Shown here: one piece after another, positions 1 through 64,000 of the stretch
Layout: every line of letters starts with the position of its first letter
How positions within the stretch are numbered: the first letter of the stretch is position 1
DNA from: Desulforegula conservatrix Mb1Pa
GTDB taxonomy: Bacteria; Desulfobacterota; Desulfobacteria; Desulfobacterales; Desulforegulaceae
Assembly (NCBI RefSeq): GCF_000426225.1
Contig: NZ_AUEY01000002.1
Location: 124,001-188,000, forward strand
Length of the DNA stretch: 64,000 bases
Direction: 5' to 3'
The notes under the pieces: model-generated
Told to the model about the DNA's origin: nothing
What the model saw: only the letters and a program-made list of their open reading frames with translations
Database searches by the model: none
Position numbers and translations under genes: made by a program

Positions 1-475
1 GAAATTCGCTTTTTGCGGTGTTGGCGGCACTTGCCTCAAGCGCCAGCTTTTCGGCCTTGATTTTTTCCTCTTTGAGAAAAGAGTTTGCTGCTTCTATTTC
101 AGTAGAATCATGGATCATAATGAAAACATGACTTATGTGGCCATTTTCATCGCGTAAAGGTCCCATGGTGCAGCTTTGCTGCATTTCTTTAAAATTCCCC
201 TTATAAGTATTAACAGCCTTAAAAGGAAAGCATGTTTGTCTGCTTTTTTGGGAAAAAAATGAAAAATTTCCGAAAGTCACGACAGATTTGAAATTTCTGT
301 TAAACCAAGGATTATCCAGCTCGGGAAAAACTTCAAAAAAATGCTTACCAATCATTTCCTCTGAAGAAATACGACCATGAATTTCAACCCATCTATTAAT
401 ATTATTAATGATGAAAGATTTTTCTATGATGATTATTCCTAAATTAATCATGTCAAAAATCTGATCAAGAAGCAT
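1..475 (-). CDS. PAS-domain sensor histidine kinase, N-terminal part (cut by window start)
   Basis: Reading leftward from an ATG at 473-475, the frame stays open for 158 codons to the window edge. The product starts MLLDQIFDMINLGIIIIE and continues as a PAS-like fold (IIIIEKSFIINNINRWVEI, then FFEVFPELDNPWFNRNF). It ends with a charged helical linker rich in Glu, Lys and Ala, reaching NTAKSEF. That last motif is what normally precedes the LANMSHELRTP phosphoacceptor box of HisKA kinases, so the missing part is very probably a histidine kinase, perhaps hybrid. No transmembrane segment is seen, so a cytoplasmic sensor is likely. The start lies 2 bases past the stop of the upstream EEP-family gene, so the two are probably co-transcribed. 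The kinase assignment is inference from the linker. Confidence 0.75.
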   Translation of the reverse strand, partial: MLLDQIFDMINLGIIIIEKSFIINNINRWVEIHGRISSEEMIGKHFFEVFPELDNPWFNRNFKSVVTFGNFSFFSQKSRQTCFPFKAVNTYKGNFKEMQQSCTMGPLRDENGHISHVFIMIHDSTEIEAANSFLKEEKIKAEKLALEASAANTAKSEF

Positions 476-477
476 GT

Positions 478-1395
478 CTATTTCCTTAAAAGTTTTATAT
501 CGCATACAACTGCAAGGTGATCTGAAAATTGTTCATCTAAGGCTTTGTAAGTGGAAAATTCGAGTTGATTTGAAATCAGAACCCAGTCTATCCTTTTGTT
601 TGTAAATGGAAACGATGAAAGATTTTTGTCATCTGGTTTGTATGACCGTAAGTTTAAAACAGAACATATTTTTTTTACAGAAGAATCACTGCTACTCCAT
701 GTGCTGTTGAAGTCTCCCATTGCAATGACCGGGCGTTTTGCCCTTTTTTCCATGAAAGTCCTTATTTCTTCAATCTGTGAGTTCCGTTTTGATTCAGAAA
801 TAAAATCCAGATGGAGAATAATAACATCTACGATAATTTCTGTTCCCGGCCATTTGAATGATCCGACAGAAAAACCTTTTGGCGGAGCAAACAGGCTTGG
901 TGTAAAAGTCACGTACGCGGCATCTTGAATATTCCATCGTGATGCCATGGCTGTGCCATATGAAAGATAGGGAGCAGTAATATGATATCCGTGAAAAAAT
1001 GAATACATACCGGATTGTTCAGCTATCTGCTTTATGTGGTCTTTATGCCCGCTCCAGAACGAAGGGCCGTCTGCTTCCTGAAATCCTGCAATATCCGGCT
1101 GGACTTGCTTAAGAGCATGAGAAATAGTATTAATATTTTTATCAATCTGATTCTTGGAAACAAACAACTGATTAAAATTCACTCCCCTGCCGTGTGCTAA
1201 ATTTAGAGTCATAATCTTGATTGACTCTATTGAATCAGTATATCCCCCGGCATCAATATTTTCAGGTATTTTTATGATTTCTGGACTTGCATTAGGAGAT
1301 CCTGCAATCATATATGGCATAATGCCTGCGATGATAACCAGAATAAATAGTAAAGAGCCAAGTTTGTATAAAAGAGGTTTTTTCCATGACCGCAT
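478..1395 (-). CDS. membrane-anchored endonuclease/exonuclease/phosphatase-family protein
   Basis: The 305-residue product has one N-terminal membrane helix (about residues 10-31, LGSLLFILVIIAGIMPYMIA) followed by an EEP (DNase I-like) catalytic fold. Visible family motifs are IMTLNLAHGRG (the Asn strand), DIAGFQEAD (metal-binding Glu), VIAMGDFNS (GDFN), RIDWVLIS and FSDHLAVV (catalytic SDH near the C-terminus). All key residues of the Mg-dependent phosphodiesterase family are present, so the enzyme should be active on the periplasmic side. The substrate (nucleic acid, phospholipid head group or inositol phosphate) cannot be read from sequence. It lies directly upstream of, and probably in one transcript with, the PAS kinase at 1-475. 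Confidence 0.85.
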   Translation of the reverse strand: MRSWKKPLLYKLGSLLFILVIIAGIMPYMIAGSPNASPEIIKIPENIDAGGYTDSIESIKIMTLNLAHGRGVNFNQLFVSKNQIDKNINTISHALKQVQPDIAGFQEADGPSFWSGHKDHIKQIAEQSGMYSFFHGYHITAPYLSYGTAMASRWNIQDAAYVTFTPSLFAPPKGFSVGSFKWPGTEIIVDVIILHLDFISESKRNSQIEEIRTFMEKRAKRPVIAMGDFNSTWSSSDSSVKKICSVLNLRSYKPDDKNLSSFPFTNKRIDWVLISNQLEFSTYKALDEQFSDHLAVVCDIKLLRK

Positions 1396-1523
1396 CTGTA
1401 TAAAAGCCTTTGTTGATTCTCATGAATATTAAAAATTCTTATATATAAATATGTTTACTAATACAGCTATAAATGTCAAATCCATATATTGAAGATTTCA
1501 AACCAGCTGAATGGAGAATGGCG

Positions 1524-2267
1524 ATGAATCCAGTATTTGAAAAGCAGTATGAAGTTGGTTTTAATGAAGCAGACTATGATGGAATGCTCAGGCCGGTAAG
1601 CATCCTTGACTGGTTTCAAAACACGGCAAGCAGCCAGTCTTATGCCTTGGGTATACCTGTTACGGATCTTATTGCGCGCGGACTTACATGGGTCGTTTCT
1701 CGATACAGAATCTCCATATTTAAAAGATCAAGATGGAGAGACCCTGTAAAAGTCAGAACATGGAGACGTCCACAGTTGCAAGATCTATCTGCGCCAAGAG
1801 AGTTTGAAATAATAGCAGCAGACGGCAGTGTGCTTGTCCAGGCAACGGGCTATTTCAATCTCATCGAAATTAAGACAAAAAAAATTATTTCTCCTATTGA
1901 ATCAATACCTAATTACCCCGTCCTTGATAAGATTCTTTATGACTATGAAGCCCAGTTAATTGGGAACGTTGCGGAGCCTGATATTGTAAAAATATTTGAT
2001 GTCAGGCGAAGTGATCTTGATATGAACAAGCATGTCAATAATGTAAATTATGTTTCCTGGGCAATTGAATCAGTGTCTGATTATGTATGGGAAAATTTCT
2101 GGGTGTCTGAGATAGAGGTTTATTTTAAAAAATCCGCTGTTTACCCGGACTCTGTAAATGTGAAAACAAAAAAAGTCAGTAATGACTCTAAACCTGAGTT
2201 CCTTCACTGCATCAAAAGGGAAGGAGTTGATCTTGCATTTGTGAAAACAGTCTGGACAAAAAGATAG
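1524..2267 (+). CDS. acyl-ACP thioesterase (double hotdog)
   Basis: The product hydrolyses acyl-ACP to free fatty acid (FatA-like acyl-ACP thioesterase family). It has two hotdog halves: YEVGFNEADYDGMLRPVS starts the first, and the second carries the signature DLDMNKHVNNVNYVSWAIE. The D-x-N-x-H arrangement plus the downstream Glu match the catalytic residues of bacterial FatA-like enzymes. I chose the ATG at 1524 because GGAG at 1513-1516 sits at normal spacing before it, giving 247 residues. An in-frame ATG at 1473 would add 17 residues but has no visible ribosome-binding site. It stands alone, divergent from the EEP gene. Confidence 0.85.
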   Translation: MNPVFEKQYEVGFNEADYDGMLRPVSILDWFQNTASSQSYALGIPVTDLIARGLTWVVSRYRISIFKRSRWRDPVKVRTWRRPQLQDLSAPREFEIIAADGSVLVQATGYFNLIEIKTKKIISPIESIPNYPVLDKILYDYEAQLIGNVAEPDIVKIFDVRRSDLDMNKHVNNVNYVSWAIESVSDYVWENFWVSEIEVYFKKSAVYPDSVNVKTKKVSNDSKPEFLHCIKREGVDLAFVKTVWTKR

Positions 2268-2289
2268 TTTTCGTTGCTCCGTTAAACGT

Positions 2290-2416
2290 GATGGCGTCGC
2301 AAAAACTCAAAAAAGGGCAACGGCGTCATGCCGGACTTGATCCGGCATTTTTGTATTTTCAGATACTTCTGACTTCCGGCCTGCGCCGGAAATTGGACTT
2401 TTTTGAGACCTTGTCA
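2290..2416 (-). repeat. interspersed inverted-end repeat, copy 1
   Basis: This is one copy of the window's main repeat family, about 130 bp long. I call a copy plus when it begins TTGACAAGGTCGCAAAAAGTC and ends GACTTTTTGCGAGTCCATCA. This copy is reversed: it opens GATGGCGTCGCAAAAACTC and closes GAGACCTTGTCA. Inside are two short hairpins of the family: ATGCCGGACTTGATCCGGCAT and TTCCGGCCTGCGCCGGAA. It fills the gap between the thioesterase and the zinc-ribbon gene. Confidence 0.9.
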
Positions 2417-2451
2417 AACGTAAGTAAAAAATAACTTGTTTCTGGTGTTCC

Positions 2452-2811
2452 ATGAATATTTCAAAATGCCCTAAATGTGGAAATCCCACAGATTTATCTG
2501 TGGACTCCTGCCGTTCATGCGGAATAATTTTTTCAAGATACTACGCCAGCAGAATAACCGGTGTAAAAATAAGCAGTGAAATAAAGGGCAATCAAGGAAG
2601 AACAAGGCTTGTCGTTGATATTCTTTTGGGAATATTTGGCCTCTCCATGATATTCAGCGGTTTTGTGGTTATTTTTGTTTCTTGCTTTGGACATGATAAT
2701 TCAGCTGTTCCTGGAGGTACTCCATGTCTGGTTCTCGGGGCCATGTCTTTCATTACAGGAATTATTTCTGCATTATTATCGGCATACGGCATTGCAAGAT
2801 CAATAAGATAA
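2452..2811 (+). CDS. small zinc-ribbon membrane protein
   Basis: The 119-residue product begins with a zinc ribbon, CPKCGNPTDLSVDSCRSCG (two CxxC pairs, residues about 6-24). A short basic linker follows, then two hydrophobic helices (about 58-78 and 90-115, the latter LVLGAMSFITGIISALLSAYG). This layout is common among uncharacterised bacterial zinc-ribbon membrane proteins. No enzymatic motif is seen and the function is unknown. It is a stand-alone gene preceded by a repeat copy. Confidence 0.6.
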   Translation: MNISKCPKCGNPTDLSVDSCRSCGIIFSRYYASRITGVKISSEIKGNQGRTRLVVDILLGIFGLSMIFSGFVVIFVSCFGHDNSAVPGGTPCLVLGAMSFITGIISALLSAYGIARSIR

Positions 2812-3258
2812 TTAGGAAATTAGCGGCAAAGCAGCAGCAAGAAAAAATCCAAATGATCAGATGTTTGTAGTTATTCACGAAAAGGTATGTTTTACAAGAG
2901 CGTTTTTTTGATGTAATAACAGCGCATAGCCTTATATTTAGTCTCGCCGTATAAGTTTATTCCGTTTAGACGTTAAGATGATATCCGAACGCCATGATTG
3001 ACGTTGAAGCTATACGCATATCCGCGCAAGTTTGGCCATTTGAAAGCGGAGTGATCGATGGAGCCCCAAAGACCGTCTCTTTGGCGTGCCGGTTATCAAA
3101 TAACAAGTATTTGGTGCAGATCTGATTATTTTTGCCATTATTATTGTCAGGCTTAGCGTTAAAAGCCTTTCTTTGTATCGGTAATGGTTATTTTATAGGT
3201 CGCACTCTCTGGTTGGACATCATCTTCAGGAATTATAAGACAAAAAATGGAGAGAGAA
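2812..3258. other. intergenic region without recognised gene
   Basis: About 450 bases hold no convincing reading frame. The only structure seen is a 7-bp hairpin, CCAAAGA-CCGTC-TCTTTGG, at 3066-3084 without a T run, so it is not a standard terminator. No riboswitch consensus or tRNA was recognised. The end of the region carries the ribosome-binding site GGAGAGAG at 3249-3256 for the lipoprotein gene. Confidence 0.5.
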
Positions 3259-3837
3259 ATGCTTAAAAGAGTTCTGCTTCTGAAAATGTTTGCTGTTTCT
3301 GTTCTGTTCTTTTATGGTTGCGCGTCTATAATAACTATTGCCGGACCAGTTGAGACTAAAAAGGAAGATGGTTCCTTGTTTGTCGGGAGACAGGAAGGGT
3401 TTACTTATAATGTTGAAAAGCACGAAGGACGCTTTGTTGTCTATAAGCTGCCACTGTGTAAGGAAATGAAAGAAGTTGTAATGTTGACCAGGAAAAAGCC
3501 TCGCGGCGTATTTTTTGGGATACTTGAAATACCACTTTTCGGACTCGGTGTTGCAGATATGGTTACTGCAGGGCTGATTTCAAAAAACAGTGAAGTAAGA
3601 ACCATTTATGAAAGCAAGGAAACAGGAAAAAATGTCCCGTGCGGAACCAAGATTCCAGCTCCAGGGGAAAAACTTGTTGTTGATATTCCTGAACTGAAGA
3701 TTTCAAAGACTGTGGTTACTGATGATAATGGAATAATAAATCTGGAGGAGTATTTAAAAGGAGGCAACGAAGATCTTATGGTCAAGCTTTGCCTCCAGGC
3801 AGACAAATCGTGTTATTGGGATTTTGTTCACGAATAG
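3259..3837 (+). CDS. predicted outer-membrane or periplasmic lipoprotein of unknown function
   Basis: The product has a type II signal peptide ending in the lipobox FYGC (Cys about residue 21 from the chosen start). The mature domain of about 170 residues matches no family I know. It contains Cys residues in LCKEMKE, NVPCGTK and LCLQADKSCYW, possibly disulfides, and a hydrophobic stretch GVFFGILEIPLFGLGVADMV that could be a re-entrant or membrane-associated helix. The start at ATG 3259 is preferred over ATG 3247 because the strong Shine-Dalgarno run GGAGAGAG lies between them. The gene ends 9 bases before the DUF6485-like gene, so they may be co-transcribed. Confidence 0.7.
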   Translation: MLKRVLLLKMFAVSVLFFYGCASIITIAGPVETKKEDGSLFVGRQEGFTYNVEKHEGRFVVYKLPLCKEMKEVVMLTRKKPRGVFFGILEIPLFGLGVADMVTAGLISKNSEVRTIYESKETGKNVPCGTKIPAPGEKLVVDIPELKISKTVVTDDNGIINLEEYLKGGNEDLMVKLCLQADKSCYWDFVHE

Positions 3838-3846
3838 GTGTTTTAG

Positions 3847-4065
3847 ATGGAGAGCATGCTTATGGATTGCATGAAGCAAAAAAACCTCGCAAACTGTACA
3901 TGTTCATATGAGTCCTGCAGTAAAAAAGGAATATGTTGCGAATGTGTTTCATATCATCTTAATAAGAGGCAGGTGCCGGGCTGTTTTTTTTCAGAGTCGG
4001 CAGAAAAAACATATGACAGATCGTTTGAGCATTTTGCAAGGCTCGTGACGGAAAAGAAAATTTAG
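3847..4065 (+). CDS. DUF6485-like cysteine-rich small protein
   Basis: This 72-residue protein carries the dense cysteine pattern CTCSYESCSKKGICCEC followed by the conserved YHLNKRQVPGCFFSESAEKT and YDRSFEHF. These match the small Cys-rich family DUF6485 found in anaerobes, which presumably binds metal or an Fe-S cluster. The function is unknown. It lies 11 bases upstream of typA and 9 bases after the lipoprotein gene, so all three may form one transcript. Confidence 0.75.
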   Translation: MESMLMDCMKQKNLANCTCSYESCSKKGICCECVSYHLNKRQVPGCFFSESAEKTYDRSFEHFARLVTEKKI

Positions 4066-4076
4066 AAATAGTAGGT

Positions 4077-5897
4077 ATGATGAGATCAGAAAATTCGATA
4101 AGAAATATTGCAATTATCGCCCATGTTGACCATGGAAAGACAACACTTGTGGATTCCATGTTTCAGCAGAGTGGAATATTCAGGGCCGGACAGCAGGTAA
4201 ATGAAAGAATAATGGACAGCATGGATCTCGAAAGGGAAAAAGGCATTACCATTGCTGCAAAAAATTGTTCAGTTATCTGGAACGACCTGAAGATAAATAT
4301 AATCGACACTCCAGGCCATGCCGACTTTGGCGGAGAAGTTGAAAGAGCGCTTTCCATGGCTGATGGTGCAGTTCTTCTTGTCGATGCATCCGAAGGGCCT
4401 CTGCCACAGACAAGGTTCGTTCTCAAGAAAACCCTTGAGGCCGGTCTGAAGGTGATTGTTGTCATTAACAAGATAGATCGTAAAGATGCACGGCCAGACG
4501 AAGTTCTGGATGAAATATATGATCTATTTATAGATCTGGGCGCAAGCGACGAGCAGATTGATTTTCCGTTTATGTATGCAATTGGAAGAGACGGCGTTGC
4601 TATGAAGGAAATTGATGATGAACGTATATCACTCGACCCCCTTTTTGAGCTCATAGCAAGAATAATCCCTCCTCCTTTTACTGACCTGGATGCTCCTTTC
4701 AGAATGCTGGTTTCGGATCTCGGATATTCCGATTACATGGGAAGACTCGCCATCGGCAAGATTCACAGTGGTCGCGTACGTCCAAATGATAGCCTCATCT
4801 GTTTCACAGAATCAGGCAGCACCGTACCTGCAAAGATTTCATCCATACAGGCATATGGAGGACTTAGTCTTGTTCCTGCCGATGTAGCTGTGTCCGGAGA
4901 CATCATTGTTCTTTCAGGAATTGAAAATATAAAAATAGGAGACACGATTGCGGCAAAAGATGCAACTGCCGCTCTTCCAAGAATAACAATAGACGAGCCT
5001 ACTGTTTCAATGAAGTTCACGACCAATGATTCTCCTCTGGTCGGACAGGAAGGGAAGTGGGTTCAGTCAAGCAGGCTAATTGAAAGACTTCGTAAGGAAA
5101 CACTCAGAAATGTTGCCATTGCCGTTGATGAAACAGATGAAAAAGACACCTTCATCGTTAAGGGCAGGGGCGAATTCCAGATGGCCATTCTCATCGAAAC
5201 CATGAGACGCGAAGGTTTCGAGCTTTGCGTTGGCAGGCCCGAAGTTATTATCAAGCATGACGGAGATGTCAAGACCGAGCCAATTGAGCATCTTTACGTT
5301 GACTGTGCCGAAGAATTCATGGGCGTTGTTACAGAAAAACTGTCCATAAAAAAAGGCAGAATGATGAATATGGTCAACAACGGCAAGGGACGTGTCAGAA
5401 TGGAGTTTTCCGTGCCATCCAGAGCAATAATCGGATACAGGGACGAGTTCCTTACAGACACAAAGGGAACCGGGATAATGAACTCCATTCTATCCGGATA
5501 TGAGCCATATAGAGGCGATTTCCCGACAAGATTCACAGGCTCCATTGTTTGTGACAGACTGGGAAAGGCCGTCGCTTATGGTCTTTTTCACCTCGAACCA
5601 AGGGGGCAGCTGTTTGTTCAGCCTGGCGACAGTGTATATGAAGGCATGATCATAGGCGAACATAACAGGCCGCAGGATCTTGATGTTAACGCCTGCAAGG
5701 AGAAAAAGCTTTCCAATGTCAGGGCGTCTGGCAAGGATGACAATATTCTTCTTTCTCCTGTAAAACCAATGACACTTGAAAAGGCGATAAACTTCATTCG
5801 AGATGATGAAATGGTTGAGGTTACTCCAAAGTCAATAAGGCTCAGGAAAACCGCTCTCGGATTCCATGCGAGGAAGAACTTCAAACCTTCGGCATGA
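4077..5897 (+). CDS. typA: ribosome-associated translational GTPase TypA/BipA
   Basis: The 606-residue product is a full-length BipA, an EF-G-like GTPase that binds the ribosome and is needed under stress and low temperature. The GTPase motifs are G1 AHVDHGKTT, G2 around ERERGIT-like EREKGITI, G3 DTPGHADFGGEVER and G4 NKIDR. The EF-G-like domains and the BipA-specific C-terminal domain follow (GTGIMNS, RGQLFVQPGDSVYEG, ALGFHARKN). The two tandem ATGs at 4077 and 4080 follow AGTAGGT. A strong hairpin terminator lies 26 bases after the stop. Confidence 0.97.
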   Translation: MMRSENSIRNIAIIAHVDHGKTTLVDSMFQQSGIFRAGQQVNERIMDSMDLEREKGITIAAKNCSVIWNDLKINIIDTPGHADFGGEVERALSMADGAVLLVDASEGPLPQTRFVLKKTLEAGLKVIVVINKIDRKDARPDEVLDEIYDLFIDLGASDEQIDFPFMYAIGRDGVAMKEIDDERISLDPLFELIARIIPPPFTDLDAPFRMLVSDLGYSDYMGRLAIGKIHSGRVRPNDSLICFTESGSTVPAKISSIQAYGGLSLVPADVAVSGDIIVLSGIENIKIGDTIAAKDATAALPRITIDEPTVSMKFTTNDSPLVGQEGKWVQSSRLIERLRKETLRNVAIAVDETDEKDTFIVKGRGEFQMAILIETMRREGFELCVGRPEVIIKHDGDVKTEPIEHLYVDCAEEFMGVVTEKLSIKKGRMMNMVNNGKGRVRMEFSVPSRAIIGYRDEFLTDTKGTGIMNSILSGYEPYRGDFPTRFTGSIVCDRLGKAVAYGLFHLEPRGQLFVQPGDSVYEGMIIGEHNRPQDLDVNACKEKKLSNVRASGKDDNILLSPVKPMTLEKAINFIRDDEMVEVTPKSIRLRKTALGFHARKNFKPSA

Positions 5898-5922
5898 TAA
5901 GTGTTCGGGCTTAAAAATAATA

Positions 5923-5965
5923 AAAAAACCGCATGAAACGTTGAATCTGTTTCATGCGGTTTTTT
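5923..5965. terminator. bidirectional rho-independent terminator after typA
   Basis: A perfect stem pairs AAAAAACCGCATGAAAC with GTTTCATGCGGTTTTTT around a loop of about 9 bases. A runs on one side and T runs on the other let it work on both strands. It ends typA from the left and the PhnA-like gene from the right. Confidence 0.9.
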
Positions 5966-5993
5966 GTTAAGAGGCTTCAGACTTCTCAGATCA

Positions 5994-6203
5994 TTACATT
6001 TTTTTCAGGAAACAGGTCTTGAGGACTATGGTGCTTTTTCCTTCACGGCATTCAACTTCATCATCCTTAGATGTCAGTCGTATGTTCTTGTATGAAGTTC
6101 CGCGCTTTAAAGTAATGGATGATCCCTTTACCTTCAAATCCTTTATTACCTGGACAGAATCTCCGTCATTCAGCTCATTGCCGTTGCTGTCTTTTACCGC
6201 CAT
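5994..6203 (-). CDS. PhnA C-terminal-domain protein
   Basis: The 69-residue product matches the C-terminal domain of the PhnA/YjdM family: AVKDSNGNELNDGDSVQVI, DLKVKGSS and NIRLTSKDDEVECREG. Full PhnA proteins carry an N-terminal zinc ribbon, which is absent here, so this is the short single-domain form. Despite the historical name, a role in phosphonate use is not established. The fold is an SH3-like barrel. It is convergent with typA across a shared terminator. Confidence 0.8.
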   Translation of the reverse strand: MAVKDSNGNELNDGDSVQVIKDLKVKGSSITLKRGTSYKNIRLTSKDDEVECREGKSTIVLKTCFLKKM

Positions 6204-6270
6204 GGCACCACCTTTCCTTTCTCTGTTTTAGCTGCATGCGCCTATTAATATAAAGAATAGTGCATATTTT

Positions 6271-6299
6271 AAAGAAGGCGGTTAAATTGCCTCCTTTTT
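6271..6299. terminator. probable terminator downstream of the dapA-family gene
   Basis: AAAGAAGGC pairs with GCCTCCTTT with one mismatch around the loop GGTTAAATT, and T runs flank both sides. It lies just past the stop of the minus-strand dapA-family gene and before the PhnA-like gene's start. Confidence 0.5.
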
Positions 6300-6310
6300 G
6301 ATTTGTGAAA

Positions 6311-7360
6311 TCAATATTCCTGATAAATGAGCGCTTTTATTATAGAGTCATCATTGAGTCTTGCTGAAATATCAGTATTAAAGAATTCAGCAACTGGTTT
6401 CAGGACAGCAGGATTCTCGGTCTGAACCTTTTTGGCGATGTTGATCAGTTTGTCTATTCCCTGTTTTGTCATTTTTCCTAGAGGCTGCCTGCATGGGCCT
6501 GATGGCATGCCAAGGATATTCATCAGTGTCTTCAGCCCAAGCGGATTTCTTGCCCTGCATGTGACTTCTCCGAATGGTGTATTTTCTTTGGTCACTACAG
6601 TAACAATGTCAAAAAGAGGCATTACGGAATTCATTATCTTTTCAGCCTCATTTTTTGCAGTATCCGTTCCTTCTGCAAGAAGTTCCGTCATTCTTGTTAT
6701 CGGCCCGGGGACAATATTTGATGCGACTGAAATTATGCCAGAGGCTTTTATCTGCGGATCTGTCATCATTTCGAAGGTAAGTCCGTCATCTCCTGAGAAA
6801 ATCAGGAAATCATCTCCGCAGCATTTTCTTGTTTTTCTCATATTATCGAGATTGCCGGTGGCTTCCTTAACAACCTTGACATTGGGGCAGTTTCTGTAAG
6901 CGATTGCGAGGTCTTCAGGAAACATCTGGGCGCCGGTTCTGCCCGGGATGACATAGGGTATGATGGTCAGGGACGGAAATGCCTTTGCAACAGGTTCTAT
7001 ATATTCCCTGCGGATTTCAAGACTGCTCGGGCCATTATAATACGGATCCACAAGAAGGATTGAATCAACTCCGGCGTGCATTGCATGCATGGCTGCCTCA
7101 ATGGATTCCTTTGTATTGTTGCTTCCCGCTCCTGCTATGCATGCACATTTGTTTTTTGTTTTTTTGGCTGTTATTTCAACGGTCTTATTATGTTCATCCC
7201 AGGTAAGGGTACAGCTCTCGCCCGTTGTTCCGACAGCGAGAATTCCTGTAATTCCGCTTTTGATCTGAAAGTCGATGAGTCTTTCAAGTCCTTCATAGTC
7301 CACGGCTTCACCGTTTGAGGTGAAAGGCGTCGCCAGTGCCGTATAGCATCCTGCACGCAT
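6311..7360 (-). CDS. dapA: dihydrodipicolinate synthase-family aldolase (DapA-like)
   Basis: This class I aldolase forms a Schiff base with pyruvate. DapA condenses it with aspartate semialdehyde in lysine and diaminopimelate synthesis. Motifs: GTTGESCTLTWDEH (the TTGE(S) loop), AGAGSNNTKESI, PYYNGPS, the catalytic Tyr in IIPYVIPGRTG and the Schiff-base Lys in VKVVKEATGN. At 349 residues it is about 50 longer than usual, with the extra mass at the C-terminus (from about residue 300), where family members often differ. A good ribosome-binding site, GGAGG, precedes the ATG. The lysine-pathway role is probable. A related aldolase such as N-acetylneuraminate or KDG lyase is less likely but not excluded. 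Confidence 0.85.
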   Translation of the reverse strand: MRAGCYTALATPFTSNGEAVDYEGLERLIDFQIKSGITGILAVGTTGESCTLTWDEHNKTVEITAKKTKNKCACIAGAGSNNTKESIEAAMHAMHAGVDSILLVDPYYNGPSSLEIRREYIEPVAKAFPSLTIIPYVIPGRTGAQMFPEDLAIAYRNCPNVKVVKEATGNLDNMRKTRKCCGDDFLIFSGDDGLTFEMMTDPQIKASGIISVASNIVPGPITRMTELLAEGTDTAKNEAEKIMNSVMPLFDIVTVVTKENTPFGEVTCRARNPLGLKTLMNILGMPSGPCRQPLGKMTKQGIDKLINIAKKVQTENPAVLKPVAEFFNTDISARLNDDSIIKALIYQEY

Positions 7361-7625
7361 AGATTTCCTCCAAGTTTAGAATCTGACTCATAGAGTCATT
7401 TTTCTGATAGTCATAAGACCTTAATAATCCAGCCCTAAACATCAAGCTGTATTATAATTTACAAACAAAATCAAACCCAGGATTCAAAAAACACTTTAAC
7501 CTGCATCAAAAGCGCAATAATTAAACTGTTTCATGTTTTTCTGGCGCTGGTACCTAATATGTGTTAAGCACATCATTTCGTTTATAAAGTAGTGTTAATA
7601 TTTAATATATGAAAGGAAAAAGAAT

Positions 7626-8258
7626 ATGGCCCTTGCAAACAATGCAGAAGAATTTATAGCAAGGCAAAGGGTTGCTTTGGCCTCAAATCCGGAATGCGGA
7701 TCAACCCATTACAATCTGGGCGTCGCTCTGATGGGCTTGAAAAGATACGAAGAGGCAGAAACAGAATTCAATGAGGCAATAGCTTGTAGCCCGAATCTTG
7801 CGGAAGCTTATGTGCAGCTTGGATCAATATTTCTCCAGAGGGGAGATGTGGAAAGCTGTCTTTACTGGAATCAGAGATCAGTAAAAGCAAGAGCGGGTTT
7901 CGCTCCAGGATATGGAAATATCGGTTTTCTCCAGCTTCAGCAGGGAAATGTGGAGGAAGCTGTCAAAGCTCTTCAAAAAGCCATTGTCTTTAACTCCAAA
8001 TTCATCCAGGCATTTGTTACGCTCTCAACTGCCTATCTTATGCTTGGGCTTGTTGATGAAAGCATAGAGGCAAGCAGGCAGGCCCTGGAAATAGAACCGG
8101 ATTTTCCGATTGCTTTCAATAATCTTGCTGTTGCTTACCTTGAGAAAGGTGATGTCTCCGCTGCTGATGAAAATGCAAAAAAAGCCCTGTCTCTAGGTTA
8201 TGAGGTTGCCCCTCAGCTGCTAAAAGACATTGAAAACGCTCTTGCGGCAAAGGCATAG
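7626..8258 (+). CDS. tetratricopeptide-repeat protein upstream of the dsr operon
   Basis: The 210-residue product consists of about five TPR units, for example STHYNLGVALMGLKRYEEAE, AEAYVQLGSIFLQRGDVES, APGYGNIGFLQLQQGNVEEA and PIAFNNLAVAYLEKGDVSAA. No signal peptide is seen, so it is probably cytoplasmic. TPR arrays mediate protein-protein contacts. The stop is only 2 bases before the next gene, so it is coupled to the 376-residue protein that immediately precedes dsrA. A chaperone or assembly role for sulfite reductase is inference from position only. Confidence 0.85.
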   Translation: MALANNAEEFIARQRVALASNPECGSTHYNLGVALMGLKRYEEAETEFNEAIACSPNLAEAYVQLGSIFLQRGDVESCLYWNQRSVKARAGFAPGYGNIGFLQLQQGNVEEAVKALQKAIVFNSKFIQAFVTLSTAYLMLGLVDESIEASRQALEIEPDFPIAFNNLAVAYLEKGDVSAADENAKKALSLGYEVAPQLLKDIENALAAKA

Positions 8259-8260
8259 TC

Positions 8261-9391
8261 ATGTTGTCAAATGCCCCTTCTTTCAGTTTTTTTGTTTCAG
8301 GCCTGGACGAAGAGGTTGGAAATAAAAGCCCTGTATGGCAGGAACCCCTACCATCAGGGCTATCGACCGAAGAATTGCGAAAAGCCGGATATCCGACATA
8401 CGGAGATTATTTTCTGGCTGTTTCCGGTTTTATCCTTTCTGATAAATATTCATGCATTGATTCGTCATCCCCTGAAAAAATAGAAAAAATAAGTATACAT
8501 ATTGAAAAGCACGGTGCTTATTATCATCCGGGAAGGATTCATGTTTGTTACATAAACGGGGAATCAAGAAATTTTGTGGTTAATTTTGCCATAAATGAAT
8601 TTGCAAGGAAGACCGCAAAAAACGAGTTTGAAATATTGAGCAATCTCAGAAAAAGTGAAGGCGGAACATATATCCCTGTGGTTTACGGCTTCAAAGAATC
8701 AGAAACTGATTCTGGCTCAATGCTTGCAATGTTTACAGGAGATTGGCTGGACGGTTTTCATGAATTTCATTTTTCAGGAAACAGCAAAAGCGTTGTTGTA
8801 TGGGATCCTGAAGCCCATTTTTTTCTGACGGATGATCAGGCCCGTGAAGCATACAGAATAGCGGCAGAAATTCTTACTAAATTCTATAACCCTTTTAACT
8901 ACAAGCAAATATATCCTTGGCACCATGCAGCCGGCGATTTCATAATAAGATGCGGAAAAGACGGGCTTGTTGATATCAGGCTGATAACTGTTCGGCAGTA
9001 TGAGTCGCTTTTTAATTTTGATGAAGATGATAGTATTGAAAACACCATAATCGGCCTCATTTATTTTTTTCTGAATATGTCCATTCGCATGAGAATAGAC
9101 AGACTGGACGGAATAGGTGAATACGTCTGGGCAGATGATTTTGTTCTTGAAAGCACCGTGAAGGGATTTCTGGATTCAGCAGCGCTCATGGACATTGCCG
9201 GAATGACAGGAGCGGAAGCTTTTGAAATGGGTATCAAGGGTTTTTCGGAAGAGGTTTTTTTTGAAATGGCGGATGAAATGGTTTCCATGTATAATCCCGC
9301 CTCACCTGAAATCAGTGTTATTCGGGAGAATCTCGAGAACCACTCAAAAACGGCCCATCGACTTTTTTCAGGCCACTTCAACACAATATAG
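8261..9391 (+). CDS. unrecognised conserved-looking protein adjacent to dsrAB, possibly a degenerate kinase-like fold
   Basis: I do not recognise this 376-residue soluble protein from a named family. Its layout suggests a kinase or phosphotransferase-like fold. A beta-rich N-terminal half contains VNFAINEFARKTAKNEFEIL, resembling a Lys...Glu helix pair. A hinge-like IPVVYGFKE follows, then WLDGFHEFHF. The segment YPWHHAAGDFIIRCGKDG-LVDIRLI stands where kinases have the HxDxxxxN catalytic loop and metal-binding Asp strand. The canonical loop residues are not conserved (WHHAAGD), so if it is a kinase fold it may be inactive or atypical. It is translationally coupled to the TPR gene and lies 269 bases upstream of dsrA. 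A dedicated dsr promoter candidate in that gap suggests separate transcription of dsrAB. Confidence 0.6.
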   Translation: MLSNAPSFSFFVSGLDEEVGNKSPVWQEPLPSGLSTEELRKAGYPTYGDYFLAVSGFILSDKYSCIDSSSPEKIEKISIHIEKHGAYYHPGRIHVCYINGESRNFVVNFAINEFARKTAKNEFEILSNLRKSEGGTYIPVVYGFKESETDSGSMLAMFTGDWLDGFHEFHFSGNSKSVVVWDPEAHFFLTDDQAREAYRIAAEILTKFYNPFNYKQIYPWHHAAGDFIIRCGKDGLVDIRLITVRQYESLFNFDEDDSIENTIIGLIYFFLNMSIRMRIDRLDGIGEYVWADDFVLESTVKGFLDSAALMDIAGMTGAEAFEMGIKGFSEEVFFEMADEMVSMYNPASPEISVIRENLENHSKTAHRLFSGHFNTI

Positions 9392-9448
9392 ACTTTTACC
9401 TGTTTTTTTTGACTCAACATAAAGTGGAAATGCTCATTCCATGCAGGC

Positions 9449-9471
9449 TACAAGCCCTTTAAGGGCCTGTA
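9449..9471. promoter_or_regulatory. 23-bp dyad upstream of the dsrA promoter (possible operator)
   Basis: TACAAGCCCTT-T-AAGGGCCTGTA is an inverted repeat with 10 of 11 positions pairing around a single central base. It lies 17 bases upstream of the -35 box of the dsrA promoter candidate. No T run follows, so it is unlikely to terminate the upstream gene. A dimeric activator or repressor site is the simplest reading, but this is inference. Confidence 0.45.
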
Positions 9472-9488
9472 AGAATAAAGCTTTTCTA

Positions 9489-9517
9489 TTGACAACCATG
9501 GGTATACGTCCTATAGG
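9489..9517 (+). promoter_or_regulatory. sigma70-type promoter candidate for dsrAB
   Basis: A perfect -35 TTGACA (9489-9494), a 17-base spacer and TATAGG (9512-9517) lie about 145 bases upstream of the dsrA start. This leaves a 5' leader of about 135 bases with no reading frame. The same architecture, TTGACA-N17-TATAGA, precedes the dsrMKJOP operon at 15924. Confidence 0.65.
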
Positions 9518-9660
9518 TCATCTCTGATTAAGCAGATAATGGCGGTAATAGCCGTCTTTAGATAGGAATGGAGTTAACTTGACGAGGTTCCTAACCTGAA
9601 AAGAGGCGTAGTTCTCTTTGAGTGTCAGGATTTTAATTTTATCACTATGGAGGAAAGACA

Positions 9661-10986
9661 ATGAAGTTCAAACACGCGACCCCGTTGTTGGACCAGCTGG
9701 AGTCCGGGCCATGGCCAAGCTTTGTTTCGGATATGAAGCTGGAAGCGGAATTCCGTGCGAAAAATGAGCAGGGAATTGATTTCCAGATCCCAAGCGACAC
9801 TGTTGAAGATCTGCTTGGTATTCTCGAACTGTCCTATAAACATGGACGTACCCACTGGAAACATGGTGGAATCGTAGGCGTATTTGGTTACGGCGGTGGT
9901 GTTATCGGCCGTTACTGTGACCAGCCTGAAAATTTCCCTGGCGTACAGGCGTTCCATACTGTCCGTGTTAACCAGCCTTCAGGTAAATACTACACCACCG
10001 ATTATCTTCGCAAGCTCATGGATATCTGGCAGCTCCGCGGCTCAGGTATCACAAACATGCATGGAGCAACCGGTGACATTATTTTCCTTGGCACCACAAC
10101 TCCTCAGCTTGAAGAAATTTTCTACGAGCTTACACACAACGTAAATCAGGACCTTGGTGGTTCAGGTTCCAACCTGAGAACCCCTGCTGACTGTCTTGGT
10201 TCTTCACGTTGCGAATATGCATGTTATGATACCAACGCACTCTGCTATTTCCTTACCCAGACATACCAGGATGAGCTTCACAGACCAGCGTTCCCATACA
10301 AGTTCAAGTTCAAGATGGACGGATGCCCTAACTGCTGCGTCGCTTCAATAGCTCGTTCTGACATGGCCTTTGTTGGTACATGGAAAGATGAAATCCGTAT
10401 AGATCAGGAAGCTGTTCAGGCTTATATCGGCGGCGAAATTCCTGCAAATGGCGGCGCATTCAAAGGCAGCCGTGATTGGGGTCCTTTCGACATTCAGAAA
10501 GAAGTTATTGATCTTTGCCCAACCGAATGTATGTGGATGGAAGGCAAAACCCTTAAGATTGACAATAAAGAATGTACACGCTGCATGCACTGCATCAACG
10601 CAATGCCTCGCGCTCTCAGAGTTGGTAAGGATACCGGCCTTTCAATTCTTGTTGGTGCAAAGGCTCCAATCGTTGACGGCGCTCAGATGGGTACACTTCT
10701 TGCTCCTTTTGTTGAAGTTAAACCTGAAGAAGATTACTCGGCAGTTACCGAAGTTATCGAAAATATCTGGAACTGGTGGATGGAAGAAGGCAAGAACCGT
10801 GAACGTCTTGGCGAGCTTATAATCCGTCAGGGCTTCCAGAAGGCTCTCGAAGTGTGCAATATCACTCCACAGCCTTGCCATGTCGAATACCCACGTACCA
10901 ACCCGTACATCTTCTGGAAAGAAGAAGAAGTACCTGGCGGCTGGGTGAATGACATTGAAGAATACAGAAAACATCACCTGAGATAA
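9661..10986 (+). CDS. dsrA: dissimilatory sulfite reductase alpha subunit DsrA
   Basis: DsrA with DsrB forms the siroheme enzyme that reduces sulfite in the cytoplasm, feeding DsrC trisulfide. The siroheme/[4Fe-4S] cysteines appear as C178-x5-C184 (CLGSSRC) and C222-x3-C226 (CPNCC). A ferredoxin domain is inserted at about residues 283-320 ([25 protein letters not shown]). The 441 residues are full length. A strong Shine-Dalgarno, ATGGAGGAAAG, precedes the ATG. dsrB starts 19 bases after the stop. Codons such as CGT and GGT are enriched relative to neighbours, as expected for a highly expressed gene. Confidence 0.98.
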
Positions 10987-11005
10987 CATAAGGAGGGAAG
11001 TAGTC

Positions 11006-12154
11006 ATGGCATTCATTTCTTCAGGATTTAATCCGGATAAGCCTTTGGAGAACCGCATCACTGACATCGGTCCAAGGGATTTCAACGAATTTTACCCTCC
11101 AGTTATTGCAAGAAACAAGGGTAAATGGCTTTATCATGAAATCATTGAGCCAGGCGTTCTGGTTCATGTTTCTGAAACAGGCGAAGAAGTATATACAGTT
11201 CGTGTTGGTGCTGCGCGCCTTATGAGCGGTACCCTCATTCGTGAAATATGCGATATAGCTGACAAGCATTGTGATGGCCACCTTCGTTTCACCACAAGAA
11301 ACAACATAGAGTTCATGGTTGATTCCAAGGACAAGGTTGCTCCTCTTAAGGCTGATCTTGCAAGCCGCAAGTTTCCTGGCGGATCTTTCAAGTTCCCAAT
11401 CGGTGGGACTGGCTGCGGCGTTACCAACATAGTTCATACCCAGGGCTGGCTCCACTGCCATACTCCTGCGTCTGACGCATCTGGTACCGTTAAGGCAACA
11501 ATGGACGTTCTTTTCAAGGACTTCCAGGATATGAGACTTCCTGCACAGCTTCGTGTTTCTATGGCTTGCTGCCTTAACATGTGCGGTGCTGTTCATTGTT
11601 CTGATATCGCTATCCTTGGCTATCATCGTAAGCCGCCAAAGATGGACCATGAGTATCTTGACAAGCTTTGTGAAATTCCTTTGGCGATTGCTGCATGTCC
11701 AACAGCAGCCATCAAGCCTAAGAAGATCACCCTTGATAGCGGTGCCATTGTTAACTCGATAGATGTTAACCAGGACAGATGTATGTACTGCGGTAACTGC
11801 TACACCATGTGTCCTTCTCTTCCGCTTGCGGATACCGAAGGTGACGGTATAGTTCTTATGGCTGGTGGTAAGGTTTCTAACCGTATCTCAGCTCCTAAGT
11901 TCTCCAAGGTTGTTGTTGCTTTCATTGAAAACGACATGCCTCGCTGGCCAAAAATGACCCAGACCATATCACGTATGGTTGAAGCATATGCAAGCGGCGC
12001 ACGTAAGTATGAGCGTTTCGGTGACTGGGCAGAGCGTATTGGCTGGGAGCGTTTCTTCGAAAAATGCGAAATCGAATTTACTCACCATCTGATTGACGAT
12101 TTCCGTGATCACGCTTACCACACCTGGCGTCAAACCACACAGTTCAAGTTCTAA
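11006..12154 (+). CDS. dsrB: dissimilatory sulfite reductase beta subunit DsrB
   Basis: This is the beta subunit of the alpha2beta2 sulfite reductase, carrying the catalytically competent siroheme in characterised enzymes. Landmarks are [20 protein letters not shown], the cysteine cluster [11 protein letters not shown] (residues 188-198) and the ferredoxin motif [20 protein letters not shown]. It is full length at 382 residues. AAGGAGGGAAG is an excellent ribosome-binding site. A stable hairpin separates it from dsrD. Confidence 0.98.
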
Positions 12155-12180
12155 TTTGACTGTGTTTAAAGATTAATAAG

Positions 12181-12208
12181 GCCGGGGAGCGTTTTTTCGC
12201 CCCCCGGC
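12181..12208 (+). promoter_or_regulatory. stable hairpin between dsrB and dsrD
   Basis: GCCGGGGAGCG pairs with CGCCCCCCGGC (one A-C mismatch) around a T6 loop, giving a very GC-rich stem in otherwise AT-rich DNA. The T run lies in the loop and not after the stem, so it is not a standard terminator. It more likely stabilises the dsrAB transcript 3' end or reduces expression of dsrD relative to dsrAB. Confidence 0.6.
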
Positions 12209-12236
12209 TCATCTTGTTTATATAAGGAGCAAGATT

Positions 12237-12479
12237 ATGGCAGTTCCAGAAAACGCAAAAGAACTCATCATTGAAGGTCTTACAAAGAAGACAAAGACCA
12301 AGTCGAAGTTTTATCTTAAGGATTTCAATGAATTTCTTCCTGGATGCAACCCACGCGAAGTTAAGAATGTAGTTAACTCTCTTGTTGCTGATGGAACCCT
12401 TGAATACTGGTCAAGCGGAAGCTCTACTATGATCGGTCTCAAGGGCATGGGCAAGCAGGCGGCTACTGAAAACGAATAG
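12237..12479 (+). CDS. dsrD: DsrD, allosteric activator of sulfite reductase
   Basis: This 80-residue winged-helix protein (KTKSKFYLKDFNEFLPGCNP, REVKNVVNSLVADGTLEYWS) is characteristic of sulfate-reducing dsr loci. It has been reported to stimulate DsrAB activity directly. It is full length, with the ribosome-binding site AAGGAGCAAG. Its presence supports operation of the pathway in the reductive direction. Confidence 0.96.
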   Translation: MAVPENAKELIIEGLTKKTKTKSKFYLKDFNEFLPGCNPREVKNVVNSLVADGTLEYWSSGSSTMIGLKGMGKQAATENE

Positions 12480-12493
12480 TATTAATTAGAAAA

Positions 12494-13885
12494 ATGATTC
12501 AGTCCGATGTGTTCCCAAGATTTGTTATCTCCGCACTCAGAGGCGGCTCCGGAAAGACTATTGTATCGATCGGACTGATAGCAGCTCTCAAAGAGTCAGG
12601 AAAGATAATTGCGCCCTTCAAAAAAGGGCCTGACTATATTGACGCGGGCTGGCTGGCCCTCGCGGCCGGCCGGCCCTGTCACAATCTGGACACCTTTCTG
12701 ATTACCCCTGATAACGTCAAAAAATCCTTTTTATCCAAAGCACTACATTCAGATATTTCTGTTATTGAAGGAAACCGCGGTCTTTTTGATGGAATAGACA
12801 TGTCTGGAAATACAAGCACTGCCGAAATTGCAAAGCTGCTCGACGCTCCTGTAATACTCTGTCTTGACTGCACAAAAACCACAAGAACCATGGCTGCCGT
12901 CGTATGCGGATGCAAGGCTTTTGAGCCTGATATAAGAATAGCGGGTATAGTTCTTAACAGGGTTGCAGGACCAAGGCACGAGGGTATTCTCACCAAAACC
13001 ATAGAGCATCATAGCGGAATTCCAATAGTTGGAGCTATTCCAAAGCTCAGCAGCGATGATTTTCCGGAAAGGCATATGGGGCTTATTCCCACCCATGAGC
13101 ATCAGGGCGCCATGGAATCGATTAACGCTGCAAAGCGGGCTGCAACCAAATATATTAATTTAGAAAAAATTCTGGATATTGCAAACTCAGCTCCCTCAAT
13201 GCAAACTCAATATGAGCAGCTTGCTGACCTGACATCATCAGCTGAAATAAGGATAGGAGTTCTCAGGGATTCTGCATTTCAGTTTTATTATCCTGATAAT
13301 ATTGATTGTTTTACATCAAGAGGGGCCGAGATTATCTATATAAGCCCCTTAAAAGATAAAGAGCTTCCGGAAATTGATGCTCTGTATATTGGCGGAGGTT
13401 TTCCTGAAACCCATGCTAAAGAGCTTTCAGATAATGCTTCGTTCAGGGAATCGCTTAAGAACAAGATAGAAGAAGGACTGCCTGTATACGCTGAATGCGG
13501 TGGCCTCATGTTTCTTGGAAGAACCATAGAAACAGATTCAAAAAAGCATGAGATGTCAGGTATTTTCCCCCTTGATTTTACAATATCCAAAAAACCCCAG
13601 GGCCATGGATATGTGATTGCAAGTCCTGATCAGCCAAATATCTGGTTTGATGAGGGTGTTGAAGTAAAAGGGCATGAATTCAGGTATTCAAAGGTTGAAT
13701 ATTGCGGATGCAGCGACAAGGATATGATTTACAGAATGAAGAGGGGCGTTGGCATAATAAACGGCCGGGATGGCCTCTCTTATAAAAATACCCTTGCTTC
13801 TTATATGCATATCCACGCTCTTGGTGCGAGCCAGTGGATAGAATCAATGTTAAGAAACGCAAAAACTTACAAACAATCAAAATAA
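12494..13885 (+). CDS. cbiA: cobyrinate a,c-diamide synthase family amidase CbiA (dsr-linked)
   Basis: This ATP- and glutamine-dependent amidase has an N-terminal dethiobiotin-synthetase-like domain (Walker A ALRGGSGKTIVSIG; KKGPDYIDAGWL) and a C-terminal class I glutamine amidotransferase domain (nucleophile Cys in YAECGGLMFLG; HEFRYSKVE). CbiA amidates the a and c side chains of cobyrinate. Copies fixed beside dsrABD have been proposed to amidate the siroheme of sulfite reductase. It is 463 residues and starts 14 bases after dsrD. No cobalamin riboswitch precedes it, which fits regulation with dsr. It ends 10 bases from the convergent tatC. Confidence 0.92.
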   Translation: MIQSDVFPRFVISALRGGSGKTIVSIGLIAALKESGKIIAPFKKGPDYIDAGWLALAAGRPCHNLDTFLITPDNVKKSFLSKALHSDISVIEGNRGLFDGIDMSGNTSTAEIAKLLDAPVILCLDCTKTTRTMAAVVCGCKAFEPDIRIAGIVLNRVAGPRHEGILTKTIEHHSGIPIVGAIPKLSSDDFPERHMGLIPTHEHQGAMESINAAKRAATKYINLEKILDIANSAPSMQTQYEQLADLTSSAEIRIGVLRDSAFQFYYPDNIDCFTSRGAEIIYISPLKDKELPEIDALYIGGGFPETHAKELSDNASFRESLKNKIEEGLPVYAECGGLMFLGRTIETDSKKHEMSGIFPLDFTISKKPQGHGYVIASPDQPNIWFDEGVEVKGHEFRYSKVEYCGCSDKDMIYRMKRGVGIINGRDGLSYKNTLASYMHIHALGASQWIESMLRNAKTYKQSK

Positions 13886-13895
13886 AAACCTTCGA

Positions 13896-14681
13896 TTATT
13901 CTTCAAAAACCTCGGCTTTATCATCTTCGTCTTGTTTTTGCCTTTCTTTGCCAAATATTTTTGCTCCGATAATGCTTATTTCATAGAGAATGAGAAGTGG
14001 GCCTGCCATTATGCACTGACTCATCACATCAGGACCAGGAGTAATAATTGCTGCTATGATAAAAATGATGATAACAGCATATTTCCTGTTTTTGCTCAGA
14101 AAACCCGGGCTTACAATTCCAAGCCTGGCCATTATAGTAACCACAAGAGGCATTTCGAAAACAGCACCAAATGCAAGAAGCATGAGGGACGCAAGACTCA
14201 TGTACTCCTTCATGGAAGGTAATGCTTCAATATGCTCATTTGTAAAACTTAGAAAAAATTCAAATCCGAAAGGGAAAGCAGCAAAATAGCCGAAAAGTGC
14301 TCCTCCAATGAAAAAAAAGGCTGAAAGAAAAATTGCGGGGGCAAGAATTCTTTTTTCATGCTTATAAAGTCCTGGAGTCACAAACATCCAGAATTCGAAG
14401 GCCAAATATGGAAAGGCCAGCATGATGCCGGAAATCAAAGCTACTTTAAGATAAGTGAAAAAAGCTTCTGTGAGACCGGTAAATATGATCTTTCCATGAT
14501 TGTTCATGGCCTTGAGAAGAGGAATCATGAGTATATTGAAGATTTCCTCTTTATAAAAATAGGAAATCCCGAAGCCGATCGCAATAGCGATGACACATCT
14601 CAGAAGCCGCCATCTTAGCTCTTCTAAATGAGCGGTAAAAGGAAGAGCCACGTTTTCATAATTTGAATCAGCATCCTGCAT
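13896..14681 (-). CDS. tatC: twin-arginine translocase subunit TatC
   Basis: This polytopic protein (six helices) recognises twin-arginine signal peptides. Family motifs are the N-terminal HLEELRWRL, FEFWMFVTPGLYKHEKR and AFGAVFEMPLV. I place the start at ATG 14681 because GGAGG lies 6 bases ahead. An upstream ATG at 14702 would extend it by 7 residues but lies deep in tatA and has no such site. It overlaps the tatA end by 14 bases, so the two are coupled. The C-terminal tail is acidic (EDDKAEVFEE). Confidence 0.95.
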   Translation of the reverse strand: MQDADSNYENVALPFTAHLEELRWRLLRCVIAIAIGFGISYFYKEEIFNILMIPLLKAMNNHGKIIFTGLTEAFFTYLKVALISGIMLAFPYLAFEFWMFVTPGLYKHEKRILAPAIFLSAFFFIGGALFGYFAAFPFGFEFFLSFTNEHIEALPSMKEYMSLASLMLLAFGAVFEMPLVVTIMARLGIVSPGFLSKNRKYAVIIIFIIAAIITPGPDVMSQCIMAGPLLILYEISIIGAKIFGKERQKQDEDDKAEVFEE

Positions 14682-14967
14682 GATCATCCTCCGTGCAGGC
14701 ATGTTTTTTTATTTCATCGGAAGGCTCGGAAGAAGGCATATCTTCGGAAACTGTAACTGTGTCGGTTTTTTTAGAATATTTTGTCTTATTCTCGACTTCG
14801 TCATCTTCGTCCAGGCCGATGGCAGTTTTAAGATCATTGGATGCTTTTTTGAATTCTCGAGCAGCCCTTCCAAGGGTTTTTGCAAGTTCAGGTAGCTTTT
14901 TTGGCCCAAGAACAATCATTGCCACAACAAATATCAGAAGCAGTTCCTGTATTCCTATTCCAAACAT
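14668..14967 (-). CDS. tatA: twin-arginine translocase subunit TatA/TatB
   Basis: The 99-residue product has the family form: a short periplasmic start, one membrane helix (IQELLLIFVVAMIVLGPKKL), an amphipathic helix (PELAKTLGRAAREFKKASND) and a charged tail. The GPKKLPEL hinge fits the TatA/TatB superfamily. With only one such gene beside tatC it may serve both roles. The pair lies between the two dsr operons, and DsrO, 5 kb away, has a twin-arginine signal. Confidence 0.93.
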   Translation of the reverse strand: MFGIGIQELLLIFVVAMIVLGPKKLPELAKTLGRAAREFKKASNDLKTAIGLDEDDEVENKTKYSKKTDTVTVSEDMPSSEPSDEIKKHACTEDDHAGC

Positions 14968-15053
14968 CTAAATCATTCCCCATTAAAAAATCTAAAAGTT
15001 ACCTGTAAATACAAAAAAAAATGATAAAAAGCCATATATAATTCAGAGGTAAT

Positions 15054-15818
15054 TCATAGCATTACAGGTATTTTATTGCGTATGTTTATGCCCTTCAGAT
15101 CAATAAGCGTATCATAGGCGATAATTTCGACCCCATTAGCCACAGCTTTTCTAAGAGATTTCCCATAGGCTGGGTCAATATGGTCGGCCGGAGAGAAGCA
15201 TTCGGAATCCATTCTCTGGACTATGAAAAGAATGACGCTCCTGAAGCCTTCATTTGCGAGCCTTTCAAGTTCCTCAACATGCTTTTTCCCTCTTGATGTA
15301 ACGGCGTCCGGGAAGCAGGCTCGTCCCTCTTCAACATAAGTGCTGTTTTTTATTTCAATATAACAGGGCTTGCATTCATGCGAGCGCAAGCAAAGATCGA
15401 GTCTTGTTCCTTCCGAGGTGGTGATTTCCGGGATAATCTCCGAATACCCGGAAAGCTCCTGGATTAGTCCGTAAGTGATGGCATCTTTCACAAGTCTGTT
15501 CGGCAGTATTGCATTTACTCCTACCATGGAGCCGGGCATTTCAATAATTTCCCATGTACATGAAAGTTTACGCTTTGGATTTGCGCTTTCAGATATCCAT
15601 ACCCCCATGCCTGGTTCGGAACATGTCTTCATTGATCCGGAGTTTGGGCAGTGTGCAGTAATTATTGTTCCGTCGTCCAGTTTGATATCTGCAAGAAATC
15701 TTTTATATCTTTTAACCAGAATGCCTGGAATGAGTTTTGGCCATCTGATCAGTCTGTACGAAACGGACAGATCAATAAATGCAGGGGATAAAATTTTGTA
15801 AACAGGCTTCGGATTCAA
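15054..15818 (-). CDS. sfsA: SfsA family protein (sugar fermentation stimulation homologue)
   Basis: The core matches SfsA, a PD-(D/E)XK-like DNA-binding or nuclease-fold family: LVKRYKRFLADIKLDDG, AHCPNSGSMKTC, EGTRLDLCL, CYIEIKNSTYVEEGRACFPD and TSRGKKHVEEL. The assigned start is a TTG at 15816-15818, since no ATG with a ribosome-binding site is visible. SfsA proteins usually begin close to the WPKLIPGILVKRYKRF segment, so the true start may be some 20 codons later. The molecular function is unresolved. Confidence 0.88.
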   Translation of the reverse strand: MNPKPVYKILSPAFIDLSVSYRLIRWPKLIPGILVKRYKRFLADIKLDDGTIITAHCPNSGSMKTCSEPGMGVWISESANPKRKLSCTWEIIEMPGSMVGVNAILPNRLVKDAITYGLIQELSGYSEIIPEITTSEGTRLDLCLRSHECKPCYIEIKNSTYVEEGRACFPDAVTSRGKKHVEELERLANEGFRSVILFIVQRMDSECFSPADHIDPAYGKSLRKAVANGVEIIAYDTLIDLKGINIRNKIPVML

Positions 15819-15923
15819 ATATATTCAATCTTGTTTGGAAATAGGTACAACATCGTGTGCATTTTCAGTATTCAAAAAGTTCAGATGTGCTTGAAAATCA
15901 AGAAAATACAAGGGAGTTTAGCC

Positions 15924-15952
15924 TTGACACATCTATGTGAAATGACTATAGA
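15924..15952 (+). promoter_or_regulatory. sigma70-type promoter candidate for the rsbRD_N-dsrMKJOP operon
   Basis: TTGACA (15924-15929), a 17-base spacer and TATAGA (15947-15952) lie about 80 bases before the start codon. The -10 context CTATAG is shared with the dsrAB promoter candidate at 9489, which suggests similar expression of the two operons. Confidence 0.65.
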
Positions 15953-16033
15953 CAGATTTTTATATAATAGGCATAAATGTTTGCCTGGCAAGATCTGACC
16001 CGCAATTTATCATAAGAAATCATTGATTGAAGG

Positions 16034-16612
16034 ATGGGTATGTCGCTGAAGGAGTTTTTTAAAAAAAACCAGGATTACATAATGCAAAAATGGTTCGACA
16101 AAATTGTCAGAACCTATGATAGCGACACCGCCAGATTTCTTGCAAATGAAAAAGATCAGTTCTCCAATCCTGTAGGAGCCGCTATCAGGCAGAGCCTGAC
16201 AGACAGTCTGAAAATTCTTGCGGACGGGAATCAGGATGAAAATGCCATGAGAGCCGCGCTGGATCCCATGATAAGAATAAGGGCCGTTCAGGATTTTACA
16301 GCATCCAGAGCTGTTTCCATCGTTTTTTTGATAAAGCCCGTACTTCGGGAACTCATAGCAAAAAACCAGAAAAAACCAGATCTGAACCAGTCAGAGATAG
16401 AATCTTTAGAAAACCATCTTGATATGCTTTTTCTTTCCTCATTTGACGTTTTTATGGGCTGCAGGGAGCAAATATATGGTTTTAAAGCCAGTCATGTGAA
16501 AGACAGAACAAAGAAGCTGCTTCAAAAAGCAGGGCTTCTGGCCGAGGTGCCTGAGGTGGGAACGGAAATAATCCCACATGATGTATATAAGCAGAGTTTC
16601 GGTAATAATTAG
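16034..16612 (+). CDS. RsbRD N-terminal-domain protein, first gene of the dsrM operon
   Basis: The 192-residue all-alpha protein resembles the RsbRD_N domain (KNQDYIMQKWFDKIVRTYDS, QSLTDSLKILADG, TASRAVSIVFLIKPVLREL). This is a globin-like sensory fold named after stressosome co-antagonists. Genes of this type commonly precede dsrM in sulfate reducers, so a role linked to the DsrMKJOP complex is likely but unproven. No membrane segment is present. Start at ATG 16034; GTG and ATG alternatives lie within 6 bases. A 139-base gap separates it from dsrM. Confidence 0.8.
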   Translation: MGMSLKEFFKKNQDYIMQKWFDKIVRTYDSDTARFLANEKDQFSNPVGAAIRQSLTDSLKILADGNQDENAMRAALDPMIRIRAVQDFTASRAVSIVFLIKPVLRELIAKNQKKPDLNQSEIESLENHLDMLFLSSFDVFMGCREQIYGFKASHVKDRTKKLLQKAGLLAEVPEVGTEIIPHDVYKQSFGNN

Positions 16613-16751
16613 TTTGTGGCACAAAGCTTTTTTTTCGTGTGCGCTCTTTCCTGCAAATACCCGGGTGCAGATGGAAAGCGCGTCAGACGGAAGATCTGGC
16701 TTTGGCTTTAAAGTTAACAATATTAACAAGGGCCGGAGAGTGAGGTAAGTA

Positions 16752-17747
16752 ATGAACTTGCAAATCGTTTTTCCCCTGCTGACGGTATTGGTTCTGGGAA
16801 TGGTAGCCTACGTCGGTGGAACGTCCGGCGGTCTGCAGTCAGTTTTCGGAATTATTATTCCGTACGCAGCCGTCATCATTTTCATCGCGGGCGTCGTGAA
16901 AAAAGTCCTGGGATGGCTCAAGTCACCTGTGCCGTTCAGGATTCCGACCACCTGTGGTCAGCAAAAATCCCTGCCGTGGATTGAACAGAACAAGATAGAC
17001 AACCCTTCTGATAAAAAAGGCGTTGTGCTGAGAATGCTTTTTGAGGTTCTTTTGTTCAGATCCCTGTTCAGAAACACCAAAAACTCAATTAAAGAAGGCA
17101 GACTCGTTTTCGAGTTGGAGATCTGGCTTTGGCTTTTTGGTTTGATTTTCCATTATTCCTTTTTTACAGTTCTCGTACGTCATTTCCGTTTTTTCCTTGA
17201 GCCAGTTCCGGGACTTCTCAAGATGGTTGAAGCGCTTGACGGTTTTCTCCAGATCGGCCTGCCTGGAGTTCTCATGTCCGGAGTGCTTCTGCTTGGTGCT
17301 GCCTGCTATCTTCTTGCAAGGCGCCTTACTATTCCACAGGTAAAATACATTTCACTTGCTGCAGACTATTTCCCGCTCTTCCTCATTATAGGAATAGCTG
17401 GAACCGGAATCTTCATGCGCTATGTATCCCATGTGGATATCACCGTAATCAAGGAACTCACCATGGGTCTCGTTACATTCAGTCCTGTGATTCCAGCGGG
17501 AGTTTCTGCTGTTTTCTACATTCATCTTTTCTTTGTGTCAGTGCTTCTGGCTTATTTTCCGTTCAGCAAGCTCATGCATGCAGGCGGCGTATTCCTTAGC
17601 CCGACAAGAAATCTGCCAAACGACAGCCGCATGAAACGGCATATTAATCCGTGGAATCCGAAGCTCAAGTTTGTAACCTATGAAGATTACGAGAACGAGT
17701 TCAGGGAAAAAATGATTGAAGCTGGACTCCCAGTGGAAAAGGAGTAA
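16752..17747 (+). CDS. dsrM: DsrM, cytochrome b subunit of the DsrMKJOP complex
   Basis: This integral membrane subunit of the NarI type binds two b hemes and exchanges electrons with menaquinone. It has about six hydrophobic helices, with His residues in LIFHYSFFTVLVRHFRF and FMRYVSHVD/FYIHLFFV as likely heme ligands. At 331 residues it is full length. GAGG precedes the ATG, and dsrK begins 3 bases after its stop. Confidence 0.95.
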   Translation: MNLQIVFPLLTVLVLGMVAYVGGTSGGLQSVFGIIIPYAAVIIFIAGVVKKVLGWLKSPVPFRIPTTCGQQKSLPWIEQNKIDNPSDKKGVVLRMLFEVLLFRSLFRNTKNSIKEGRLVFELEIWLWLFGLIFHYSFFTVLVRHFRFFLEPVPGLLKMVEALDGFLQIGLPGVLMSGVLLLGAACYLLARRLTIPQVKYISLAADYFPLFLIIGIAGTGIFMRYVSHVDITVIKELTMGLVTFSPVIPAGVSAVFYIHLFFVSVLLAYFPFSKLMHAGGVFLSPTRNLPNDSRMKRHINPWNPKLKFVTYEDYENEFREKMIEAGLPVEKE

Positions 17748-17750
17748 GAA

Positions 17751-19364
17751 ATGGCAACCCCAAAAGCGGATCAACTGCTGAATTCAATAGACAAGAAGCC
17801 GCCCAAGAAGTCCTGGATGGACATTCCGGCTGATATGTCTGACGGAAAGTTCTGCTTTCCTTCAAAACCCAAGAATCTTGAGTATCTTCATTTCCCGAAT
17901 CCCAGAGAATGGTCTCCGTCCGATGAGGACTGGAAACTTCCGGAGAATTGGCAGGAAATAGTACACAAAGCCTTCAAGGAGAGACTCGACAAATATCGTT
18001 CCCTGAAGATTTTCATGGATGTGTGCGTTCGTTGCGGAGCATGCGCTGACAAATGCCATTTCTACATCGGATCAGGCGATCCAAAAAATATGCCTGTTCT
18101 GAGAGCAGAACTCATGCGTTCCATTTACCGCAATGATTTCACCCTCGCCGGAAAAATTCTGGGCAAATTCGCCGGAGCCAGAAAGATGACCAAAGAAGTC
18201 ATCAAGGAATGGTTCGCTTATTTCTATCAGTGTACTGAATGCCGTCGTTGTTCAGTTTTTTGTCCATACGGCATTGATACGGCAGAAATCACCATGATGG
18301 CCCGTGAAATTCTTCATGAGCTTGGAATAAGCATACACTGGATCATGGAGCCTGTTGCAAACTGCTCCAAGACCGGTAACCATCTCGGTATCCAGCCCCA
18401 GAACTACAAGGAAATCATCGAGTTTTTCTGCGATGATCTTGAAGATATTACAGGCAAGAGAATTGAGCCAACCTTCAACCGCAAGGGTGCGGAGGTTCTT
18501 TTCATCACTCCGTCTGGCGATGCTTTTGCAGATCCTGGAACATATTCATACATGGGCTATCTGCTTCTTTTCGAAGCGATCGGTCTTGACTACACAATCA
18601 GTACCTACGCTTCGGAAGGCGGTAACTTTGGTCTCTTCACATCATCTGACATGATGAAGAAGCTCAATGCCAAGATGTACCATGAAGCTGAACGTCTGGG
18701 AGTAAAATGGATACTCGGCGGCGAGTGCGGTCATATGTGGCGAGTAATAAATCAGTATATGGAAACCATGAATGGCCCTGCTAATTTCCTTGAAGTTCCT
18801 AAGTCTCCGATAACAGGCACTGTATTTGAAAACGCTAAATCCACAAAAATGGTTCATATAGCGGAATTCACAGCAGACCTTATCCGTCACAACAAGCTCA
18901 AGCTCGATCCTTCAAGAAACGATAAACATATCGTTACCTATCATGATTCATGCAACCCTGCCAGAGGCATGGGTATGCTGGACGAGCCAAGAGAAGTTCT
19001 GAAAGCTGTATGTAATAATTTCCATGACATGCCTGCAAATACCATCAGGGAAAACACCTTCTGCTGCGGCAGCGGTAGTGGTCTCAACACAGAGGAAATC
19101 ATGGAAATACGCCTTAGAGGCGGACTTCCAAGAGCAAATGCAGTCAAATATGTCCATGACAAATACGGCGTCAACATGCTGGCCTGCGTATGCGCCATCG
19201 ACAGAGCTGTTCTTCCTCCTCTCATGAATTACTGGGTGCCTGGAGTTTCGGTAACCGGTCTGCATGAACTTGTCGGAAACGCTTTGATACTTGACGGTGA
19301 AATAGAACGCGAAACCAACCTGCGTGGTGAGCCTTTGAGAGATGAGGAGGAAGGCGATGAATGA
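17751..19364 (+). CDS. dsrK: DsrK, HdrD-like iron-sulfur subunit of DsrMKJOP
   Basis: This cytoplasmic subunit resembles heterodisulfide reductase HdrD and is thought to deliver electrons to DsrC persulfide or trisulfide. Two [4Fe-4S] motifs are present (CVRCGACADKCHFY at about residues 92-105, CTECRRCSVFCPYG at about 163-176). CCG-type cysteines follow (HDSCNPARG, FCCGSGSG, LACVCAIDR), forming the special catalytic cluster. It is 537 residues, with the ribosome-binding site GGAGTAAG. The end overlaps the dsrJ start by 8 bases (ATGAATGA). Confidence 0.96.
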   Translation: MATPKADQLLNSIDKKPPKKSWMDIPADMSDGKFCFPSKPKNLEYLHFPNPREWSPSDEDWKLPENWQEIVHKAFKERLDKYRSLKIFMDVCVRCGACADKCHFYIGSGDPKNMPVLRAELMRSIYRNDFTLAGKILGKFAGARKMTKEVIKEWFAYFYQCTECRRCSVFCPYGIDTAEITMMAREILHELGISIHWIMEPVANCSKTGNHLGIQPQNYKEIIEFFCDDLEDITGKRIEPTFNRKGAEVLFITPSGDAFADPGTYSYMGYLLLFEAIGLDYTISTYASEGGNFGLFTSSDMMKKLNAKMYHEAERLGVKWILGGECGHMWRVINQYMETMNGPANFLEVPKSPITGTVFENAKSTKMVHIAEFTADLIRHNKLKLDPSRNDKHIVTYHDSCNPARGMGMLDEPREVLKAVCNNFHDMPANTIRENTFCCGSGSGLNTEEIMEIRLRGGLPRANAVKYVHDKYGVNMLACVCAIDRAVLPPLMNYWVPGVSVTGLHELVGNALILDGEIERETNLRGEPLRDEEEGDE

Positions 19365-19755
19365 TAAAAAAATAGCCATAGCAGGCCTGACGGTCTTTAT
19401 TGTTCTTTTTACTCTGCCTTTCTGGTGGAATATGGCCAAGGCAAAGCCTGCTCCAAAGCCTGTCATCAGTGATAAGGCAAGGGCAGCCGGAGCATGTATA
19501 GAATCCAAGGATGTCATGGCAAAGAGCCATATGAAGCTTCTCGATGAATGGCGTGTACTCGCAGTTCGTGAAGGCAAGCGTACCTTTGTCAACAGCAAGG
19601 GTGTTGAGCATAATGTCAGCTTTTCAACAGGAGAGAATTCATGTCTTGGATGCCATAACAACAAGGCCGAATTCTGTGACAAATGCCATACTTATGCCAA
19701 TGTTACTCCTTACTGCTGGGACTGCCATCTTGACCAGAAGGAGAGTGCGAAATGA
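19357..19755 (+). CDS. dsrJ: DsrJ, periplasmic triheme cytochrome c
   Basis: The 132-residue product has an uncleaved or Sec-type signal helix (IAIAGLTVFIVLFTLPFWW) and three heme c motifs: CLGCH (96-100), CDKCH (107-111) and CWDCH (120-124). A conserved lone Cys at residue 47 matches the position proposed as the unusual heme ligand in DsrJ. The ATG at 19357 is preferred because GAGGAGG lies just ahead. It is coupled to dsrK upstream and to dsrO by an ATGA overlap. Confidence 0.95.
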   Translation: MNDKKIAIAGLTVFIVLFTLPFWWNMAKAKPAPKPVISDKARAAGACIESKDVMAKSHMKLLDEWRVLAVREGKRTFVNSKGVEHNVSFSTGENSCLGCHNNKAEFCDKCHTYANVTPYCWDCHLDQKESAK

Positions 19756-20579
19756 AAAACAGCAGACGTGAATTTATAAAAGTTGCAGGTATATCTGCTT
19801 TGGGCGTAGCTGCCGCTTCTCCGGTGCTGAATGCTTTGGCCTCAGGCGGTGAAGTAGCCCATGAAGAGAAAAAAGTGGTTGTAAAGGAAGAATCATCGGT
19901 TGATTCTCCTTACAAGACAAATAAGAGCGCTATTCATGGAGCTCGCTGGGGTATGGTAATAAACACCAGTATGATAGACGCTAAAAAAGCGGCTAAGATA
20001 ACTGCCGTATGCCATGCAATCCACAATGTTCCCGAGATTCCGAACAAGAAGCAGGAAATCAAGTGGATATGGCCTGACAAGTTCGAGCATGTATTTCCAG
20101 ACAAGGAAGATCCATACCTTGCTGAAAAATTCAAAGAAATGCCTGTAATGGCTCTCTGTAACCATTGCGACAATCCTCCTTGTGTCAGGGCTTGCCCAAC
20201 CAAGGCCACCTTCAAGAACAGCGAAGGTATCGTAATGATGGATTTTCACCGTTGCATAGGTTGCCGTTTCTGTATGGCTGCTTGTCCTTATGGCTCAAGA
20301 AGCTTCAACTTCAGTGATCCGAGAAAATTCCTTGACCCAGCAAAGATTGATCCTGCTTTCCCAACACGCATGAAGGGTGTTGTGGAAAAATGTAATCTTT
20401 GTGCTGAGCGTCTTGCCATAGGCAAGATTCCTGCATGTGTTGAGGCATCTGAAGGCGCCATCGTTTTTGGCGATCTGGCTGATCCTAAGTCAGAAGTCAG
20501 GAAGCTTCTTAATTCCAACTTCACCATCAGACGTAAGGAAGCCCTTGGCACTCTTCCGTCTGTATATTACATCATATAG
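19752..20579 (+). CDS. dsrO: DsrO, periplasmic ferredoxin-like subunit with Tat signal
   Basis: This polyferredoxin carries [4Fe-4S] motifs (CNHCDNPPCVRACP, CIGCRFCMAACPYG, CNLCAERLAIGKIPACVEA). The N-terminus is a clear twin-arginine signal: SRREFIKVAG followed by a hydrophobic stretch and ALASGG. It is therefore exported folded by Tat, and tatA-tatC lie in the same gene neighbourhood. At 275 residues it is full length. The start overlaps the dsrJ stop by 4 bases. Confidence 0.96.
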   Translation: MKNSRREFIKVAGISALGVAAASPVLNALASGGEVAHEEKKVVVKEESSVDSPYKTNKSAIHGARWGMVINTSMIDAKKAAKITAVCHAIHNVPEIPNKKQEIKWIWPDKFEHVFPDKEDPYLAEKFKEMPVMALCNHCDNPPCVRACPTKATFKNSEGIVMMDFHRCIGCRFCMAACPYGSRSFNFSDPRKFLDPAKIDPAFPTRMKGVVEKCNLCAERLAIGKIPACVEASEGAIVFGDLADPKSEVRKLLNSNFTIRRKEALGTLPSVYYII

Positions 20580-20588
20580 AGGTGACAA

Positions 20589-21746
20589 ATGCTTGAAACA
20601 GCCATAAAAGGAAGCAAGAAATACTGGATCTGGTTGCTTGTGCTTGCCACCATCGCCGGAATAGGGTTTCTGGCTTATATGAGACAGTTCCAGCTGGGTC
20701 TCGGTGTTACAGGTATGAGCCGTGACGTTTCCTGGGGTTTTTATATTGCCCAGTTTACCTTTCTTGTCGGGGTTGCAGCTGGTGGTGTAATGGTGGTTCT
20801 TCCATACTACCTGCATGACTACAAGAAATTCGGCAGAATTACGGTTCTCGGCGAATTTTTAGCTGTCGCAGCTCTTATCATGTGTCTGCTTTTCATCGTG
20901 GTCGACCTTGGTCAGCCAATGAGAATTCTTAATGTGTGGCTTTATCCCACACCTGGCTCGGTTCTTTTCTGGGATACCCTGGTTTTGAACGGCTATCTCC
21001 TGCTTAACATAATAATAGGCTGGAAAGTTCTTGAAGCAGAGCGCAATGGCGTGGCTCCAGCAAAATGGACAAAGGTTCTCAGCTATATTTCTATTCCTTT
21101 TGCCATAAGCATCCATACTGTTACAGCGTTTCTTTACTGCGGTCTTCCAGGAAGACATTTCTGGCTCACAGCAGTTCTTGCTCCACGATTTCTTGCCTCA
21201 GCGTTTGCAGCAGGACCGGCATTTTTGATTCTTCTTTGCTATCTTGTACGCAAATTCACCAAATTTGATCCAGGCGAAGAAGCAATCAAGACCCTTGCAA
21301 AGATTGTATGCTATGCAATCATCATCAATGTGTTCTTTTTCTTTTGCGAGGCTTTTGTCGTTTATTACAGCCAGATTCCGGATCACACAGTACATTTTAA
21401 CTATCTCTTCTTCGGAAGTCATGGTGCCAACAGCCTTGTGCCATGGATGAGAACGTCTCTTATTCTCATGGTTGGCTCAGCAATTCTTCTTGTTATTCCA
21501 AAGTTCCGCAATAACCTGAAGATTCTTCCTGTTCTGTGCCTCATGGTTTTTGCAGGAACATGGATAGACAAAGGTCTTGGCATGATCTCGGGCGGTTTTG
21601 TTCCTTCGCCAATGCACATCTACACTGAATATGCTCCGACCAGAACCGAGCTTCTGATCACCTTTGGCATATTTTCAATAGGTTTTATTGTCCTTACTGT
21701 TCTTTTTAAAATGGCTGCTTCCATTAAGGAAGAAGTCAAAGGATAA
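20589..21746 (+). CDS. dsrP: DsrP, NrfD/PsrC-type quinone-interacting membrane subunit
   Basis: The 385-residue protein has about ten membrane helices (for example YWIWLLVLATIAGIGFLAYM, ITFGIFSIGFIVLTVLF) and the NrfD-family pattern (SWGFYIAQFTFLVGVAAGG, DLGQP, GRHFWLTAVLAPRFLASAFAAGP). It is thought to exchange electrons with menaquinone and pass them to DsrO and DsrJ. It is the last gene of the operon and is followed by a strong terminator. Confidence 0.96.
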   Translation: MLETAIKGSKKYWIWLLVLATIAGIGFLAYMRQFQLGLGVTGMSRDVSWGFYIAQFTFLVGVAAGGVMVVLPYYLHDYKKFGRITVLGEFLAVAALIMCLLFIVVDLGQPMRILNVWLYPTPGSVLFWDTLVLNGYLLLNIIIGWKVLEAERNGVAPAKWTKVLSYISIPFAISIHTVTAFLYCGLPGRHFWLTAVLAPRFLASAFAAGPAFLILLCYLVRKFTKFDPGEEAIKTLAKIVCYAIIINVFFFFCEAFVVYYSQIPDHTVHFNYLFFGSHGANSLVPWMRTSLILMVGSAILLVIPKFRNNLKILPVLCLMVFAGTWIDKGLGMISGGFVPSPMHIYTEYAPTRTELLITFGIFSIGFIVLTVLFKMAASIKEEVKG

Positions 21747-21763
21747 TCAATCTGTCTTAAAAT

Positions 21764-21798
21764 AAAAAGCCGGCTACCTAATGGCAGCCGGCTTTTTT
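21764..21798 (+). terminator. rho-independent terminator of the dsrMKJOP operon
   Basis: AAAAAGCCGGCT and AGCCGGCTTTTTT form a perfect stem around a 10-base loop and end in a T6 run, 17 bases after the dsrP stop. Confidence 0.92.
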
Positions 21799-21827
21799 AT
21801 TTTCATTTCCATGCGAATGAGTCTGTT

Positions 21828-22160
21828 TTACGCTTGGATTCCTTGAACAAAGAACTTCTGATCCGTCTTTTTATTGGTAATTTTAATACTAATCCTGTAA
21901 TCGCCCGTTTTTAGATCCTGTGGTAGATTATTGGCGTTGCTTACCATCAGTACAAGCACGGTGCTTCCCAGTGGATCCACATTTGTCCTGCCAATATGTC
22001 TTCTGTCATCAGGTCCATCAGGTACTTGTTTGCGACCTTTTCTCGCAGGTCTCATGTCCAGAATTTTAGCGTCAATCAAGTTTTCCTTTTTAGGATTTGC
22101 CCTTACAGGATTCTCCGCTACTTTTGTCGCTGGCATTACGCCTATTATAATATCTACCAT
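21828..22160 (-). CDS. hypothetical 110-residue protein
   Basis: I do not recognise a family. The protein is soluble, begins MVDIIIGVMPATKVAENPVR and has a basic middle (RPARKGRKQ). It ends in a beta-rich segment (STVLVLMVSNANNLPQDLKT, DYRISIKITNKKTDQKFFVQ) that could be an Ig-like or C2-like fold. A textbook ribosome-binding site, AAGGAGG, 8 bases before the ATG, supports it being real. It is a single gene convergent with the dsr operon. Confidence 0.6.
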   Translation of the reverse strand: MVDIIIGVMPATKVAENPVRANPKKENLIDAKILDMRPARKGRKQVPDGPDDRRHIGRTNVDPLGSTVLVLMVSNANNLPQDLKTGDYRISIKITNKKTDQKFFVQGIQA

Positions 22161-22312
22161 CAGAAAGCCTCCTTGCTTAAGTTATTTCTCCTTTTCTGTA
22201 CATCGGCAGAAAGGCGGATAACTTTAGAAAGACATTAAATCGCTATTGATTGAGCGAGCTGAGATGAGAATAAATGCATTCGATGATTGTAGATTCTGAG
22301 TCTATTTGATAA

Positions 22313-24520
22313 TCAGGAACGGATTGCTGTTTCAATTTTTTTTGCAAAATCGGGATCAGAAATAATCTTTATTCCGTTTACAGAAAGAACAGCAACAGCT
22401 CCCATAAGGGCATTAGTAATAAAAACCGAGGACATTTCAAAAAGATCCTCGGCCTTTAATCTTTCTTCACTTATGGAATAACCCCAATCCGTAAGTATTT
22501 TCAAAACATTTTTTTCCATGACTCCGGGAAGTCTGTTTGAATATGGTGGAATCAGGACTTTTTTGTCTTTTATGGCAATGATATTGGCGGTGTTGGTTTC
22601 AAGGACATAGCCTTCTGAATCAAGTATGATTGCTTCATCCGCGCCCTGTTCGGAGACTTTTCTTCCTGCCGCGTCATAAAATATTCTGGATATTGTCTTT
22701 AGTTCGGCAAATGGACTTGTCTGCGGTTTATCATAGATGACCGTATCGACGCCCCTTTTATTGATAGAAACAAGTCTGTGAACATAAGGCCTTGCCAGTA
22801 TGCTCAAAAAATAACCTGGCGATTTTGATGTAGCATAAACCGATACTCTGACCCGTGCTGGTTTCTGCATTAGCCTGTTTTTTTCAAGAAGCTTATTTAT
22901 AATGTCTTCATATGAGATGGCAGGAGCAGGCGTTTCAGGAGCATGAGTAAATATCTGGTTCCAGGCTTTCAGAAATCTTTCAAGATGATCTTCAAGAAAG
23001 AAAATATTACCATTTTCCGCATATATTGTTTCAAAAAAACCTACTCCATTTGCTCCTGGGTCAGAAATCCTCAAAAAAGGGACTGAATCCGACATGAAGA
23101 ACCCGTTCAGCCACATGAGATAATCTTTTTCATTTTTTTCATTCCCTGAACAAAGAGCCTTCATGATAGTTCCTGCCTTGTGAAGGGTTTCTTCATATTC
23201 TGACTTTGGATCTGAATCAAATACTACCCCGCCTCCAGCAGAAAAATAGATTTTTTCATTCTTAATGACGCATGTTCTTATTGCCACAGAAAGATCAAGG
23301 CTGTCATTGAATCCTATATAGCCGATTGAGCCTGTATAAATATGACGGCCTACTGGTTCAAGTTCGTCTATTATTTCCATGGATCTGATCTTGGGGCATC
23401 CTGTTATTGATCCTGCCGGGAAAACAGCCTTTAGAAAATCAACGGAATCATAACCATCTTCAAGTTCTGCAACTATGCTCGAGAAAAGATGATGGACATT
23501 TTCATAGGATTCCATATCCTTATGGGCTTTCACCTTTACAGATCCGGGTTTTGCAATCCTTCCGAAATCATTTCTCATGAGATCGACTATCATGGAAAGC
23601 TCTGCATCGTCTTTAGGGCTGGTTAAAAGATCTTGGCGAATTTTTTCATCTTGTTCGATGTCTGATTTTCTTGGCCTTGTTCCTTTGATAGGCCTTGTTT
23701 CAATTTTTGAGCCTCTTCTTGATACGAATCTCTCTGGAGAAGTTGAAACTATTGAATGATCGCCAGCATTTATATAGGCAAAAAATGATGCCGGATTAGA
23801 GCTGTAATAATCCTTAAACAGTTTGAAGGAATCGCCTTTGAATTCAGCTTCAAATCTCTGGGAAAGATTGACCTGATAGACATCTCCGGCAGAAATCAGC
23901 TCTTTTATCTCAGATACGGCTTTTTTATATGTTTCTTCGGTAAAAACAGATTTCATGTTTTTGGCCGAGTAAGATGTGCGTTCAGAAGAGTCATTATTCA
24001 GATTTAAATCAAACCAGTTTCTTAAATAATCATGGGTTTCGGAATTTTCGGAATCAGTTTCAATGGTATGAATCAGAATTTTTCCGGTTTTAATATTCTC
24101 GACAAGAATGATGGAAGGAGCGCAAAGATAAAGATCAGGAAGATTGAGATCGTCCATTGCAGTATTCGGGATATTTTCAAGAATTCTGCAAAGATCATAT
24201 GCAAGATAGCCAAAAAGGCCTGAATTCACTGGATTGAAGTCTGATTCTAAGTGGTATTTCCCAAGTACTATTCTTAGAATGTCAAAGGGATTTGCCTTGA
24301 TTTCCTGCTTTTGAGGATGCAGGCTGATTCTTGTTCCTTTTGATGAAATGGTCAGCCAGGGTTTTAAGCCGAGGATATTGTACTCAGATGCACTGCCGGA
24401 CTTGCTTCCAAGGAGAAATACAGTGCCTGCTATATCCCGAAAACAGCCTGCTATATTTATCAGCGCCTTGTCTGTGATCAGTTCCTTTGTGAGAATTTCT
24501 TTAATTTCAGGCAGAATCAT
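22313..24520 (-). CDS. pabB: PabB-PabC fusion: aminodeoxychorismate synthase component I with aminodeoxychorismate lyase
   Basis: This 735-residue bifunctional enzyme serves p-aminobenzoate (folate) synthesis. Residues 1-460 are a chorismate-binding PabB domain: GDVYQVNLSQRFEAEF, TRPIKGTRPR (the PIKGT Lys distinguishes ADC synthase from anthranilate synthase), IVDLMRNDFGRI, FPAGSITGCPKIRSMEIIDE and YTGSIGYIGF. Residues about 475-735 are a fold-type IV PLP enzyme (GVGFFETIYAENG, LKTISRIFYDAAG with the Lys, ADEAIILDSEGYVLETNTAN, SSVFITNALMG). The start overlaps the pabA stop by 4 bases. Confidence 0.93.
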   Translation of the reverse strand: MILPEIKEILTKELITDKALINIAGCFRDIAGTVFLLGSKSGSASEYNILGLKPWLTISSKGTRISLHPQKQEIKANPFDILRIVLGKYHLESDFNPVNSGLFGYLAYDLCRILENIPNTAMDDLNLPDLYLCAPSIILVENIKTGKILIHTIETDSENSETHDYLRNWFDLNLNNDSSERTSYSAKNMKSVFTEETYKKAVSEIKELISAGDVYQVNLSQRFEAEFKGDSFKLFKDYYSSNPASFFAYINAGDHSIVSTSPERFVSRRGSKIETRPIKGTRPRKSDIEQDEKIRQDLLTSPKDDAELSMIVDLMRNDFGRIAKPGSVKVKAHKDMESYENVHHLFSSIVAELEDGYDSVDFLKAVFPAGSITGCPKIRSMEIIDELEPVGRHIYTGSIGYIGFNDSLDLSVAIRTCVIKNEKIYFSAGGGVVFDSDPKSEYEETLHKAGTIMKALCSGNEKNEKDYLMWLNGFFMSDSVPFLRISDPGANGVGFFETIYAENGNIFFLEDHLERFLKAWNQIFTHAPETPAPAISYEDIINKLLEKNRLMQKPARVRVSVYATSKSPGYFLSILARPYVHRLVSINKRGVDTVIYDKPQTSPFAELKTISRIFYDAAGRKVSEQGADEAIILDSEGYVLETNTANIIAIKDKKVLIPPYSNRLPGVMEKNVLKILTDWGYSISEERLKAEDLFEMSSVFITNALMGAVAVLSVNGIKIISDPDFAKKIETAIRS

Positions 24521-25092
24521 GTTTTTTTGCCAGCATTTAGAAAATTGTCGATCAGGATATCACCATGTTCAGTCATGAAGCTCTCCGGATGAAACTGCGC
24601 ACCAAAAACAGGGAGGTTTTTATGCTTTACGCCCATGATAACACCGTCTTCGGTTTTTGCGGTAATTTCTGTCGTTTCATCATTGGGTTCCACAATGAGT
24701 GAATGGTATCTTGCAGCTTTAAAGGGCGTCGGAATTGATTCAAAAAGGTCTTTTGTATTATGAAAAACAAGACTGGTTTTTCCGTGGACAGGAAGGGCGG
24801 CTCTTATTGTTTTTCCTCCAAAAAATTCTGCGATGCACTGCATGCCTAAACATACGCCAAGAACCGGGATTCTGTTATGGAAGAATTCAATCATACCTAT
24901 GCTGCAACCTGAATCAGCCGGAGTCTTTGGGCCAGGGCTAATTAGCAGATGAGAAGGATCAATCATTTGGGCTTCGTTGATATTAATTTCATTATTTCTT
25001 TTGACAATTGTTTCAACTCCCTTTGCCTTGAACATCTGAACCAAATTAAAGGTAAAGGAATCGAAGTTGTCTATTACGAGAAGTCTTTTCAT
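24517..25092 (-). CDS. pabA: aminodeoxychorismate/anthranilate synthase glutamine amidotransferase subunit
   Basis: This class I glutamine amidotransferase (191 residues) has the nucleophile Cys in VLGVCLGMQCIAEFFGG, the catalytic His-x-Glu in FGAQFHPESFMTEHG and the start motif LLVIDNFDSFTFNLVQMF. It supplies ammonia to the PabB domain encoded next in the operon. Because no trpE is near, a pab role is preferred. PabA/TrpG proteins can serve both pathways. Confidence 0.93.
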   Translation of the reverse strand: MKRLLVIDNFDSFTFNLVQMFKAKGVETIVKRNNEININEAQMIDPSHLLISPGPKTPADSGCSIGMIEFFHNRIPVLGVCLGMQCIAEFFGGKTIRAALPVHGKTSLVFHNTKDLFESIPTPFKAARYHSLIVEPNDETTEITAKTEDGVIMGVKHKNLPVFGAQFHPESFMTEHGDILIDNFLNAGKKT

Positions 25093-25203
25093 TTATACTC
25101 CGTTTCTTATGTGTGGAAGAAAAGTATTTACAGCTTAATTTGGAGTATTAGAAGGATATTTTGAATCAGAAGAAATGATTTTGTTTGATGATGTGAAATG
25201 TTT

Positions 25204-25557
25204 TTATATGGAACATCCAAAAAGAAAAATAGTAAGCCCATAAGCTCCTATTCCAGAAAGAGTTGAAAAAACGATATTCTTGCGGAAACCGTAAGCAGCC
25301 GCGGTCATGAAAACTCCTGCAACTGTGGCCATCAAAGATTTGAGATCAGGCATTGCAGATGACCGTGGCACGACTGAAACCAGAAAAAGCGAAATAATGG
25401 CGGACGGCCCCACTGCCTTTATCCATGCTGCGCTCGAATTTTCAGGAGAAAAAAAGGACGCTAATTTCCGGCTTGTGCTCAGCCAGGTTGGAACGAATCT
25501 GAGGCTGTAGGTTATGGCGGTTGATACTATTATCATTGTGAAAAAATCTTCGCGCAT
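25204..25557 (-). CDS. azlD: AzlD-family small subunit of branched-chain amino acid exporter
   Basis: The 117-residue protein has three to four hydrophobic helices and the family pattern ITYSLRFVPTWL, AAWIKAVGPSAIISLFLVSV. With AzlC it forms a LIV-E type exporter. The start codon overlaps the azlC stop by 1 base (TGATG), so the pair is translationally coupled. Confidence 0.9.
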   Translation of the reverse strand: MREDFFTMIIVSTAITYSLRFVPTWLSTSRKLASFFSPENSSAAWIKAVGPSAIISLFLVSVVPRSSAMPDLKSLMATVAGVFMTAAAYGFRKNIVFSTLSGIGAYGLTIFLFGCSI

Positions 25558-26240
25558 CAGTCTTTCTTTCCAAAAAGTGCTGAAGAGGTTATTCCGCTTA
25601 CTATTCCTGCTATGACCGCTGCGGAAGTAAATCCTAAATACTGTAGAACTATCACCGGAACGGCAGTTGCTGCAAGCATGGCAACATTTTTTGAATCATA
25701 TATGCTCAGAAACAGAGAAAGGAAAAGGGCTGGCAAGGCAAACGAGAGGGTTGATTCTATCACTGGATAATTCTTGAGAATCTGATCGCCAAGGATAGCG
25801 CCAATGGCCGTTCCTGAAATCCATGAAAGATAAGCTCCTGTTTCAAGTCCTGCTGTCCAGGAGAGTCTTTCATCTTCAATAATGGAATTTGATTTTACGA
25901 GGGAGGTAGCATATACTTCGTCTGTTATTCCAAAAGAAATCAGGGGCAGAAGATATCTTTTTTCAGGCTTTGTTTTTGAAAAAAGGGATGGCCCGTAAAA
26001 AATATGCCTGAGATTTATCAGAAACATGATCAGGCTTGCCATTGCAATGCCTGTACCCGTATTCCAGAGGGCCACAAGCATAAACTGGCTTGCGCCCGCA
26101 AAAACAAGAATTGAGGCCATTATCGCCTCAATCGGATCAAGCCCCATTTTGACAGAAGTAACACCAAAAGCTATTGCCACGGGAATATATCCCATGGCTA
26201 TTACAAGGCTCTGGCCGAGTCCTTTTATAAAAATTTTCAT
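25557..26240 (-). CDS. azlC: AzlC-family large subunit of branched-chain amino acid exporter
   Basis: The 227-residue membrane protein has the AzlC signatures: GYIPVAIAFGVTSVKMGLD, ASILVFAGASQFMLVALWNT, INLRHIFYGPSL and FGITDEVYA. Such pairs export branched-chain amino acids or analogues. It begins 17 bases after pyrE and probably shares its transcript, an unusual but not unheard-of pairing. Confidence 0.92.
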   Translation of the reverse strand: MKIFIKGLGQSLVIAMGYIPVAIAFGVTSVKMGLDPIEAIMASILVFAGASQFMLVALWNTGTGIAMASLIMFLINLRHIFYGPSLFSKTKPEKRYLLPLISFGITDEVYATSLVKSNSIIEDERLSWTAGLETGAYLSWISGTAIGAILGDQILKNYPVIESTLSFALPALFLSLFLSIYDSKNVAMLAATAVPVIVLQYLGFTSAAVIAGIVSGITSSALFGKKD

Positions 26241-26257
26241 TGAAACAGACCCGATAA

Positions 26258-26815
26258 TTATGGCTTTTTCGCCATTGCCACAAGCTCTTCCCTTGTTACC
26301 AGGGCAACAGCGTCTTTTACATGCTGTCTTATATTCCCCATTCCGCCTTCCTGACGGTCAACAAGGACGATCACGCGGGCAACTTCCATTCCTTCTTCCC
26401 TTGCCCTTTCAATGGCTGAAATTGTAGAGCCTCCGGTTGTTGCCACGTCATCGATGATTACGACCCTGTCACCTTTCTGAAGATCACCTTCTATCCATTT
26501 TGAAATCCCGTGATCCTTTTTGGTCTTTCTTATGGAAAAGGCGCTTACTGGCTGTCCTTTGATCTCGGAAACAAAGGCTGTGGCCATTGCTATGGGGTCT
26601 GCGCCAAAGGTGAGGCCTCCGACTCCGCGGGGATTGGCGCCCCTTATGGCATCAAAAACAAGATTGCCTATCAGATACATTCCTCTGGGGCTCAGGGTTG
26701 TTGGCTTGCAATTGACATAAAAATCGCTCATCTTGCCTGAAACAAGTTTGAAAACAGGTTCGTCCGAGGTCTTTACAGACTTTTCACACAGAATCCTTAA
26801 GAGTTCTTCTTTCAT
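26258..26815 (-). CDS. pyrE: orotate phosphoribosyltransferase
   Basis: The enzyme transfers phosphoribose from PRPP to orotate in pyrimidine synthesis. The PRPP motif [20 protein letters not shown] is clear, with [17 protein letters not shown] at the N-terminus and [13 protein letters not shown] in the middle. Its length (185 residues) is normal. Upstream on its strand lies a repeat copy and then a perfect 14-bp terminator-like hairpin (27007-27057), which could belong to a leader attenuator. Confidence 0.95.
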
Positions 26816-26842
26816 TATTTGCCCCTGATCGAATAATTATTT

Positions 26843-26975
26843 TTGACAAGGTAGCAAAAAGTCCGATTTTCGTCATTCCTGAGCAGGCCTGGATCCAGAA
26901 GTATTTGAAAATACTGGATACCCCATCAAGTCCTGCATGACATAGAAATCCTTTTATGGCTTTTTGCGAGATCAT
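26843..26975 (+). repeat. interspersed inverted-end repeat, copy 2
   Basis: Plus orientation: it starts TTGACAAGGTAGCAAAAAGTC and ends GGCTTTTTGCGAGATCATC. The middle is diverged (CATTCCTGAGCAGGCCTGGAT). It sits within the 5' region of pyrE. Confidence 0.9.
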
Positions 26976-27006
26976 CATTTTTAATGCGTTGCGCAATATT
27001 GTTTTG

Positions 27007-27057
27007 AAAAACCTCCATCCGGGAAAAATTTTTTGATTGGGATGGATGGAGGTTTTT
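27007..27057. terminator. perfect 14-bp terminator-like hairpin upstream of pyrE
   Basis: AAAAACCTCCATCC (27007-27020) pairs perfectly with GGATGGAGGTTTTT (27044-27057) around a 23-base loop that itself contains A5 and T6 runs. T runs occur on either strand. It lies between the divergent pyrE and speA genes, so it does not end any coding gene in view. It may be an attenuator in the pyrE leader or the end of a small RNA. Confidence 0.6.
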
Positions 27058-27395
27058 GACAAGGAAAACCGTTTTGCAGCCACCCCTGTACAGATGTGCT
27101 TTTATCAGGTAATATCCGGGTGGTCAATCTTTCATAAAAAACCTGGGAGCACGGGAAATATGTTTATGTGAATAAAATTCAAATCATTATATAATTCGAA
27201 CTTGACCCCTGGATAATAATGATTTATCTGCTCCTTTCATTCTTAAAATTTTCTTTTTAAGTTCGTGCTTTTATTATGCTGTGTTCCTGTCAAGAACCCA
27301 GATTTTTGGTAAAAAGCTGGCAGAAAGAAATCTGTCCACAACCAATTAAACCCTCAGTCGGCCCCGCCGCAAAAACCTTGTGAGGATTATAAGAA

Positions 27396-29315
27396 TTGAT
27401 AAAAAAAGACACCCTGGAACGCTGGACTATTGAAAAGTCAGCAGACATTTACGGAATTCAGAACTGGGGAGCAGGTTATTTTGACATCTCGCAAAATGGA
27501 GAGGTTGTAATTACCCCTTTTCCAGAACGTAAAGAAATCGCCATAAGCATTCCGTCCATAATTGATGGCATGCGAGAGCGAGGAATGGGAATGCCTTTGC
27601 TTTTGAGAATCGAAAACATTCTTGATTCTCAGATTTCAAATCTTCATGACGCTTTTTACAGGGCCATCAAACACGTTGGTTATAAAGGCCAGTACAGAGG
27701 TGTTTATCCTATAAAGGTCAACCAGCAGAAACAGGTTGTGGAAAAGATATCTGACTTCGGCAGGCGTTATCATTATGGCCTCGAAGCGGGCTCAAAGGCT
27801 GAACTCATAGCGGCGCTCTCTTTTTTCAAGGATCCCGAGGCATGCCTCATCTGCAATGGTTACAAAGATGAAGAGTTTGTGGATATCGCACTCTACGCAA
27901 GAAAAATGGGCTTTAAATGCTTCATCGTTGTGGAAATGCCCAGCGAGCTTGAACTCATAATGGAAAGATCAAGAATTCTTGACGTAAAACCTCTCATCGG
28001 CGTCAGAATCAAGCTGGCTTCAAGGGCTGGCGGTCACTGGACAGAATCCGGCGGCGACAGAAGCATATTCGGACTCAACACAACCCAGGTAATAGGCCTG
28101 GTCGATGTATTGAGGCAGCATGACATGCTCGACTGTCTCCAGTTGCTTCATTATCATCTTGGTTCCCAGATTCCTAATATACGCGATATAAGAAACGCGG
28201 TGCTGGAAGCCTGCCGCATTTATACAGGCCTTGTTGATGAAGGCGCAGCCATGGGATACCTTGACCTTGGGGGGGGGCTTGCGGTCGATTATGACGGATC
28301 TCATACCAATTTCAAAAGCAGTCGTAACTACACCCATGACGAGTACTGCGCGGATATAATAGAAACGGTCATGAGCACAATGGATGAGAAGGATATTACT
28401 CATCCCACAATAATTACGGAGTCAGGCAGGGCCATAGTCGCATATTATTCGCTTCTGCTTTTCAATATTCTGGATGTCAGCAGACTCGATCCTTTTCCTT
28501 TCCTTGACAATCTTCCCAATGATCTTCCGGATGTAATAGCGAACCTGCTTGATGTACTTCATTCCGTAAATGTCAGAAACATTCAGGAATGTTTTAACGA
28601 CGCCATTTATTATAGGGATGAAATCAGAACCAGATTCAAACATGGTGACATAACCCTGCGTGAAAGGTCTCTTGGCGAGAATATTTTCTGGCACACCATT
28701 CACTCAATTTCAGAAGAAACAAAAAACCTGAAATACATACCAAGCGATCTGAAAGATTTAAACAGTGCTCTTTGCGATATTTATTACGCAAACATGAGCG
28801 TATTCCAGTCACTTCCGGACTCCTGGGCCATTGATCATCTTTTTCCGGTTATGCCTGTTCACAGACTCGAGGAAATGCCCACACGTCAGGGAATCATTGC
28901 TGACATCACATGTGACTGCGACGGCAAGATCGACAAATTCATAGACCTTCACGGAGTTCGAAGGGCTCTTCCTCTCCATGACCTGAAGGAAAACGAAGAA
29001 TACTACCTCGGCACATTTCTTGTCGGAGCCTATCAGGAAACCCTGGGAGACCTTCACAACCTTTTCGGAGACACAAACGTCGTAAGCGTCAGAATTCATG
29101 CTGACGGCACCTATGACTTTGTCAAGGAGCATGAGGGTGATTCTGTCGCAGACATCCTTACCTATGTTGAATATGATCCTAAATCCATGCTCAACAGGCT
29201 GAGGGAAACAGCCGAGCAGGCTGTAAGGGATGAAAAAATATCTGTTCCTGACAGATTGCAGATTCTGAAGGCATATGAATCAGGCCTCAGAGGATATACT
29301 TATTACGAAAGATAA
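27396..29315 (+). CDS. speA: biosynthetic arginine decarboxylase SpeA
   Basis: This PLP enzyme converts arginine to agmatine for polyamine synthesis. Motifs: the PLP-Lys segment YPIKVNQQKQVVE, HYGLEAGSKAEL, LHYHLGSQIPNIRDI, YLDLGGGLAVDYDGS and the C-terminal active-site GIIADITCDCDGKIDKFI. At 639 residues it is full length. The start is a TTG at 27396 with TGAGGA 9 bases ahead; no ATG fits. Confidence 0.95.
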   Translation: MIKKDTLERWTIEKSADIYGIQNWGAGYFDISQNGEVVITPFPERKEIAISIPSIIDGMRERGMGMPLLLRIENILDSQISNLHDAFYRAIKHVGYKGQYRGVYPIKVNQQKQVVEKISDFGRRYHYGLEAGSKAELIAALSFFKDPEACLICNGYKDEEFVDIALYARKMGFKCFIVVEMPSELELIMERSRILDVKPLIGVRIKLASRAGGHWTESGGDRSIFGLNTTQVIGLVDVLRQHDMLDCLQLLHYHLGSQIPNIRDIRNAVLEACRIYTGLVDEGAAMGYLDLGGGLAVDYDGSHTNFKSSRNYTHDEYCADIIETVMSTMDEKDITHPTIITESGRAIVAYYSLLLFNILDVSRLDPFPFLDNLPNDLPDVIANLLDVLHSVNVRNIQECFNDAIYYRDEIRTRFKHGDITLRERSLGENIFWHTIHSISEETKNLKYIPSDLKDLNSALCDIYYANMSVFQSLPDSWAIDHLFPVMPVHRLEEMPTRQGIIADITCDCDGKIDKFIDLHGVRRALPLHDLKENEEYYLGTFLVGAYQETLGDLHNLFGDTNVVSVRIHADGTYDFVKEHEGDSVADILTYVEYDPKSMLNRLRETAEQAVRDEKISVPDRLQILKAYESGLRGYTYYER

Positions 29316-29328
29316 TCAGCATTAATAG

Positions 29329-29465
29329 TTGACAAGGTCGCAAAAAGTCCGATTCTCGTCATTCCGGCATAGGCCGGAATCCAGAAGTGGCTGAAATTGC
29401 AAAGATGCAGGATCAGGTTCGGCATGACGCTAAAGCCTTTTTTTGACTTTTTTGCGAGTCCATCA
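29329..29465 (+). repeat. interspersed inverted-end repeat, copy 3
   Basis: Plus orientation: it starts TTGACAAGGTCGCAAAAAGTC and ends TTTTTTGCGAGTCCATCAA. The hairpin ATTCCGGCATAGGCCGGAAT is intact. It lies just downstream of speA. Confidence 0.92.
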
Positions 29466-29629
29466 ACAGATGCCTGATCAGTGCCATGGCGCTGATCAGG
29501 CTTTTATAAATACCATTTGCTTTTCACCCCAAAAAACCATATCAATAATAAACCTAATATCTGTTCACAACCTTGCCAGGCCTTATTTTTTCCCAAAATC
29601 ACGACCCTTAAAACTATCCGGAGAAATCA

Positions 29630-32479
29630 GTGCCTTCAAAGACCTACTCATATAGCTGCATATTGCTTTTCAGCTTTTTGGCATTAGCTCTTATTGGTAT
29701 ATGCTCAGTCGAAACTGCTTATTCTGAACCGCTGCCTCCAAAAGCTGAAAATAAAATCATAATTGGCGATGACCACAGCTATCCTCCATACGCTTTTCTG
29801 GATGAAAACGGCCAGCCATCAGGTTTTAACATTGATATTTCAAAGGCACTCGCCCGCGAACTGGGCATAAGGGTTGAAATACGTCTGGAACCCTGGAGCA
29901 AGGTAAAGACCGATCTCGAATCAGGTCAGATAGACGCCATATCAGGCATGTTCAATATGCCTGAAAGAAGACTCTTTTTCGATTTCTCCACAAGGCATAA
30001 TATCTCGGCATATACTCTTTTTGTAAGAGCAGGTTCTGGCATAAAAAAAGCCGGTGACGCTAAAAACAGGGAACTCATTGTTGAAAAATCCGATATCGGC
30101 CATGACTGGGCCATTGCTAACGATTTTTCCAAAAAGATAATACCTGTCCCAAGTATTACGGAAGCGCTTACTCTTCTTGCAGCAGGAAAACATGACGCTG
30201 TTCTTGTCGGAAGAATGCAGGGGTATTACATAATAGAAAAATTTAAGCTTCAGGATCTTGTGGCTGTTGAAGACAATCTTTTTGAGATGGACTACTGCTT
30301 TGCCGTTAAAAAGGGGAATGCGGATCTTCTTGATAAATTGAACACAGGTCTGCAGATTTTGAAGTCTTCGGGAAAGTACAATGAAATATATGACAAATGG
30401 TTTGCAGTATATGAGACAGACAATTTTATTCTTAAGGCCAAATCATATCTATGGCTTTTTAAATGGGTCATCGTGTTTCTGGTATTTGTATTCGGAGGAA
30501 TGTGGGCATGGAATTTTTCATTAAGAAGGGCCGTAAATACCAAAATAAGAAATCTGAATGAAAGTGAGCAAAGGTTCAAATCCATATTTGAATTCAGCTA
30601 CGATGCGATGTCTGTATGGGATCAGGAATTCAGATGCGCATTCGTTAATTCTTCAGCAATCGATCTTTTTAAAATAAAGGAGAAAATCCCATCTGGCGCT
30701 GATATATCCTCCTGTTTCCGCCATATACCGGAACTTGGCACCATTCTTAAAGGAAAGATCGATAGGGCCTTTCAAACAGGCCAGCCCATAAAGTCTGAGG
30801 ATCATTTCGAGGTAGACGGAAACATAATTTTCACGGAATCAGTCTTTTCTCCGATCAGGCACTATAACTCCGAGGTCTATGCAGTTGTAGTAATATGCAG
30901 AGACACGACAGCAAGAAAAATTGCCGAAGCCCGTCTTGCCAAGAGCGAAGCCGTATTCAGCAAAATGGTTCAGAACGCTTCTGATATTTTTGTAATCATA
31001 AAGCCAGACGGAGTAATTCGATATGTGAGCCCTGCAATTGAGACCATTACAGGATTCTGCCCTGATGAGCTTAGAAAATCCATCCTGTCCATAACACATC
31101 CCGATGATATTTCCATCGTGGAAAAAGCCTGGAAAGAATGCACCGGGAATCCATTAAATGCTGTCAAGGTTGAATTCCGGCATGCTCATAAAAATGGAGG
31201 ATTTGTTCATCTTGAAGCGATTGGTCAGAGCTTCATTGATGATCCTGATATTAACGGCGTTATTGCAACGGCAAGGTCAGTTGAGGATAGAAAGACAGAA
31301 GAGGACAAGAGAATAGAAATGGAGCGCCAGCTTCTCCATACCCAGAAGCTGGAAAGTCTTGGCGTTCTTGCCGGAGGCATAGCCCACGATTTTAATAATC
31401 TGCTAATGGCCATCATGGGCTATGCTGAACTGTGCAGCTATGAAATATCAGCAGGCAGCATGGCGTCATCCCATATGAATGAAATCCTGAAGGCATCCCA
31501 GAGGGCCGCTGAATTATGCCAGCAGCTTCTTGCCTATACTGGCAAGGGCAGATTTATCATCGAAAGGATAAATGTTGATGATGTTATCAGGGATATGATT
31601 CCCCTGCTTGAAACCTGTATTTCCAAAAAAGCGAATATAGCCCTGAATCTTGAGGCAAATCTGCCTGAGATGGAGGCTGATGCCAGTCAGATTCGGCAGA
31701 TAATAATGAATCTTATAATCAATGCGTCAGAAGCCATCGGAGATAGGAACGGCCTTATTTCCATTTCAGCCAGAAAGGTTTTTGGAGGAGAAATCCCTCC
31801 TGACTCAGCTTTTTTCAGCACAGTAAATCCTAAGTCAGAATATATAAATCTGGAAATTTCAGATAATGGGTGCGGAATGAATCAGGATACTCTCTCAAAA
31901 ATTTTTGAGCCCTTTTTTACCACCAAGTTCACGGGAAGGGGTCTCGGAATGGCTGCTGTCCAGGGCATTGTAAAAGGGCACTGCGGAGCTATTCTGATTC
32001 AAAGCGAACCAGAGGTTGGAACTGTTTTCAATCTTTATTTTCCTGCGTCTCTAACGGGTATTGCATCAATGTCTGGCTCGGATCAGGAGATGGAGGTTGA
32101 TGAATCCGAAATTCCGCACGGGAAAATCCTTCTTGTTGATGATGAAGAAATCATAAGGAAAGTCGGAACAGGAATGCTTGAAAAACTTGGATTTCAGGTG
32201 TTGACTGCCCAGGATGGACAGGAGGCCCTGTCTGTTTATCGCAGGAGCAGGGATGAAATTGCGTGCATAATTCTTGATCTGACCATGCCTGTAATGGACG
32301 GAGAAGAGGCATATAATGAGTTCTTGAAAATAGATCCCGACGTCAGGGTGATAGTGGCAAGCGGTTATTCTGAAACCGAAATATCATCCATGTTTTCAGG
32401 AAAAGGACTCGTAAGATTCATTCAGAAACCCTTCAAGGTAGATGCCCTCAAGAGAATCATACATAGAGCCCTTGAGTGA
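29630..32479 (+). CDS. hybrid sensor histidine kinase with periplasmic solute-binding sensor domain
   Basis: This 949-residue receptor carries, in order, a signal peptide and a type 3 solute-binding domain (about 35-265; [48 protein letters not shown]). A transmembrane helix follows (about 275-297) and two PAS domains (about 310-425 and 440-560). HisKA comes next ([20 protein letters not shown], His phosphoacceptor), then HATPase ([33 protein letters not shown]). A C-terminal receiver ([13 protein letters not shown], Asp in [13 protein letters not shown]) completes it. It senses a small amino acid-like ligand by family analogy. The start is GTG at 29630 with GGAG ahead. No cognate output regulator is adjacent. 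Confidence 0.92.
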
Positions 32480-32550
32480 TGGACTTTCATCATAGAGATA
32501 ATAAAACCACATGATTTCAGGATCATGGGGCCTAATATGCTGATTTTAAA

Positions 32551-32626
32551 TGGCGCGCCCGGCAGGAATCGAACCTGCGATCTTCAGCTTCGGAGGCCGA
32601 CGCCTTATCCACTGGGCCACGGGCGC
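32551..32626 (-). tRNA. tRNA-Arg (anticodon CCG)
   Basis: Read on the minus strand, the 76-base sequence folds as a complete cloverleaf. The acceptor stem is GCGCCCG/CGGGCGC, with discriminator G and encoded CCA. The D arm is GCC...GGC, the anticodon stem-loop TCGGC-CTCCGAA-GCTGA, and the T arm GCAGG-TTCGATT-CCTGC. The loop CTCCGAA places anticodon CCG, reading CGG arginine codons. Confidence 0.97.
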
Positions 32627-32707
32627 AAAACAGCCCTAAACTTAGATTATACCTGTCAATAAGTCAAGCCCCGGTATTGGCCAAAATAATGACTTCACAT
32701 TTAAAAA

Positions 32708-32841
32708 TGATGGACTGCAAAAAGCTAAGAAATGGCCTCAGTGCCATGCCGGACTTGATTCTGCATCTGCTTATTTTCAGATGCTTTTGGATTCCGGCCT
32801 GAGCCGGAATGACGGGAATCGGACTTTTTTCTATTTTGTCA
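32708..32841 (-). repeat. interspersed inverted-end repeat, copy 4
   Basis: Reversed orientation: it begins TGATGGACTGCAAAAAGC and ends at TTTTGTCA. The arms are diverged but the core ATTCCGGCCTGAGCCGGAAT is kept. It lies 80 bases from tRNA-Arg. Confidence 0.85.
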
Positions 32842-32918
32842 TTCTATAATGTGGCTCTGCCTGATTTTCAGTTAAGAAGTGCCTTTTATGGTTAATTTGC
32901 CATCAAAAAAGTGTGATG

Positions 32919-32959
32919 CGTAGGTCGGATTAGGACGCCCTTTGTCCGTAATCCGACGT
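32919..32959. repeat. REP-like palindromic element
   Basis: GTCGGATTA-GGAC-(loop GCCCTTT)-GTCC-G-TAATCCGAC makes a long stem with one bulged G. This resembles the GTAGGTCGGATTA...GTAATCCGAC type of extragenic palindrome found in many proteobacteria. Confidence 0.7.
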
Positions 32960-32969
32960 TAAGCCGAGT

Positions 32970-33004
32970 GCCTCGAGCGGGTCGCTTTTTGTAAAAAGCT
33001 CCGC
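32970..33004 (+). repeat. short repeat family 2, copy a
   Basis: This 35-bp sequence opens GCCTCGAGCGGGTCGC and closes AAGCTCCGC, with TTTTT-GT-AAAAA in the middle. It recurs in inverted orientation at 37496-37530, where 31 of 35 positions match. Confidence 0.7.
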
Positions 33005-33262
33005 AGAAACTTTATGGTTTTGTTAGTAGGCAAAAAACTGATATTTTTAGAGTTTTAAAAATGTTAAGCCCATGAACTTTCAAATGTTACTGAGAATTGA
33101 GCATAACCACATTCTATAATCGGTGACGCGGAATTTTTTTTCATAAAGAATAAAAAGATTGATGCTTTAATTCAATAAAAATATTAGTATGCCAACTTAT
33201 CTAAACCGGAACAATTGCTTTTGGTAGCCAATTTTTCAAAACATGAAAAGGACTGACAGATC

Positions 33263-34675
33263 ATGCTCAAGCTAACCAGAAAATATCCTCGCCTCTCAAC
33301 TGTTCTGACCGTAACCGTAGTCATCTGTATTCTCGGTGCCGGTTATGTCAGGGAAATATTTGCGGGTGCGGAAACTTCTGAAGAAACGTACAAATCCCTC
33401 AAGCAGCTAACAGAGGTTCTGGAAGAAATCCAGTACAACTATGTGGATGAAGTAAAACCCAACGAACTTATACAGAAAGCCATAGAAGGAATGGTAAGCA
33501 GCCTGGATCCTCATTCCGCTTTCATGCCACCTGAAAATTTTGCTGATCTGCAGATGGAGACAAAAGGTGAGTTCAGCGGAATCGGTATAGTCCTGACCAT
33601 GAAAGACGGGGCAATAACCGTAATATCTCCAATTGATGGTACTCCAGCGGCAAAGGCGGGAATAAAGGCCGAAGACATCATTTTGAAAGTGGATGATGAA
33701 CAGACCAGGGATATGCAGCTCTGGGAAGCTGTCAAAAAGATGCGCGGCAAAAAAGGAACGCATGTCAAGATCACCATTTTCCGCGAGGGAACCAAAGAAC
33801 CCCTTGATTTTGATCTCGTGAGGGATGATATTCCCCTGGAAAGCGTGAAATGGGCAGAGCTTGAACCTGGATACGGTTATGTTCTCATAACAAACTTCAG
33901 GGAATCGACTGCAGAAGATACTGAAAAGGCAATCAAGGCTCTTGAAAGCGGCCCTAATCCTCTTAAGGGCCTTGTCATAGACCTCAGAGGTAATCCTGGC
34001 GGTCTCCTTGACCAAGCAATCGAAATAGCCGATCTTTTCATAGACAAGGGGCCTATTGTTTCGACAAAGGGCCGCAAAAAAGAAAATAACAGGACATGGG
34101 AAGCTACTCCAAACACGACGCCGAGAAATTATCCCATAGCGCTTCTGATAAACAGCGGCAGCGCAAGCGCTTCTGAAATTGTTGCCGGAGCTCTTCAGGA
34201 TACCAATAAGGCGATTGTTGTTGGAACGACTTCTTTCGGAAAAGGATCGGTACAGACTGTCAAGCCTCTTAAAGATGGATACGGTCTGAAATATACGATC
34301 GCCAGATATTATACCCCTAACGGTAGATCAATCCAGGCCGAAGGCATTGTTCCTGATATTGAAGTGACATACGAAGAACCGAAGAAGGATGATAAGGCCG
34401 CAGCCGAAGAAAAAAAGAAAAAGAGCCTTTTCCTCAAGGAAAAAGACCTTAAGAATCACCTTGTAAATCCTGGAACAACAGAAAATGGGGAAACCAAGGA
34501 AAAAGAGAAGATAGAAGATAAGAAGGATGATAAATCCGCAAAGAAAGAAAAAGTAAAAATGCGGAAGAGTTCGGATACCTTTGAAGCAGAAAGACTTCTC
34601 GATGATAATCAGGTAAGAAGAGGACTTGATCTTCTCATCGGTTACAGCGTTTTTAAAAACATTAAGACAAAATAA
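33263..34675 (+). CDS. ctpA: carboxyl-terminal processing protease (S41 family)
   Basis: This 470-residue periplasmic serine protease has an N-terminal signal anchor (LSTVLTVTVVICILGAGYV), a PDZ domain (about 95-175; GIGIVLTMKDGAITVISPID) and the S41 catalytic core. The core has nucleophile Ser in LINSGSASASEIVAGAL and the general-base Lys in GTTSFGKGSVQT. The tail from about residue 375 is highly charged Lys/Glu-rich low-complexity sequence before a short conserved end (RRGLDLLIGYSVFK). It probably forms a pair with the polysaccharide deacetylase-like gene downstream, as seen in many proteobacteria where this pair follows envC. Confidence 0.93.
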   Translation: MLKLTRKYPRLSTVLTVTVVICILGAGYVREIFAGAETSEETYKSLKQLTEVLEEIQYNYVDEVKPNELIQKAIEGMVSSLDPHSAFMPPENFADLQMETKGEFSGIGIVLTMKDGAITVISPIDGTPAAKAGIKAEDIILKVDDEQTRDMQLWEAVKKMRGKKGTHVKITIFREGTKEPLDFDLVRDDIPLESVKWAELEPGYGYVLITNFRESTAEDTEKAIKALESGPNPLKGLVIDLRGNPGGLLDQAIEIADLFIDKGPIVSTKGRKKENNRTWEATPNTTPRNYPIALLINSGSASASEIVAGALQDTNKAIVVGTTSFGKGSVQTVKPLKDGYGLKYTIARYYTPNGRSIQAEGIVPDIEVTYEEPKKDDKAAAEEKKKKSLFLKEKDLKNHLVNPGTTENGETKEKEKIEDKKDDKSAKKEKVKMRKSSDTFEAERLLDDNQVRRGLDLLIGYSVFKNIKTK

Positions 34676-34682
34676 TTTCACG

Positions 34683-34717
34683 GGAGAGTCTTTGATGACC
34701 TTAAAGACTCTCCTGGT
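34683..34717 (+). terminator. hairpin terminator or attenuator after ctpA
   Basis: GGAGAGTCTTT pairs perfectly with AAAGACTCTCC around a 9-base loop, followed by TGGTTTT. It sits 7 bases after the ctpA stop, with its tail just before the next start codon. Read-through is probably reduced but not abolished. Confidence 0.65.
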
Positions 34718-34726
34718 TTTCAAAAG

Positions 34727-35743
34727 ATGGCAAAAAAAAGTCCAAAAAAGAAAAAGACCCCGGCTTCAGGGCCGATCACTGAAAATCTGAAAAAAATGGC
34801 GGCGGCTCTTATGATTCTCGCCGCCATTACTTTTTTAGGCGCGGTTCTGCTCAGGATTTTCTTAGAACCTTCACAACCTATTGTTTCAACAAAGAAAACT
34901 CCTCCTCCAAAAGAAAACATAGTCAAGCCTCCACAGCCTGAAAAAACTGTGACCAGGAAGCCTGAAACTGAAAAAGAACCCGATGATGAAGAATCGCTCG
35001 AATTCGAAATTTACAGCGAAGACACCATCAAGGAAGACAAGCCAGGCGTGGATCAACTCCCGCCCGGAGATCACACTCCAAGAATTGCAATCATCATTGA
35101 TGACATTGGCAATGACAGGCAGATTGCTGAAAAATTTATGGACATCGGAGTCAACCTGACTTTTGCCATTCTTCCATACGGGACTTATCACAAGAGTCTT
35201 GCGGCAAGGGCTAATGCCCGGGGATTTGAAGTCATGCTCCATCTGCCCATGGAGCCCAACGAATATCCCAAAGTGAAGCCTGGTCGTAGCGCAATCATGG
35301 CTGGAATGTCTCCGGACACAGTAATCAACCGTATGAATGAAAACATGGAAGAAATTCCTTATATAAAAGGAATCAACAATCATATGGGATCAAGGGTCAC
35401 GTCCAATTCCACCCAGATGTATCAGGTTTTTACCGCAATAAAAAAGAAGGATCTGTATTTTATTGACAGCAGAACCACTTCAAATACTATCTGCAAGCCG
35501 TCCGCCAGGCTTTTCAGAATTCCTTTTGCTGAAAGGGATGTTTTTCTTGATCATGTTCAGACCGAAGCTGCCATAGAAGCCCAGTTGAAAAAACTGATCA
35601 TAATAGCAAAGGCGAAGGGGCAGGCTGTGGGAATTGGTCATCCCCATGAAGAAACATATGCTGTTTTGAAAAGAATGCTGCCGGAGCTTGGCAAGGAAGT
35701 TTCTTTCGTCCATGCTTCCGGCGTAGTCAAGGTGCCTAACTGA
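34727..35743 (+). CDS. divergent polysaccharide deacetylase family protein (YibQ-like)
   Basis: The 338-residue product has a cytoplasmic basic start and one membrane helix (about 22-45, MAAALMILAAITFLGAVLLR). A Pro/Lys/Glu-rich linker leads to a NodB-like deacetylase domain of the divergent family (RIAIIIDDIGNDRQIAEKF, FEVMLHLPMEPNEYPK, NNHMGSRVTS, YFIDSRTTSNT, GIGHPHEETYAVLKRM). It probably acts on envelope polysaccharide or peptidoglycan, but activity in this divergent group is unproven. It follows ctpA, the usual neighbour. Confidence 0.88.
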   Translation: MAKKSPKKKKTPASGPITENLKKMAAALMILAAITFLGAVLLRIFLEPSQPIVSTKKTPPPKENIVKPPQPEKTVTRKPETEKEPDDEESLEFEIYSEDTIKEDKPGVDQLPPGDHTPRIAIIIDDIGNDRQIAEKFMDIGVNLTFAILPYGTYHKSLAARANARGFEVMLHLPMEPNEYPKVKPGRSAIMAGMSPDTVINRMNENMEEIPYIKGINNHMGSRVTSNSTQMYQVFTAIKKKDLYFIDSRTTSNTICKPSARLFRIPFAERDVFLDHVQTEAAIEAQLKKLIIIAKAKGQAVGIGHPHEETYAVLKRMLPELGKEVSFVHASGVVKVPN

Positions 35744-35783
35744 AAAAATCCATAAAGACTGACACAAACAGGAAATTCCGGCC

Positions 35784-37166
35784 ATGAAAAGAAGCAGGAT
35801 TAAATCCGTCATAAAAGAAGGAAAAAAAGCCGATCAGGTGATGATCTGCGGATGGGTCAGAACGAGAAGGGATTCAAAGGAATTTTCCTTTCTGGAAATA
35901 AATGACGGTTCATGCCTTATGAATATTCAGGTCATAGCGGATTCAAGCCTCGTAAATTATGATGAGATTATTCACCTTTCAACAGGATCTTCGGTAACAG
36001 TGGAAGGGCTTCTTGTCGAATCTCCGGGAAAAGGCCAAAATATTGAAATAAAAGCCGAAAAAATCGGCATTATAGGCAAAGCTGCGGATGACTACCCTTT
36101 ACAGAAAAAGCGTCACTCAGAGGAGTTTTTAAGAAGCATAGCCCATCTCAGGCCAAGGACAAACCGGTTCGGCGCAATGTTCAGAATAAGGTCAGAAATA
36201 GCCATTGCCATACATAATTATTTCAGGGAAAAAGGCTTTTGTTATCTCCATACCCCTATAATTACCGGTTCTGATTGCGAAGGCGCCGGAGAGATGTTCA
36301 GAATAACCTGCCTTGACAAACTTCCTTCTCCTGATGAAACAGGCAAGAAGGATTTTTCCGCAGATTTTTTTGGTAAAGAAACAAATCTCACAGTTTCCGG
36401 CCAGCTTGAAGCAGAACTTTTTGCCCTCGCACTTGGAGACGTTTACACTTTCGGCCCTACCTTCAGGGCTGAGAATTCAAATACGAGCAGGCATGCCGCA
36501 GAATTCTGGATGGTGGAGCCTGAAATGGCTTTCTGCGATCTTGCGGGCGATATGGAGCTTGCCGAGGATTTTTTGAAATACCTTATCCGCTTTGCTCTGG
36601 AAAAATGTCATGAAGATCTGGATATTTTTTCAAAATTTGTGGATGAAAACCTTAAGAGCCATCTCGAAGCCATTCTTAATCAAGACTTTATCAGGCTGCC
36701 ATATAAGGAAGCCGTAAAAATACTTATTGAAAGCGGGAAAACTTTCGATTTCAAACCTGAATACGGCAAGGATCTTCAGTCCGAGCACGAAAGATTTCTG
36801 ACAGGAGACCATTTCAAAGGCCCGGTTATAGTCTATAATTATCCAAAGACAATAAAGCCCTTTTATATGAGGGTAAATGACGACAATGAAACAGTCGCTG
36901 CCATGGACGTTCTTGTGCCAAGAATCGGAGAGATAATCGGCGGATCCCAGCGTGAAGAAAGGCTGGATATTCTCGAAAAGAGAATGGACGGCATGGGTAT
37001 GAACAAGGAAGAATACTGGTGGTATCTGGATTCGAGGAAATACGGAAGCGTTCCTCACAGCGGTTTTGGAATGGGTTTCGAAAGATTCCTCATGCTTCTG
37101 ACAGGAACTACAAATATCAGGGACGTAATTCCTTTTCCAAGAACTCCTGGAAATGTTGATTTCTAA
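35784..37166 (+). CDS. asnS: asparaginyl-tRNA synthetase
   Basis: This class II synthetase (460 residues) has an OB-fold anticodon-binding domain at 1-105 (MICGWVRTRRDSKEFSFLEI). The catalytic core follows: EGAGEMFRIT, FGPTFRAENSNTSRHAAEFW (motif 2), GEIIGGSQREERLDIL and HSGFGMGFERFLMLL (motif 3). It charges tRNA-Asn directly. A stand-alone housekeeping gene, it begins 41 bases after the deacetylase gene. Confidence 0.97.
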   Translation: MKRSRIKSVIKEGKKADQVMICGWVRTRRDSKEFSFLEINDGSCLMNIQVIADSSLVNYDEIIHLSTGSSVTVEGLLVESPGKGQNIEIKAEKIGIIGKAADDYPLQKKRHSEEFLRSIAHLRPRTNRFGAMFRIRSEIAIAIHNYFREKGFCYLHTPIITGSDCEGAGEMFRITCLDKLPSPDETGKKDFSADFFGKETNLTVSGQLEAELFALALGDVYTFGPTFRAENSNTSRHAAEFWMVEPEMAFCDLAGDMELAEDFLKYLIRFALEKCHEDLDIFSKFVDENLKSHLEAILNQDFIRLPYKEAVKILIESGKTFDFKPEYGKDLQSEHERFLTGDHFKGPVIVYNYPKTIKPFYMRVNDDNETVAAMDVLVPRIGEIIGGSQREERLDILEKRMDGMGMNKEEYWWYLDSRKYGSVPHSGFGMGFERFLMLLTGTTNIRDVIPFPRTPGNVDF

Positions 37167-37315
37167 GGCCATTACCGATTTTATTTGAGGTGCATGTTCA
37201 GGGGAACTTTTTGTAAAAAGTTCACTGGAACGCATTTATAAAGACAAGTATCCTAAATGCCGTTCCCTATACCCCTCAAGAATTTTATGTTTTTTATTAA
37301 CGATAGAGTATGGTT

Positions 37316-37449
37316 GAAGGCGTCGCAAAAATTCAAAAAAAGGCAACGGCGTTATGCCGGACTTGATCCGGCATCCATTAATTTGAGCTACTTCTGGATT
37401 CCGGCCTGCGCCGGAATGACGGGAACCGGACTTTTTGCGAGTTTATCAT
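37316..37449 (-). repeat. interspersed inverted-end repeat, copy 5
   Basis: Reversed orientation, well conserved: GGCGTCGCAAAAATTC at the left, the cores ATGCCGGACTTGATCCGGCAT and ATTCCGGCCTGCGCCGGAAT, and GGACTTTTTGCGAGTTTATCA at the right. Confidence 0.93.
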
Positions 37450-37495
37450 AGTTGACTCTATATTATTGCCTCTGCCCCCACTACCTAAAGTTGTT

Positions 37496-37530
37496 GCGGA
37501 GTTTTTTTCAAAAAGCGACCCGCCGGAGGC
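37496..37530 (-). repeat. short repeat family 2, copy b
   Basis: Inverted partner of the element at 32970-33004 (31 of 35 identical), opening GCGGAGTTTTTTTC and closing CGCCGGAGGC on the plus strand. It lies in the gap before the metallophosphoesterase gene. Confidence 0.7.
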
Positions 37531-37655
37531 TCGTGATTTTTGAACGGAGATTTTTGAAGTATTGGCCTGCTGCCATCAATCATAAATCCAGATTCAGAGA
37601 TCAAAAAGCCCGACGTTCAAAGCATTTAAACAGATTCATATAACAAAAAGAAATT

Positions 37656-38846
37656 ATGATCAGACTATTTATTTTTCTTGGCATACTACTGACGCTTGTC
37701 GCTATTGCAGAATCATATATATACCGAAGGGTTGTGGCATATTCCTGCGTAGGCAAATGGGGGCGCCATACGACAAGAGTGCTGCTTTTTGCCCTGCTGG
37801 CGGCTGTCCCGCTTATAATAGGTCTACAGCGCCTGGGATACGAAAACTTCTGGACAGACTCTGCTGCCTGGATCGTATATATGAGTCTCGGCTTTTTATC
37901 CATGCTCCTTATGCTCATCGTGATAATGGATATTTTCAAGTTCACATGGTGGGGAACCAGAAAATTCACGGACGCAATTCCTGAGGAAACCGAAGACGAA
38001 GATTTCAACCCAGGAAGAAGGGTTTTCATAGGCACATCTTTCAGCTCCGCGCTCATAATGGCATCGGCAGGTCTAACTGCGGCCGGAACTTATCAGGCTG
38101 TAAAAATACCCGAAGTCAGGATGGTCACTGTTCCTGCCGGACGAATCCCTGAAGCTCTGACGAAACTCAAAATTGTGCAGATATCCGATATACACGCAGG
38201 GCCGACCCTTAAGCGTTCGTGGATTGAGGGACTCGTCAGGAAAATCAACAAAATCGAACCTGACATTCTTGTTCTTACGGGAGATCTTGTGGATGGTTCT
38301 GTTCAAAGACTGGGCGTGGATGTTTCACCTCTTGCGGAGATTAAGGCAAAACTAGGCAAATATTATGTCACAGGCAATCATGAATACTATTCAGGAGTTC
38401 TTCCTTGGCTTGACAAGGTCAAGGAACTGGGGTTCGAGATTTTTCAGAACAACCACAAAATAATAGAGCACGAAGGAGCGAGGCTTCTTCTTGCGGGAGT
38501 TCCTGATTTCAGGGCTGGAGGGTTCATCAAGGACCATGCTTCAGATCCCATGCTTGCAATCAAAGGAGCTCCTGATTCTGATTATAAAATACTTCTGGCC
38601 CACCAGCCCAAAAGTCTTCACGCTGCGACTCTGGCTGGTTTTGATCTTCAGATATCCGGCCATACCCACGGAGGACAGTTCTGGCCATGGAACCTTTTTG
38701 TGGGGCTTGATCAGCCGGTCACTGCAGGGCTTAAAAAAATTGAAAACATGCATATTTATGTCAGTCGCGGAACAGGCTACTGGGGACCTCCGGTAAGGCT
38801 CGGAGCACCCTCCGAAATAACCCTTATAAGACTTGCACAAACCTGA
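37656..38846 (+). CDS. membrane-anchored metallophosphoesterase
   Basis: The 396-residue protein has about four N-terminal membrane helices (residues 1-100) and then a calcineurin-like dinuclear metal domain: QISDIHAGPTL, ILVLTGDLVDGS, YVTGNHEYY, LLAHQPKS and ISGHTHGGQFWPW. All metal ligands are present. This architecture is that of YkuE/YaeI-type phosphodiesterases, some of which act on lipid phosphates such as UDP-diacylglucosamine or phosphatidylglycerol. The substrate is not determinable here. Confidence 0.9.
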   Translation: MIRLFIFLGILLTLVAIAESYIYRRVVAYSCVGKWGRHTTRVLLFALLAAVPLIIGLQRLGYENFWTDSAAWIVYMSLGFLSMLLMLIVIMDIFKFTWWGTRKFTDAIPEETEDEDFNPGRRVFIGTSFSSALIMASAGLTAAGTYQAVKIPEVRMVTVPAGRIPEALTKLKIVQISDIHAGPTLKRSWIEGLVRKINKIEPDILVLTGDLVDGSVQRLGVDVSPLAEIKAKLGKYYVTGNHEYYSGVLPWLDKVKELGFEIFQNNHKIIEHEGARLLLAGVPDFRAGGFIKDHASDPMLAIKGAPDSDYKILLAHQPKSLHAATLAGFDLQISGHTHGGQFWPWNLFVGLDQPVTAGLKKIENMHIYVSRGTGYWGPPVRLGAPSEITLIRLAQT

Positions 38847-38850
38847 AGCC

Positions 38851-39603
38851 ATGAATCAAAAAGCGCCAGTGATATTATTTATAGATCAAGATTTGCGCTT
38901 TTTTCTGCATAAAGCCATTAGGACGGCTGAATTCCTTGAATACGGCCTGAAAAACAGAAAGACCTCTATAAAGGATGTAATCGAATCCATTGGAATTCCC
39001 CACACCGAAGCCGGTTCAATAATTCATCATGGTAAACAGGTTGGATTCGGTTTTTATGCCCAGCAAGGCCTGCATTTCAGAATCGAAGCCATAAAACCTC
39101 CCCTTGATGTTTTTTCTTCTTCTCTTCTAAGGCCGGAGCCTTTGACAGAAATAAAATTCATTGTTGATCTTAATGCCGGCAGGCTTGCAAAACTGCTTAG
39201 AATGGCAGGTATGGATACAGCCTATGATCCTGAATTTTCAGATCTTGATATTGCCGAAAAAGCCTGCAATGAAAAAAGAATCCTTCTAACAAGGGACACC
39301 AATCTCCTCAAAAGAAAGCATCTTGAGTTCGCTAAATATGTAAAATCAATTCATCCTGAAGATCAGTTAAGGGAAGTTGTTGAATTTTTTGACCTGGGCC
39401 GGTTTCTTAAGCCGCTCACAAGATGCTCAATGTGCAATGGACTCCTTGAAAAAACAGAGAAGAAGGATATTGTCCACAGGCTTCAGCCAAAAACGATTCT
39501 TTATTACGAGAATTTTTTGATTTGCTCTTCCTGCGACAGAATATACTGGTCTGGCTCACATCTTGAAGGAATCATGGGCCTGCTGAAAAAATCAGGGATC
39601 TGA
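38851..39603 (+). CDS. Mut7-C RNase (PIN-like) domain protein with N-terminal ubiquitin-like domain
   Basis: The product has a Mut7-C ubiquitin-like domain (about 1-80; VIESIGIPHTEAGSIIHHG). The Mut7-C PIN-like nuclease domain follows (FIVDLNAGRLAKLLRMAGMD, ILLTRDTNLLKRK with the acidic residues). It ends in a zinc ribbon (CSMCNG...CSSCDRIYW). The family is predicted to cut RNA, but the bacterial function is unknown. The start at ATG 38851 is preferred; an in-frame TTG at 38833 would overlap the upstream gene. It ends 7 bases from the convergent cheB. Confidence 0.88.
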   Translation: MNQKAPVILFIDQDLRFFLHKAIRTAEFLEYGLKNRKTSIKDVIESIGIPHTEAGSIIHHGKQVGFGFYAQQGLHFRIEAIKPPLDVFSSSLLRPEPLTEIKFIVDLNAGRLAKLLRMAGMDTAYDPEFSDLDIAEKACNEKRILLTRDTNLLKRKHLEFAKYVKSIHPEDQLREVVEFFDLGRFLKPLTRCSMCNGLLEKTEKKDIVHRLQPKTILYYENFLICSSCDRIYWSGSHLEGIMGLLKKSGI

Positions 39604-39610
39604 TCCTGCC

Positions 39611-40780
<1,170 letters not shown>

Positions 40781-40794
40781 CTACATCCAAAATC

Positions 40795-40928
40795 GGCAAG
40801 GTCGCAAAAAAGTCCTATTTTCGTCATTCCGGTGCAGGCTGGAACCCAGAAGTATCTTAAAATTAAAGATGCCGGATCAAGCCCTGCATGATGCTGACGC
40901 CATCTTTTGATTTTTTGCGAGTTTATCA
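40795..40928 (+). repeat. interspersed inverted-end repeat, copy 6
   Basis: Plus orientation: GCAAGGTCGCAAAAAAGTCC at the left and TTTTTTGCGAGTTTATCA at the right, with a diverged core. It lies inside the che cluster between cheX and cheB. Confidence 0.88.
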
Positions 40929-41001
40929 GAATTATAGATCCGCCGTTTTTTCAACGTCAAAACAGAAATGTTGGCAGAGCACGCATTCTGTTTCAATCTT
41001 C

Positions 41002-41463
41002 TCAGATAAGATCGAAGCTCACGCTGAACAGCCCATTTAATGTTTTTACAAATGTCCGGCCCTCTAATGTATTATCCGGGGCTTTTATTTCCAGATCCTT
41101 ATGGTTCAGTATTTCAGGGAGTTCAAGATGAAAATCCCCGCCAGCCAACGTAAGGGTATTTCCTGCGATCATGTTGACTATCTCGCCTATGGTCCCGGTC
41201 ATGTCATTTTGGGTTATCTTTGACTCGTCAATGCCCATGAACGCAGAGGCAATGGACTTAAGAACAGAAACAGGGAAAATGCCCTTAAAATGGCCGGATC
41301 GTGCTCCTGAGAAGCTTATGGAGGCGGCCATTACAGATGAGGCGTTTATTACGGCTTCCATTTCAGGCTTATTTTCAAACTCGACAGGCATATAAAACAT
41401 GGTTTCGAAAATTTCAGAAATCGAAATCTTCATTGCATTCAGCAGGGTCGTTTGAACGTCCAT
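41002..41463 (-). CDS. cheX: CheX-type CheY-P phosphatase
   Basis: This CheC/CheX-fold protein of about 153 residues has the conserved helix TGTIGEIVNMIAGNTLTLAG (the E..N pair that dephosphorylates CheY-P) and the N-terminal ISEIFETMFYMPVEF. The start at ATG 41463 is chosen because GGGAG is 8 bases ahead. It overlaps the end of cheY by 50 bases. It is the likely signal-termination factor here, as no cheZ is seen. Confidence 0.88.
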   Translation of the reverse strand: MDVQTTLLNAMKISISEIFETMFYMPVEFENKPEMEAVINASSVMAASISFSGARSGHFKGIFPVSVLKSIASAFMGIDESKITQNDMTGTIGEIVNMIAGNTLTLAGGDFHLELPEILNHKDLEIKAPDNTLEGRTFVKTLNGLFSVSFDLI

Positions 41464-41842
41464 TAACATCTCCCAAGATCCTTTTCAGTTTTTCGCTTAT
41501 GACTTCCGGAGTAAAAGGCTTTCTGACATAATCAGCTGCTCCTTTTTCAATAAATTCAATGATCCTTCTTGGATTTCCGTCCGTCGTAACAGCAACCACA
41601 GGAATTGATTTTAGTTTTTCATCGTGTTTTACCCTGTCAACAAGTTCCAGGCCATTCATTAAAGGCATATTATAATCTGTCATTATCAGATCAACTTCTT
41701 CCCTTTCCAGAATATTAAGGGCATCCTGTCCATCCTTGGCCTCAAGGAAAACGGCACAGCCAAAACCAGCGGCCTTGACCGTCTTGATGATAACGGCTCT
41801 CATTGGGCCTGAATCATCGACTATCAGAATTTTTAAAGTCAT
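41414..41842 (-). CDS. cheY: CheY-like single-domain response regulator
   Basis: This receiver-only protein (142 residues) has LIVDDSGPMRAVI, phospho-Asp in VDLIMTDYNMPLMNGLEL, the Thr in VVAVTTDGNP and the Lys in YVRKPFTPE. The C-terminus is about 15 residues longer than usual (NGRSNDPAECNEDFDF). This tail coding region overlaps cheX. It is probably the motor-directed regulator of this cluster. Confidence 0.93.
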   Translation of the reverse strand: MTLKILIVDDSGPMRAVIIKTVKAAGFGCAVFLEAKDGQDALNILEREEVDLIMTDYNMPLMNGLELVDRVKHDEKLKSIPVVAVTTDGNPRRIIEFIEKGAADYVRKPFTPEVISEKLKRILGDVNGRSNDPAECNEDFDF

Positions 41843-41872
41843 AGATAACTCCGGATCATTAATCTTAAAATG

Positions 41873-42715
41873 CTAATCTGCTCCTATGAGAGATTCAACT
41901 TTCTGCATTCCAATTGAAAAATCAACCATGATCTCCTGGATTACGTCGGGCGTGATACCAAGATCCCTGGCTATATCCTCATAAAAATAATATGAAAGAC
42001 CGTCCGCTCCCACGCCTATGCCCATCATCATGCATATACAGTCAGCCATGTAGATTATGGCAGCCTCAGGTCCCTCGCAGTCTTTTGGTGAATGATGGTT
42101 CCTGATCATTTTGACCAGTTTTGGAGGGAACCCCCAGCTTTCGGCGATAAGTCCGGCTATTTCGGCATGATCTATGCCGATTATGGCCTTTTCAGCGTCC
42201 CTGAAACTTATGCCCTTGTTTTTTGCCGTATTGTAGATCTTTTCAAAGGCGTTTGCCGCAAATCTGTCCAGAACTACTTTCCCGAGATCTTTCAGAAGAG
42301 ACGCCGTAAAAATTGAATGTGCGCCCTCAATTTTCATTCTTGCTGCCAGATCTTTGGAAATAAGGGCTGATGATACAGCATGACGCCACAACTCTCCTTC
42401 ATGCAGACCATATCCTTCCTGGCTTGTCTTGAAATTCTCGGAACCAAATTTTACCATGACAAGGTCAACTATATGATTCATTCCAAGAATATTAACAGCC
42501 TCATGAACGGATTCTATCTTGCGCGGAAGGCTGAAAAAGGCTGAATTGCATACCCTCAGAAGGTTTGCTGTTATTGCAGGATCATATAGAATCAGCTCTG
42601 CAATATCTTCAGAGGAACTGTTCGGATCCTCAATGCGTTCCAGCAGCTGCTGAGCAATCTTCGGGAATGGCTTGAGATTCTTTATCTCGCTGATCAGTGA
42701 TTCTACGGATTTCAT
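41873..42715 (-). CDS. HDOD-domain signalling protein
   Basis: The 280-residue product is a single HDOD domain (LKPFPKIAQQLLERIEDPNS, YDPAITANLLRVCNSAFF, ALISKDLAARM, DHAEIAGLIAESWGFPPKLV). HDOD proteins lack catalytic activity in most cases and act as scaffolds in chemotaxis and c-di-GMP signalling. The start overlaps the cheD stop by 4 bases, so it is an integral member of this che operon. Confidence 0.9.
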   Translation of the reverse strand: MKSVESLISEIKNLKPFPKIAQQLLERIEDPNSSSEDIAELILYDPAITANLLRVCNSAFFSLPRKIESVHEAVNILGMNHIVDLVMVKFGSENFKTSQEGYGLHEGELWRHAVSSALISKDLAARMKIEGAHSIFTASLLKDLGKVVLDRFAANAFEKIYNTAKNKGISFRDAEKAIIGIDHAEIAGLIAESWGFPPKLVKMIRNHHSPKDCEGPEAAIIYMADCICMMMGIGVGADGLSYYFYEDIARDLGITPDVIQEIMVDFSIGMQKVESLIGAD

Positions 42716-43191
42716 ATTTTAATCTCACCGTTTCCTGAAATCTTTATGGAAACCTCGCCTGTGGATATATCAAGCCTTATAGTACGGTTGACACTTCCGC
42801 CGACATCTTCATACGTGCTCATCACGTTGTTTCTGAAAAAGAGTTTTCTAAGCGCCATATGATTTCTTTTTCCAATATTGAAAAATCCTTTTTGATCAAG
42901 AATCTGGGCGCCTCCTGCTATAACCACCTTCATTCTTTGCTTTTTGGCTCCGAGAGCGTATGCAGATTTGAACAGAGTCGGAATTCCGGTGTCCGCGAAC
43001 ATGAAAGGATTTCTTTCAGCCTTTTCCTTGTCAAGCGAAGACTCCGGCAGCATATAATGAAGAATGCCGCCCACCTTTGCCAGAGGATCATATATTGCGA
43101 CACCTATGCAAGACCCGAGTGAATAGGTAATAATATTATCACCTGAGGTGCCGCTTACTTTCATATCAGAAATACCGACTACAATATTCAT
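42712..43191 (-). CDS. cheD: chemoreceptor glutamine deamidase CheD
   Basis: CheD deamidates receptor glutamines and can be a CheC/CheX partner. The catalytic motifs are present: YSLGSCIGVAIYD (Cys), GGILHYMLPES (His) and KVVIAGGAQIL. The length of 159 residues is normal. Confidence 0.95.
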   Translation of the reverse strand: MNIVVGISDMKVSGTSGDNIITYSLGSCIGVAIYDPLAKVGGILHYMLPESSLDKEKAERNPFMFADTGIPTLFKSAYALGAKKQRMKVVIAGGAQILDQKGFFNIGKRNHMALRKLFFRNNVMSTYEDVGGSVNRTIRLDISTGEVSIKISGNGEIKI

Positions 43192-43299
43192 CCAGACACA
43201 CCCTTTACATCAGAATAAAAAACCGCTTTTTCCTGAATATCCAACAAGGCCAGTACCGTTGTTTTGCAATTGCCGGAACAATAAAAAATATAACGGAAA

Positions 43300-45471
43300 T
43301 TACTCGAATATCCTGTCAAAAAGTCCTGGAACATCGATTATAAGTGAAACTTTACCGTCCGCGAGTATGGAACCTCCGGCTATTCCCTGAACACCTCTGA
43401 AGGTATCTCCAAGGGTTTTTATGACAAATTCATCTTTGCCAAGAACTTCGTCCACAAGTAATCCGAGGCGTTCGTTCTTGTTCTCAAGAACAATTACTAT
43501 TCCTTCCCACGGATTTTTTACATCAACATCCACCCCGAAAACATTGCCTGTTCTTATGAGCGGAAGAAGTTTTCCCCTGACCCTGACCATTTCGCCTCGG
43601 TTATGTGCGGTCTTGTATTCTTCTTCCTTTGGCCTGAAAGACTCAAGTATCGCCATGGTGGGTATGATATATCTTTCCTTGCCTGCTCTGACTATCATTC
43701 CCTCGATTATTGCCAGTGTAAGAGGCAGATTGATATGGAACGTACACCCTCTGCCCGGAGTAGAGGTTATTCCGATATGTCCCCTCATTTTTTCTATGGA
43801 CTGCTTGACAACGTCCATTCCGACGCCTCTGCCTGAAATATCTGTGACAGCGTTTGCTGTTGAAAATCCTGGTTCAAAAATAAGATCATAGATCTGGTCA
43901 TCCGTGAGGTTGTCCGAAGACTGGATCAGCTTTTTTGAAAGTGCTTTTTCAATTATTTTTTCCTTGCTCAGGCCTCTTCCGTCATCATCTATCTCTATGA
44001 CTATATTGCCACCTTTATGATAAGCCCTTAAAAAAACCGTTCCATGGGATGGTTTTCCGGCAGCAAGTCTTTCTTCGGGCGTCTCAAGTCCGTGATCCGC
44101 TGAATTCCTTATCATGTGGACCATGGGTTCATACAGGGCTTCTACCATATTGCGGTCTATTTCCGTATCTTCTCCGGTCATCTTGAGGATTATTTCCTTG
44201 CCTGCGGATTTAGAAAGATCCCTGATAAGCCTCACCATTTTCTGAAATGTGCTTCTTATGGGAACCATTCGCATTGACATTGCGATTTTCTGAATACCTG
44301 AAACCGCATTGGAAAGATGATTGATGAATTGATGGAACCTCGGTTCCGCTCCGATCATTGCCTGGGTATGCTGCTTGAGCATTGACTGAGCTATGACAAG
44401 TTCTCCTGTAAGATCTACAAGGTTATCCAGTTTGGAGATATCGATCTTGACCTGCTGGCCATTCTGGGATCTGGAATTTTTCTGATCTTTCAGGGCATTG
44501 TTGATTTCATTTGTGTCAGCCTTTTTCTGTTCAACAAGAATCTCTCCAAGACGTTTTTCAGGATGTTCCTTCTGAAAGGCAAGGGAATCATCAATGTCTT
44601 CTTTCTTTGCTATCCCCTTGAGGACAAGAATCTCTCCTATGGGCAGATCTTCTAACTCCTCTTCAGTCGATTCATCAATCAGTTCAATCTTGGCCTCAAG
44701 CTTTTTTATGTCTGTGTCGCTTTCCCTCCATGGAAATCCGGCCTCCATATTGGTTTTTCTGTCCATGATGAGACGCTTGAGGGTGTCCACAGCTTCAAAA
44801 ATTATGTCTATTACCTTTTTGTTAACTGCAAAAGTTCCCTGTCTGACTTCATCAAGAAGGCTTTCTGTGGTATGTGAAAGGGTGTTTATTTTTTTTAGTT
44901 CAAGAAAACCTGATACGCCTTTTATAGTATGAAATATCCTGAAAATGCCATTCAGGGTTTCCTGGTCATTGGGATTTTTTTCAAGCGCAACCAGGGAAAA
45001 TTCCAGATTATCAAGGCTGTCCATGGCTTCAACTATGAAATCGCAAAGAATCTGGACATCTTCTTCGGTTTTATTCTGGTGAAATTCTTCGATATTTTCA
45101 GCTTTGCAGGGTTCTGTCTGGCTTTTTCCGACAAGAATTGATTGTTCATCACTATTCTGACCAGAAATTCCGTATATGGCGGCCATGCTGTTTTCTGTAG
45201 AAAAGGAGTCTGACATTGCAAGCTTTTCCACGCATTCTGAAAGGGCCGAGGTATCTGATTCTTCCCCAAGGATTATTTTTTCCAGATATTTTCTTATTTC
45301 CGTAAGGGCATCCTGGACTGGATGATTCTCTGAGCAGGCGAATTCGTGGAGCGAAATCACAAAATTAAGGCTGTCCCCAAGGGCAGGTATATCCTCGACC
45401 GAAATGCCTGACACCATCATAAGGAGCTTGCCGAATTTTTCTCGGATGCTTGCTTCAATACTATTATTCAT
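43300..45471 (-). CDS. cheA: chemotaxis histidine kinase CheA with atypical middle domain
   Basis: The 723-residue kinase starts with about 100 residues of unfamiliar helical sequence. The HPt domain is at about 140-235 (His in IFRIFHTIKGVSGF). In place of a normal P2 there is a segment (about 275-345; LPIGEILVLKGIAKKEDIDD, EKRLGEILVEQKKADTNEIN) that resembles a MshEN/T2SSE N-terminal domain. Then come the P3 dimer helices, HATPase (NSADHGLETPEERL, DDDGRGLSKEK, GRGVGMDVVKQSI) and CheW-like P5 to the end. CheY docking through a normal P2 is therefore not evident. Confidence 0.95.
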   Translation of the reverse strand: MNNSIEASIREKFGKLLMMVSGISVEDIPALGDSLNFVISLHEFACSENHPVQDALTEIRKYLEKIILGEESDTSALSECVEKLAMSDSFSTENSMAAIYGISGQNSDEQSILVGKSQTEPCKAENIEEFHQNKTEEDVQILCDFIVEAMDSLDNLEFSLVALEKNPNDQETLNGIFRIFHTIKGVSGFLELKKINTLSHTTESLLDEVRQGTFAVNKKVIDIIFEAVDTLKRLIMDRKTNMEAGFPWRESDTDIKKLEAKIELIDESTEEELEDLPIGEILVLKGIAKKEDIDDSLAFQKEHPEKRLGEILVEQKKADTNEINNALKDQKNSRSQNGQQVKIDISKLDNLVDLTGELVIAQSMLKQHTQAMIGAEPRFHQFINHLSNAVSGIQKIAMSMRMVPIRSTFQKMVRLIRDLSKSAGKEIILKMTGEDTEIDRNMVEALYEPMVHMIRNSADHGLETPEERLAAGKPSHGTVFLRAYHKGGNIVIEIDDDGRGLSKEKIIEKALSKKLIQSSDNLTDDQIYDLIFEPGFSTANAVTDISGRGVGMDVVKQSIEKMRGHIGITSTPGRGCTFHINLPLTLAIIEGMIVRAGKERYIIPTMAILESFRPKEEEYKTAHNRGEMVRVRGKLLPLIRTGNVFGVDVDVKNPWEGIVIVLENKNERLGLLVDEVLGKDEFVIKTLGDTFRGVQGIAGGSILADGKVSLIIDVPGLFDRIFE

Positions 45472-45491
45472 GGCGTATCTCTCTAAAGAGT

Positions 45492-46337
45492 TTAACTATT
45501 GCTTTTAAGGTAGATAGTCGGCTGCACATAACTGAAACTGTGGCTTATGCCCATAAGACTCTCTGAATGACCGATGAAAAGATAGCCTCCTGGCCTGAGG
45601 CTGTCATGGTACTTTTTTACAAGCTGTTCCTGGGTTTTTTTATCAAAATATATCATCACGTTTCGACAGAAAATAAGATCAAAATGATCCCTGAACGGAA
45701 AAGAATCCATAAGATTCAATCTCTTGAAAGTAACGGGCTCTCTTATGAAAGGCTTTACCTTTACCTGGCCATCCATGCTGGTATGGCCCTTGAGAAAGCA
45801 TTTGTTTCTTAAAATCGGATTAAGGTTTTTTACTCTTTCAAAATCATAGATGCCTGAGGCCGCTTTATCCAGAACCTTTGTGGAGATATCGGTGGCAAGG
45901 ATTCTGTATGGGAGCGCTCCTGCTTTTTCGGCAAAATCATTTAGGGAAATGGAAATGGAATAAGGTTCTTCACCACTTGAGCATCCTGCGCTCCAGACCC
46001 TGAATTCAGATGAGGATCTTCCTTTTCCTTTTTTCATGAAATCCGGCAGAATTTTGTCTGTCAGAAAATCAAAATGCTTCTTTTCCCTGAAAAAACTCGT
46101 AAGATTTGTGGAGATTGCATCCATGAGGCATACAAGTTCCTGACCTGATGAATCCTCCGTAACCATCTTGTAATAGTCTCTGAAACTCTCAAGACCAAGT
46201 TTTCTTAAGCGTTTAGAAAGTCTGGCCCTGACAAGATCCTTTTTACCTTCTCCGAGATTTATGCCGCATTTCTCATAGACAAGGTTTCTGAACTGATTGA
46301 AGTCTTTCGCGGATAGTTCAACTGATGTCATGGTCAA
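45492..46337 (-). CDS. cheR: chemoreceptor methyltransferase CheR
   Basis: This SAM-dependent methyltransferase of receptor glutamates has an N-terminal helical domain (FNQFRNLVYEKCGINLGEGK, RLRKLGLESF) and the catalytic domain (VWSAGCSSGEEPYSI, FDLIFCRNVMIYFD, LRPGGYLFIGHSESL). At 281 residues it is full length. It is first in the minus-strand che cluster. No cheW or receptor gene is in the window. Confidence 0.96.
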   Translation of the reverse strand: MTMTSVELSAKDFNQFRNLVYEKCGINLGEGKKDLVRARLSKRLRKLGLESFRDYYKMVTEDSSGQELVCLMDAISTNLTSFFREKKHFDFLTDKILPDFMKKGKGRSSSEFRVWSAGCSSGEEPYSISISLNDFAEKAGALPYRILATDISTKVLDKAASGIYDFERVKNLNPILRNKCFLKGHTSMDGQVKVKPFIREPVTFKRLNLMDSFPFRDHFDLIFCRNVMIYFDKKTQEQLVKKYHDSLRPGGYLFIGHSESLMGISHSFSYVQPTIYLKSNS

Positions 46338-46471
46338 GTCTTAGGGACTGAAAATAATAGTTGCAAAGAAAAGATACTGAAACAAAATGAAGTGACTCTT
46401 CAACGTACAACAAATAAGCTGAATTTGTCAAATTTGCTGATTAATGATTTAAAGATTCCGGACGAGCGGTT

Positions 46472-47857
46472 TTATATCAAATGACCCTGCATGATAAAAA
46501 TAGCCATGGAAAAATAAATAACCAGGCCTGTTACGTCGACAAGCGTTGCAACAAAGGGAGCGGATGAAGTGGCTGGGTCTGCGCCTATTTTTTTCATAAA
46601 AAGCGGAAGCATGGATCCGGTGAGAGTTCCCCATAAAACAACCAGTATCAATGACAAACCGACAGTAACTGCAATGGACAGCCAGTGTTCTCCATACATT
46701 CCAAAGGCCTTTTGCCATATAGCGATTCTTATAATGCCAATTACCCCAAGCAGTCCGCCCAGAGCCAGGCCTGAAAAAATCTCCCTTTTCATTACTGTCC
46801 ACCAGTCAGCAAGCTTGACCTCGCCTAATGACATGGCTCTGATTACGAGTGTTGCAGCCTGGGAGCCGCTGTTGCCTCCGCTGGAAATTATCAAAGGAAC
46901 AAACAGCGCCAGTACCACAGCTTTTGCGATCTCATCCTCAAAAGCTCCCATTGCGGAAGCTGTGAGCATTTCACCGATAAAAAGGCTTATCAGCCATTTT
47001 GCCCTTTTCTTTATAAGAGTAAAAAGAGGGATATCCAGGTAAGGGGCGTCAAGGGCTTCGGTACCACCGACCTTCTGTATGTCTTCTGTTACTTCTTCCT
47101 CCATGACGTCAAACACGTCATCAATGGTAACTATACCTATGAGAACTCCGTCCGTGTCAGTTACAGGAAGGGCCGTTCTGTCGTAGTCCTGGAAGATTCC
47201 AATAACAGACTCCTGGTCATCCGTGGCCTTAAGGGTCAGAAGTCTGCCATCCATAAGTGAGGATATAGGAACCATTGGCTCCGAAAGAATAATCTGTCTG
47301 ATCCTCATGTCTCCGATGAGTCTTTCATTGTCATCTACGACATAAATAACATTCAGCGTTTCACTGTCGCTTCCGGTCTTTCTGATATGATCAAGGGCTT
47401 TTTCAACAGTCCATTTGTCATTGACACAGACATAATCCGGGGTCATGAGGCGGCCGACGCTCTCAGGCGGATATCCAAGCAGAGTGACTGCTATTCTTCT
47501 CTGTTCAGGAGACAGGAGCCTCATGAGCTTCTGGGTTATATAACCTGGGAGTTCTTCAAAAAGACTTGTTCTGTCATCAGGAGAGAGGTCGTTTAGCAGG
47601 GTCGACAGGGAATATGGATCTTTTGCAAGTCTGTCAACCAGTTCATGCTGTTTTTCAAGGGAAAGCTGCTCGAATGTCCTGACCGCAAGATCACGGGGAA
47701 GAAGTCTGAAAACAATGATATCATCCTGGGCAGGAAGATCATCAATTATACCCGCAATTTCAACAGGATAAAGATCTGTTAACACTTCTCTGAGAAGCTT
47801 GAAATTTTTAGATTTTATGAGCTGCCGGATTTCAGGATTGACGAGTGCGGAAAACAT
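46472..47857 (-). CDS. mgtE: magnesium transporter MgtE
   Basis: The 461-residue protein has an MgtE N domain (about 1-125), two CBS domains (about 135-260, sensing cytoplasmic Mg2+) and five membrane helices. The pore motif region includes FVPLIISSGGNSGSQAATLV and LPLFMKKIGADPATSSAPFV. It is full length and should be a functional Mg2+ channel. It is a single gene downstream of nothing obvious. Confidence 0.95.
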   Translation of the reverse strand: MFSALVNPEIRQLIKSKNFKLLREVLTDLYPVEIAGIIDDLPAQDDIIVFRLLPRDLAVRTFEQLSLEKQHELVDRLAKDPYSLSTLLNDLSPDDRTSLFEELPGYITQKLMRLLSPEQRRIAVTLLGYPPESVGRLMTPDYVCVNDKWTVEKALDHIRKTGSDSETLNVIYVVDDNERLIGDMRIRQIILSEPMVPISSLMDGRLLTLKATDDQESVIGIFQDYDRTALPVTDTDGVLIGIVTIDDVFDVMEEEVTEDIQKVGGTEALDAPYLDIPLFTLIKKRAKWLISLFIGEMLTASAMGAFEDEIAKAVVLALFVPLIISSGGNSGSQAATLVIRAMSLGEVKLADWWTVMKREIFSGLALGGLLGVIGIIRIAIWQKAFGMYGEHWLSIAVTVGLSLILVVLWGTLTGSMLPLFMKKIGADPATSSAPFVATLVDVTGLVIYFSMAIFIMQGHLI

Positions 47858-48122
47858 GAAACGGATCTCCCTGATTTATCTGGTTTCAATTTGAATTTGA
47901 AGCCCTGGCTTCAGCAAGCAGCCTCTTCAGAAAAAGCCGACATTTTGCGATACATGCAAATAATTAAAAACGCAATCATTTGTTTTATCAAATAAAAAAC
48001 TAATAAAACAGCCCGGGAATCAATTGTATTATTCCGGACTGATTGTTCAGGTTATGTGTTTTTACACCCATTTATTTTTCTGGATTCATCCTTAAAAAAA
48101 AGTATTATGTTAAAGCAAAGAC

Positions 48123-48278
48123 TGATGGCCTCGCAAAAAGTCAAAAAAGACGCCGGTGTCATGCCGGACTTGATCCGCCATCTTTGTATTTTCAGACACT
48201 TCCGGATTCATGCACCCGGTTTTCACAGGGGCAGGCCCGCCGGAATGATAGTAATCAGGCTTTTTGCGGGTTCATCAA
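48123..48278 (-). repeat. interspersed inverted-end repeat, copy 7, with internal insertion
   Basis: Reversed orientation: TGATGGCCTCGCAAAAAGTC at the left and GGCTTTTTGCGGGTTCATCA at the right. About 22 extra bases split the second hairpin: after GGATTC comes CATGCACCCGGTTTTCAC before CCGGAATGA. Confidence 0.88.
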
Positions 48279-48415
48279 GGCTGGAGTGCCCTTAATCCCT
48301 TTTTTATGGAACTCCAAAACAGAAAGCTATAACCAAATGCTATAATTAGGAATAGTCCGAAGAATTATGGTTGCTTCAGCGATTAATGCATTTTAGTCAT
48401 TTTGTTAGGATCTTT

Positions 48416-49066
48416 ATGGAAAATAGTAAACCATCAATTCTTATTGTGGACGACTTACCCGAAAATATCCAGATACTCAGTTCGGCTCTGGACGGCGAGT
48501 TTGAGCTTTATTTTGCCTTAAATGGTAAAGATGCGCTGAAGAGAGTGGCGAGTCTTAGGCCTGATCTTATTCTTCTGGACATAATTATGCCGGGAATGAG
48601 TGGATTCGAAGTCTGCAAAACAATAAAAGAAACACCTGAATTATCCGGTATTCCAATTATTTTCATCACTGCCCTTGGCCATGCTGACGAAGAATCCGAA
48701 GGCCTTATGCTTGGTGCTGCAGATTATATTACAAAGCCTTTCAATTCGGATCTTGTCCGTTTAAGGGTTCGCAATCATCTTGAGCTTAAAATAAAGAGAG
48801 ACACCCTTGAGCAAAGAACACGTGAGCTGGAGGAGGCTCTTAAAGATGTCAGAATGCTTAATGAACTTCTTCCAATCTGTGCTTCGTGTAAAAATGTCAG
48901 AAATGATGAGGGATACTGGGAGCAGGTGGAGAAATACTTCAGTGAGCGCACGGATGTCATGTTCAGCCACGCCATTTGCCCGGATTGCCTTAAAAAGCTT
49001 TACCCTGAAATATACCCTGCCATACTTGAAGGGCTTGAAGCCCCAAAAAAGCCCGAAGACAGCTGA
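48416..49066 (+). CDS. response regulator with C-terminal cysteine-rich motif
   Basis: The 216-residue protein has a receiver domain (ILIVDDLPENIQILS, phospho-Asp in PDLILLDIIMPGMSGFEV, ADYITKPF) and a coiled-coil linker. The C-terminus reads LLPICASCKNVRNDEGYWEQ...FSHAICPDCLKKLYP. This Cys motif is common at the end of Desulfobacterota PAS/REC proteins and presumably binds metal. The start at ATG 48416 follows AGGA; an upstream TTG is less likely. Partner kinase unknown. Confidence 0.88.
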   Translation: MENSKPSILIVDDLPENIQILSSALDGEFELYFALNGKDALKRVASLRPDLILLDIIMPGMSGFEVCKTIKETPELSGIPIIFITALGHADEESEGLMLGAADYITKPFNSDLVRLRVRNHLELKIKRDTLEQRTRELEEALKDVRMLNELLPICASCKNVRNDEGYWEQVEKYFSERTDVMFSHAICPDCLKKLYPEIYPAILEGLEAPKKPEDS

Positions 49067-49101
49067 TCAGGACATAATTTTGTGGCACTTCGGGACTCTT
49101 G

Positions 49102-49638
49102 CTAAAAGCCGGAATATTTTTTCATGAAAGACATCATTGCAATTACAAGATACACAATGGTCATGAATCCTGAAAGCATGATTATCGTCCATATTCCTGC
49201 TTTTAAAAGCGTGCTGGCCGATTTTGTTCTGTTTATCAGCTCGAGGGCCTGCCTTGACTGCGTGAAGGCTATTGGAAGGGTTATAAGGCCAGGAACTGTT
49301 CCAATGCTTATGATCAGAAGAAAAAATGCTTTTTTAGCAAGATTTTTTGCTTCATTTATCATCATTGTTTCTTGATTAATTACTTCGTATGCACCGTCAT
49401 CGTCCTCGTCTGTTACCACATTTAAAGTATAAACACGCAGAATGTCCTGTGCCTGCGACTCATCCACCGCCTGAACCTTAAGTTCTATTCCCCGGGCAAG
49501 TTGCAGGTTTGGATACATGTTTCCGCACCCGTCCTTAAAAATATACGCAGGAATACCTGATCCCTCAAGCTGCCCTTTTGCCAGCTCTGCTTCTACTTCG
49601 GAATTGAATACACGCAAGGTGACGAGATTCTCGGGCAT
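49102..49638 (-). CDS. DUF2007-domain protein with two membrane helices
   Basis: The N-terminal part (residues 1-70; LVTLRVFNSEVEAELAKGQL, EGSGIPAYIFKDG, GIELKVQAVDESQAQDIL) matches the DUF2007 'putative signal transducing' ferredoxin-like domain. Two hydrophobic helices follow (about 103-125 and 147-170). Function unknown. Its leader contains a perfect 17-bp inverted repeat. Confidence 0.75.
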   Translation of the reverse strand: MPENLVTLRVFNSEVEAELAKGQLEGSGIPAYIFKDGCGNMYPNLQLARGIELKVQAVDESQAQDILRVYTLNVVTDEDDDGAYEVINQETMMINEAKNLAKKAFFLLIISIGTVPGLITLPIAFTQSRQALELINRTKSASTLLKAGIWTIIMLSGFMTIVYLVIAMMSFMKKYSGF

Positions 49639-49691
49639 CTTGTCCTGTTTTAAAGAAGAATTAAGCGTGCGGAATGCTGGGGATAACCTGT

Positions 49692-49735
49692 TTTTCCTTT
49701 CTCTCCTTCTGGTCAGGCAAGGAGAGAAAGGAAAA
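49692..49735. repeat. perfect 17-bp inverted repeat upstream of the DUF2007 gene
   Basis: TTTTCCTTTCTCTCCTT pairs perfectly with AAGGAGAGAAAGGAAAA around a 10-base loop. One arm is pure pyrimidine and the other pure purine. No T run follows on the minus strand, so it is not a standard terminator. It lies 54 bases ahead of the gene start. Confidence 0.75.
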
Positions 49736-49866
49736 TTATCTTAAGCTGATAAATCAGGTAGACCGCTTAAATAATAGTAACGATCCGAATTTACTGATAT
49801 TGATCATGTCTGGTCCGAGCCGTATTTTCACAGCTTCCTGCATGAACCTGCCATAATTAGACAGAG

Positions 49867-50000
49867 TTGACAAAGTCGCAAAAAGTCAGATTACCGTCAT
49901 TCCGGCGCAGGCCGGAATCCAGAAGTAGCTCAAATTACTGGATGCCGGATCAAGTCCGACATGACGCCGTTGCCTTTTTTTGAGTTTTTGCGACGCCTTC
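49867..50000 (+). repeat. interspersed inverted-end repeat, copy 8
   Basis: Plus orientation, very well conserved: TTGACAAAGTCGCAAAAAGTC at the left, both cores intact (ATTCCGGCGCAGGCCGGAAT; ATGCCGGATCAAGTCCGACAT) and GAGTTTTTGCGACGCCTTC at the right. Confidence 0.93.
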
Positions 50001-50064
50001 AGAATTTAATCCAATTAATTTTTTTTGCGATCTTTTTTAAACTCAATTTAGCTGATTTTAATTA

Positions 50065-50367
50065 TCATAAATCTTCTATTGAACCGATCTGTTCGTAAAG
50101 ATCCAGATTAGGTTCTTTTTCAAGCAGCGGTCTTACCTTGGCAAGAAGATCCTTAAAATATGGAGTTGCAATATGCTCGTCAAAAGCCTTGCTGTCTCTG
50201 TATCTCTCGTAAAAAAGGAATTTTTCTGAATGATTGACTGATCTGTGGAGTACATAGCTTATCGCTCCCGGTTCGGTTTTCACATGCTGAATAACCTCCT
50301 TGAGAGCGGCCTCCACATCTCTTTCCTTGCCTGCCTTTGCCTTCAAAGTTGCACAAACGACAATCAT
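50065..50367 (-). CDS. antibiotic biosynthesis monooxygenase (ABM) domain protein, putative quinol monooxygenase
   Basis: The 100-residue ferredoxin-like protein matches YgiN-type ABM proteins: VVCATLKAKAGKERDVEAAL, EPGAISYVLHRSVNHSEKF, YERYRDSKAFDEHIATPYF. Such dimers oxidise quinols or degrade heme in characterised members, but many are unassigned. A strong ribosome-binding site, AAGGAG, precedes the ATG. It is a single gene. Confidence 0.85.
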   Translation of the reverse strand: MIVVCATLKAKAGKERDVEAALKEVIQHVKTEPGAISYVLHRSVNHSEKFLFYERYRDSKAFDEHIATPYFKDLLAKVRPLLEKEPNLDLYEQIGSIEDL

Positions 50368-50797
50368 GGACTTCTCCTTTTCATTATTATGTTTACCCGG
50401 CGATAAAACCCATTAACGCCAGAAAAAAATCCGCCATTAATTCACCTTTGTCTAAGGGATTGATCAGGTTATCTTTACAAAATGTTTTTCAAATAAACAG
50501 AATTTTATACAAGAGCATAAGGCTTGGCCATTTTAGAACCGCGTCATGCGGTTGCAAAAGAGGCTCCGGTTCAGTACCGGTATGGTACATATTCATCAGA
50601 ACTCAGATGTAATGAATACCTGAAAAGTATTCATGTAGCAACACTAGTTATTTTGCTCCTTCTTGTAAAGATTTATCTCTGTATAAACTTAGTTTATTTT
50701 TCCAATAAGCATAAACACCAATATTCATTAATGGGAGTTGATTCTGGCCGATGTGGAATGATAAATGATATCAGGTAAAAGAGCCTCCATCATAATT
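50368..50797. other. intergenic region, no supported gene
   Basis: About 430 bases hold only short frames without ribosome-binding sites. A small hairpin, AACCGC-GTCAT-GCGGTT, lies at 50537-50553, and an interrupted CCGGT/ACCGG pair lies nearby. No function is assigned. Confidence 0.5.
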
Positions 50798-50931
50798 GAT
50801 GGACTCGCAAAAAGTCAAAATATGGCGTCGGCGTCATGCCGGGCTTGATCCGGAATCCAGGATTATTCATATACTTCTGGATGCCGGCCTGTGCCGGAAT
50901 GACGGTAATAGGACTTTTTACGACCTTGTCA
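50798..50931 (-). repeat. interspersed inverted-end repeat, copy 9
   Basis: Reversed orientation: TGATGGACTCGCAAAAAGTC at the left, cores ATGCCGGGCTTGATCCGGAAT and GCCGGCCTGTGCCGGAAT, and GGACTTTTTACGACCTTGTCA at the right. Confidence 0.93.
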
Positions 50932-50995
50932 TAATTATGTCAGCCCCAAAACAGTTTCGAGAATTTTTTTAAAATTTGAAAAAGAGGATGATTGA

Positions 50996-51358
50996 ATGAT
51001 CTGCCTTAAAAAAATGTTCAGAATCACATTGTTTGTTCCCCCATCACACCTTGAGATACTTGTGGACAGCGTCATAAAAGCAAACCCGTTGAGGTATGGC
51101 AATTACGATTCGGTTGTGTGGTGGTCCTCGGTTGGGGTAGAGCAGTTCAGACCCCTTGATTCCGCCCTGCCGACAGAGGGCAGCAGTAATATAAAAGAAA
51201 AATTGCCTTCAGTAATGGTTCAGTTTTCTCTTCCTCATGACGAAAATATGCTCGAAAAGGTGATAAAGGACGGCATTATTTCTGTGCATCCCTGGGAAGA
51301 ACCCGTGATTCAGATACATGAAGTCTTGGCCACCCGGACATCGGCCGTGGAAGATTAA
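50996..51358 (+). CDS. stand-alone NIF3/YqfO-type CutA-like domain protein
   Basis: The 120-residue protein resembles the PII/CutA-like insert domain of NIF3 (DUF34) proteins: ITLFVPPSHLEILVDSVIKA, YGNYDSVVWWSSVGVEQFRP, VQFSLPHDENMLEKVIKD and HPWEEPVIQIHEV. The dinuclear metal domain is absent. AGAGG lies 8 bases before the ATG. Function unknown. Confidence 0.7.
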   Translation: MICLKKMFRITLFVPPSHLEILVDSVIKANPLRYGNYDSVVWWSSVGVEQFRPLDSALPTEGSSNIKEKLPSVMVQFSLPHDENMLEKVIKDGIISVHPWEEPVIQIHEVLATRTSAVED

Positions 51359-51565
51359 TTTATATTGGAAAAACCTAAGGGGCATTTTACATGCACGGCT
51401 TGGCAGATATTTAATATGACTTGCAAACTTTTCGTTTTACTAATAAAAAAAGTGGTGTTTTTTGATATCGCCCTTCTTTTCCCTTATAAAATCGATGCCG
51501 CAAATGTTGAAAACCAGGCTGATTTAGAGTTTTGTCTGAAAAAAATAAATGTATAAGGAGCTAAA

Positions 51566-52291
51566 ATGAAAAAACTTTTCCCTGTTCTCATGGTTTTAAT
51601 GATGTTTTATGGCTGTGCAGCCACCCAGACCGCCATCACCAAAAAAGACCTCAAAGTGGAAACCAAAATGTCTGATACCATTTTCCTGGAACTTGAAAAT
51701 CAGACCGAGAAAACCATATATGTTGATCTTAAAAATACTTCAGACAAGGATATTGATATTCTTCCTGTCGTAACAAGCCATCTCCAGAGAAGGGGTTACA
51801 GAATAGTAACCAATCCCAAAACGGCTTTTTATATTCTTCAGGCCAATATCCTCTTCGTAGGGCAGACTGACCCGACAGCACTTGAGCAGTCAAGAATGGC
51901 TGGATTTGGAGGCGCACTTGCAGGAGCTGCAATTGGCGGCGGGATTGCTAACGCTCGCAACGGAAATACCACAACCGGAGCTGTTGTTGGCGGTCTTCTC
52001 GGCGCAGGGGCCGAAATGATTTCCGGTTCGCTTGTAAAAGATGTTACCTACTCCATAGTAACGGACATTCAGGTTGCCGAAAAAACCCCTGAAAAAGTAT
52101 CCCAGTCCAGCCAATCCCAGCTCAAGCAGGGAAAGTCGTCTTCTGTTTCACAATCAAGCCATACAACCACAAACAGAAAGAAATATCAGACCAGAATATG
52201 CTCATACGCAAACCAGGTTAATCTTAAATTCGAAGAAGCCCTGCCTGCGCTTGAGGAAGGTCTGGCAAAATCAGTAGCAGGAATTTTCTAA
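51566..52291 (+). CDS. traT: TraT-family outer-membrane lipoprotein
   Basis: The 241-residue product is recognisably TraT, the surface-exclusion/complement-resistance lipoprotein best known from F-type plasmids. It has lipobox FYGC, LKVETKMSDTIFLE, YVDLKNTSDKDI, RGYRIVTNPKTAFYILQANI, a Gly/Ala-rich hydrophobic middle (GGALAGAAIGGGIANARNGN), LVKDVTYSIVTDIQVAEK, KYQTRICSYANQVNLKFEEA and a Lys-Ser C-terminus. AAGGAG precedes the ATG. No conjugation genes are nearby, so this is a chromosomal homologue of uncertain role. Confidence 0.93.
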   Translation: MKKLFPVLMVLMMFYGCAATQTAITKKDLKVETKMSDTIFLELENQTEKTIYVDLKNTSDKDIDILPVVTSHLQRRGYRIVTNPKTAFYILQANILFVGQTDPTALEQSRMAGFGGALAGAAIGGGIANARNGNTTTGAVVGGLLGAGAEMISGSLVKDVTYSIVTDIQVAEKTPEKVSQSSQSQLKQGKSSSVSQSSHTTTNRKKYQTRICSYANQVNLKFEEALPALEEGLAKSVAGIF

Positions 52292-52311
52292 TATATTCAG
52301 AACTTTGACTT

Positions 52312-52344
52312 AAAGGGTGCGTGGGACGCGTCACGCATCCTTTT
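52312..52344 (+). terminator. rho-independent terminator after traT homologue
   Basis: AAAGGGTGCGTG pairs with CACGCATCCTTTT (one G-T wobble) around GGACGCGT, ending in a T4 run, 21 bases after the stop. Confidence 0.8.
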
Positions 52345-52365
52345 GTCTTTGTTTCAACAAGATTG

Positions 52366-52402
52366 GCAAGATAGCAAACCTACGCCGGAATGACGGGAAT
52401 CT
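52366..52402. repeat. relic of the interspersed repeat (internally deleted)
   Basis: GGCAAGATAGCAAA, resembling the plus-type left end, is joined directly to CCTACGCCGGAATGACGG, an internal segment in reversed orientation. This looks like the remains of a rearranged or deleted copy. Confidence 0.55.
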
Positions 52403-52405
52403 GCC

Positions 52406-54133
52406 TTATTCTGATTTAGATTCGATTAGTCTGGAATTGGCCTTGTGAATCAAGGATACGCAATCTATGGCTTCTTCAGGACAAATGGCAAGACCGGAGC
52501 TGAAGAATATCTGTTCATGCCAGGCATCCACACTTCCAAAACACTCGGCGAGCCCTTTTTTTATTCTTTCTGCAACAATCATGACCTCATTATTGTCAGT
52601 ATATGGAAAAATAACGGCAAATTTGTGAACCGAAAATCTGGCCGGGAAATCGACAGCCCTTATGCATGCGGTTATTATGGCTGCGGCTTCCTTTATCGCG
52701 TTTTCCGAAGTCTGGTTGCCATGTATATCGGTATATTTCCCAAAATCATTCATTTCTATGACCATAACAGCAATGGAGTATCCCTGACGAATACTGCGCT
52801 TTACTTCTATGTCCAGATAATGCCTGAAATAGGAATAGGTATACAGGCCGGTCTGCCGGTCGGTTATGGATGAGCTCATGGCATTTTCAACCTTTGAACT
52901 CAATGCATCGAACCGGTTCTTTTTTTTGACCAGCGCCCTTATTCTTGCAGATAGCTCTGATATGGGAACAGGCATATCCACATAATCGTCGCAGCCCGCA
53001 TTGATGGCCTGAATTCTTTTTTCAGTACCCATATTTTTGGAAAGCACCAGAATCTGTATTCCTGATGTTGATTCCTGTGATTTGATGACGGCACATAAAG
53101 ATACCGGATTATAATCCTGAAGAACAACAGGAAAACAGATAACATCAGCACGACCCGATTTGATATATTCCAGGGCTTCCTTGGTCTCGGAAAACATAAG
53201 CGCCCTGTATTTTTTATCATCAACAAGGGCGTTCATGATTTTTTCTACATTCTTTTCATCAAGGTTTATGAATACTATGACTGGATGCGCTGCTGAAAGT
53301 CCCTCAGAAATTGGGGAACAGCCGTTTTTCATGCATGGTGACGTCCCTTTTTTTAAATTTAGGAGCCTGCACACCTTTTCCATAAGTTCTGTCTGGCTTA
53401 GCGGCATGCCTATTATGGCGTCTGCTCCTGCACTCCATGCTCTTTCTATTTCAGATGGCCCGTTTGTGATTGCGAGTATGGGGATTTCAGCTGTCGCGGA
53501 ATCGGCCCTGAATGCTTCAGCAGTCTCAAATCGTCTCGTTTCCGGAGACACAAAACCTACGATCAGAAGGTCAATGCCGTCACTAAACACATTGAGCGAC
53601 GCAGATATCCCGTTTTCCCCGGCTGCGTTTATGATTTCCGCTCCGAGCCCTGAAAGATAATTTTTAACCAGCTTTCTGTTTTCAGGATCAGCGTCGGCAA
53701 GGAGAATCCTCGGCGTTTTGGAGCTGTCTCCTTTATTATCAGAACGGTCTTCCTTATTATCAATTTCAGAAAAGAGAAATCCGTGAAGCGTCTTAAGAAA
53801 TGTCCGGGTATCAAGGGGTTTTGTAATATATCCGTTGCATCCCGCCTCCCTCGCTTTGTTCATTTCTTCCTGCATGGCGTGCGCGCTGAGAGCAACTATG
53901 GGAATCGAGGACATAGCCTTGTCATTTTTTAATATTCTTGTGGCATCAAGACCATTTATTCCGGGAAGCTGGATATCCATGAGTATAAGATCCGGCTTTT
54001 CAGCCCTTGCCATCCTTATTCCATCTTCTGCATTATATGCGGTCAGCGCATGCAGCCCGGACATGGTGATCAGTTTTTTGGTAAGCTTCAGGTTGAGGAC
54101 ATTATCTTCAACTATAAGAATCTTTTTGCTCAT
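52406..54133 (-). CDS. triple-receiver response regulator with degenerate GGDEF domain
   Basis: The 575-residue protein has REC1 (1-125; ILIVEDNVLNLKLTK, phospho-Asp in PDLILMDIQLPGINGLDA), REC2 (about 140-260; ILLADADPENRKLVK, no clear phospho-Asp) and REC3 (about 280-400; degenerate). A GGDEF-type domain spans about 415-575 (TDRQTGLYTYSYFRHYLDIE). The active-site motif reads SVHKFAV instead of GG(D/E)EF, so no cyclase activity is expected. It may bind nucleotide or act as an output adaptor. It is the last gene of the receptor-YfiR-kinase module, separated from it by a repeat copy. Confidence 0.88.
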   Translation of the reverse strand: MSKKILIVEDNVLNLKLTKKLITMSGLHALTAYNAEDGIRMARAEKPDLILMDIQLPGINGLDATRILKNDKAMSSIPIVALSAHAMQEEMNKAREAGCNGYITKPLDTRTFLKTLHGFLFSEIDNKEDRSDNKGDSSKTPRILLADADPENRKLVKNYLSGLGAEIINAAGENGISASLNVFSDGIDLLIVGFVSPETRRFETAEAFRADSATAEIPILAITNGPSEIERAWSAGADAIIGMPLSQTELMEKVCRLLNLKKGTSPCMKNGCSPISEGLSAAHPVIVFINLDEKNVEKIMNALVDDKKYRALMFSETKEALEYIKSGRADVICFPVVLQDYNPVSLCAVIKSQESTSGIQILVLSKNMGTEKRIQAINAGCDDYVDMPVPISELSARIRALVKKKNRFDALSSKVENAMSSSITDRQTGLYTYSYFRHYLDIEVKRSIRQGYSIAVMVIEMNDFGKYTDIHGNQTSENAIKEAAAIITACIRAVDFPARFSVHKFAVIFPYTDNNEVMIVAERIKKGLAECFGSVDAWHEQIFFSSGLAICPEEAIDCVSLIHKANSRLIESKSE

Positions 54134-54197
54134 TTGGGTATCCTCTTCTGGAAATCCGCGGGTGGCTACGGAAAGAAATCAGACATATAAGTAAAAA

Positions 54198-54331
54198 TGA
54201 CAAGGTCGCAAAAAGTCCGATTACCGTCATTCCGGCGCAGGCCTGAATCCAGAAGTGGCTGAAATTACTGGATGCCTGGTCAAGTCCGGCATGACGCTTA
54301 AGCCATTTTTAGACTTTTTGCGAGTCCATCA
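54198..54331 (+). repeat. interspersed inverted-end repeat, copy 10
   Basis: Plus orientation: TGACAAGGTCGCAAAAAGTCC at the left and GACTTTTTGCGAGTCCATCA at the right, with the core ATTCCGGCGCAGGCCTGAAT. It lies between the histidine kinase and triple-REC genes. Confidence 0.93.
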
Positions 54332-54376
54332 AAAATAACGCATACAAGAATCACGGGGAGGAATGACCGCTGCTTT

Positions 54377-55927
54377 TTACATGCTGTTGAGGGGCAGCAC
54401 CACATGAAAACAGCTGCCCTTGTTTTCTCCCTTACTTTCCGCCCAGATTTTTCCGTCATGGAGTTCCACAAGTTTTCTGGTTAAGGAAAGCCCAAGGCCG
54501 GTGCCCTGGTAATTCCTGGAAATAGTGTCGTCCGCCTGTTCAAAGGGGGAAAAAATTCTTTGCAGATCTTCTTTTTTGATCCCTATTCCAGTATCTGAAA
54601 CACTTATCGATGCGAATGTCCCATTTTTAATGGCCTGGGATAAGATGGTTATTCTGCCGCCTTCGGGAGTGAATTTCAAGGCATTGCCGAGAAGATTGTA
54701 TATTATCTGTCTGAGTTTTACAATGTCTGCCCTTACAGCAAGCTCCTGATCCCTGCAAATTACAGCAACATCTACGCCTTTGGCCATGCATCTGTCCCTG
54801 ATTATTCCGGCGGCTTCTTCAAGGAAGTCAGATAGAAGAACGCTTGACAGAGAAAGTTCCATTTTCCCTGCCTCAATCTTGGACAGATCCAGTATGTCGT
54901 TGATAAGTGTCAGAAGATGCCTGCTGCTTTCAAGCACATCTCCCAGATACTCCTTCTGGCTTTCGTTCAGTCTTCCAAGCTGGCCATCATGGACGAGTTC
55001 GGTGAATCCTATGATATGATTAAGCGGAGTTCTTAGCTCGTGACTCATATTGGCGAGGAATCTCGATTTTGCTATGCTTCCTGCTACAGCCTGGTCTTTG
55101 GCTACCTTGAGTGCTCCAACAGCTTTTCTGAGTTTGCTGTTTTTTCTGTTAAGCTCAATGGTTCTCTCTGAAACAAGAACCTCAAGCCCGTCTGCATAGG
55201 ATATCAGCTCCCTGTCCTTTGTCTCGATCTCTTTGAGCATGTCATTGAAACCGTCTATGAGATCGCCCGTCTCATCATTTCCGTGCTTTTCCGCCCTGAG
55301 GCCGTAATTTCTTGATTCAGCGACCTTTCTGGTCAATCCGAGAAGATTTATTACAGGCTGGGTTATTATTCTCTGAAAATAGCTGGCAAGCAGATATGAG
55401 ACAAAGAAAAGAGCCATGAAAGCTCCTATCTGGAGCAGAAGATTGAATAAAGTCTCGTCATAATAGTCGCTCAGGTCTGCGGTTATGTATATGGATCCGA
55501 CTTTTTCGGAGTCAAAAATGATGTCGTCCCTGACATGGATGAGCTTGTTTAAAAGAATGACATCTCCGTCTGCATTGCTGAATATCTTCTCAATGGAGGT
55601 AGGATTCAAATTCGAAGGGTTTTTTTCATATCTTGCCAGGATGCTGCCGTCGGTTCTTTTTATACAGGCAAAGATGATATGCTTCTGGGTGTCAAGAAGC
55701 TTCAGGTTTGACATGGCTCCGTCGCTATCATTGAATACTGATGCTGCGACTGAATTTGCGGCCATAATTTTTGCTATGCCCCTGACATTTTCTTTTGTAT
55801 GCTTTTTAAAATCCCCAAGCTGATAAAATGTAAACATGACAGATACAGGAACAACTGCCGTGATAACAATCAGCATTATTATGGCCACAATTTTTTTCTT
55901 TATGGAAATATCCCTGAAGCTGTTCAT
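54377..55927 (-). CDS. sensor histidine kinase with YfiN-like CHASE8-HAMP input
   Basis: The 516-residue protein begins like YfiN: RDISIKKKIVAIIMLIV (helix 1), then a periplasmic CHASE8-like domain (about 35-155; AKIMAANSVAASVFNDSDGA). Helix 2 (about 160-185) and HAMP (about 185-240) follow, then HisKA (FLANMSHELRTPLNHIIGF) and HATPase (NLLGNALKFTPEGGRI, DTGIGIKKEDL, GTGLGLSLTRKL). In YfiN this input controls a diguanylate cyclase; here it drives a kinase. Its start is 1 base from the yfiR stop. Confidence 0.92.
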   Translation of the reverse strand: MNSFRDISIKKKIVAIIMLIVITAVVPVSVMFTFYQLGDFKKHTKENVRGIAKIMAANSVAASVFNDSDGAMSNLKLLDTQKHIIFACIKRTDGSILARYEKNPSNLNPTSIEKIFSNADGDVILLNKLIHVRDDIIFDSEKVGSIYITADLSDYYDETLFNLLLQIGAFMALFFVSYLLASYFQRIITQPVINLLGLTRKVAESRNYGLRAEKHGNDETGDLIDGFNDMLKEIETKDRELISYADGLEVLVSERTIELNRKNSKLRKAVGALKVAKDQAVAGSIAKSRFLANMSHELRTPLNHIIGFTELVHDGQLGRLNESQKEYLGDVLESSRHLLTLINDILDLSKIEAGKMELSLSSVLLSDFLEEAAGIIRDRCMAKGVDVAVICRDQELAVRADIVKLRQIIYNLLGNALKFTPEGGRITILSQAIKNGTFASISVSDTGIGIKKEDLQRIFSPFEQADDTISRNYQGTGLGLSLTRKLVELHDGKIWAESKGENKGSCFHVVLPLNSM

Positions 55928-55928
55928 G

Positions 55929-56480
55929 TCAGTTGTCCTTTCCTACAATAACCGCCAGCTTCAAAAGCTCGGAACTTATCTTCAGACCGCTTTTTTCAGC
56001 GGCCCTGATATTGATTCTGAACCTTATCCTGTTGTCATCAGTTGTAAAAAGTTCGATGATTCCGCCTTTTTCGGCAAAGCCATCAATGTCGCTGATAGTA
56101 AGAATTCTGTTTTTCTCTGCTTCAGCCATGATTTTTTTATAATCCTGGGACTCATATCTGCTTATGAAAAGAACATTGCACTGAATAGAGTTATTAAGGG
56201 ACTCCATCTCAGTAACGGATATGTTTTTTTCATGGGCTTTCTTGCCTTCTATGGTCTTCAGATCCCTTATGAATTCAGGATCACCAAAGGCGCAGATGTT
56301 CACGCTGTCAGGAGTTTGTTCATTTTCCCAGGAAACGAATTTAATGAAATTATAAAGAAAGGCAGCCTTGACAACATATTCCCTGCCTGTTTCTCCCGCA
56401 CTGGCCATGGAGACAAAAAACACGGGCGCAAGAAAGGCTGAAAGAAATATTCTGATTGATTTTTTAATCAAGTGCGCCAC
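55929..56480 (-). CDS. yfiR: YfiR-family periplasmic protein
   Basis: The 183-residue exported protein (signal peptide to about ASA|GET) matches the YfiR/DUF4154 family: REYVVKAAFLYNFIKFVSWE, NICAFGDPEF, CNVLFISRYESQDYKKIM, ILTISDIDGFAEKGGIIELF and IRFRINIRAAEKSGLKISSE. YfiR inhibits the membrane sensor YfiN in Pseudomonas. Here it lies between a TonB-dependent receptor and a kinase with a YfiN-like sensor. Confidence 0.93.
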   Translation of the reverse strand: MAHLIKKSIRIFLSAFLAPVFFVSMASAGETGREYVVKAAFLYNFIKFVSWENEQTPDSVNICAFGDPEFIRDLKTIEGKKAHEKNISVTEMESLNNSIQCNVLFISRYESQDYKKIMAEAEKNRILTISDIDGFAEKGGIIELFTTDDNRIRFRINIRAAEKSGLKISSELLKLAVIVGKDN

Positions 56481-56482
56481 CG

Positions 56483-58486
56483 TTAAATTTTCCAGGATAT
56501 TTTTGCAAACACGCTTCTTTCAAGCTCGGTTGGCAGAGTCTGGAGAATTTCCGGCGGAAATTCAGGATGGCTGTCATCAAAAATATCTCTGGCTGAAAAA
56601 GAGAATTCAACATTCGGAGTGATCTGCCATCCAAGCGCGGCATCTGCAGAGCAGTATGCGGGTATGTCATATATTTTTATTTCATCCACATACCTCATCC
56701 AGAGATCAAGTCTTACAGTGTCGGAAATATCAAAGGCAGATCTCAGCTCGATCTTGTTGCGCGGATCCGTATTTTCTGTCGAATATTCGGTATCAAAGGG
56801 GTCTCCGCCCATTTTTTTCAGATCCATTATGAAATAGGTATAACCGGCGCTCATCATCCATCCGGGCATTATGTTTGCTTCATAGGATATTTCAAGGCCC
56901 CTGGTATTTCCCTTCATATTGTTTGCAATCTGCAGCCTGTAATTATCGGTAACTTCAAGAGTTCTAAGATCGGTATAGTCGTTATAGAAAAAGGCCAGAT
57001 CAACGGACTGGGATTTGCCTATTCCCTGTCTGAGCCCGAATTCATATGCATAGAGCTTTTCGGACATAACCTCGCTGCGGCTCAGGAGGGTTATTATGGG
57101 TATTCCCGGAACAGGTGTCTGCATTTTGACAAAAGCCGTTTCTTCACCCCTGGATGGGGTTCTGACAGCCCTTGATACTGAGCACCACACCGAAGTGTTG
57201 TCTGCCGGTTTTACGATTGCCCTGGCAGACGGCTGAAATTCAAAGCCCGAAAAATCGTTTCTTTCAAGTTTGGTTCCTGCCGTAATAAAGAAAAAGTCTT
57301 TAACAGCCTCGATTTCATCCTGAATGAAAAAATTAAACAGGTTATACGAATGTTCTTCGGGATTCAGTCCGTAATAAGGGTTGTCCGATTTAAAGCTGTC
57401 ATTCATGAACCTTGCCCCGCCACCTGTTATTATGTCATTTCTTTTGATGGCCGGAAGCCTGTACTGGGCATAAAGGTCTGTTGTCTGCTGGTTCATGTTT
57501 GTATTCGAGCTGTTTCTGACTGCGTTGTCAAAATAGCCCTGAAAAGAAATGCTTGATGTATTGTCGAGGCTCTTTTCAATTTTGGCCAGGGCATACTGGC
57601 CGTATAAAAAGGACTTGGCGTTCGTTGGCAGAGGGCTTGCTTTGGTGCCGCCGCTTAAAGACTGGGCTGAGGCTGGGACAATCGCCATGGAATAGAGATT
57701 GGACTCGCTCACGTCAGTATCAGATGCCTCGGCCATGAAAAGAGCCTTTGTGTCGCCCCTGTCCATGTCAATTCGCGCTCCGCATCTTGAGGTATTCCAG
57801 CCGTCGTCAACATTCATGTCCGACGAAGACCAGCCCTTGTCCTTGTCCGAATATTTGCCGGAGAGGCGGTAGGTGGTGTTTTCTCCTATCTTGCCGCCGT
57901 ATTTTGCATATGTGTATGCTTTTTCCTCGTTGCCGCCTCCGGCATCGATTCTGGTTCCCTGGCTTTTTGAGGAATTTCTTGTGATGATGTTTATAACGCC
58001 ATTTACGGCATTGGCCCCCCATAGTGTGGAGCCAGGGCCCCTGACAACCTCGATTTTTTCAATGTCCTCCACCATTATGTCCTGCATGTCCCAGAGGACT
58101 CCGGAAAAAATCGGTGAATAAACGGTTCTTCCGTCTATCATAACAAGCAGTTTGTTGGAGAATCTTCCATTGAATCCGCGGCAGGTTATTGCCCATTTGT
58201 TGGCATCAATTCTTGCAACATGGACTCCGGGAACAAGCCTGAGGAGGTCCATTATATTCGTCGCCCCGCTCCTTTTTATATCTTCTGCTTTAAGTACAAA
58301 GGCTGCGGCGGGCGTGTCGCTTATTTTCTGTATCTTTTTCGAAGCTGTTTCTATCTCGACATCCATGAGATCTTCAAGTTTAAGAGATATTAGATCGCTC
58401 CTCTCATTGCCCGAAGAAACAAAAGGAAAAATCAAGACGAGACAAAGAGCAGAAACAATAAGCTTTCTAAGATGATTAAGAATCAC
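56483..58486 (-). CDS. TonB-dependent outer-membrane receptor
   Basis: The 667-residue protein has a signal peptide (SALCLVLIFPFVSSG), a plug domain (about 30-165; AAAFVLKAEDIKRSGATNIM, DLLRLVPGVHVARI, VRGPGSTLWGANAVNGVINI) and a beta-barrel to the C-terminus. The ligand is unknown. Receptors of this subtype are often encoded with YfiR proteins. The start overlaps the HD-GYP gene stop by 4 bases. Confidence 0.93.
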   Translation of the reverse strand: MILNHLRKLIVSALCLVLIFPFVSSGNERSDLISLKLEDLMDVEIETASKKIQKISDTPAAAFVLKAEDIKRSGATNIMDLLRLVPGVHVARIDANKWAITCRGFNGRFSNKLLVMIDGRTVYSPIFSGVLWDMQDIMVEDIEKIEVVRGPGSTLWGANAVNGVINIITRNSSKSQGTRIDAGGGNEEKAYTYAKYGGKIGENTTYRLSGKYSDKDKGWSSSDMNVDDGWNTSRCGARIDMDRGDTKALFMAEASDTDVSESNLYSMAIVPASAQSLSGGTKASPLPTNAKSFLYGQYALAKIEKSLDNTSSISFQGYFDNAVRNSSNTNMNQQTTDLYAQYRLPAIKRNDIITGGGARFMNDSFKSDNPYYGLNPEEHSYNLFNFFIQDEIEAVKDFFFITAGTKLERNDFSGFEFQPSARAIVKPADNTSVWCSVSRAVRTPSRGEETAFVKMQTPVPGIPIITLLSRSEVMSEKLYAYEFGLRQGIGKSQSVDLAFFYNDYTDLRTLEVTDNYRLQIANNMKGNTRGLEISYEANIMPGWMMSAGYTYFIMDLKKMGGDPFDTEYSTENTDPRNKIELRSAFDISDTVRLDLWMRYVDEIKIYDIPAYCSADAALGWQITPNVEFSFSARDIFDDSHPEFPPEILQTLPTELERSVFAKISWKI

Positions 58487-59979
58487 ATTCCACCTTTTAT
58501 CCCTGACTTTTTCAATGCATCCACGACTTTTGCGTCAATTTTATTCTTATTCACCATGGAATCAAGTATCCCAAATGCCTCTTCGCGGGACAGTGCCTTT
58601 CTGTAGGGTCTTTCAGTGGTAAGCGCGTCAAAGATGTCGACCGCGACCATTATTCTTACAGCCGGTGAAATTTCATCCCCTTTGAGCATATCAGGATAGC
58701 CTGTTCCATCAAGAAGTTCATGATGATGCCTTATTATATCAAGGGCGTCTTTAAGATTTTTTTTCAAAGGATGGCAGATTAGGTAGCCTGTGTGAGGATG
58801 TTTTTTCATGATTTCTCTTTCCTCATCATCAAGTGCGCCTGGTTTGTTCAGGATTTCAAGAGGAGTGGCAATTTTCCCGATATCATGAAGAATTCCCCCT
58901 ATCCACAGGGATTCAAGCTCATGTCTTGCCATACCCAACGACTTTCCTATGGAAACCGCAAGGTCTGCAACCCTTCGTATATGCCCCCTTGTATATCTGT
59001 CCTTTGCCTCAACTGTATTTGCTATTGAAAAAAGAATATTTTCGAAACTGGCAAGCCTCCGGTTCAGGTTCTTGACATTTATAAGGGATTTGATTCTTGC
59101 CAGAAGCTCACTTTTGTCAGCTGGTTTGCTTATGAAGTCGTCTGCTCCTGACTCTATTCCCCGGATTTTTGATTCCCTGTCGTTTAGTGCGGTCAGAAGT
59201 ATTATGGGAATCTGTCTTGTGCCTTCCCTTGATTTTAATCTTTTACATATTTCAAAGCCATCCATTCCCGGCATCATGACGTCAAGAATAACAAGGTCAG
59301 GAGGTGTTTCCCTGATAATAGAAACAGCTCCTGCCCCTGAGTCGCAAGCCATTACCCTGTAGCCCATCGAGTCCAGCAAGGTTTTCATTATTTTCAGGTT
59401 CTTCGGGTCATCATCAGCTACCAGTATCGTCGGATTATCATTTAATTGTCCCTGGGGGATTCTGCTGAAGAAATTTGTTTCGTTGAATCCTGTAAGTTTT
59501 GCCTGCAAAAGAGCTTCTTTGGCATTTGCAATCAGCACCTCGGCAATCGCTGTCTGGGAAGGAGCCTCTGATACCCCGGCGCTTAAGGTGACTTCGTCAC
59601 CGAGGTCATGTTTGATCCGGTTTTTTATTCCATCTATTATTTCAAATGCTTTATCAGTATCCGTGTCAAAAAAAGAAATTGCGAAATTGTCGCTGTGAAG
59701 CCTTCCTGCGAGGTCACCTGGCCTGATATTGCCGGCTATGATTTTGCCGGTAACGCTTAGTATCGAGTCTGCCTTTATGATTCCATATTTTCTGTTTATT
59801 TCAGAAAAAGCGTCTATGCTCAGAAGGGCAAGTGAAAGATTTTTTCCTTCTTCAACCGCTTTTTTAATATTCTTTTCAAGGCTCAGAACAAAGAAGCCAT
59901 AGTTGGGAAGACCAGTGAGCGCGTCTTTGCAGGATGTTTGAAGACTATTTTCATAGTTCTCGGTGAGTTTGTCGGTCAT
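58483..59979 (-). CDS. GGDEF(degenerate)-REC-HD-GYP regulator
   Basis: The 498-residue protein carries a GGDEF-like domain (1-160; DALTGLPNYGFFVLSLEKNI) whose active site reads LHSDNFAI and is therefore degenerate. A receiver follows (about 185-300; ILVADDDPKNLKIMK, PDLVILDVMMPGMDGFEI), then an intact HD-GYP phosphodiesterase domain (about 320-495; RGHIRRVADLAVSIG, GGILHDIGKIATP, HHHELLDGTGYPDMLKGDEI). It should hydrolyse c-di-GMP. It is first in a minus-strand operon with the TonB receptor, yfiR and the kinase. Confidence 0.93.
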   Translation of the reverse strand: MTDKLTENYENSLQTSCKDALTGLPNYGFFVLSLEKNIKKAVEEGKNLSLALLSIDAFSEINRKYGIIKADSILSVTGKIIAGNIRPGDLAGRLHSDNFAISFFDTDTDKAFEIIDGIKNRIKHDLGDEVTLSAGVSEAPSQTAIAEVLIANAKEALLQAKLTGFNETNFFSRIPQGQLNDNPTILVADDDPKNLKIMKTLLDSMGYRVMACDSGAGAVSIIRETPPDLVILDVMMPGMDGFEICKRLKSREGTRQIPIILLTALNDRESKIRGIESGADDFISKPADKSELLARIKSLINVKNLNRRLASFENILFSIANTVEAKDRYTRGHIRRVADLAVSIGKSLGMARHELESLWIGGILHDIGKIATPLEILNKPGALDDEEREIMKKHPHTGYLICHPLKKNLKDALDIIRHHHELLDGTGYPDMLKGDEISPAVRIMVAVDIFDALTTERPYRKALSREEAFGILDSMVNKNKIDAKVVDALKKSGIKGGM

Positions 59980-60329
59980 GATTGTTTCCTGAAAAACGTT
60001 AATCAGATTATATCAGGCAGTTACAGACAGGATGTGTGCACCCGCAACAATATGCAGAATTGCTGTTTATAAGCCCTATGAAACCTTGATCTGTTGACTG
60101 CTGCTTGTGCTTTTATTGTTTTTTATTGGAATAGACCTTTCTGATCAAGGTATTTTTTGAACCCCTGGCGGACAGTCTGGGTAATACTTCTGATTTTTGG
60201 CTTATTGCTTCTGGTAATGGCGGTTTTTTCGTTATGGATTCACCTGATCCTTTTATAATTATTGATGATAAAAGAATTAGTCCTTCATCATCATTAATTG
60301 TTTCGACCGTGCCCTATACTCATTGGTAT
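59980..60329. other. intergenic decay zone with a possible coding remnant
   Basis: No intact gene is present. On the minus strand a short frame ending near 60130 would encode KIRSITQTVRQGFKKYLDQK plus GLFQ, preceded by an in-frame stop. It looks like the C-terminus of a lost gene, but I cannot name the family. Confidence 0.4.
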
Positions 60330-60630
60330 TCAAAACTCTGAAGGGATTTCCTCAATATTCACAGCAATTTTTAACATACTCGAAACACCGTATTTGCAAA
60401 GTAGAAACATTGTTTTTTTAATGCACTCTTCCAGTCCTTTTACATCCCTTGCCTCACAAACATCAATGCTGCATTTGCAGTAGATTTCCAGATGGGCAAG
60501 GGTTGATTTTCCTGATCCTGAAAGCCCTGTAAGCCATATTACAGGCTTTAGTGACCATTTTTATGTTTCTCATGCTTCGGGAAACAAGGGATCTGTGCCA
60601 TGAAACATTTTCAGACTGAAAGGATTCCAT
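60330..60630 (-). pseudogene. cysC: broken adenylylsulfate (APS) kinase gene
   Basis: Reading leftward from ATG 60630, the frame gives MESFQSENVSWHRSLVSRSM, matching the N-terminus of APS kinase (ENxxWH...V.R..R). A frameshift follows after MVTK. The next frame encodes KPVIWLTGLSGSGKSTLA, the diagnostic Walker A of CysC. It then jumps directly to HLEIYCKCSIDVCEARDVKG, which in intact enzymes lies some 75-85 residues later. The remainder, to a TGA at 60330-60332, is unrecognisable. So the gene has both a frameshift and an internal deletion. APS kinase makes PAPS, the donor for sulfotransferases; a sulfotransferase gene lies 600 bases away. Confidence 0.85.
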
Positions 60631-61253
60631 TTACTATTTTTTTTCTTGATGTGGCGGTCAGGATGTCAAATGCCATTCTGATAGCATGGTTACGTCAAGA
60701 AAACCATAGGCCATGATGACGAGCCATTGTCAAGGCTCACATGCTCCGGCACCTGCAAAGGAAAACAAAAGCAGGCCCAGGACAAACAACACAGCAATCA
60801 GCTAACACCAAAATCCAAATACAAAGTTACAAACATTTTTTTAAACAGCAACCATTGTTATCACAACTTATTGCATGAAATAAAAAAATATAGTATTTGC
60901 TAAATATTAGGCTATTTTTCAGGTCAATTATGTTTTTATATAGGATTCTGGAGCATCGGATGACAGACATCGATAATAAACCCGTCAAGAAAAATCCAAG
61001 CATTACTTTTATAATATGGATAATGTTCATGTTTGGAAGTTGATTGCAGCAGAAAAGACGAGTTCGTCCAGATGGTGGATTCTCTTGATAGGAAATCCGG
61101 TATTGATGCCAATCTGGTTATCGATTTCAGTGAGAACATCGCCTTTGGCAGCTCAGGCTCCATTATCCTGCACAAGGTTTTCAAATAATCATAGCGATGT
61201 AATGGCAATTTTATATATTTGAATTTTTAACTTTAATTATCCTTGAGCTTGCC
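60631..61253. other. intergenic decay zone between cysC remnant and sulfotransferase
   Basis: No intact gene is seen. A 28-codon frame from ATG 60960 (MTDIDNKPVKKNPSITFIIW and a few more residues) looks like the start of a membrane protein. It is followed in another frame by the remnant at 61024-61188. The rest is AT-rich. Confidence 0.45.
61024..61188 (+). pseudogene. C-terminal coding remnant of unknown gene
   Basis: After a stop at 61021-61023, an open stretch of 54 codons encodes EVDCSRKDEFVQMVDSLDRK, SGIDANLVIDFSENIAFGSS and GSIILHKVFK before TAA. There is no start codon or ribosome-binding site at its left end, but the composition is protein-like. I do not recognise the family. It may be joined by a frameshift to the short frame beginning at 60960. 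Confidence 0.45.
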
Positions 61254-62087
61254 ATGACAGAAAAAAAATATCATTTCATAGCAGGTTTACCGAGATCTGG
61301 TTCAACCCTGCTCTCCGCCCTGCTTAAACAGAACCCTCGTTTCAATGCAAACATCAGCAGTCCCGTTGCCCCCTTGGCCTCTGCTATGATCAAGCTGGTA
61401 AGCGCGGGCACGGAAATATCCCTTTCCCTCAATGAAAATCAGAAGCGTAATCTGCTGAAATCTATTTTCAATGCTTACTATAGTGAACCCTGTGCCGCTG
61501 AAGTGCTTTTTGATACCAACCGAGCGTGGTGTTCCAAAATGGCATTGCTGGACCAGCTCTTCCCGGAAGCGAAAGTGATTGCTTGCGTTCGTGATATCCC
61601 ATGGATCATGGACAGTATTGAACGCCTGCTTCTGAAAAATCCTTTTGAAAACACGAAGCTTTTTTCCAGCGAATCGGAACGATCCACTGTTTACAGCCGG
61701 ATGGCGACTCTGGCCAAACACGATCGTTTGATCGGATTTCCTTGGGCCGCGCTCAAGGAGGCATATTACGGAGCGTTCTCGCACAAATTGCTTCTTGTCG
61801 AATACGATCTGCTTGTGCGATCCCCGGAAAAGGTTCTTAAGCTGATTTATCAGTTTACCGAAGAACCGTGGTTCGATGGCCACGATTTTGAAAATGTTGA
61901 CTTCGAAGCACCGGAGTTTGACGAAGCTTTAGGGCTGGCTGGCCTGCATACGGTCCGAAAAAAAGTAGAGCCCATTGAAAGAGAACCAATATTGCCACCA
62001 GATATTTTTGAAAAATATATCAATATGGCTTTCTGGAGAAACGACGAGCGAAGTCGCTCCAGCGTCATCAAACCAACATCGAAATAA
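61254..62087 (+). CDS. PAPS-dependent sulfotransferase family protein
   Basis: The 277-residue protein has the 5'-phosphosulfate-binding loop HFIAGLPRSGSTLLSALLKQ. The second PAPS (3'-phosphate) region is VIACVRDIPWIMDSIERLLL, and LLLVEYDLLVRSPEKVLKLI follows. It belongs to the soluble bacterial sulfotransferase group distantly similar to tyrosylprotein sulfotransferases. No signal peptide is present, so it acts in the cytoplasm. The gene lies 29 bases upstream of a large surface-protein gene with a strong ribosome-binding site, so the two are probably co-transcribed. Base composition is more GC-rich than the core genes. Confidence 0.88.
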   Translation: MTEKKYHFIAGLPRSGSTLLSALLKQNPRFNANISSPVAPLASAMIKLVSAGTEISLSLNENQKRNLLKSIFNAYYSEPCAAEVLFDTNRAWCSKMALLDQLFPEAKVIACVRDIPWIMDSIERLLLKNPFENTKLFSSESERSTVYSRMATLAKHDRLIGFPWAALKEAYYGAFSHKLLLVEYDLLVRSPEKVLKLIYQFTEEPWFDGHDFENVDFEAPEFDEALGLAGLHTVRKKVEPIEREPILPPDIFEKYINMAFWRNDERSRSSVIKPTSK

Positions 62088-62116
62088 ATGTACTTTGGGA
62101 TTAAACGGAGGACGAT

Positions 62117-64000
62117 ATGGCATTGACATACAATTTAAACACTACTCCACTTTGGGATTTCACAAGTACTACCGACAACTCGGGAGCGAGCACAGCGAGT
62201 TTCGGAGACATCGATGGAGATGGTGACCTGGACCTCTTTGTAGGTGTTGAACGCGCTGGAGGTTCTCAAGGCAGTATGGTTTTCAAGAACGATGGGAGCG
62301 GAAATTTCACCAAGACGCAGACATTTTCAGCAATGCGAGTCGTCAGGTCTTTTCTGGTCAACATCGACGGTGATGCGGATTTGGAACTCATCACACGGTC
62401 CCTGGATGCGCCGATCTCCATTTTCGAAAACAATGGAAGCGGAACATTTTCACTCGCTTCGACTACATCAGCAAACGTAAATGATGTGGCAGTTGGCGAC
62501 CTGGATGGAGATGGCGATGTGGATATGTTCATCGCGCTCAAAAATGGTAACTATCAGGTCTACAAAAACAACGGAACAGGAACCTTCACAATCTCATCAA
62601 CGCCTGCGAGCAGTTCAACCCCCCTGGCTGTTGCCCTTGCCGACCTCGACAAGGACGGAGACCTTGATGTCGTCTCCTACGAGGAAAACAACGGACGCAT
62701 TCTGCTGAATAACGGCAGCGGAGCGTTCAGTTCAGGCTCCACGTTTGGCGATGTCTATGGCAGCACAGCTATCTCAGCAGACGTAACAGGCGATGGATAC
62801 GCAGATATTCTCACCAATGCATTAGGCTCTGGCAACGGTTTGAACCTCTACCAGAACAATGGTTCCGGCGGATTAGGTACGCTCATACAAAATTTTTCAG
62901 GAGGCGCTCCCTACAGATTTGCAGATGTCGATTCCGACGGTGATCTGGATGGGTTTTCAGGAGATTTATATCTAAACAATGGTTCCGGGACATTAACCGC
63001 TGCTGGCAAAACTTTTCAGGATCCTACGTTTCTTCAATATAGTGTCCCCGTCGATGGGACTGTTCTGGGAGCAGGTGACGTGGACGGAGACGGCGACAAA
63101 GACCTTGTGGTCGCTTTTTACGCTAGTGAAATGTTCCCAGCATACTCATACTCAAGTCGGGTCTCCGTTTTCATCAACAACTCGGCCCCTCCGGCCAATG
63201 CGGATGGAACACTCACCGCAGGAACAATGGTCACAGAACCGGTTTCCCTCGCCACGACGATTGACACTGCCGGAGAGGCCATTGACGTCTTCGACTTCAA
63301 ACTGACTGACGGAGGAACCAGCGACGGTTTGGCTCTTGGAGTATCCCAACTGGTGCTGCACACTTCCGGCACCGGCGACTTCAGCAAAGTCGTTTGGCGA
63401 TTGAATGGACCAGACGCAACCAATGTCGCCGGGACATACAATAATGCCGCACATACCCTGACCTTCTCAGGTCTCACTCTCTCAGTCGCCAATGGCGGCA
63501 ACGAAACATACAGAGTCAACGCCTATTATTCTAACAACACGTCCTTAACAGAAGGTCAGACATATATATTATCAATCGATGGAGACACGGACGTCACTGT
63601 TTCGGCAGGCGGAACAACCATGGCCGCTGGACAATCGGCCATTACAAATAGTACCGGAAGTACCGTTAATGTTGTTGCAACCCAGCTCGCTGTCGTTACT
63701 CAGCCAGCAGGCAGCACCAGCGGCAGCCCTTTGACAACCCAGATGGTCGTTAAGGCTGTGGATGCTTTTGGGAATTTGGACATCGGCTTCACTGGCAATG
63801 TAACGCTCTCTGAAAACGATCCTGGCACTCTATCCGGGACGCTTACTGTGGCTGCGGTGGGCGGTATCGCAACTTTTACCGACGTAACCTACACAACAAA
63901 TACCAATGGTGAAATCTTTCAGCTTGACGCCTCGGCCACCGGTCTGACTGGTGTTACCTCGGCGAATGTAACGACGCTCGTCCTCAATATCACGCCTACT
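62117..64000 (+). CDS. large FG-GAP/VCBS-repeat surface protein, N-terminal 628 residues (runs off window)
   Basis: The frame opens at ATG 62117 (ribosome-binding site GGAGG) and stays open to the window end. There is no classical signal peptide, which is usual for type I secreted giant proteins. Residues about 20-335 are FG-GAP/VCBS repeats with Ca-binding loops (FGDIDGDGDLDLFVG, VGDLDGDGDVDMFIA, LADLDKDGDLDVVSY, AGDVDGDGDKDLVVA), predicting a beta-propeller. From about 345 come beta-sandwich domains rich in Thr, Gly and Asn, including a filamin/Ig-like unit (TQLAVVTQPAGSTSGSPLTT, FTGNVTLSENDPGTLSGTLT). The likely role is an adhesin or secreted matrix protein. The DNA is clearly more GC-rich than elsewhere. 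Confidence 0.88.
   Translation, partial: MALTYNLNTTPLWDFTSTTDNSGASTASFGDIDGDGDLDLFVGVERAGGSQGSMVFKNDGSGNFTKTQTFSAMRVVRSFLVNIDGDADLELITRSLDAPISIFENNGSGTFSLASTTSANVNDVAVGDLDGDGDVDMFIALKNGNYQVYKNNGTGTFTISSTPASSSTPLAVALADLDKDGDLDVVSYEENNGRILLNNGSGAFSSGSTFGDVYGSTAISADVTGDGYADILTNALGSGNGLNLYQNNGSGGLGTLIQNFSGGAPYRFADVDSDGDLDGFSGDLYLNNGSGTLTAAGKTFQDPTFLQYSVPVDGTVLGAGDVDGDGDKDLVVAFYASEMFPAYSYSSRVSVFINNSAPPANADGTLTAGTMVTEPVSLATTIDTAGEAIDVFDFKLTDGGTSDGLALGVSQLVLHTSGTGDFSKVVWRLNGPDATNVAGTYNNAAHTLTFSGLTLSVANGGNETYRVNAYYSNNTSLTEGQTYILSIDGDTDVTVSAGGTTMAAGQSAITNSTGSTVNVVATQLAVVTQPAGSTSGSPLTTQMVVKAVDAFGNLDIGFTGNVTLSENDPGTLSGTLTVAAVGGIATFTDVTYTTNTNGEIFQLDASATGLTGVTSANVTTLVLNITPT

Follow-up and report, generated by a model that had tools for sequence, protein, structure and literature searches.

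Among the open-licence papers that we found, RaxST and RaxX are the only case of bacterial protein-tyrosine sulfation with a known substrate. RaxST is reported to sulfate protein tyrosine, and it is part of the RaxX-RaxST-RaxA-RaxB system of Xanthomonas, in which PAPS is provided via RaxP and RaxQ (PMC6637879, PMC4216712). Two residues of its PAPS motifs, Arg-11 and Ser-118, are essential, and for its homologues in other bacteria a 2019 paper presumed substrates different from RaxX (PMC6637879). Eukaryotic tyrosylprotein sulfotransferases (TPSTs) work in the Golgi (PMC9372746).

Here we analyzed a window of 64,000 nucleotides from the genome of Desulforegula conservatrix Mb1Pa, at the end of which a RaxST-type sulfotransferase gene is followed by the start of a gene for a giant surface protein. 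This arrangement resembles the Rax system in the homology of the sulfotransferase, in the position of its gene beside a likely secreted substrate, in the type I secretion system (T1SS) encoded at a second copy of the pair on contig C20 of the same genome, and in the requirement for PAPS genes. It differs in that RaxX is a peptide of 60 residues whereas the partner here is a giant adhesin, and in that APS kinase is encoded at the locus here whereas it is a housekeeping function in Rax. A further difference is found in the HlyB of the C20 copy, in which the C39-like domain is without the catalytic Cys (TGLVCL versus ECGLAT in RaxB), and thus no leader cleavage is expected for that system.

A second type of comparison is provided by giant adhesins. 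The HMW1A adhesin is glycosylated in the cytosol by HMW1C ahead of two-partner secretion. The arrangement that we propose follows the same logic, in which a giant adhesin is modified in the cytosol, prior to export, by the product of a neighboring gene, and one locus in Silvimonas carries both an HMW1C relative and a sulfotransferase; the differences are that the enzyme here is a sulfotransferase and that the export route varies. The LapA/RTX-type adhesins of T1SS are similar in being giant repetitive Ig/cadherin proteins with no apparent signal peptide, and the C20 copy is accompanied by HlyB-HlyD-TolC, but among the open-licence papers found no sulfotransferase partner is described for adhesins of this type. 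Likewise, we found no literature on the pairing of a sulfotransferase with a giant protein among open-licence papers.

We consider it rather likely that a cytosolic, PAPS-dependent enzyme of the RaxST type sulfates the adjacent giant surface protein before export. PAPS would come from the APS kinase of the locus, the cytosolic enzyme would sulfate the giant while this is still in the cytoplasm, and the sulfated giant would then be exported, with a type I secretion system as the most likely route in this organism.

The sulfotransferase-giant pairs of the Desulforegula genome

The window sulfotransferase (61254..62087, plus strand) is a RaxST-type protein of 277 aa that matches Sulfotransfer_3 of Pfam (E 1e-17), and its PAPS motifs are GLPRSGST, which contains R14, and the region of S121. 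It is separated from the giant ORF by a spacer of 29 nt (62088..62116, plus strand) with the ribosome-binding site GGAGG approximately 5 nt before the ATG. The ORF limits (61254-62087 and 62117 onward) agree with the distance of 29 bases reported in the first-pass annotation, and the two genes are probably carried on one transcript, judging from the sequence. The giant ORF (62117..64000 and beyond the window end, plus strand) starts with FG-GAP repeats (FG-GAP_3 of Pfam, E 1.4e-38), which are followed by Ig-like modules and, further along, by repeats of approximately 118 aa, a cadherin domain and a choice-of-anchor U domain; inspection by eye gave no apparent signal peptide. Downstream extension, which had been proposed for finding the full protein and type I secretion genes, lengthened the giant to at least 2213 aa, but the ORF is still open at the end of contig C2, and on this available side, where the giant ends with the contig, there are no T1SS genes next to the window pair.

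The repeat of approximately 118 aa is found in tandem at L004:5802-7571 and in Burkholderiales partners. It has no match in Pfam or NCBIfam, and the window giant shares approximately 50% identity in it with adhesins from another phylum. It was considered as an obligatory substrate and rejected, since it is also present in a giant (L180) that has no sulfotransferase across the 19.5 kb available. The same is true for DUF4347 as a universal substrate domain, which is absent from the window giant, from the Nostoc partner, and from the two-partner secretion (TPS) and autotransporter partners.

The first-pass annotation had regarded both genes as compositionally foreign, which our data bear out. The GC content is 46% for the enzyme gene and 51% for the giant gene up to the contig end, as compared with 43% ± 3% for the window (834-bp blocks), and of 297 genomes sampled from the host phylum only two have the enzyme, from which it is likely that the pair was acquired horizontally. 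In our trees, which were built rapidly and contain long branches and several unresolved forks, the clade of the enzyme consists mainly of members from other phyla.

Contig C20 carries a second sulfotransferase that is 54% identical to the window enzyme. Its gene overlaps by 4 nt that of an adhesin of 1888 aa (DUF4347, Big_5, cadherin, and choice-of-anchor U), the C-terminal region of which is 62% identical to the window giant, and genes for TolC, HlyB, and HlyD come after the pair. A profile scan of the whole genome identified exactly two Sulfotransfer_3 genes, each of them in such a pair. The window and C20 enzymes are not sisters in the trees, and thus the pair may have entered this genome twice.

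The single APS kinase gene (cysC) of the genome is located on a small contig, C102 (L191:6195-6797). The end of this contig codes for the C-terminal fragment of a giant (319 aa), which shares 58% identity with the corresponding region of the C20 adhesin, and the window giant stops approximately 67 residues (about 200 bp) short of the matching point of this fragment. The simplest reading is that the window giant and the C102 fragment are probably one gene split by an assembly gap; contigs C2 and C102 have no exact sequence overlap, so that we infer the join from homology. Behind the giant end on C102 lie the convergent cysC, then a TIGR03032/DUF4915 gene (L191, 4752-5969, minus strand), and then a third giant with DUF4347 (L191, 3-4739, minus strand; 1579 aa, open). 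The TIGR03032/DUF4915 gene was rejected as a component of the system, since C102 is the only one of the sulfotransferase loci searched that has it.

Directly upstream of the window sulfotransferase there is a decayed cysC (60436..60677, minus strand) with a frameshift and an internal deletion, which shares 84% DNA identity with the intact gene of C102. This pseudogene, together with the end of the available sequence inside the giant gene, would be expected if the window pair were a dead remnant, i.e., a decaying locus with a truncated giant gene. Such a reading is hardly credible, because both ORFs are open over their available length, the enzyme keeps its invariant residues, an intact cysC is still in the genome, and the break falls at a contig end within repeated C-terminal modules, as an assembly gap predicts.

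Kinship of the enzyme with RaxST and TPSTs

The window enzyme shares 41% identity with RaxST across an alignment of 256 aa, and the C20 copy 45%. R14 and S121 are invariant across 46 relatives, and their spacing of 107 is the same as in RaxST. One locus from Xanthomonadales (L148) was recognized as a raxX-raxST-raxA-raxB cluster: the four residues published for RaxST, Arg11, His50, Ser118, and Arg129 (PMC6637879), are present in its sulfotransferase, the upstream ORF ends in a RaxX-like sequence, and HlyD and a C39-type ABC transporter are encoded downstream. This was the only RaxX-like ORF among the loci examined, and the DYPPPGA pattern gave no match across the loci. The window enzyme fits the set of RaxST homologues for which substrates other than RaxX are presumed.

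The distant similarity to tyrosylprotein sulfotransferases that the first-pass annotation had pointed out is confirmed by several searches. TPST1 and TPST2 are the best phmmer matches of the window enzyme (E 2.8e-7), and TPSTs are also its best PDB matches by sequence (profile, E 1.1e-10), at an identity of approximately 20–23%. An AlphaFold2 model, for which rows from annotated plasmid and phage records were left out of the alignment, reached a mean pLDDT of 94, and its 13 best PDB structure matches are all tyrosylprotein sulfotransferases (E 5.6e-10), with glycan sulfotransferases ranking below them; the TM score is only approximately 0.56, so that the match supports the TPST class and not a particular substrate. 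In the sequence alignment, the GEET segment of TPSTs with the catalytic Glu is aligned with SSPV of the window enzyme, and the invariant E54 may replace this Glu. The sole NCBIfam model that matches all 46 members is NoeE (NF052394), of which the window enzyme was rejected as a member, its score being 23 bits as against a cut-off of 500.

Recurrence of the pair, PAPS genes and export routes

Relatives were obtained as 74 loci from a collection of 84,980 species using search patterns built from the enzyme only, and the locus search was thus blind to neighboring genes. A giant ORF lies directly downstream in 38 of the 61 non-mycobacterial loci with room downstream, a set that includes loci added from other searches, whereas the frequency is 1.9% at 11,171 positions picked at random from the same loci. 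A giant is defined here as an ORF on the strand of the enzyme that has 1000 aa or more, or reaches the contig end, and lies within 900 nt past the enzyme end, and the counts of pairing are approximate because ORF calling is crude in GC-rich DNA. The co-occurrence across genomes, for which a survey had been suggested at first pass, is therefore found. Several further non-mycobacterial loci have RTX proteins of 500–1000 aa. Comparable results came from two taxonomic draws. A draw from Burkholderiales gave seven enzyme-bearing genomes, including the one at the center of the draw, and five of them have an adjacent DUF4347 giant or a large T1SS-linked protein, and in a Xanthomonadales sample, partly picked to include RaxST candidates, a giant adjoins the enzyme in 17 of 39 loci. 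The mycobacterial members (21 loci) are mostly without a giant partner.

A subclade of Xanthomonadaceae (L151, L153, L155, and L175; also L154, L156, L171, and L174) has no giant, and the enzyme is found there with a TonB receptor-like protein, a permease, a GH2 enzyme, and a LacI regulator; in four loci of this subclade a bifunctional ATP-sulfurylase/APS kinase is present as well. The substrate of the subclade may be different, which warns against a single function for the whole family. Distant sulfotransferase relatives, approximately 23–33% identical, are also encoded in Synechococcus phages (L091:3512-4342 and other marine phage records).

In 18 of 106 loci, an APS kinase gene on the strand of the enzyme lies no more than 1.5 kb away; we estimate that chance placement of roughly one such gene in a genome of 5 Mb would give well under 1%. 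Enzyme, APS kinase, and exporter are joined in one operon in L089 and in L087. The latter (L087:3-14764, from genome G208 of the host phylum) has genes for ShlB, the sulfotransferase, a TPS giant, and CysD-like, TauE-like, and CysC-containing proteins on one strand. L104:8176-9993 and L089:6293-15336 are T1SS operons in which proteins with an M10 peptidase domain go together with a single sulfotransferase or two in tandem, and the APS kinase is in L089. In Silvimonas (L059:2-11382), genes for an FHA-like giant, an HMW1C-type glycosyltransferase, the sulfotransferase, and APS kinase are found in a row, and the adhesin of this locus possibly receives two cytosolic modifications.

In the first-pass hypothesis the partner is exported by type I secretion. 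The T1SS genes at the C20 pair are in line with this for the present genome, and T1SS partners are also found in Caballeronia and in one Burkholderiales genome, which has two tandem sulfotransferases ahead of HlyB and HlyD. As a general statement this was too narrow, since the partner is an autotransporter (T5aSS) in Azoarcus, a two-partner secretion protein (T5bSS) in another genome of the host phylum, where ShlB comes first and is followed by the enzyme and the TPS giant, and a protein with a T9SS tail in Pedobacter.

It could be argued that the substrate is a small molecule or an unlinked protein, and that the two genes simply travel together as a mobile cassette for surface adaptation. The breadth of the Sulfotransfer_3 family, the horizontal transfer of the pair, the relatives in marine phages, and the lack of a giant partner in many mycobacterial and some other members would all be in accordance with such a cassette. 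We nevertheless regard it as quite improbable, because the type of partner varies (DUF4347 protein, TPS protein, autotransporter, M10 peptidase, and T9SS protein) while the pairing and the linkage to APS kinase stay, and because overlaps of 4 nt and operons across several phyla are not predicted by hitch-hiking.

From the pairing, its recurrence, the linkage to PAPS and export genes, the RaxST homology, and the predicted TPST-like fold, we infer that the partner is the substrate and that the transfer takes place before export. A more general model, which we put forward only tentatively and hold to be somewhat short of an even chance, is that of a widespread and horizontally moving system in which giants are sulfated on tyrosine in the cytosol before export by any exporter (T1SS, T5aSS, T5bSS, or T9SS), with its own PAPS supply, and of which RaxST-RaxX would be a specialized offshoot.

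The acceptor and the meaning of the pair

The first-pass annotation took Tyr-rich loops of the giant, such as AFYASEMFPAYSYSSR (63113..63160, plus strand), as a clue to sulfation. This part of the claim has to be given up, as the Tyr content of the loop is ordinary: at least three Tyr in 16 residues occur in 68% of shuffles of its segment. TPSTs favor acidic sites, but acidic Tyr sites, defined as Tyr with at least three acidic and no basic neighbors, are depleted in the partners, with 40 in 58 partners versus 75 ± 8 in shuffles. The acidic-Tyr consensus was thus rejected as a substrate signature, being rarer than chance, and no shared acceptor motif was found in the partners.

The same depletion is one of the points in favor of a carbohydrate substrate, either a glycan on the giant or a surface polysaccharide bound by the adhesin. 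The glycosyltransferase between giant and sulfotransferase in Silvimonas, the link of the Xanthomonadaceae subclade to a GH2 enzyme and a LacI regulator, and the fact that the sole NCBIfam match, although far under the cut-off, is a nodulation-factor sulfotransferase (NoeE) point in the same direction. We still consider a carbohydrate unlikely as the substrate, because HMW1C relatives are found at just one of the loci examined, the closest characterized relative, RaxST, is a protein-tyrosine sulfotransferase, and TPSTs outscore glycan sulfotransferases in the structure search. A proven glycan or small-molecule substrate of the enzyme family, which would have spoken against the original proposal, was not found, although one subclade has a glycoside-hydrolase (GH2) context.

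If sulfation of the partner protein is right, tyrosine is the most likely acceptor, since the characterized relative RaxST sulfates tyrosine; we give this a little better than an even chance by analogy, and Ser/Thr or a glycan on the protein could also serve. The proposal of the first-pass annotation that the enzyme is coupled to the exported giant is supported in its main part by the conserved pair, the operons with APS kinase and exporter, and the kinship with RaxST, whereas the ordinary loop and the depleted acidic Tyr sites do not support it. The evidence for this coupling is now much stronger than it was at first pass, and RaxST-type sulfation with giant surface proteins as substrates is likely. 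Speculatively, sulfation may play a part in adhesion or biofilm.

The present genome offers a clean case, having two enzymes that each adjoin a giant and one APS kinase at the locus, and other uses of PAPS would be few if the organism reduces sulfate for energy. For many RaxST homologues the adjacent giant is now a concrete candidate substrate. The recurrence of the pair in many bacteria, beside genes for PAPS production, points to a sulfation of bacterial surface proteins that is commoner than known. If this is true, sulfation would join glycosylation as a modification that bacterial adhesins receive before export, with a possible bearing on biofilm and host attachment, and RaxST would gain an evolutionary background.
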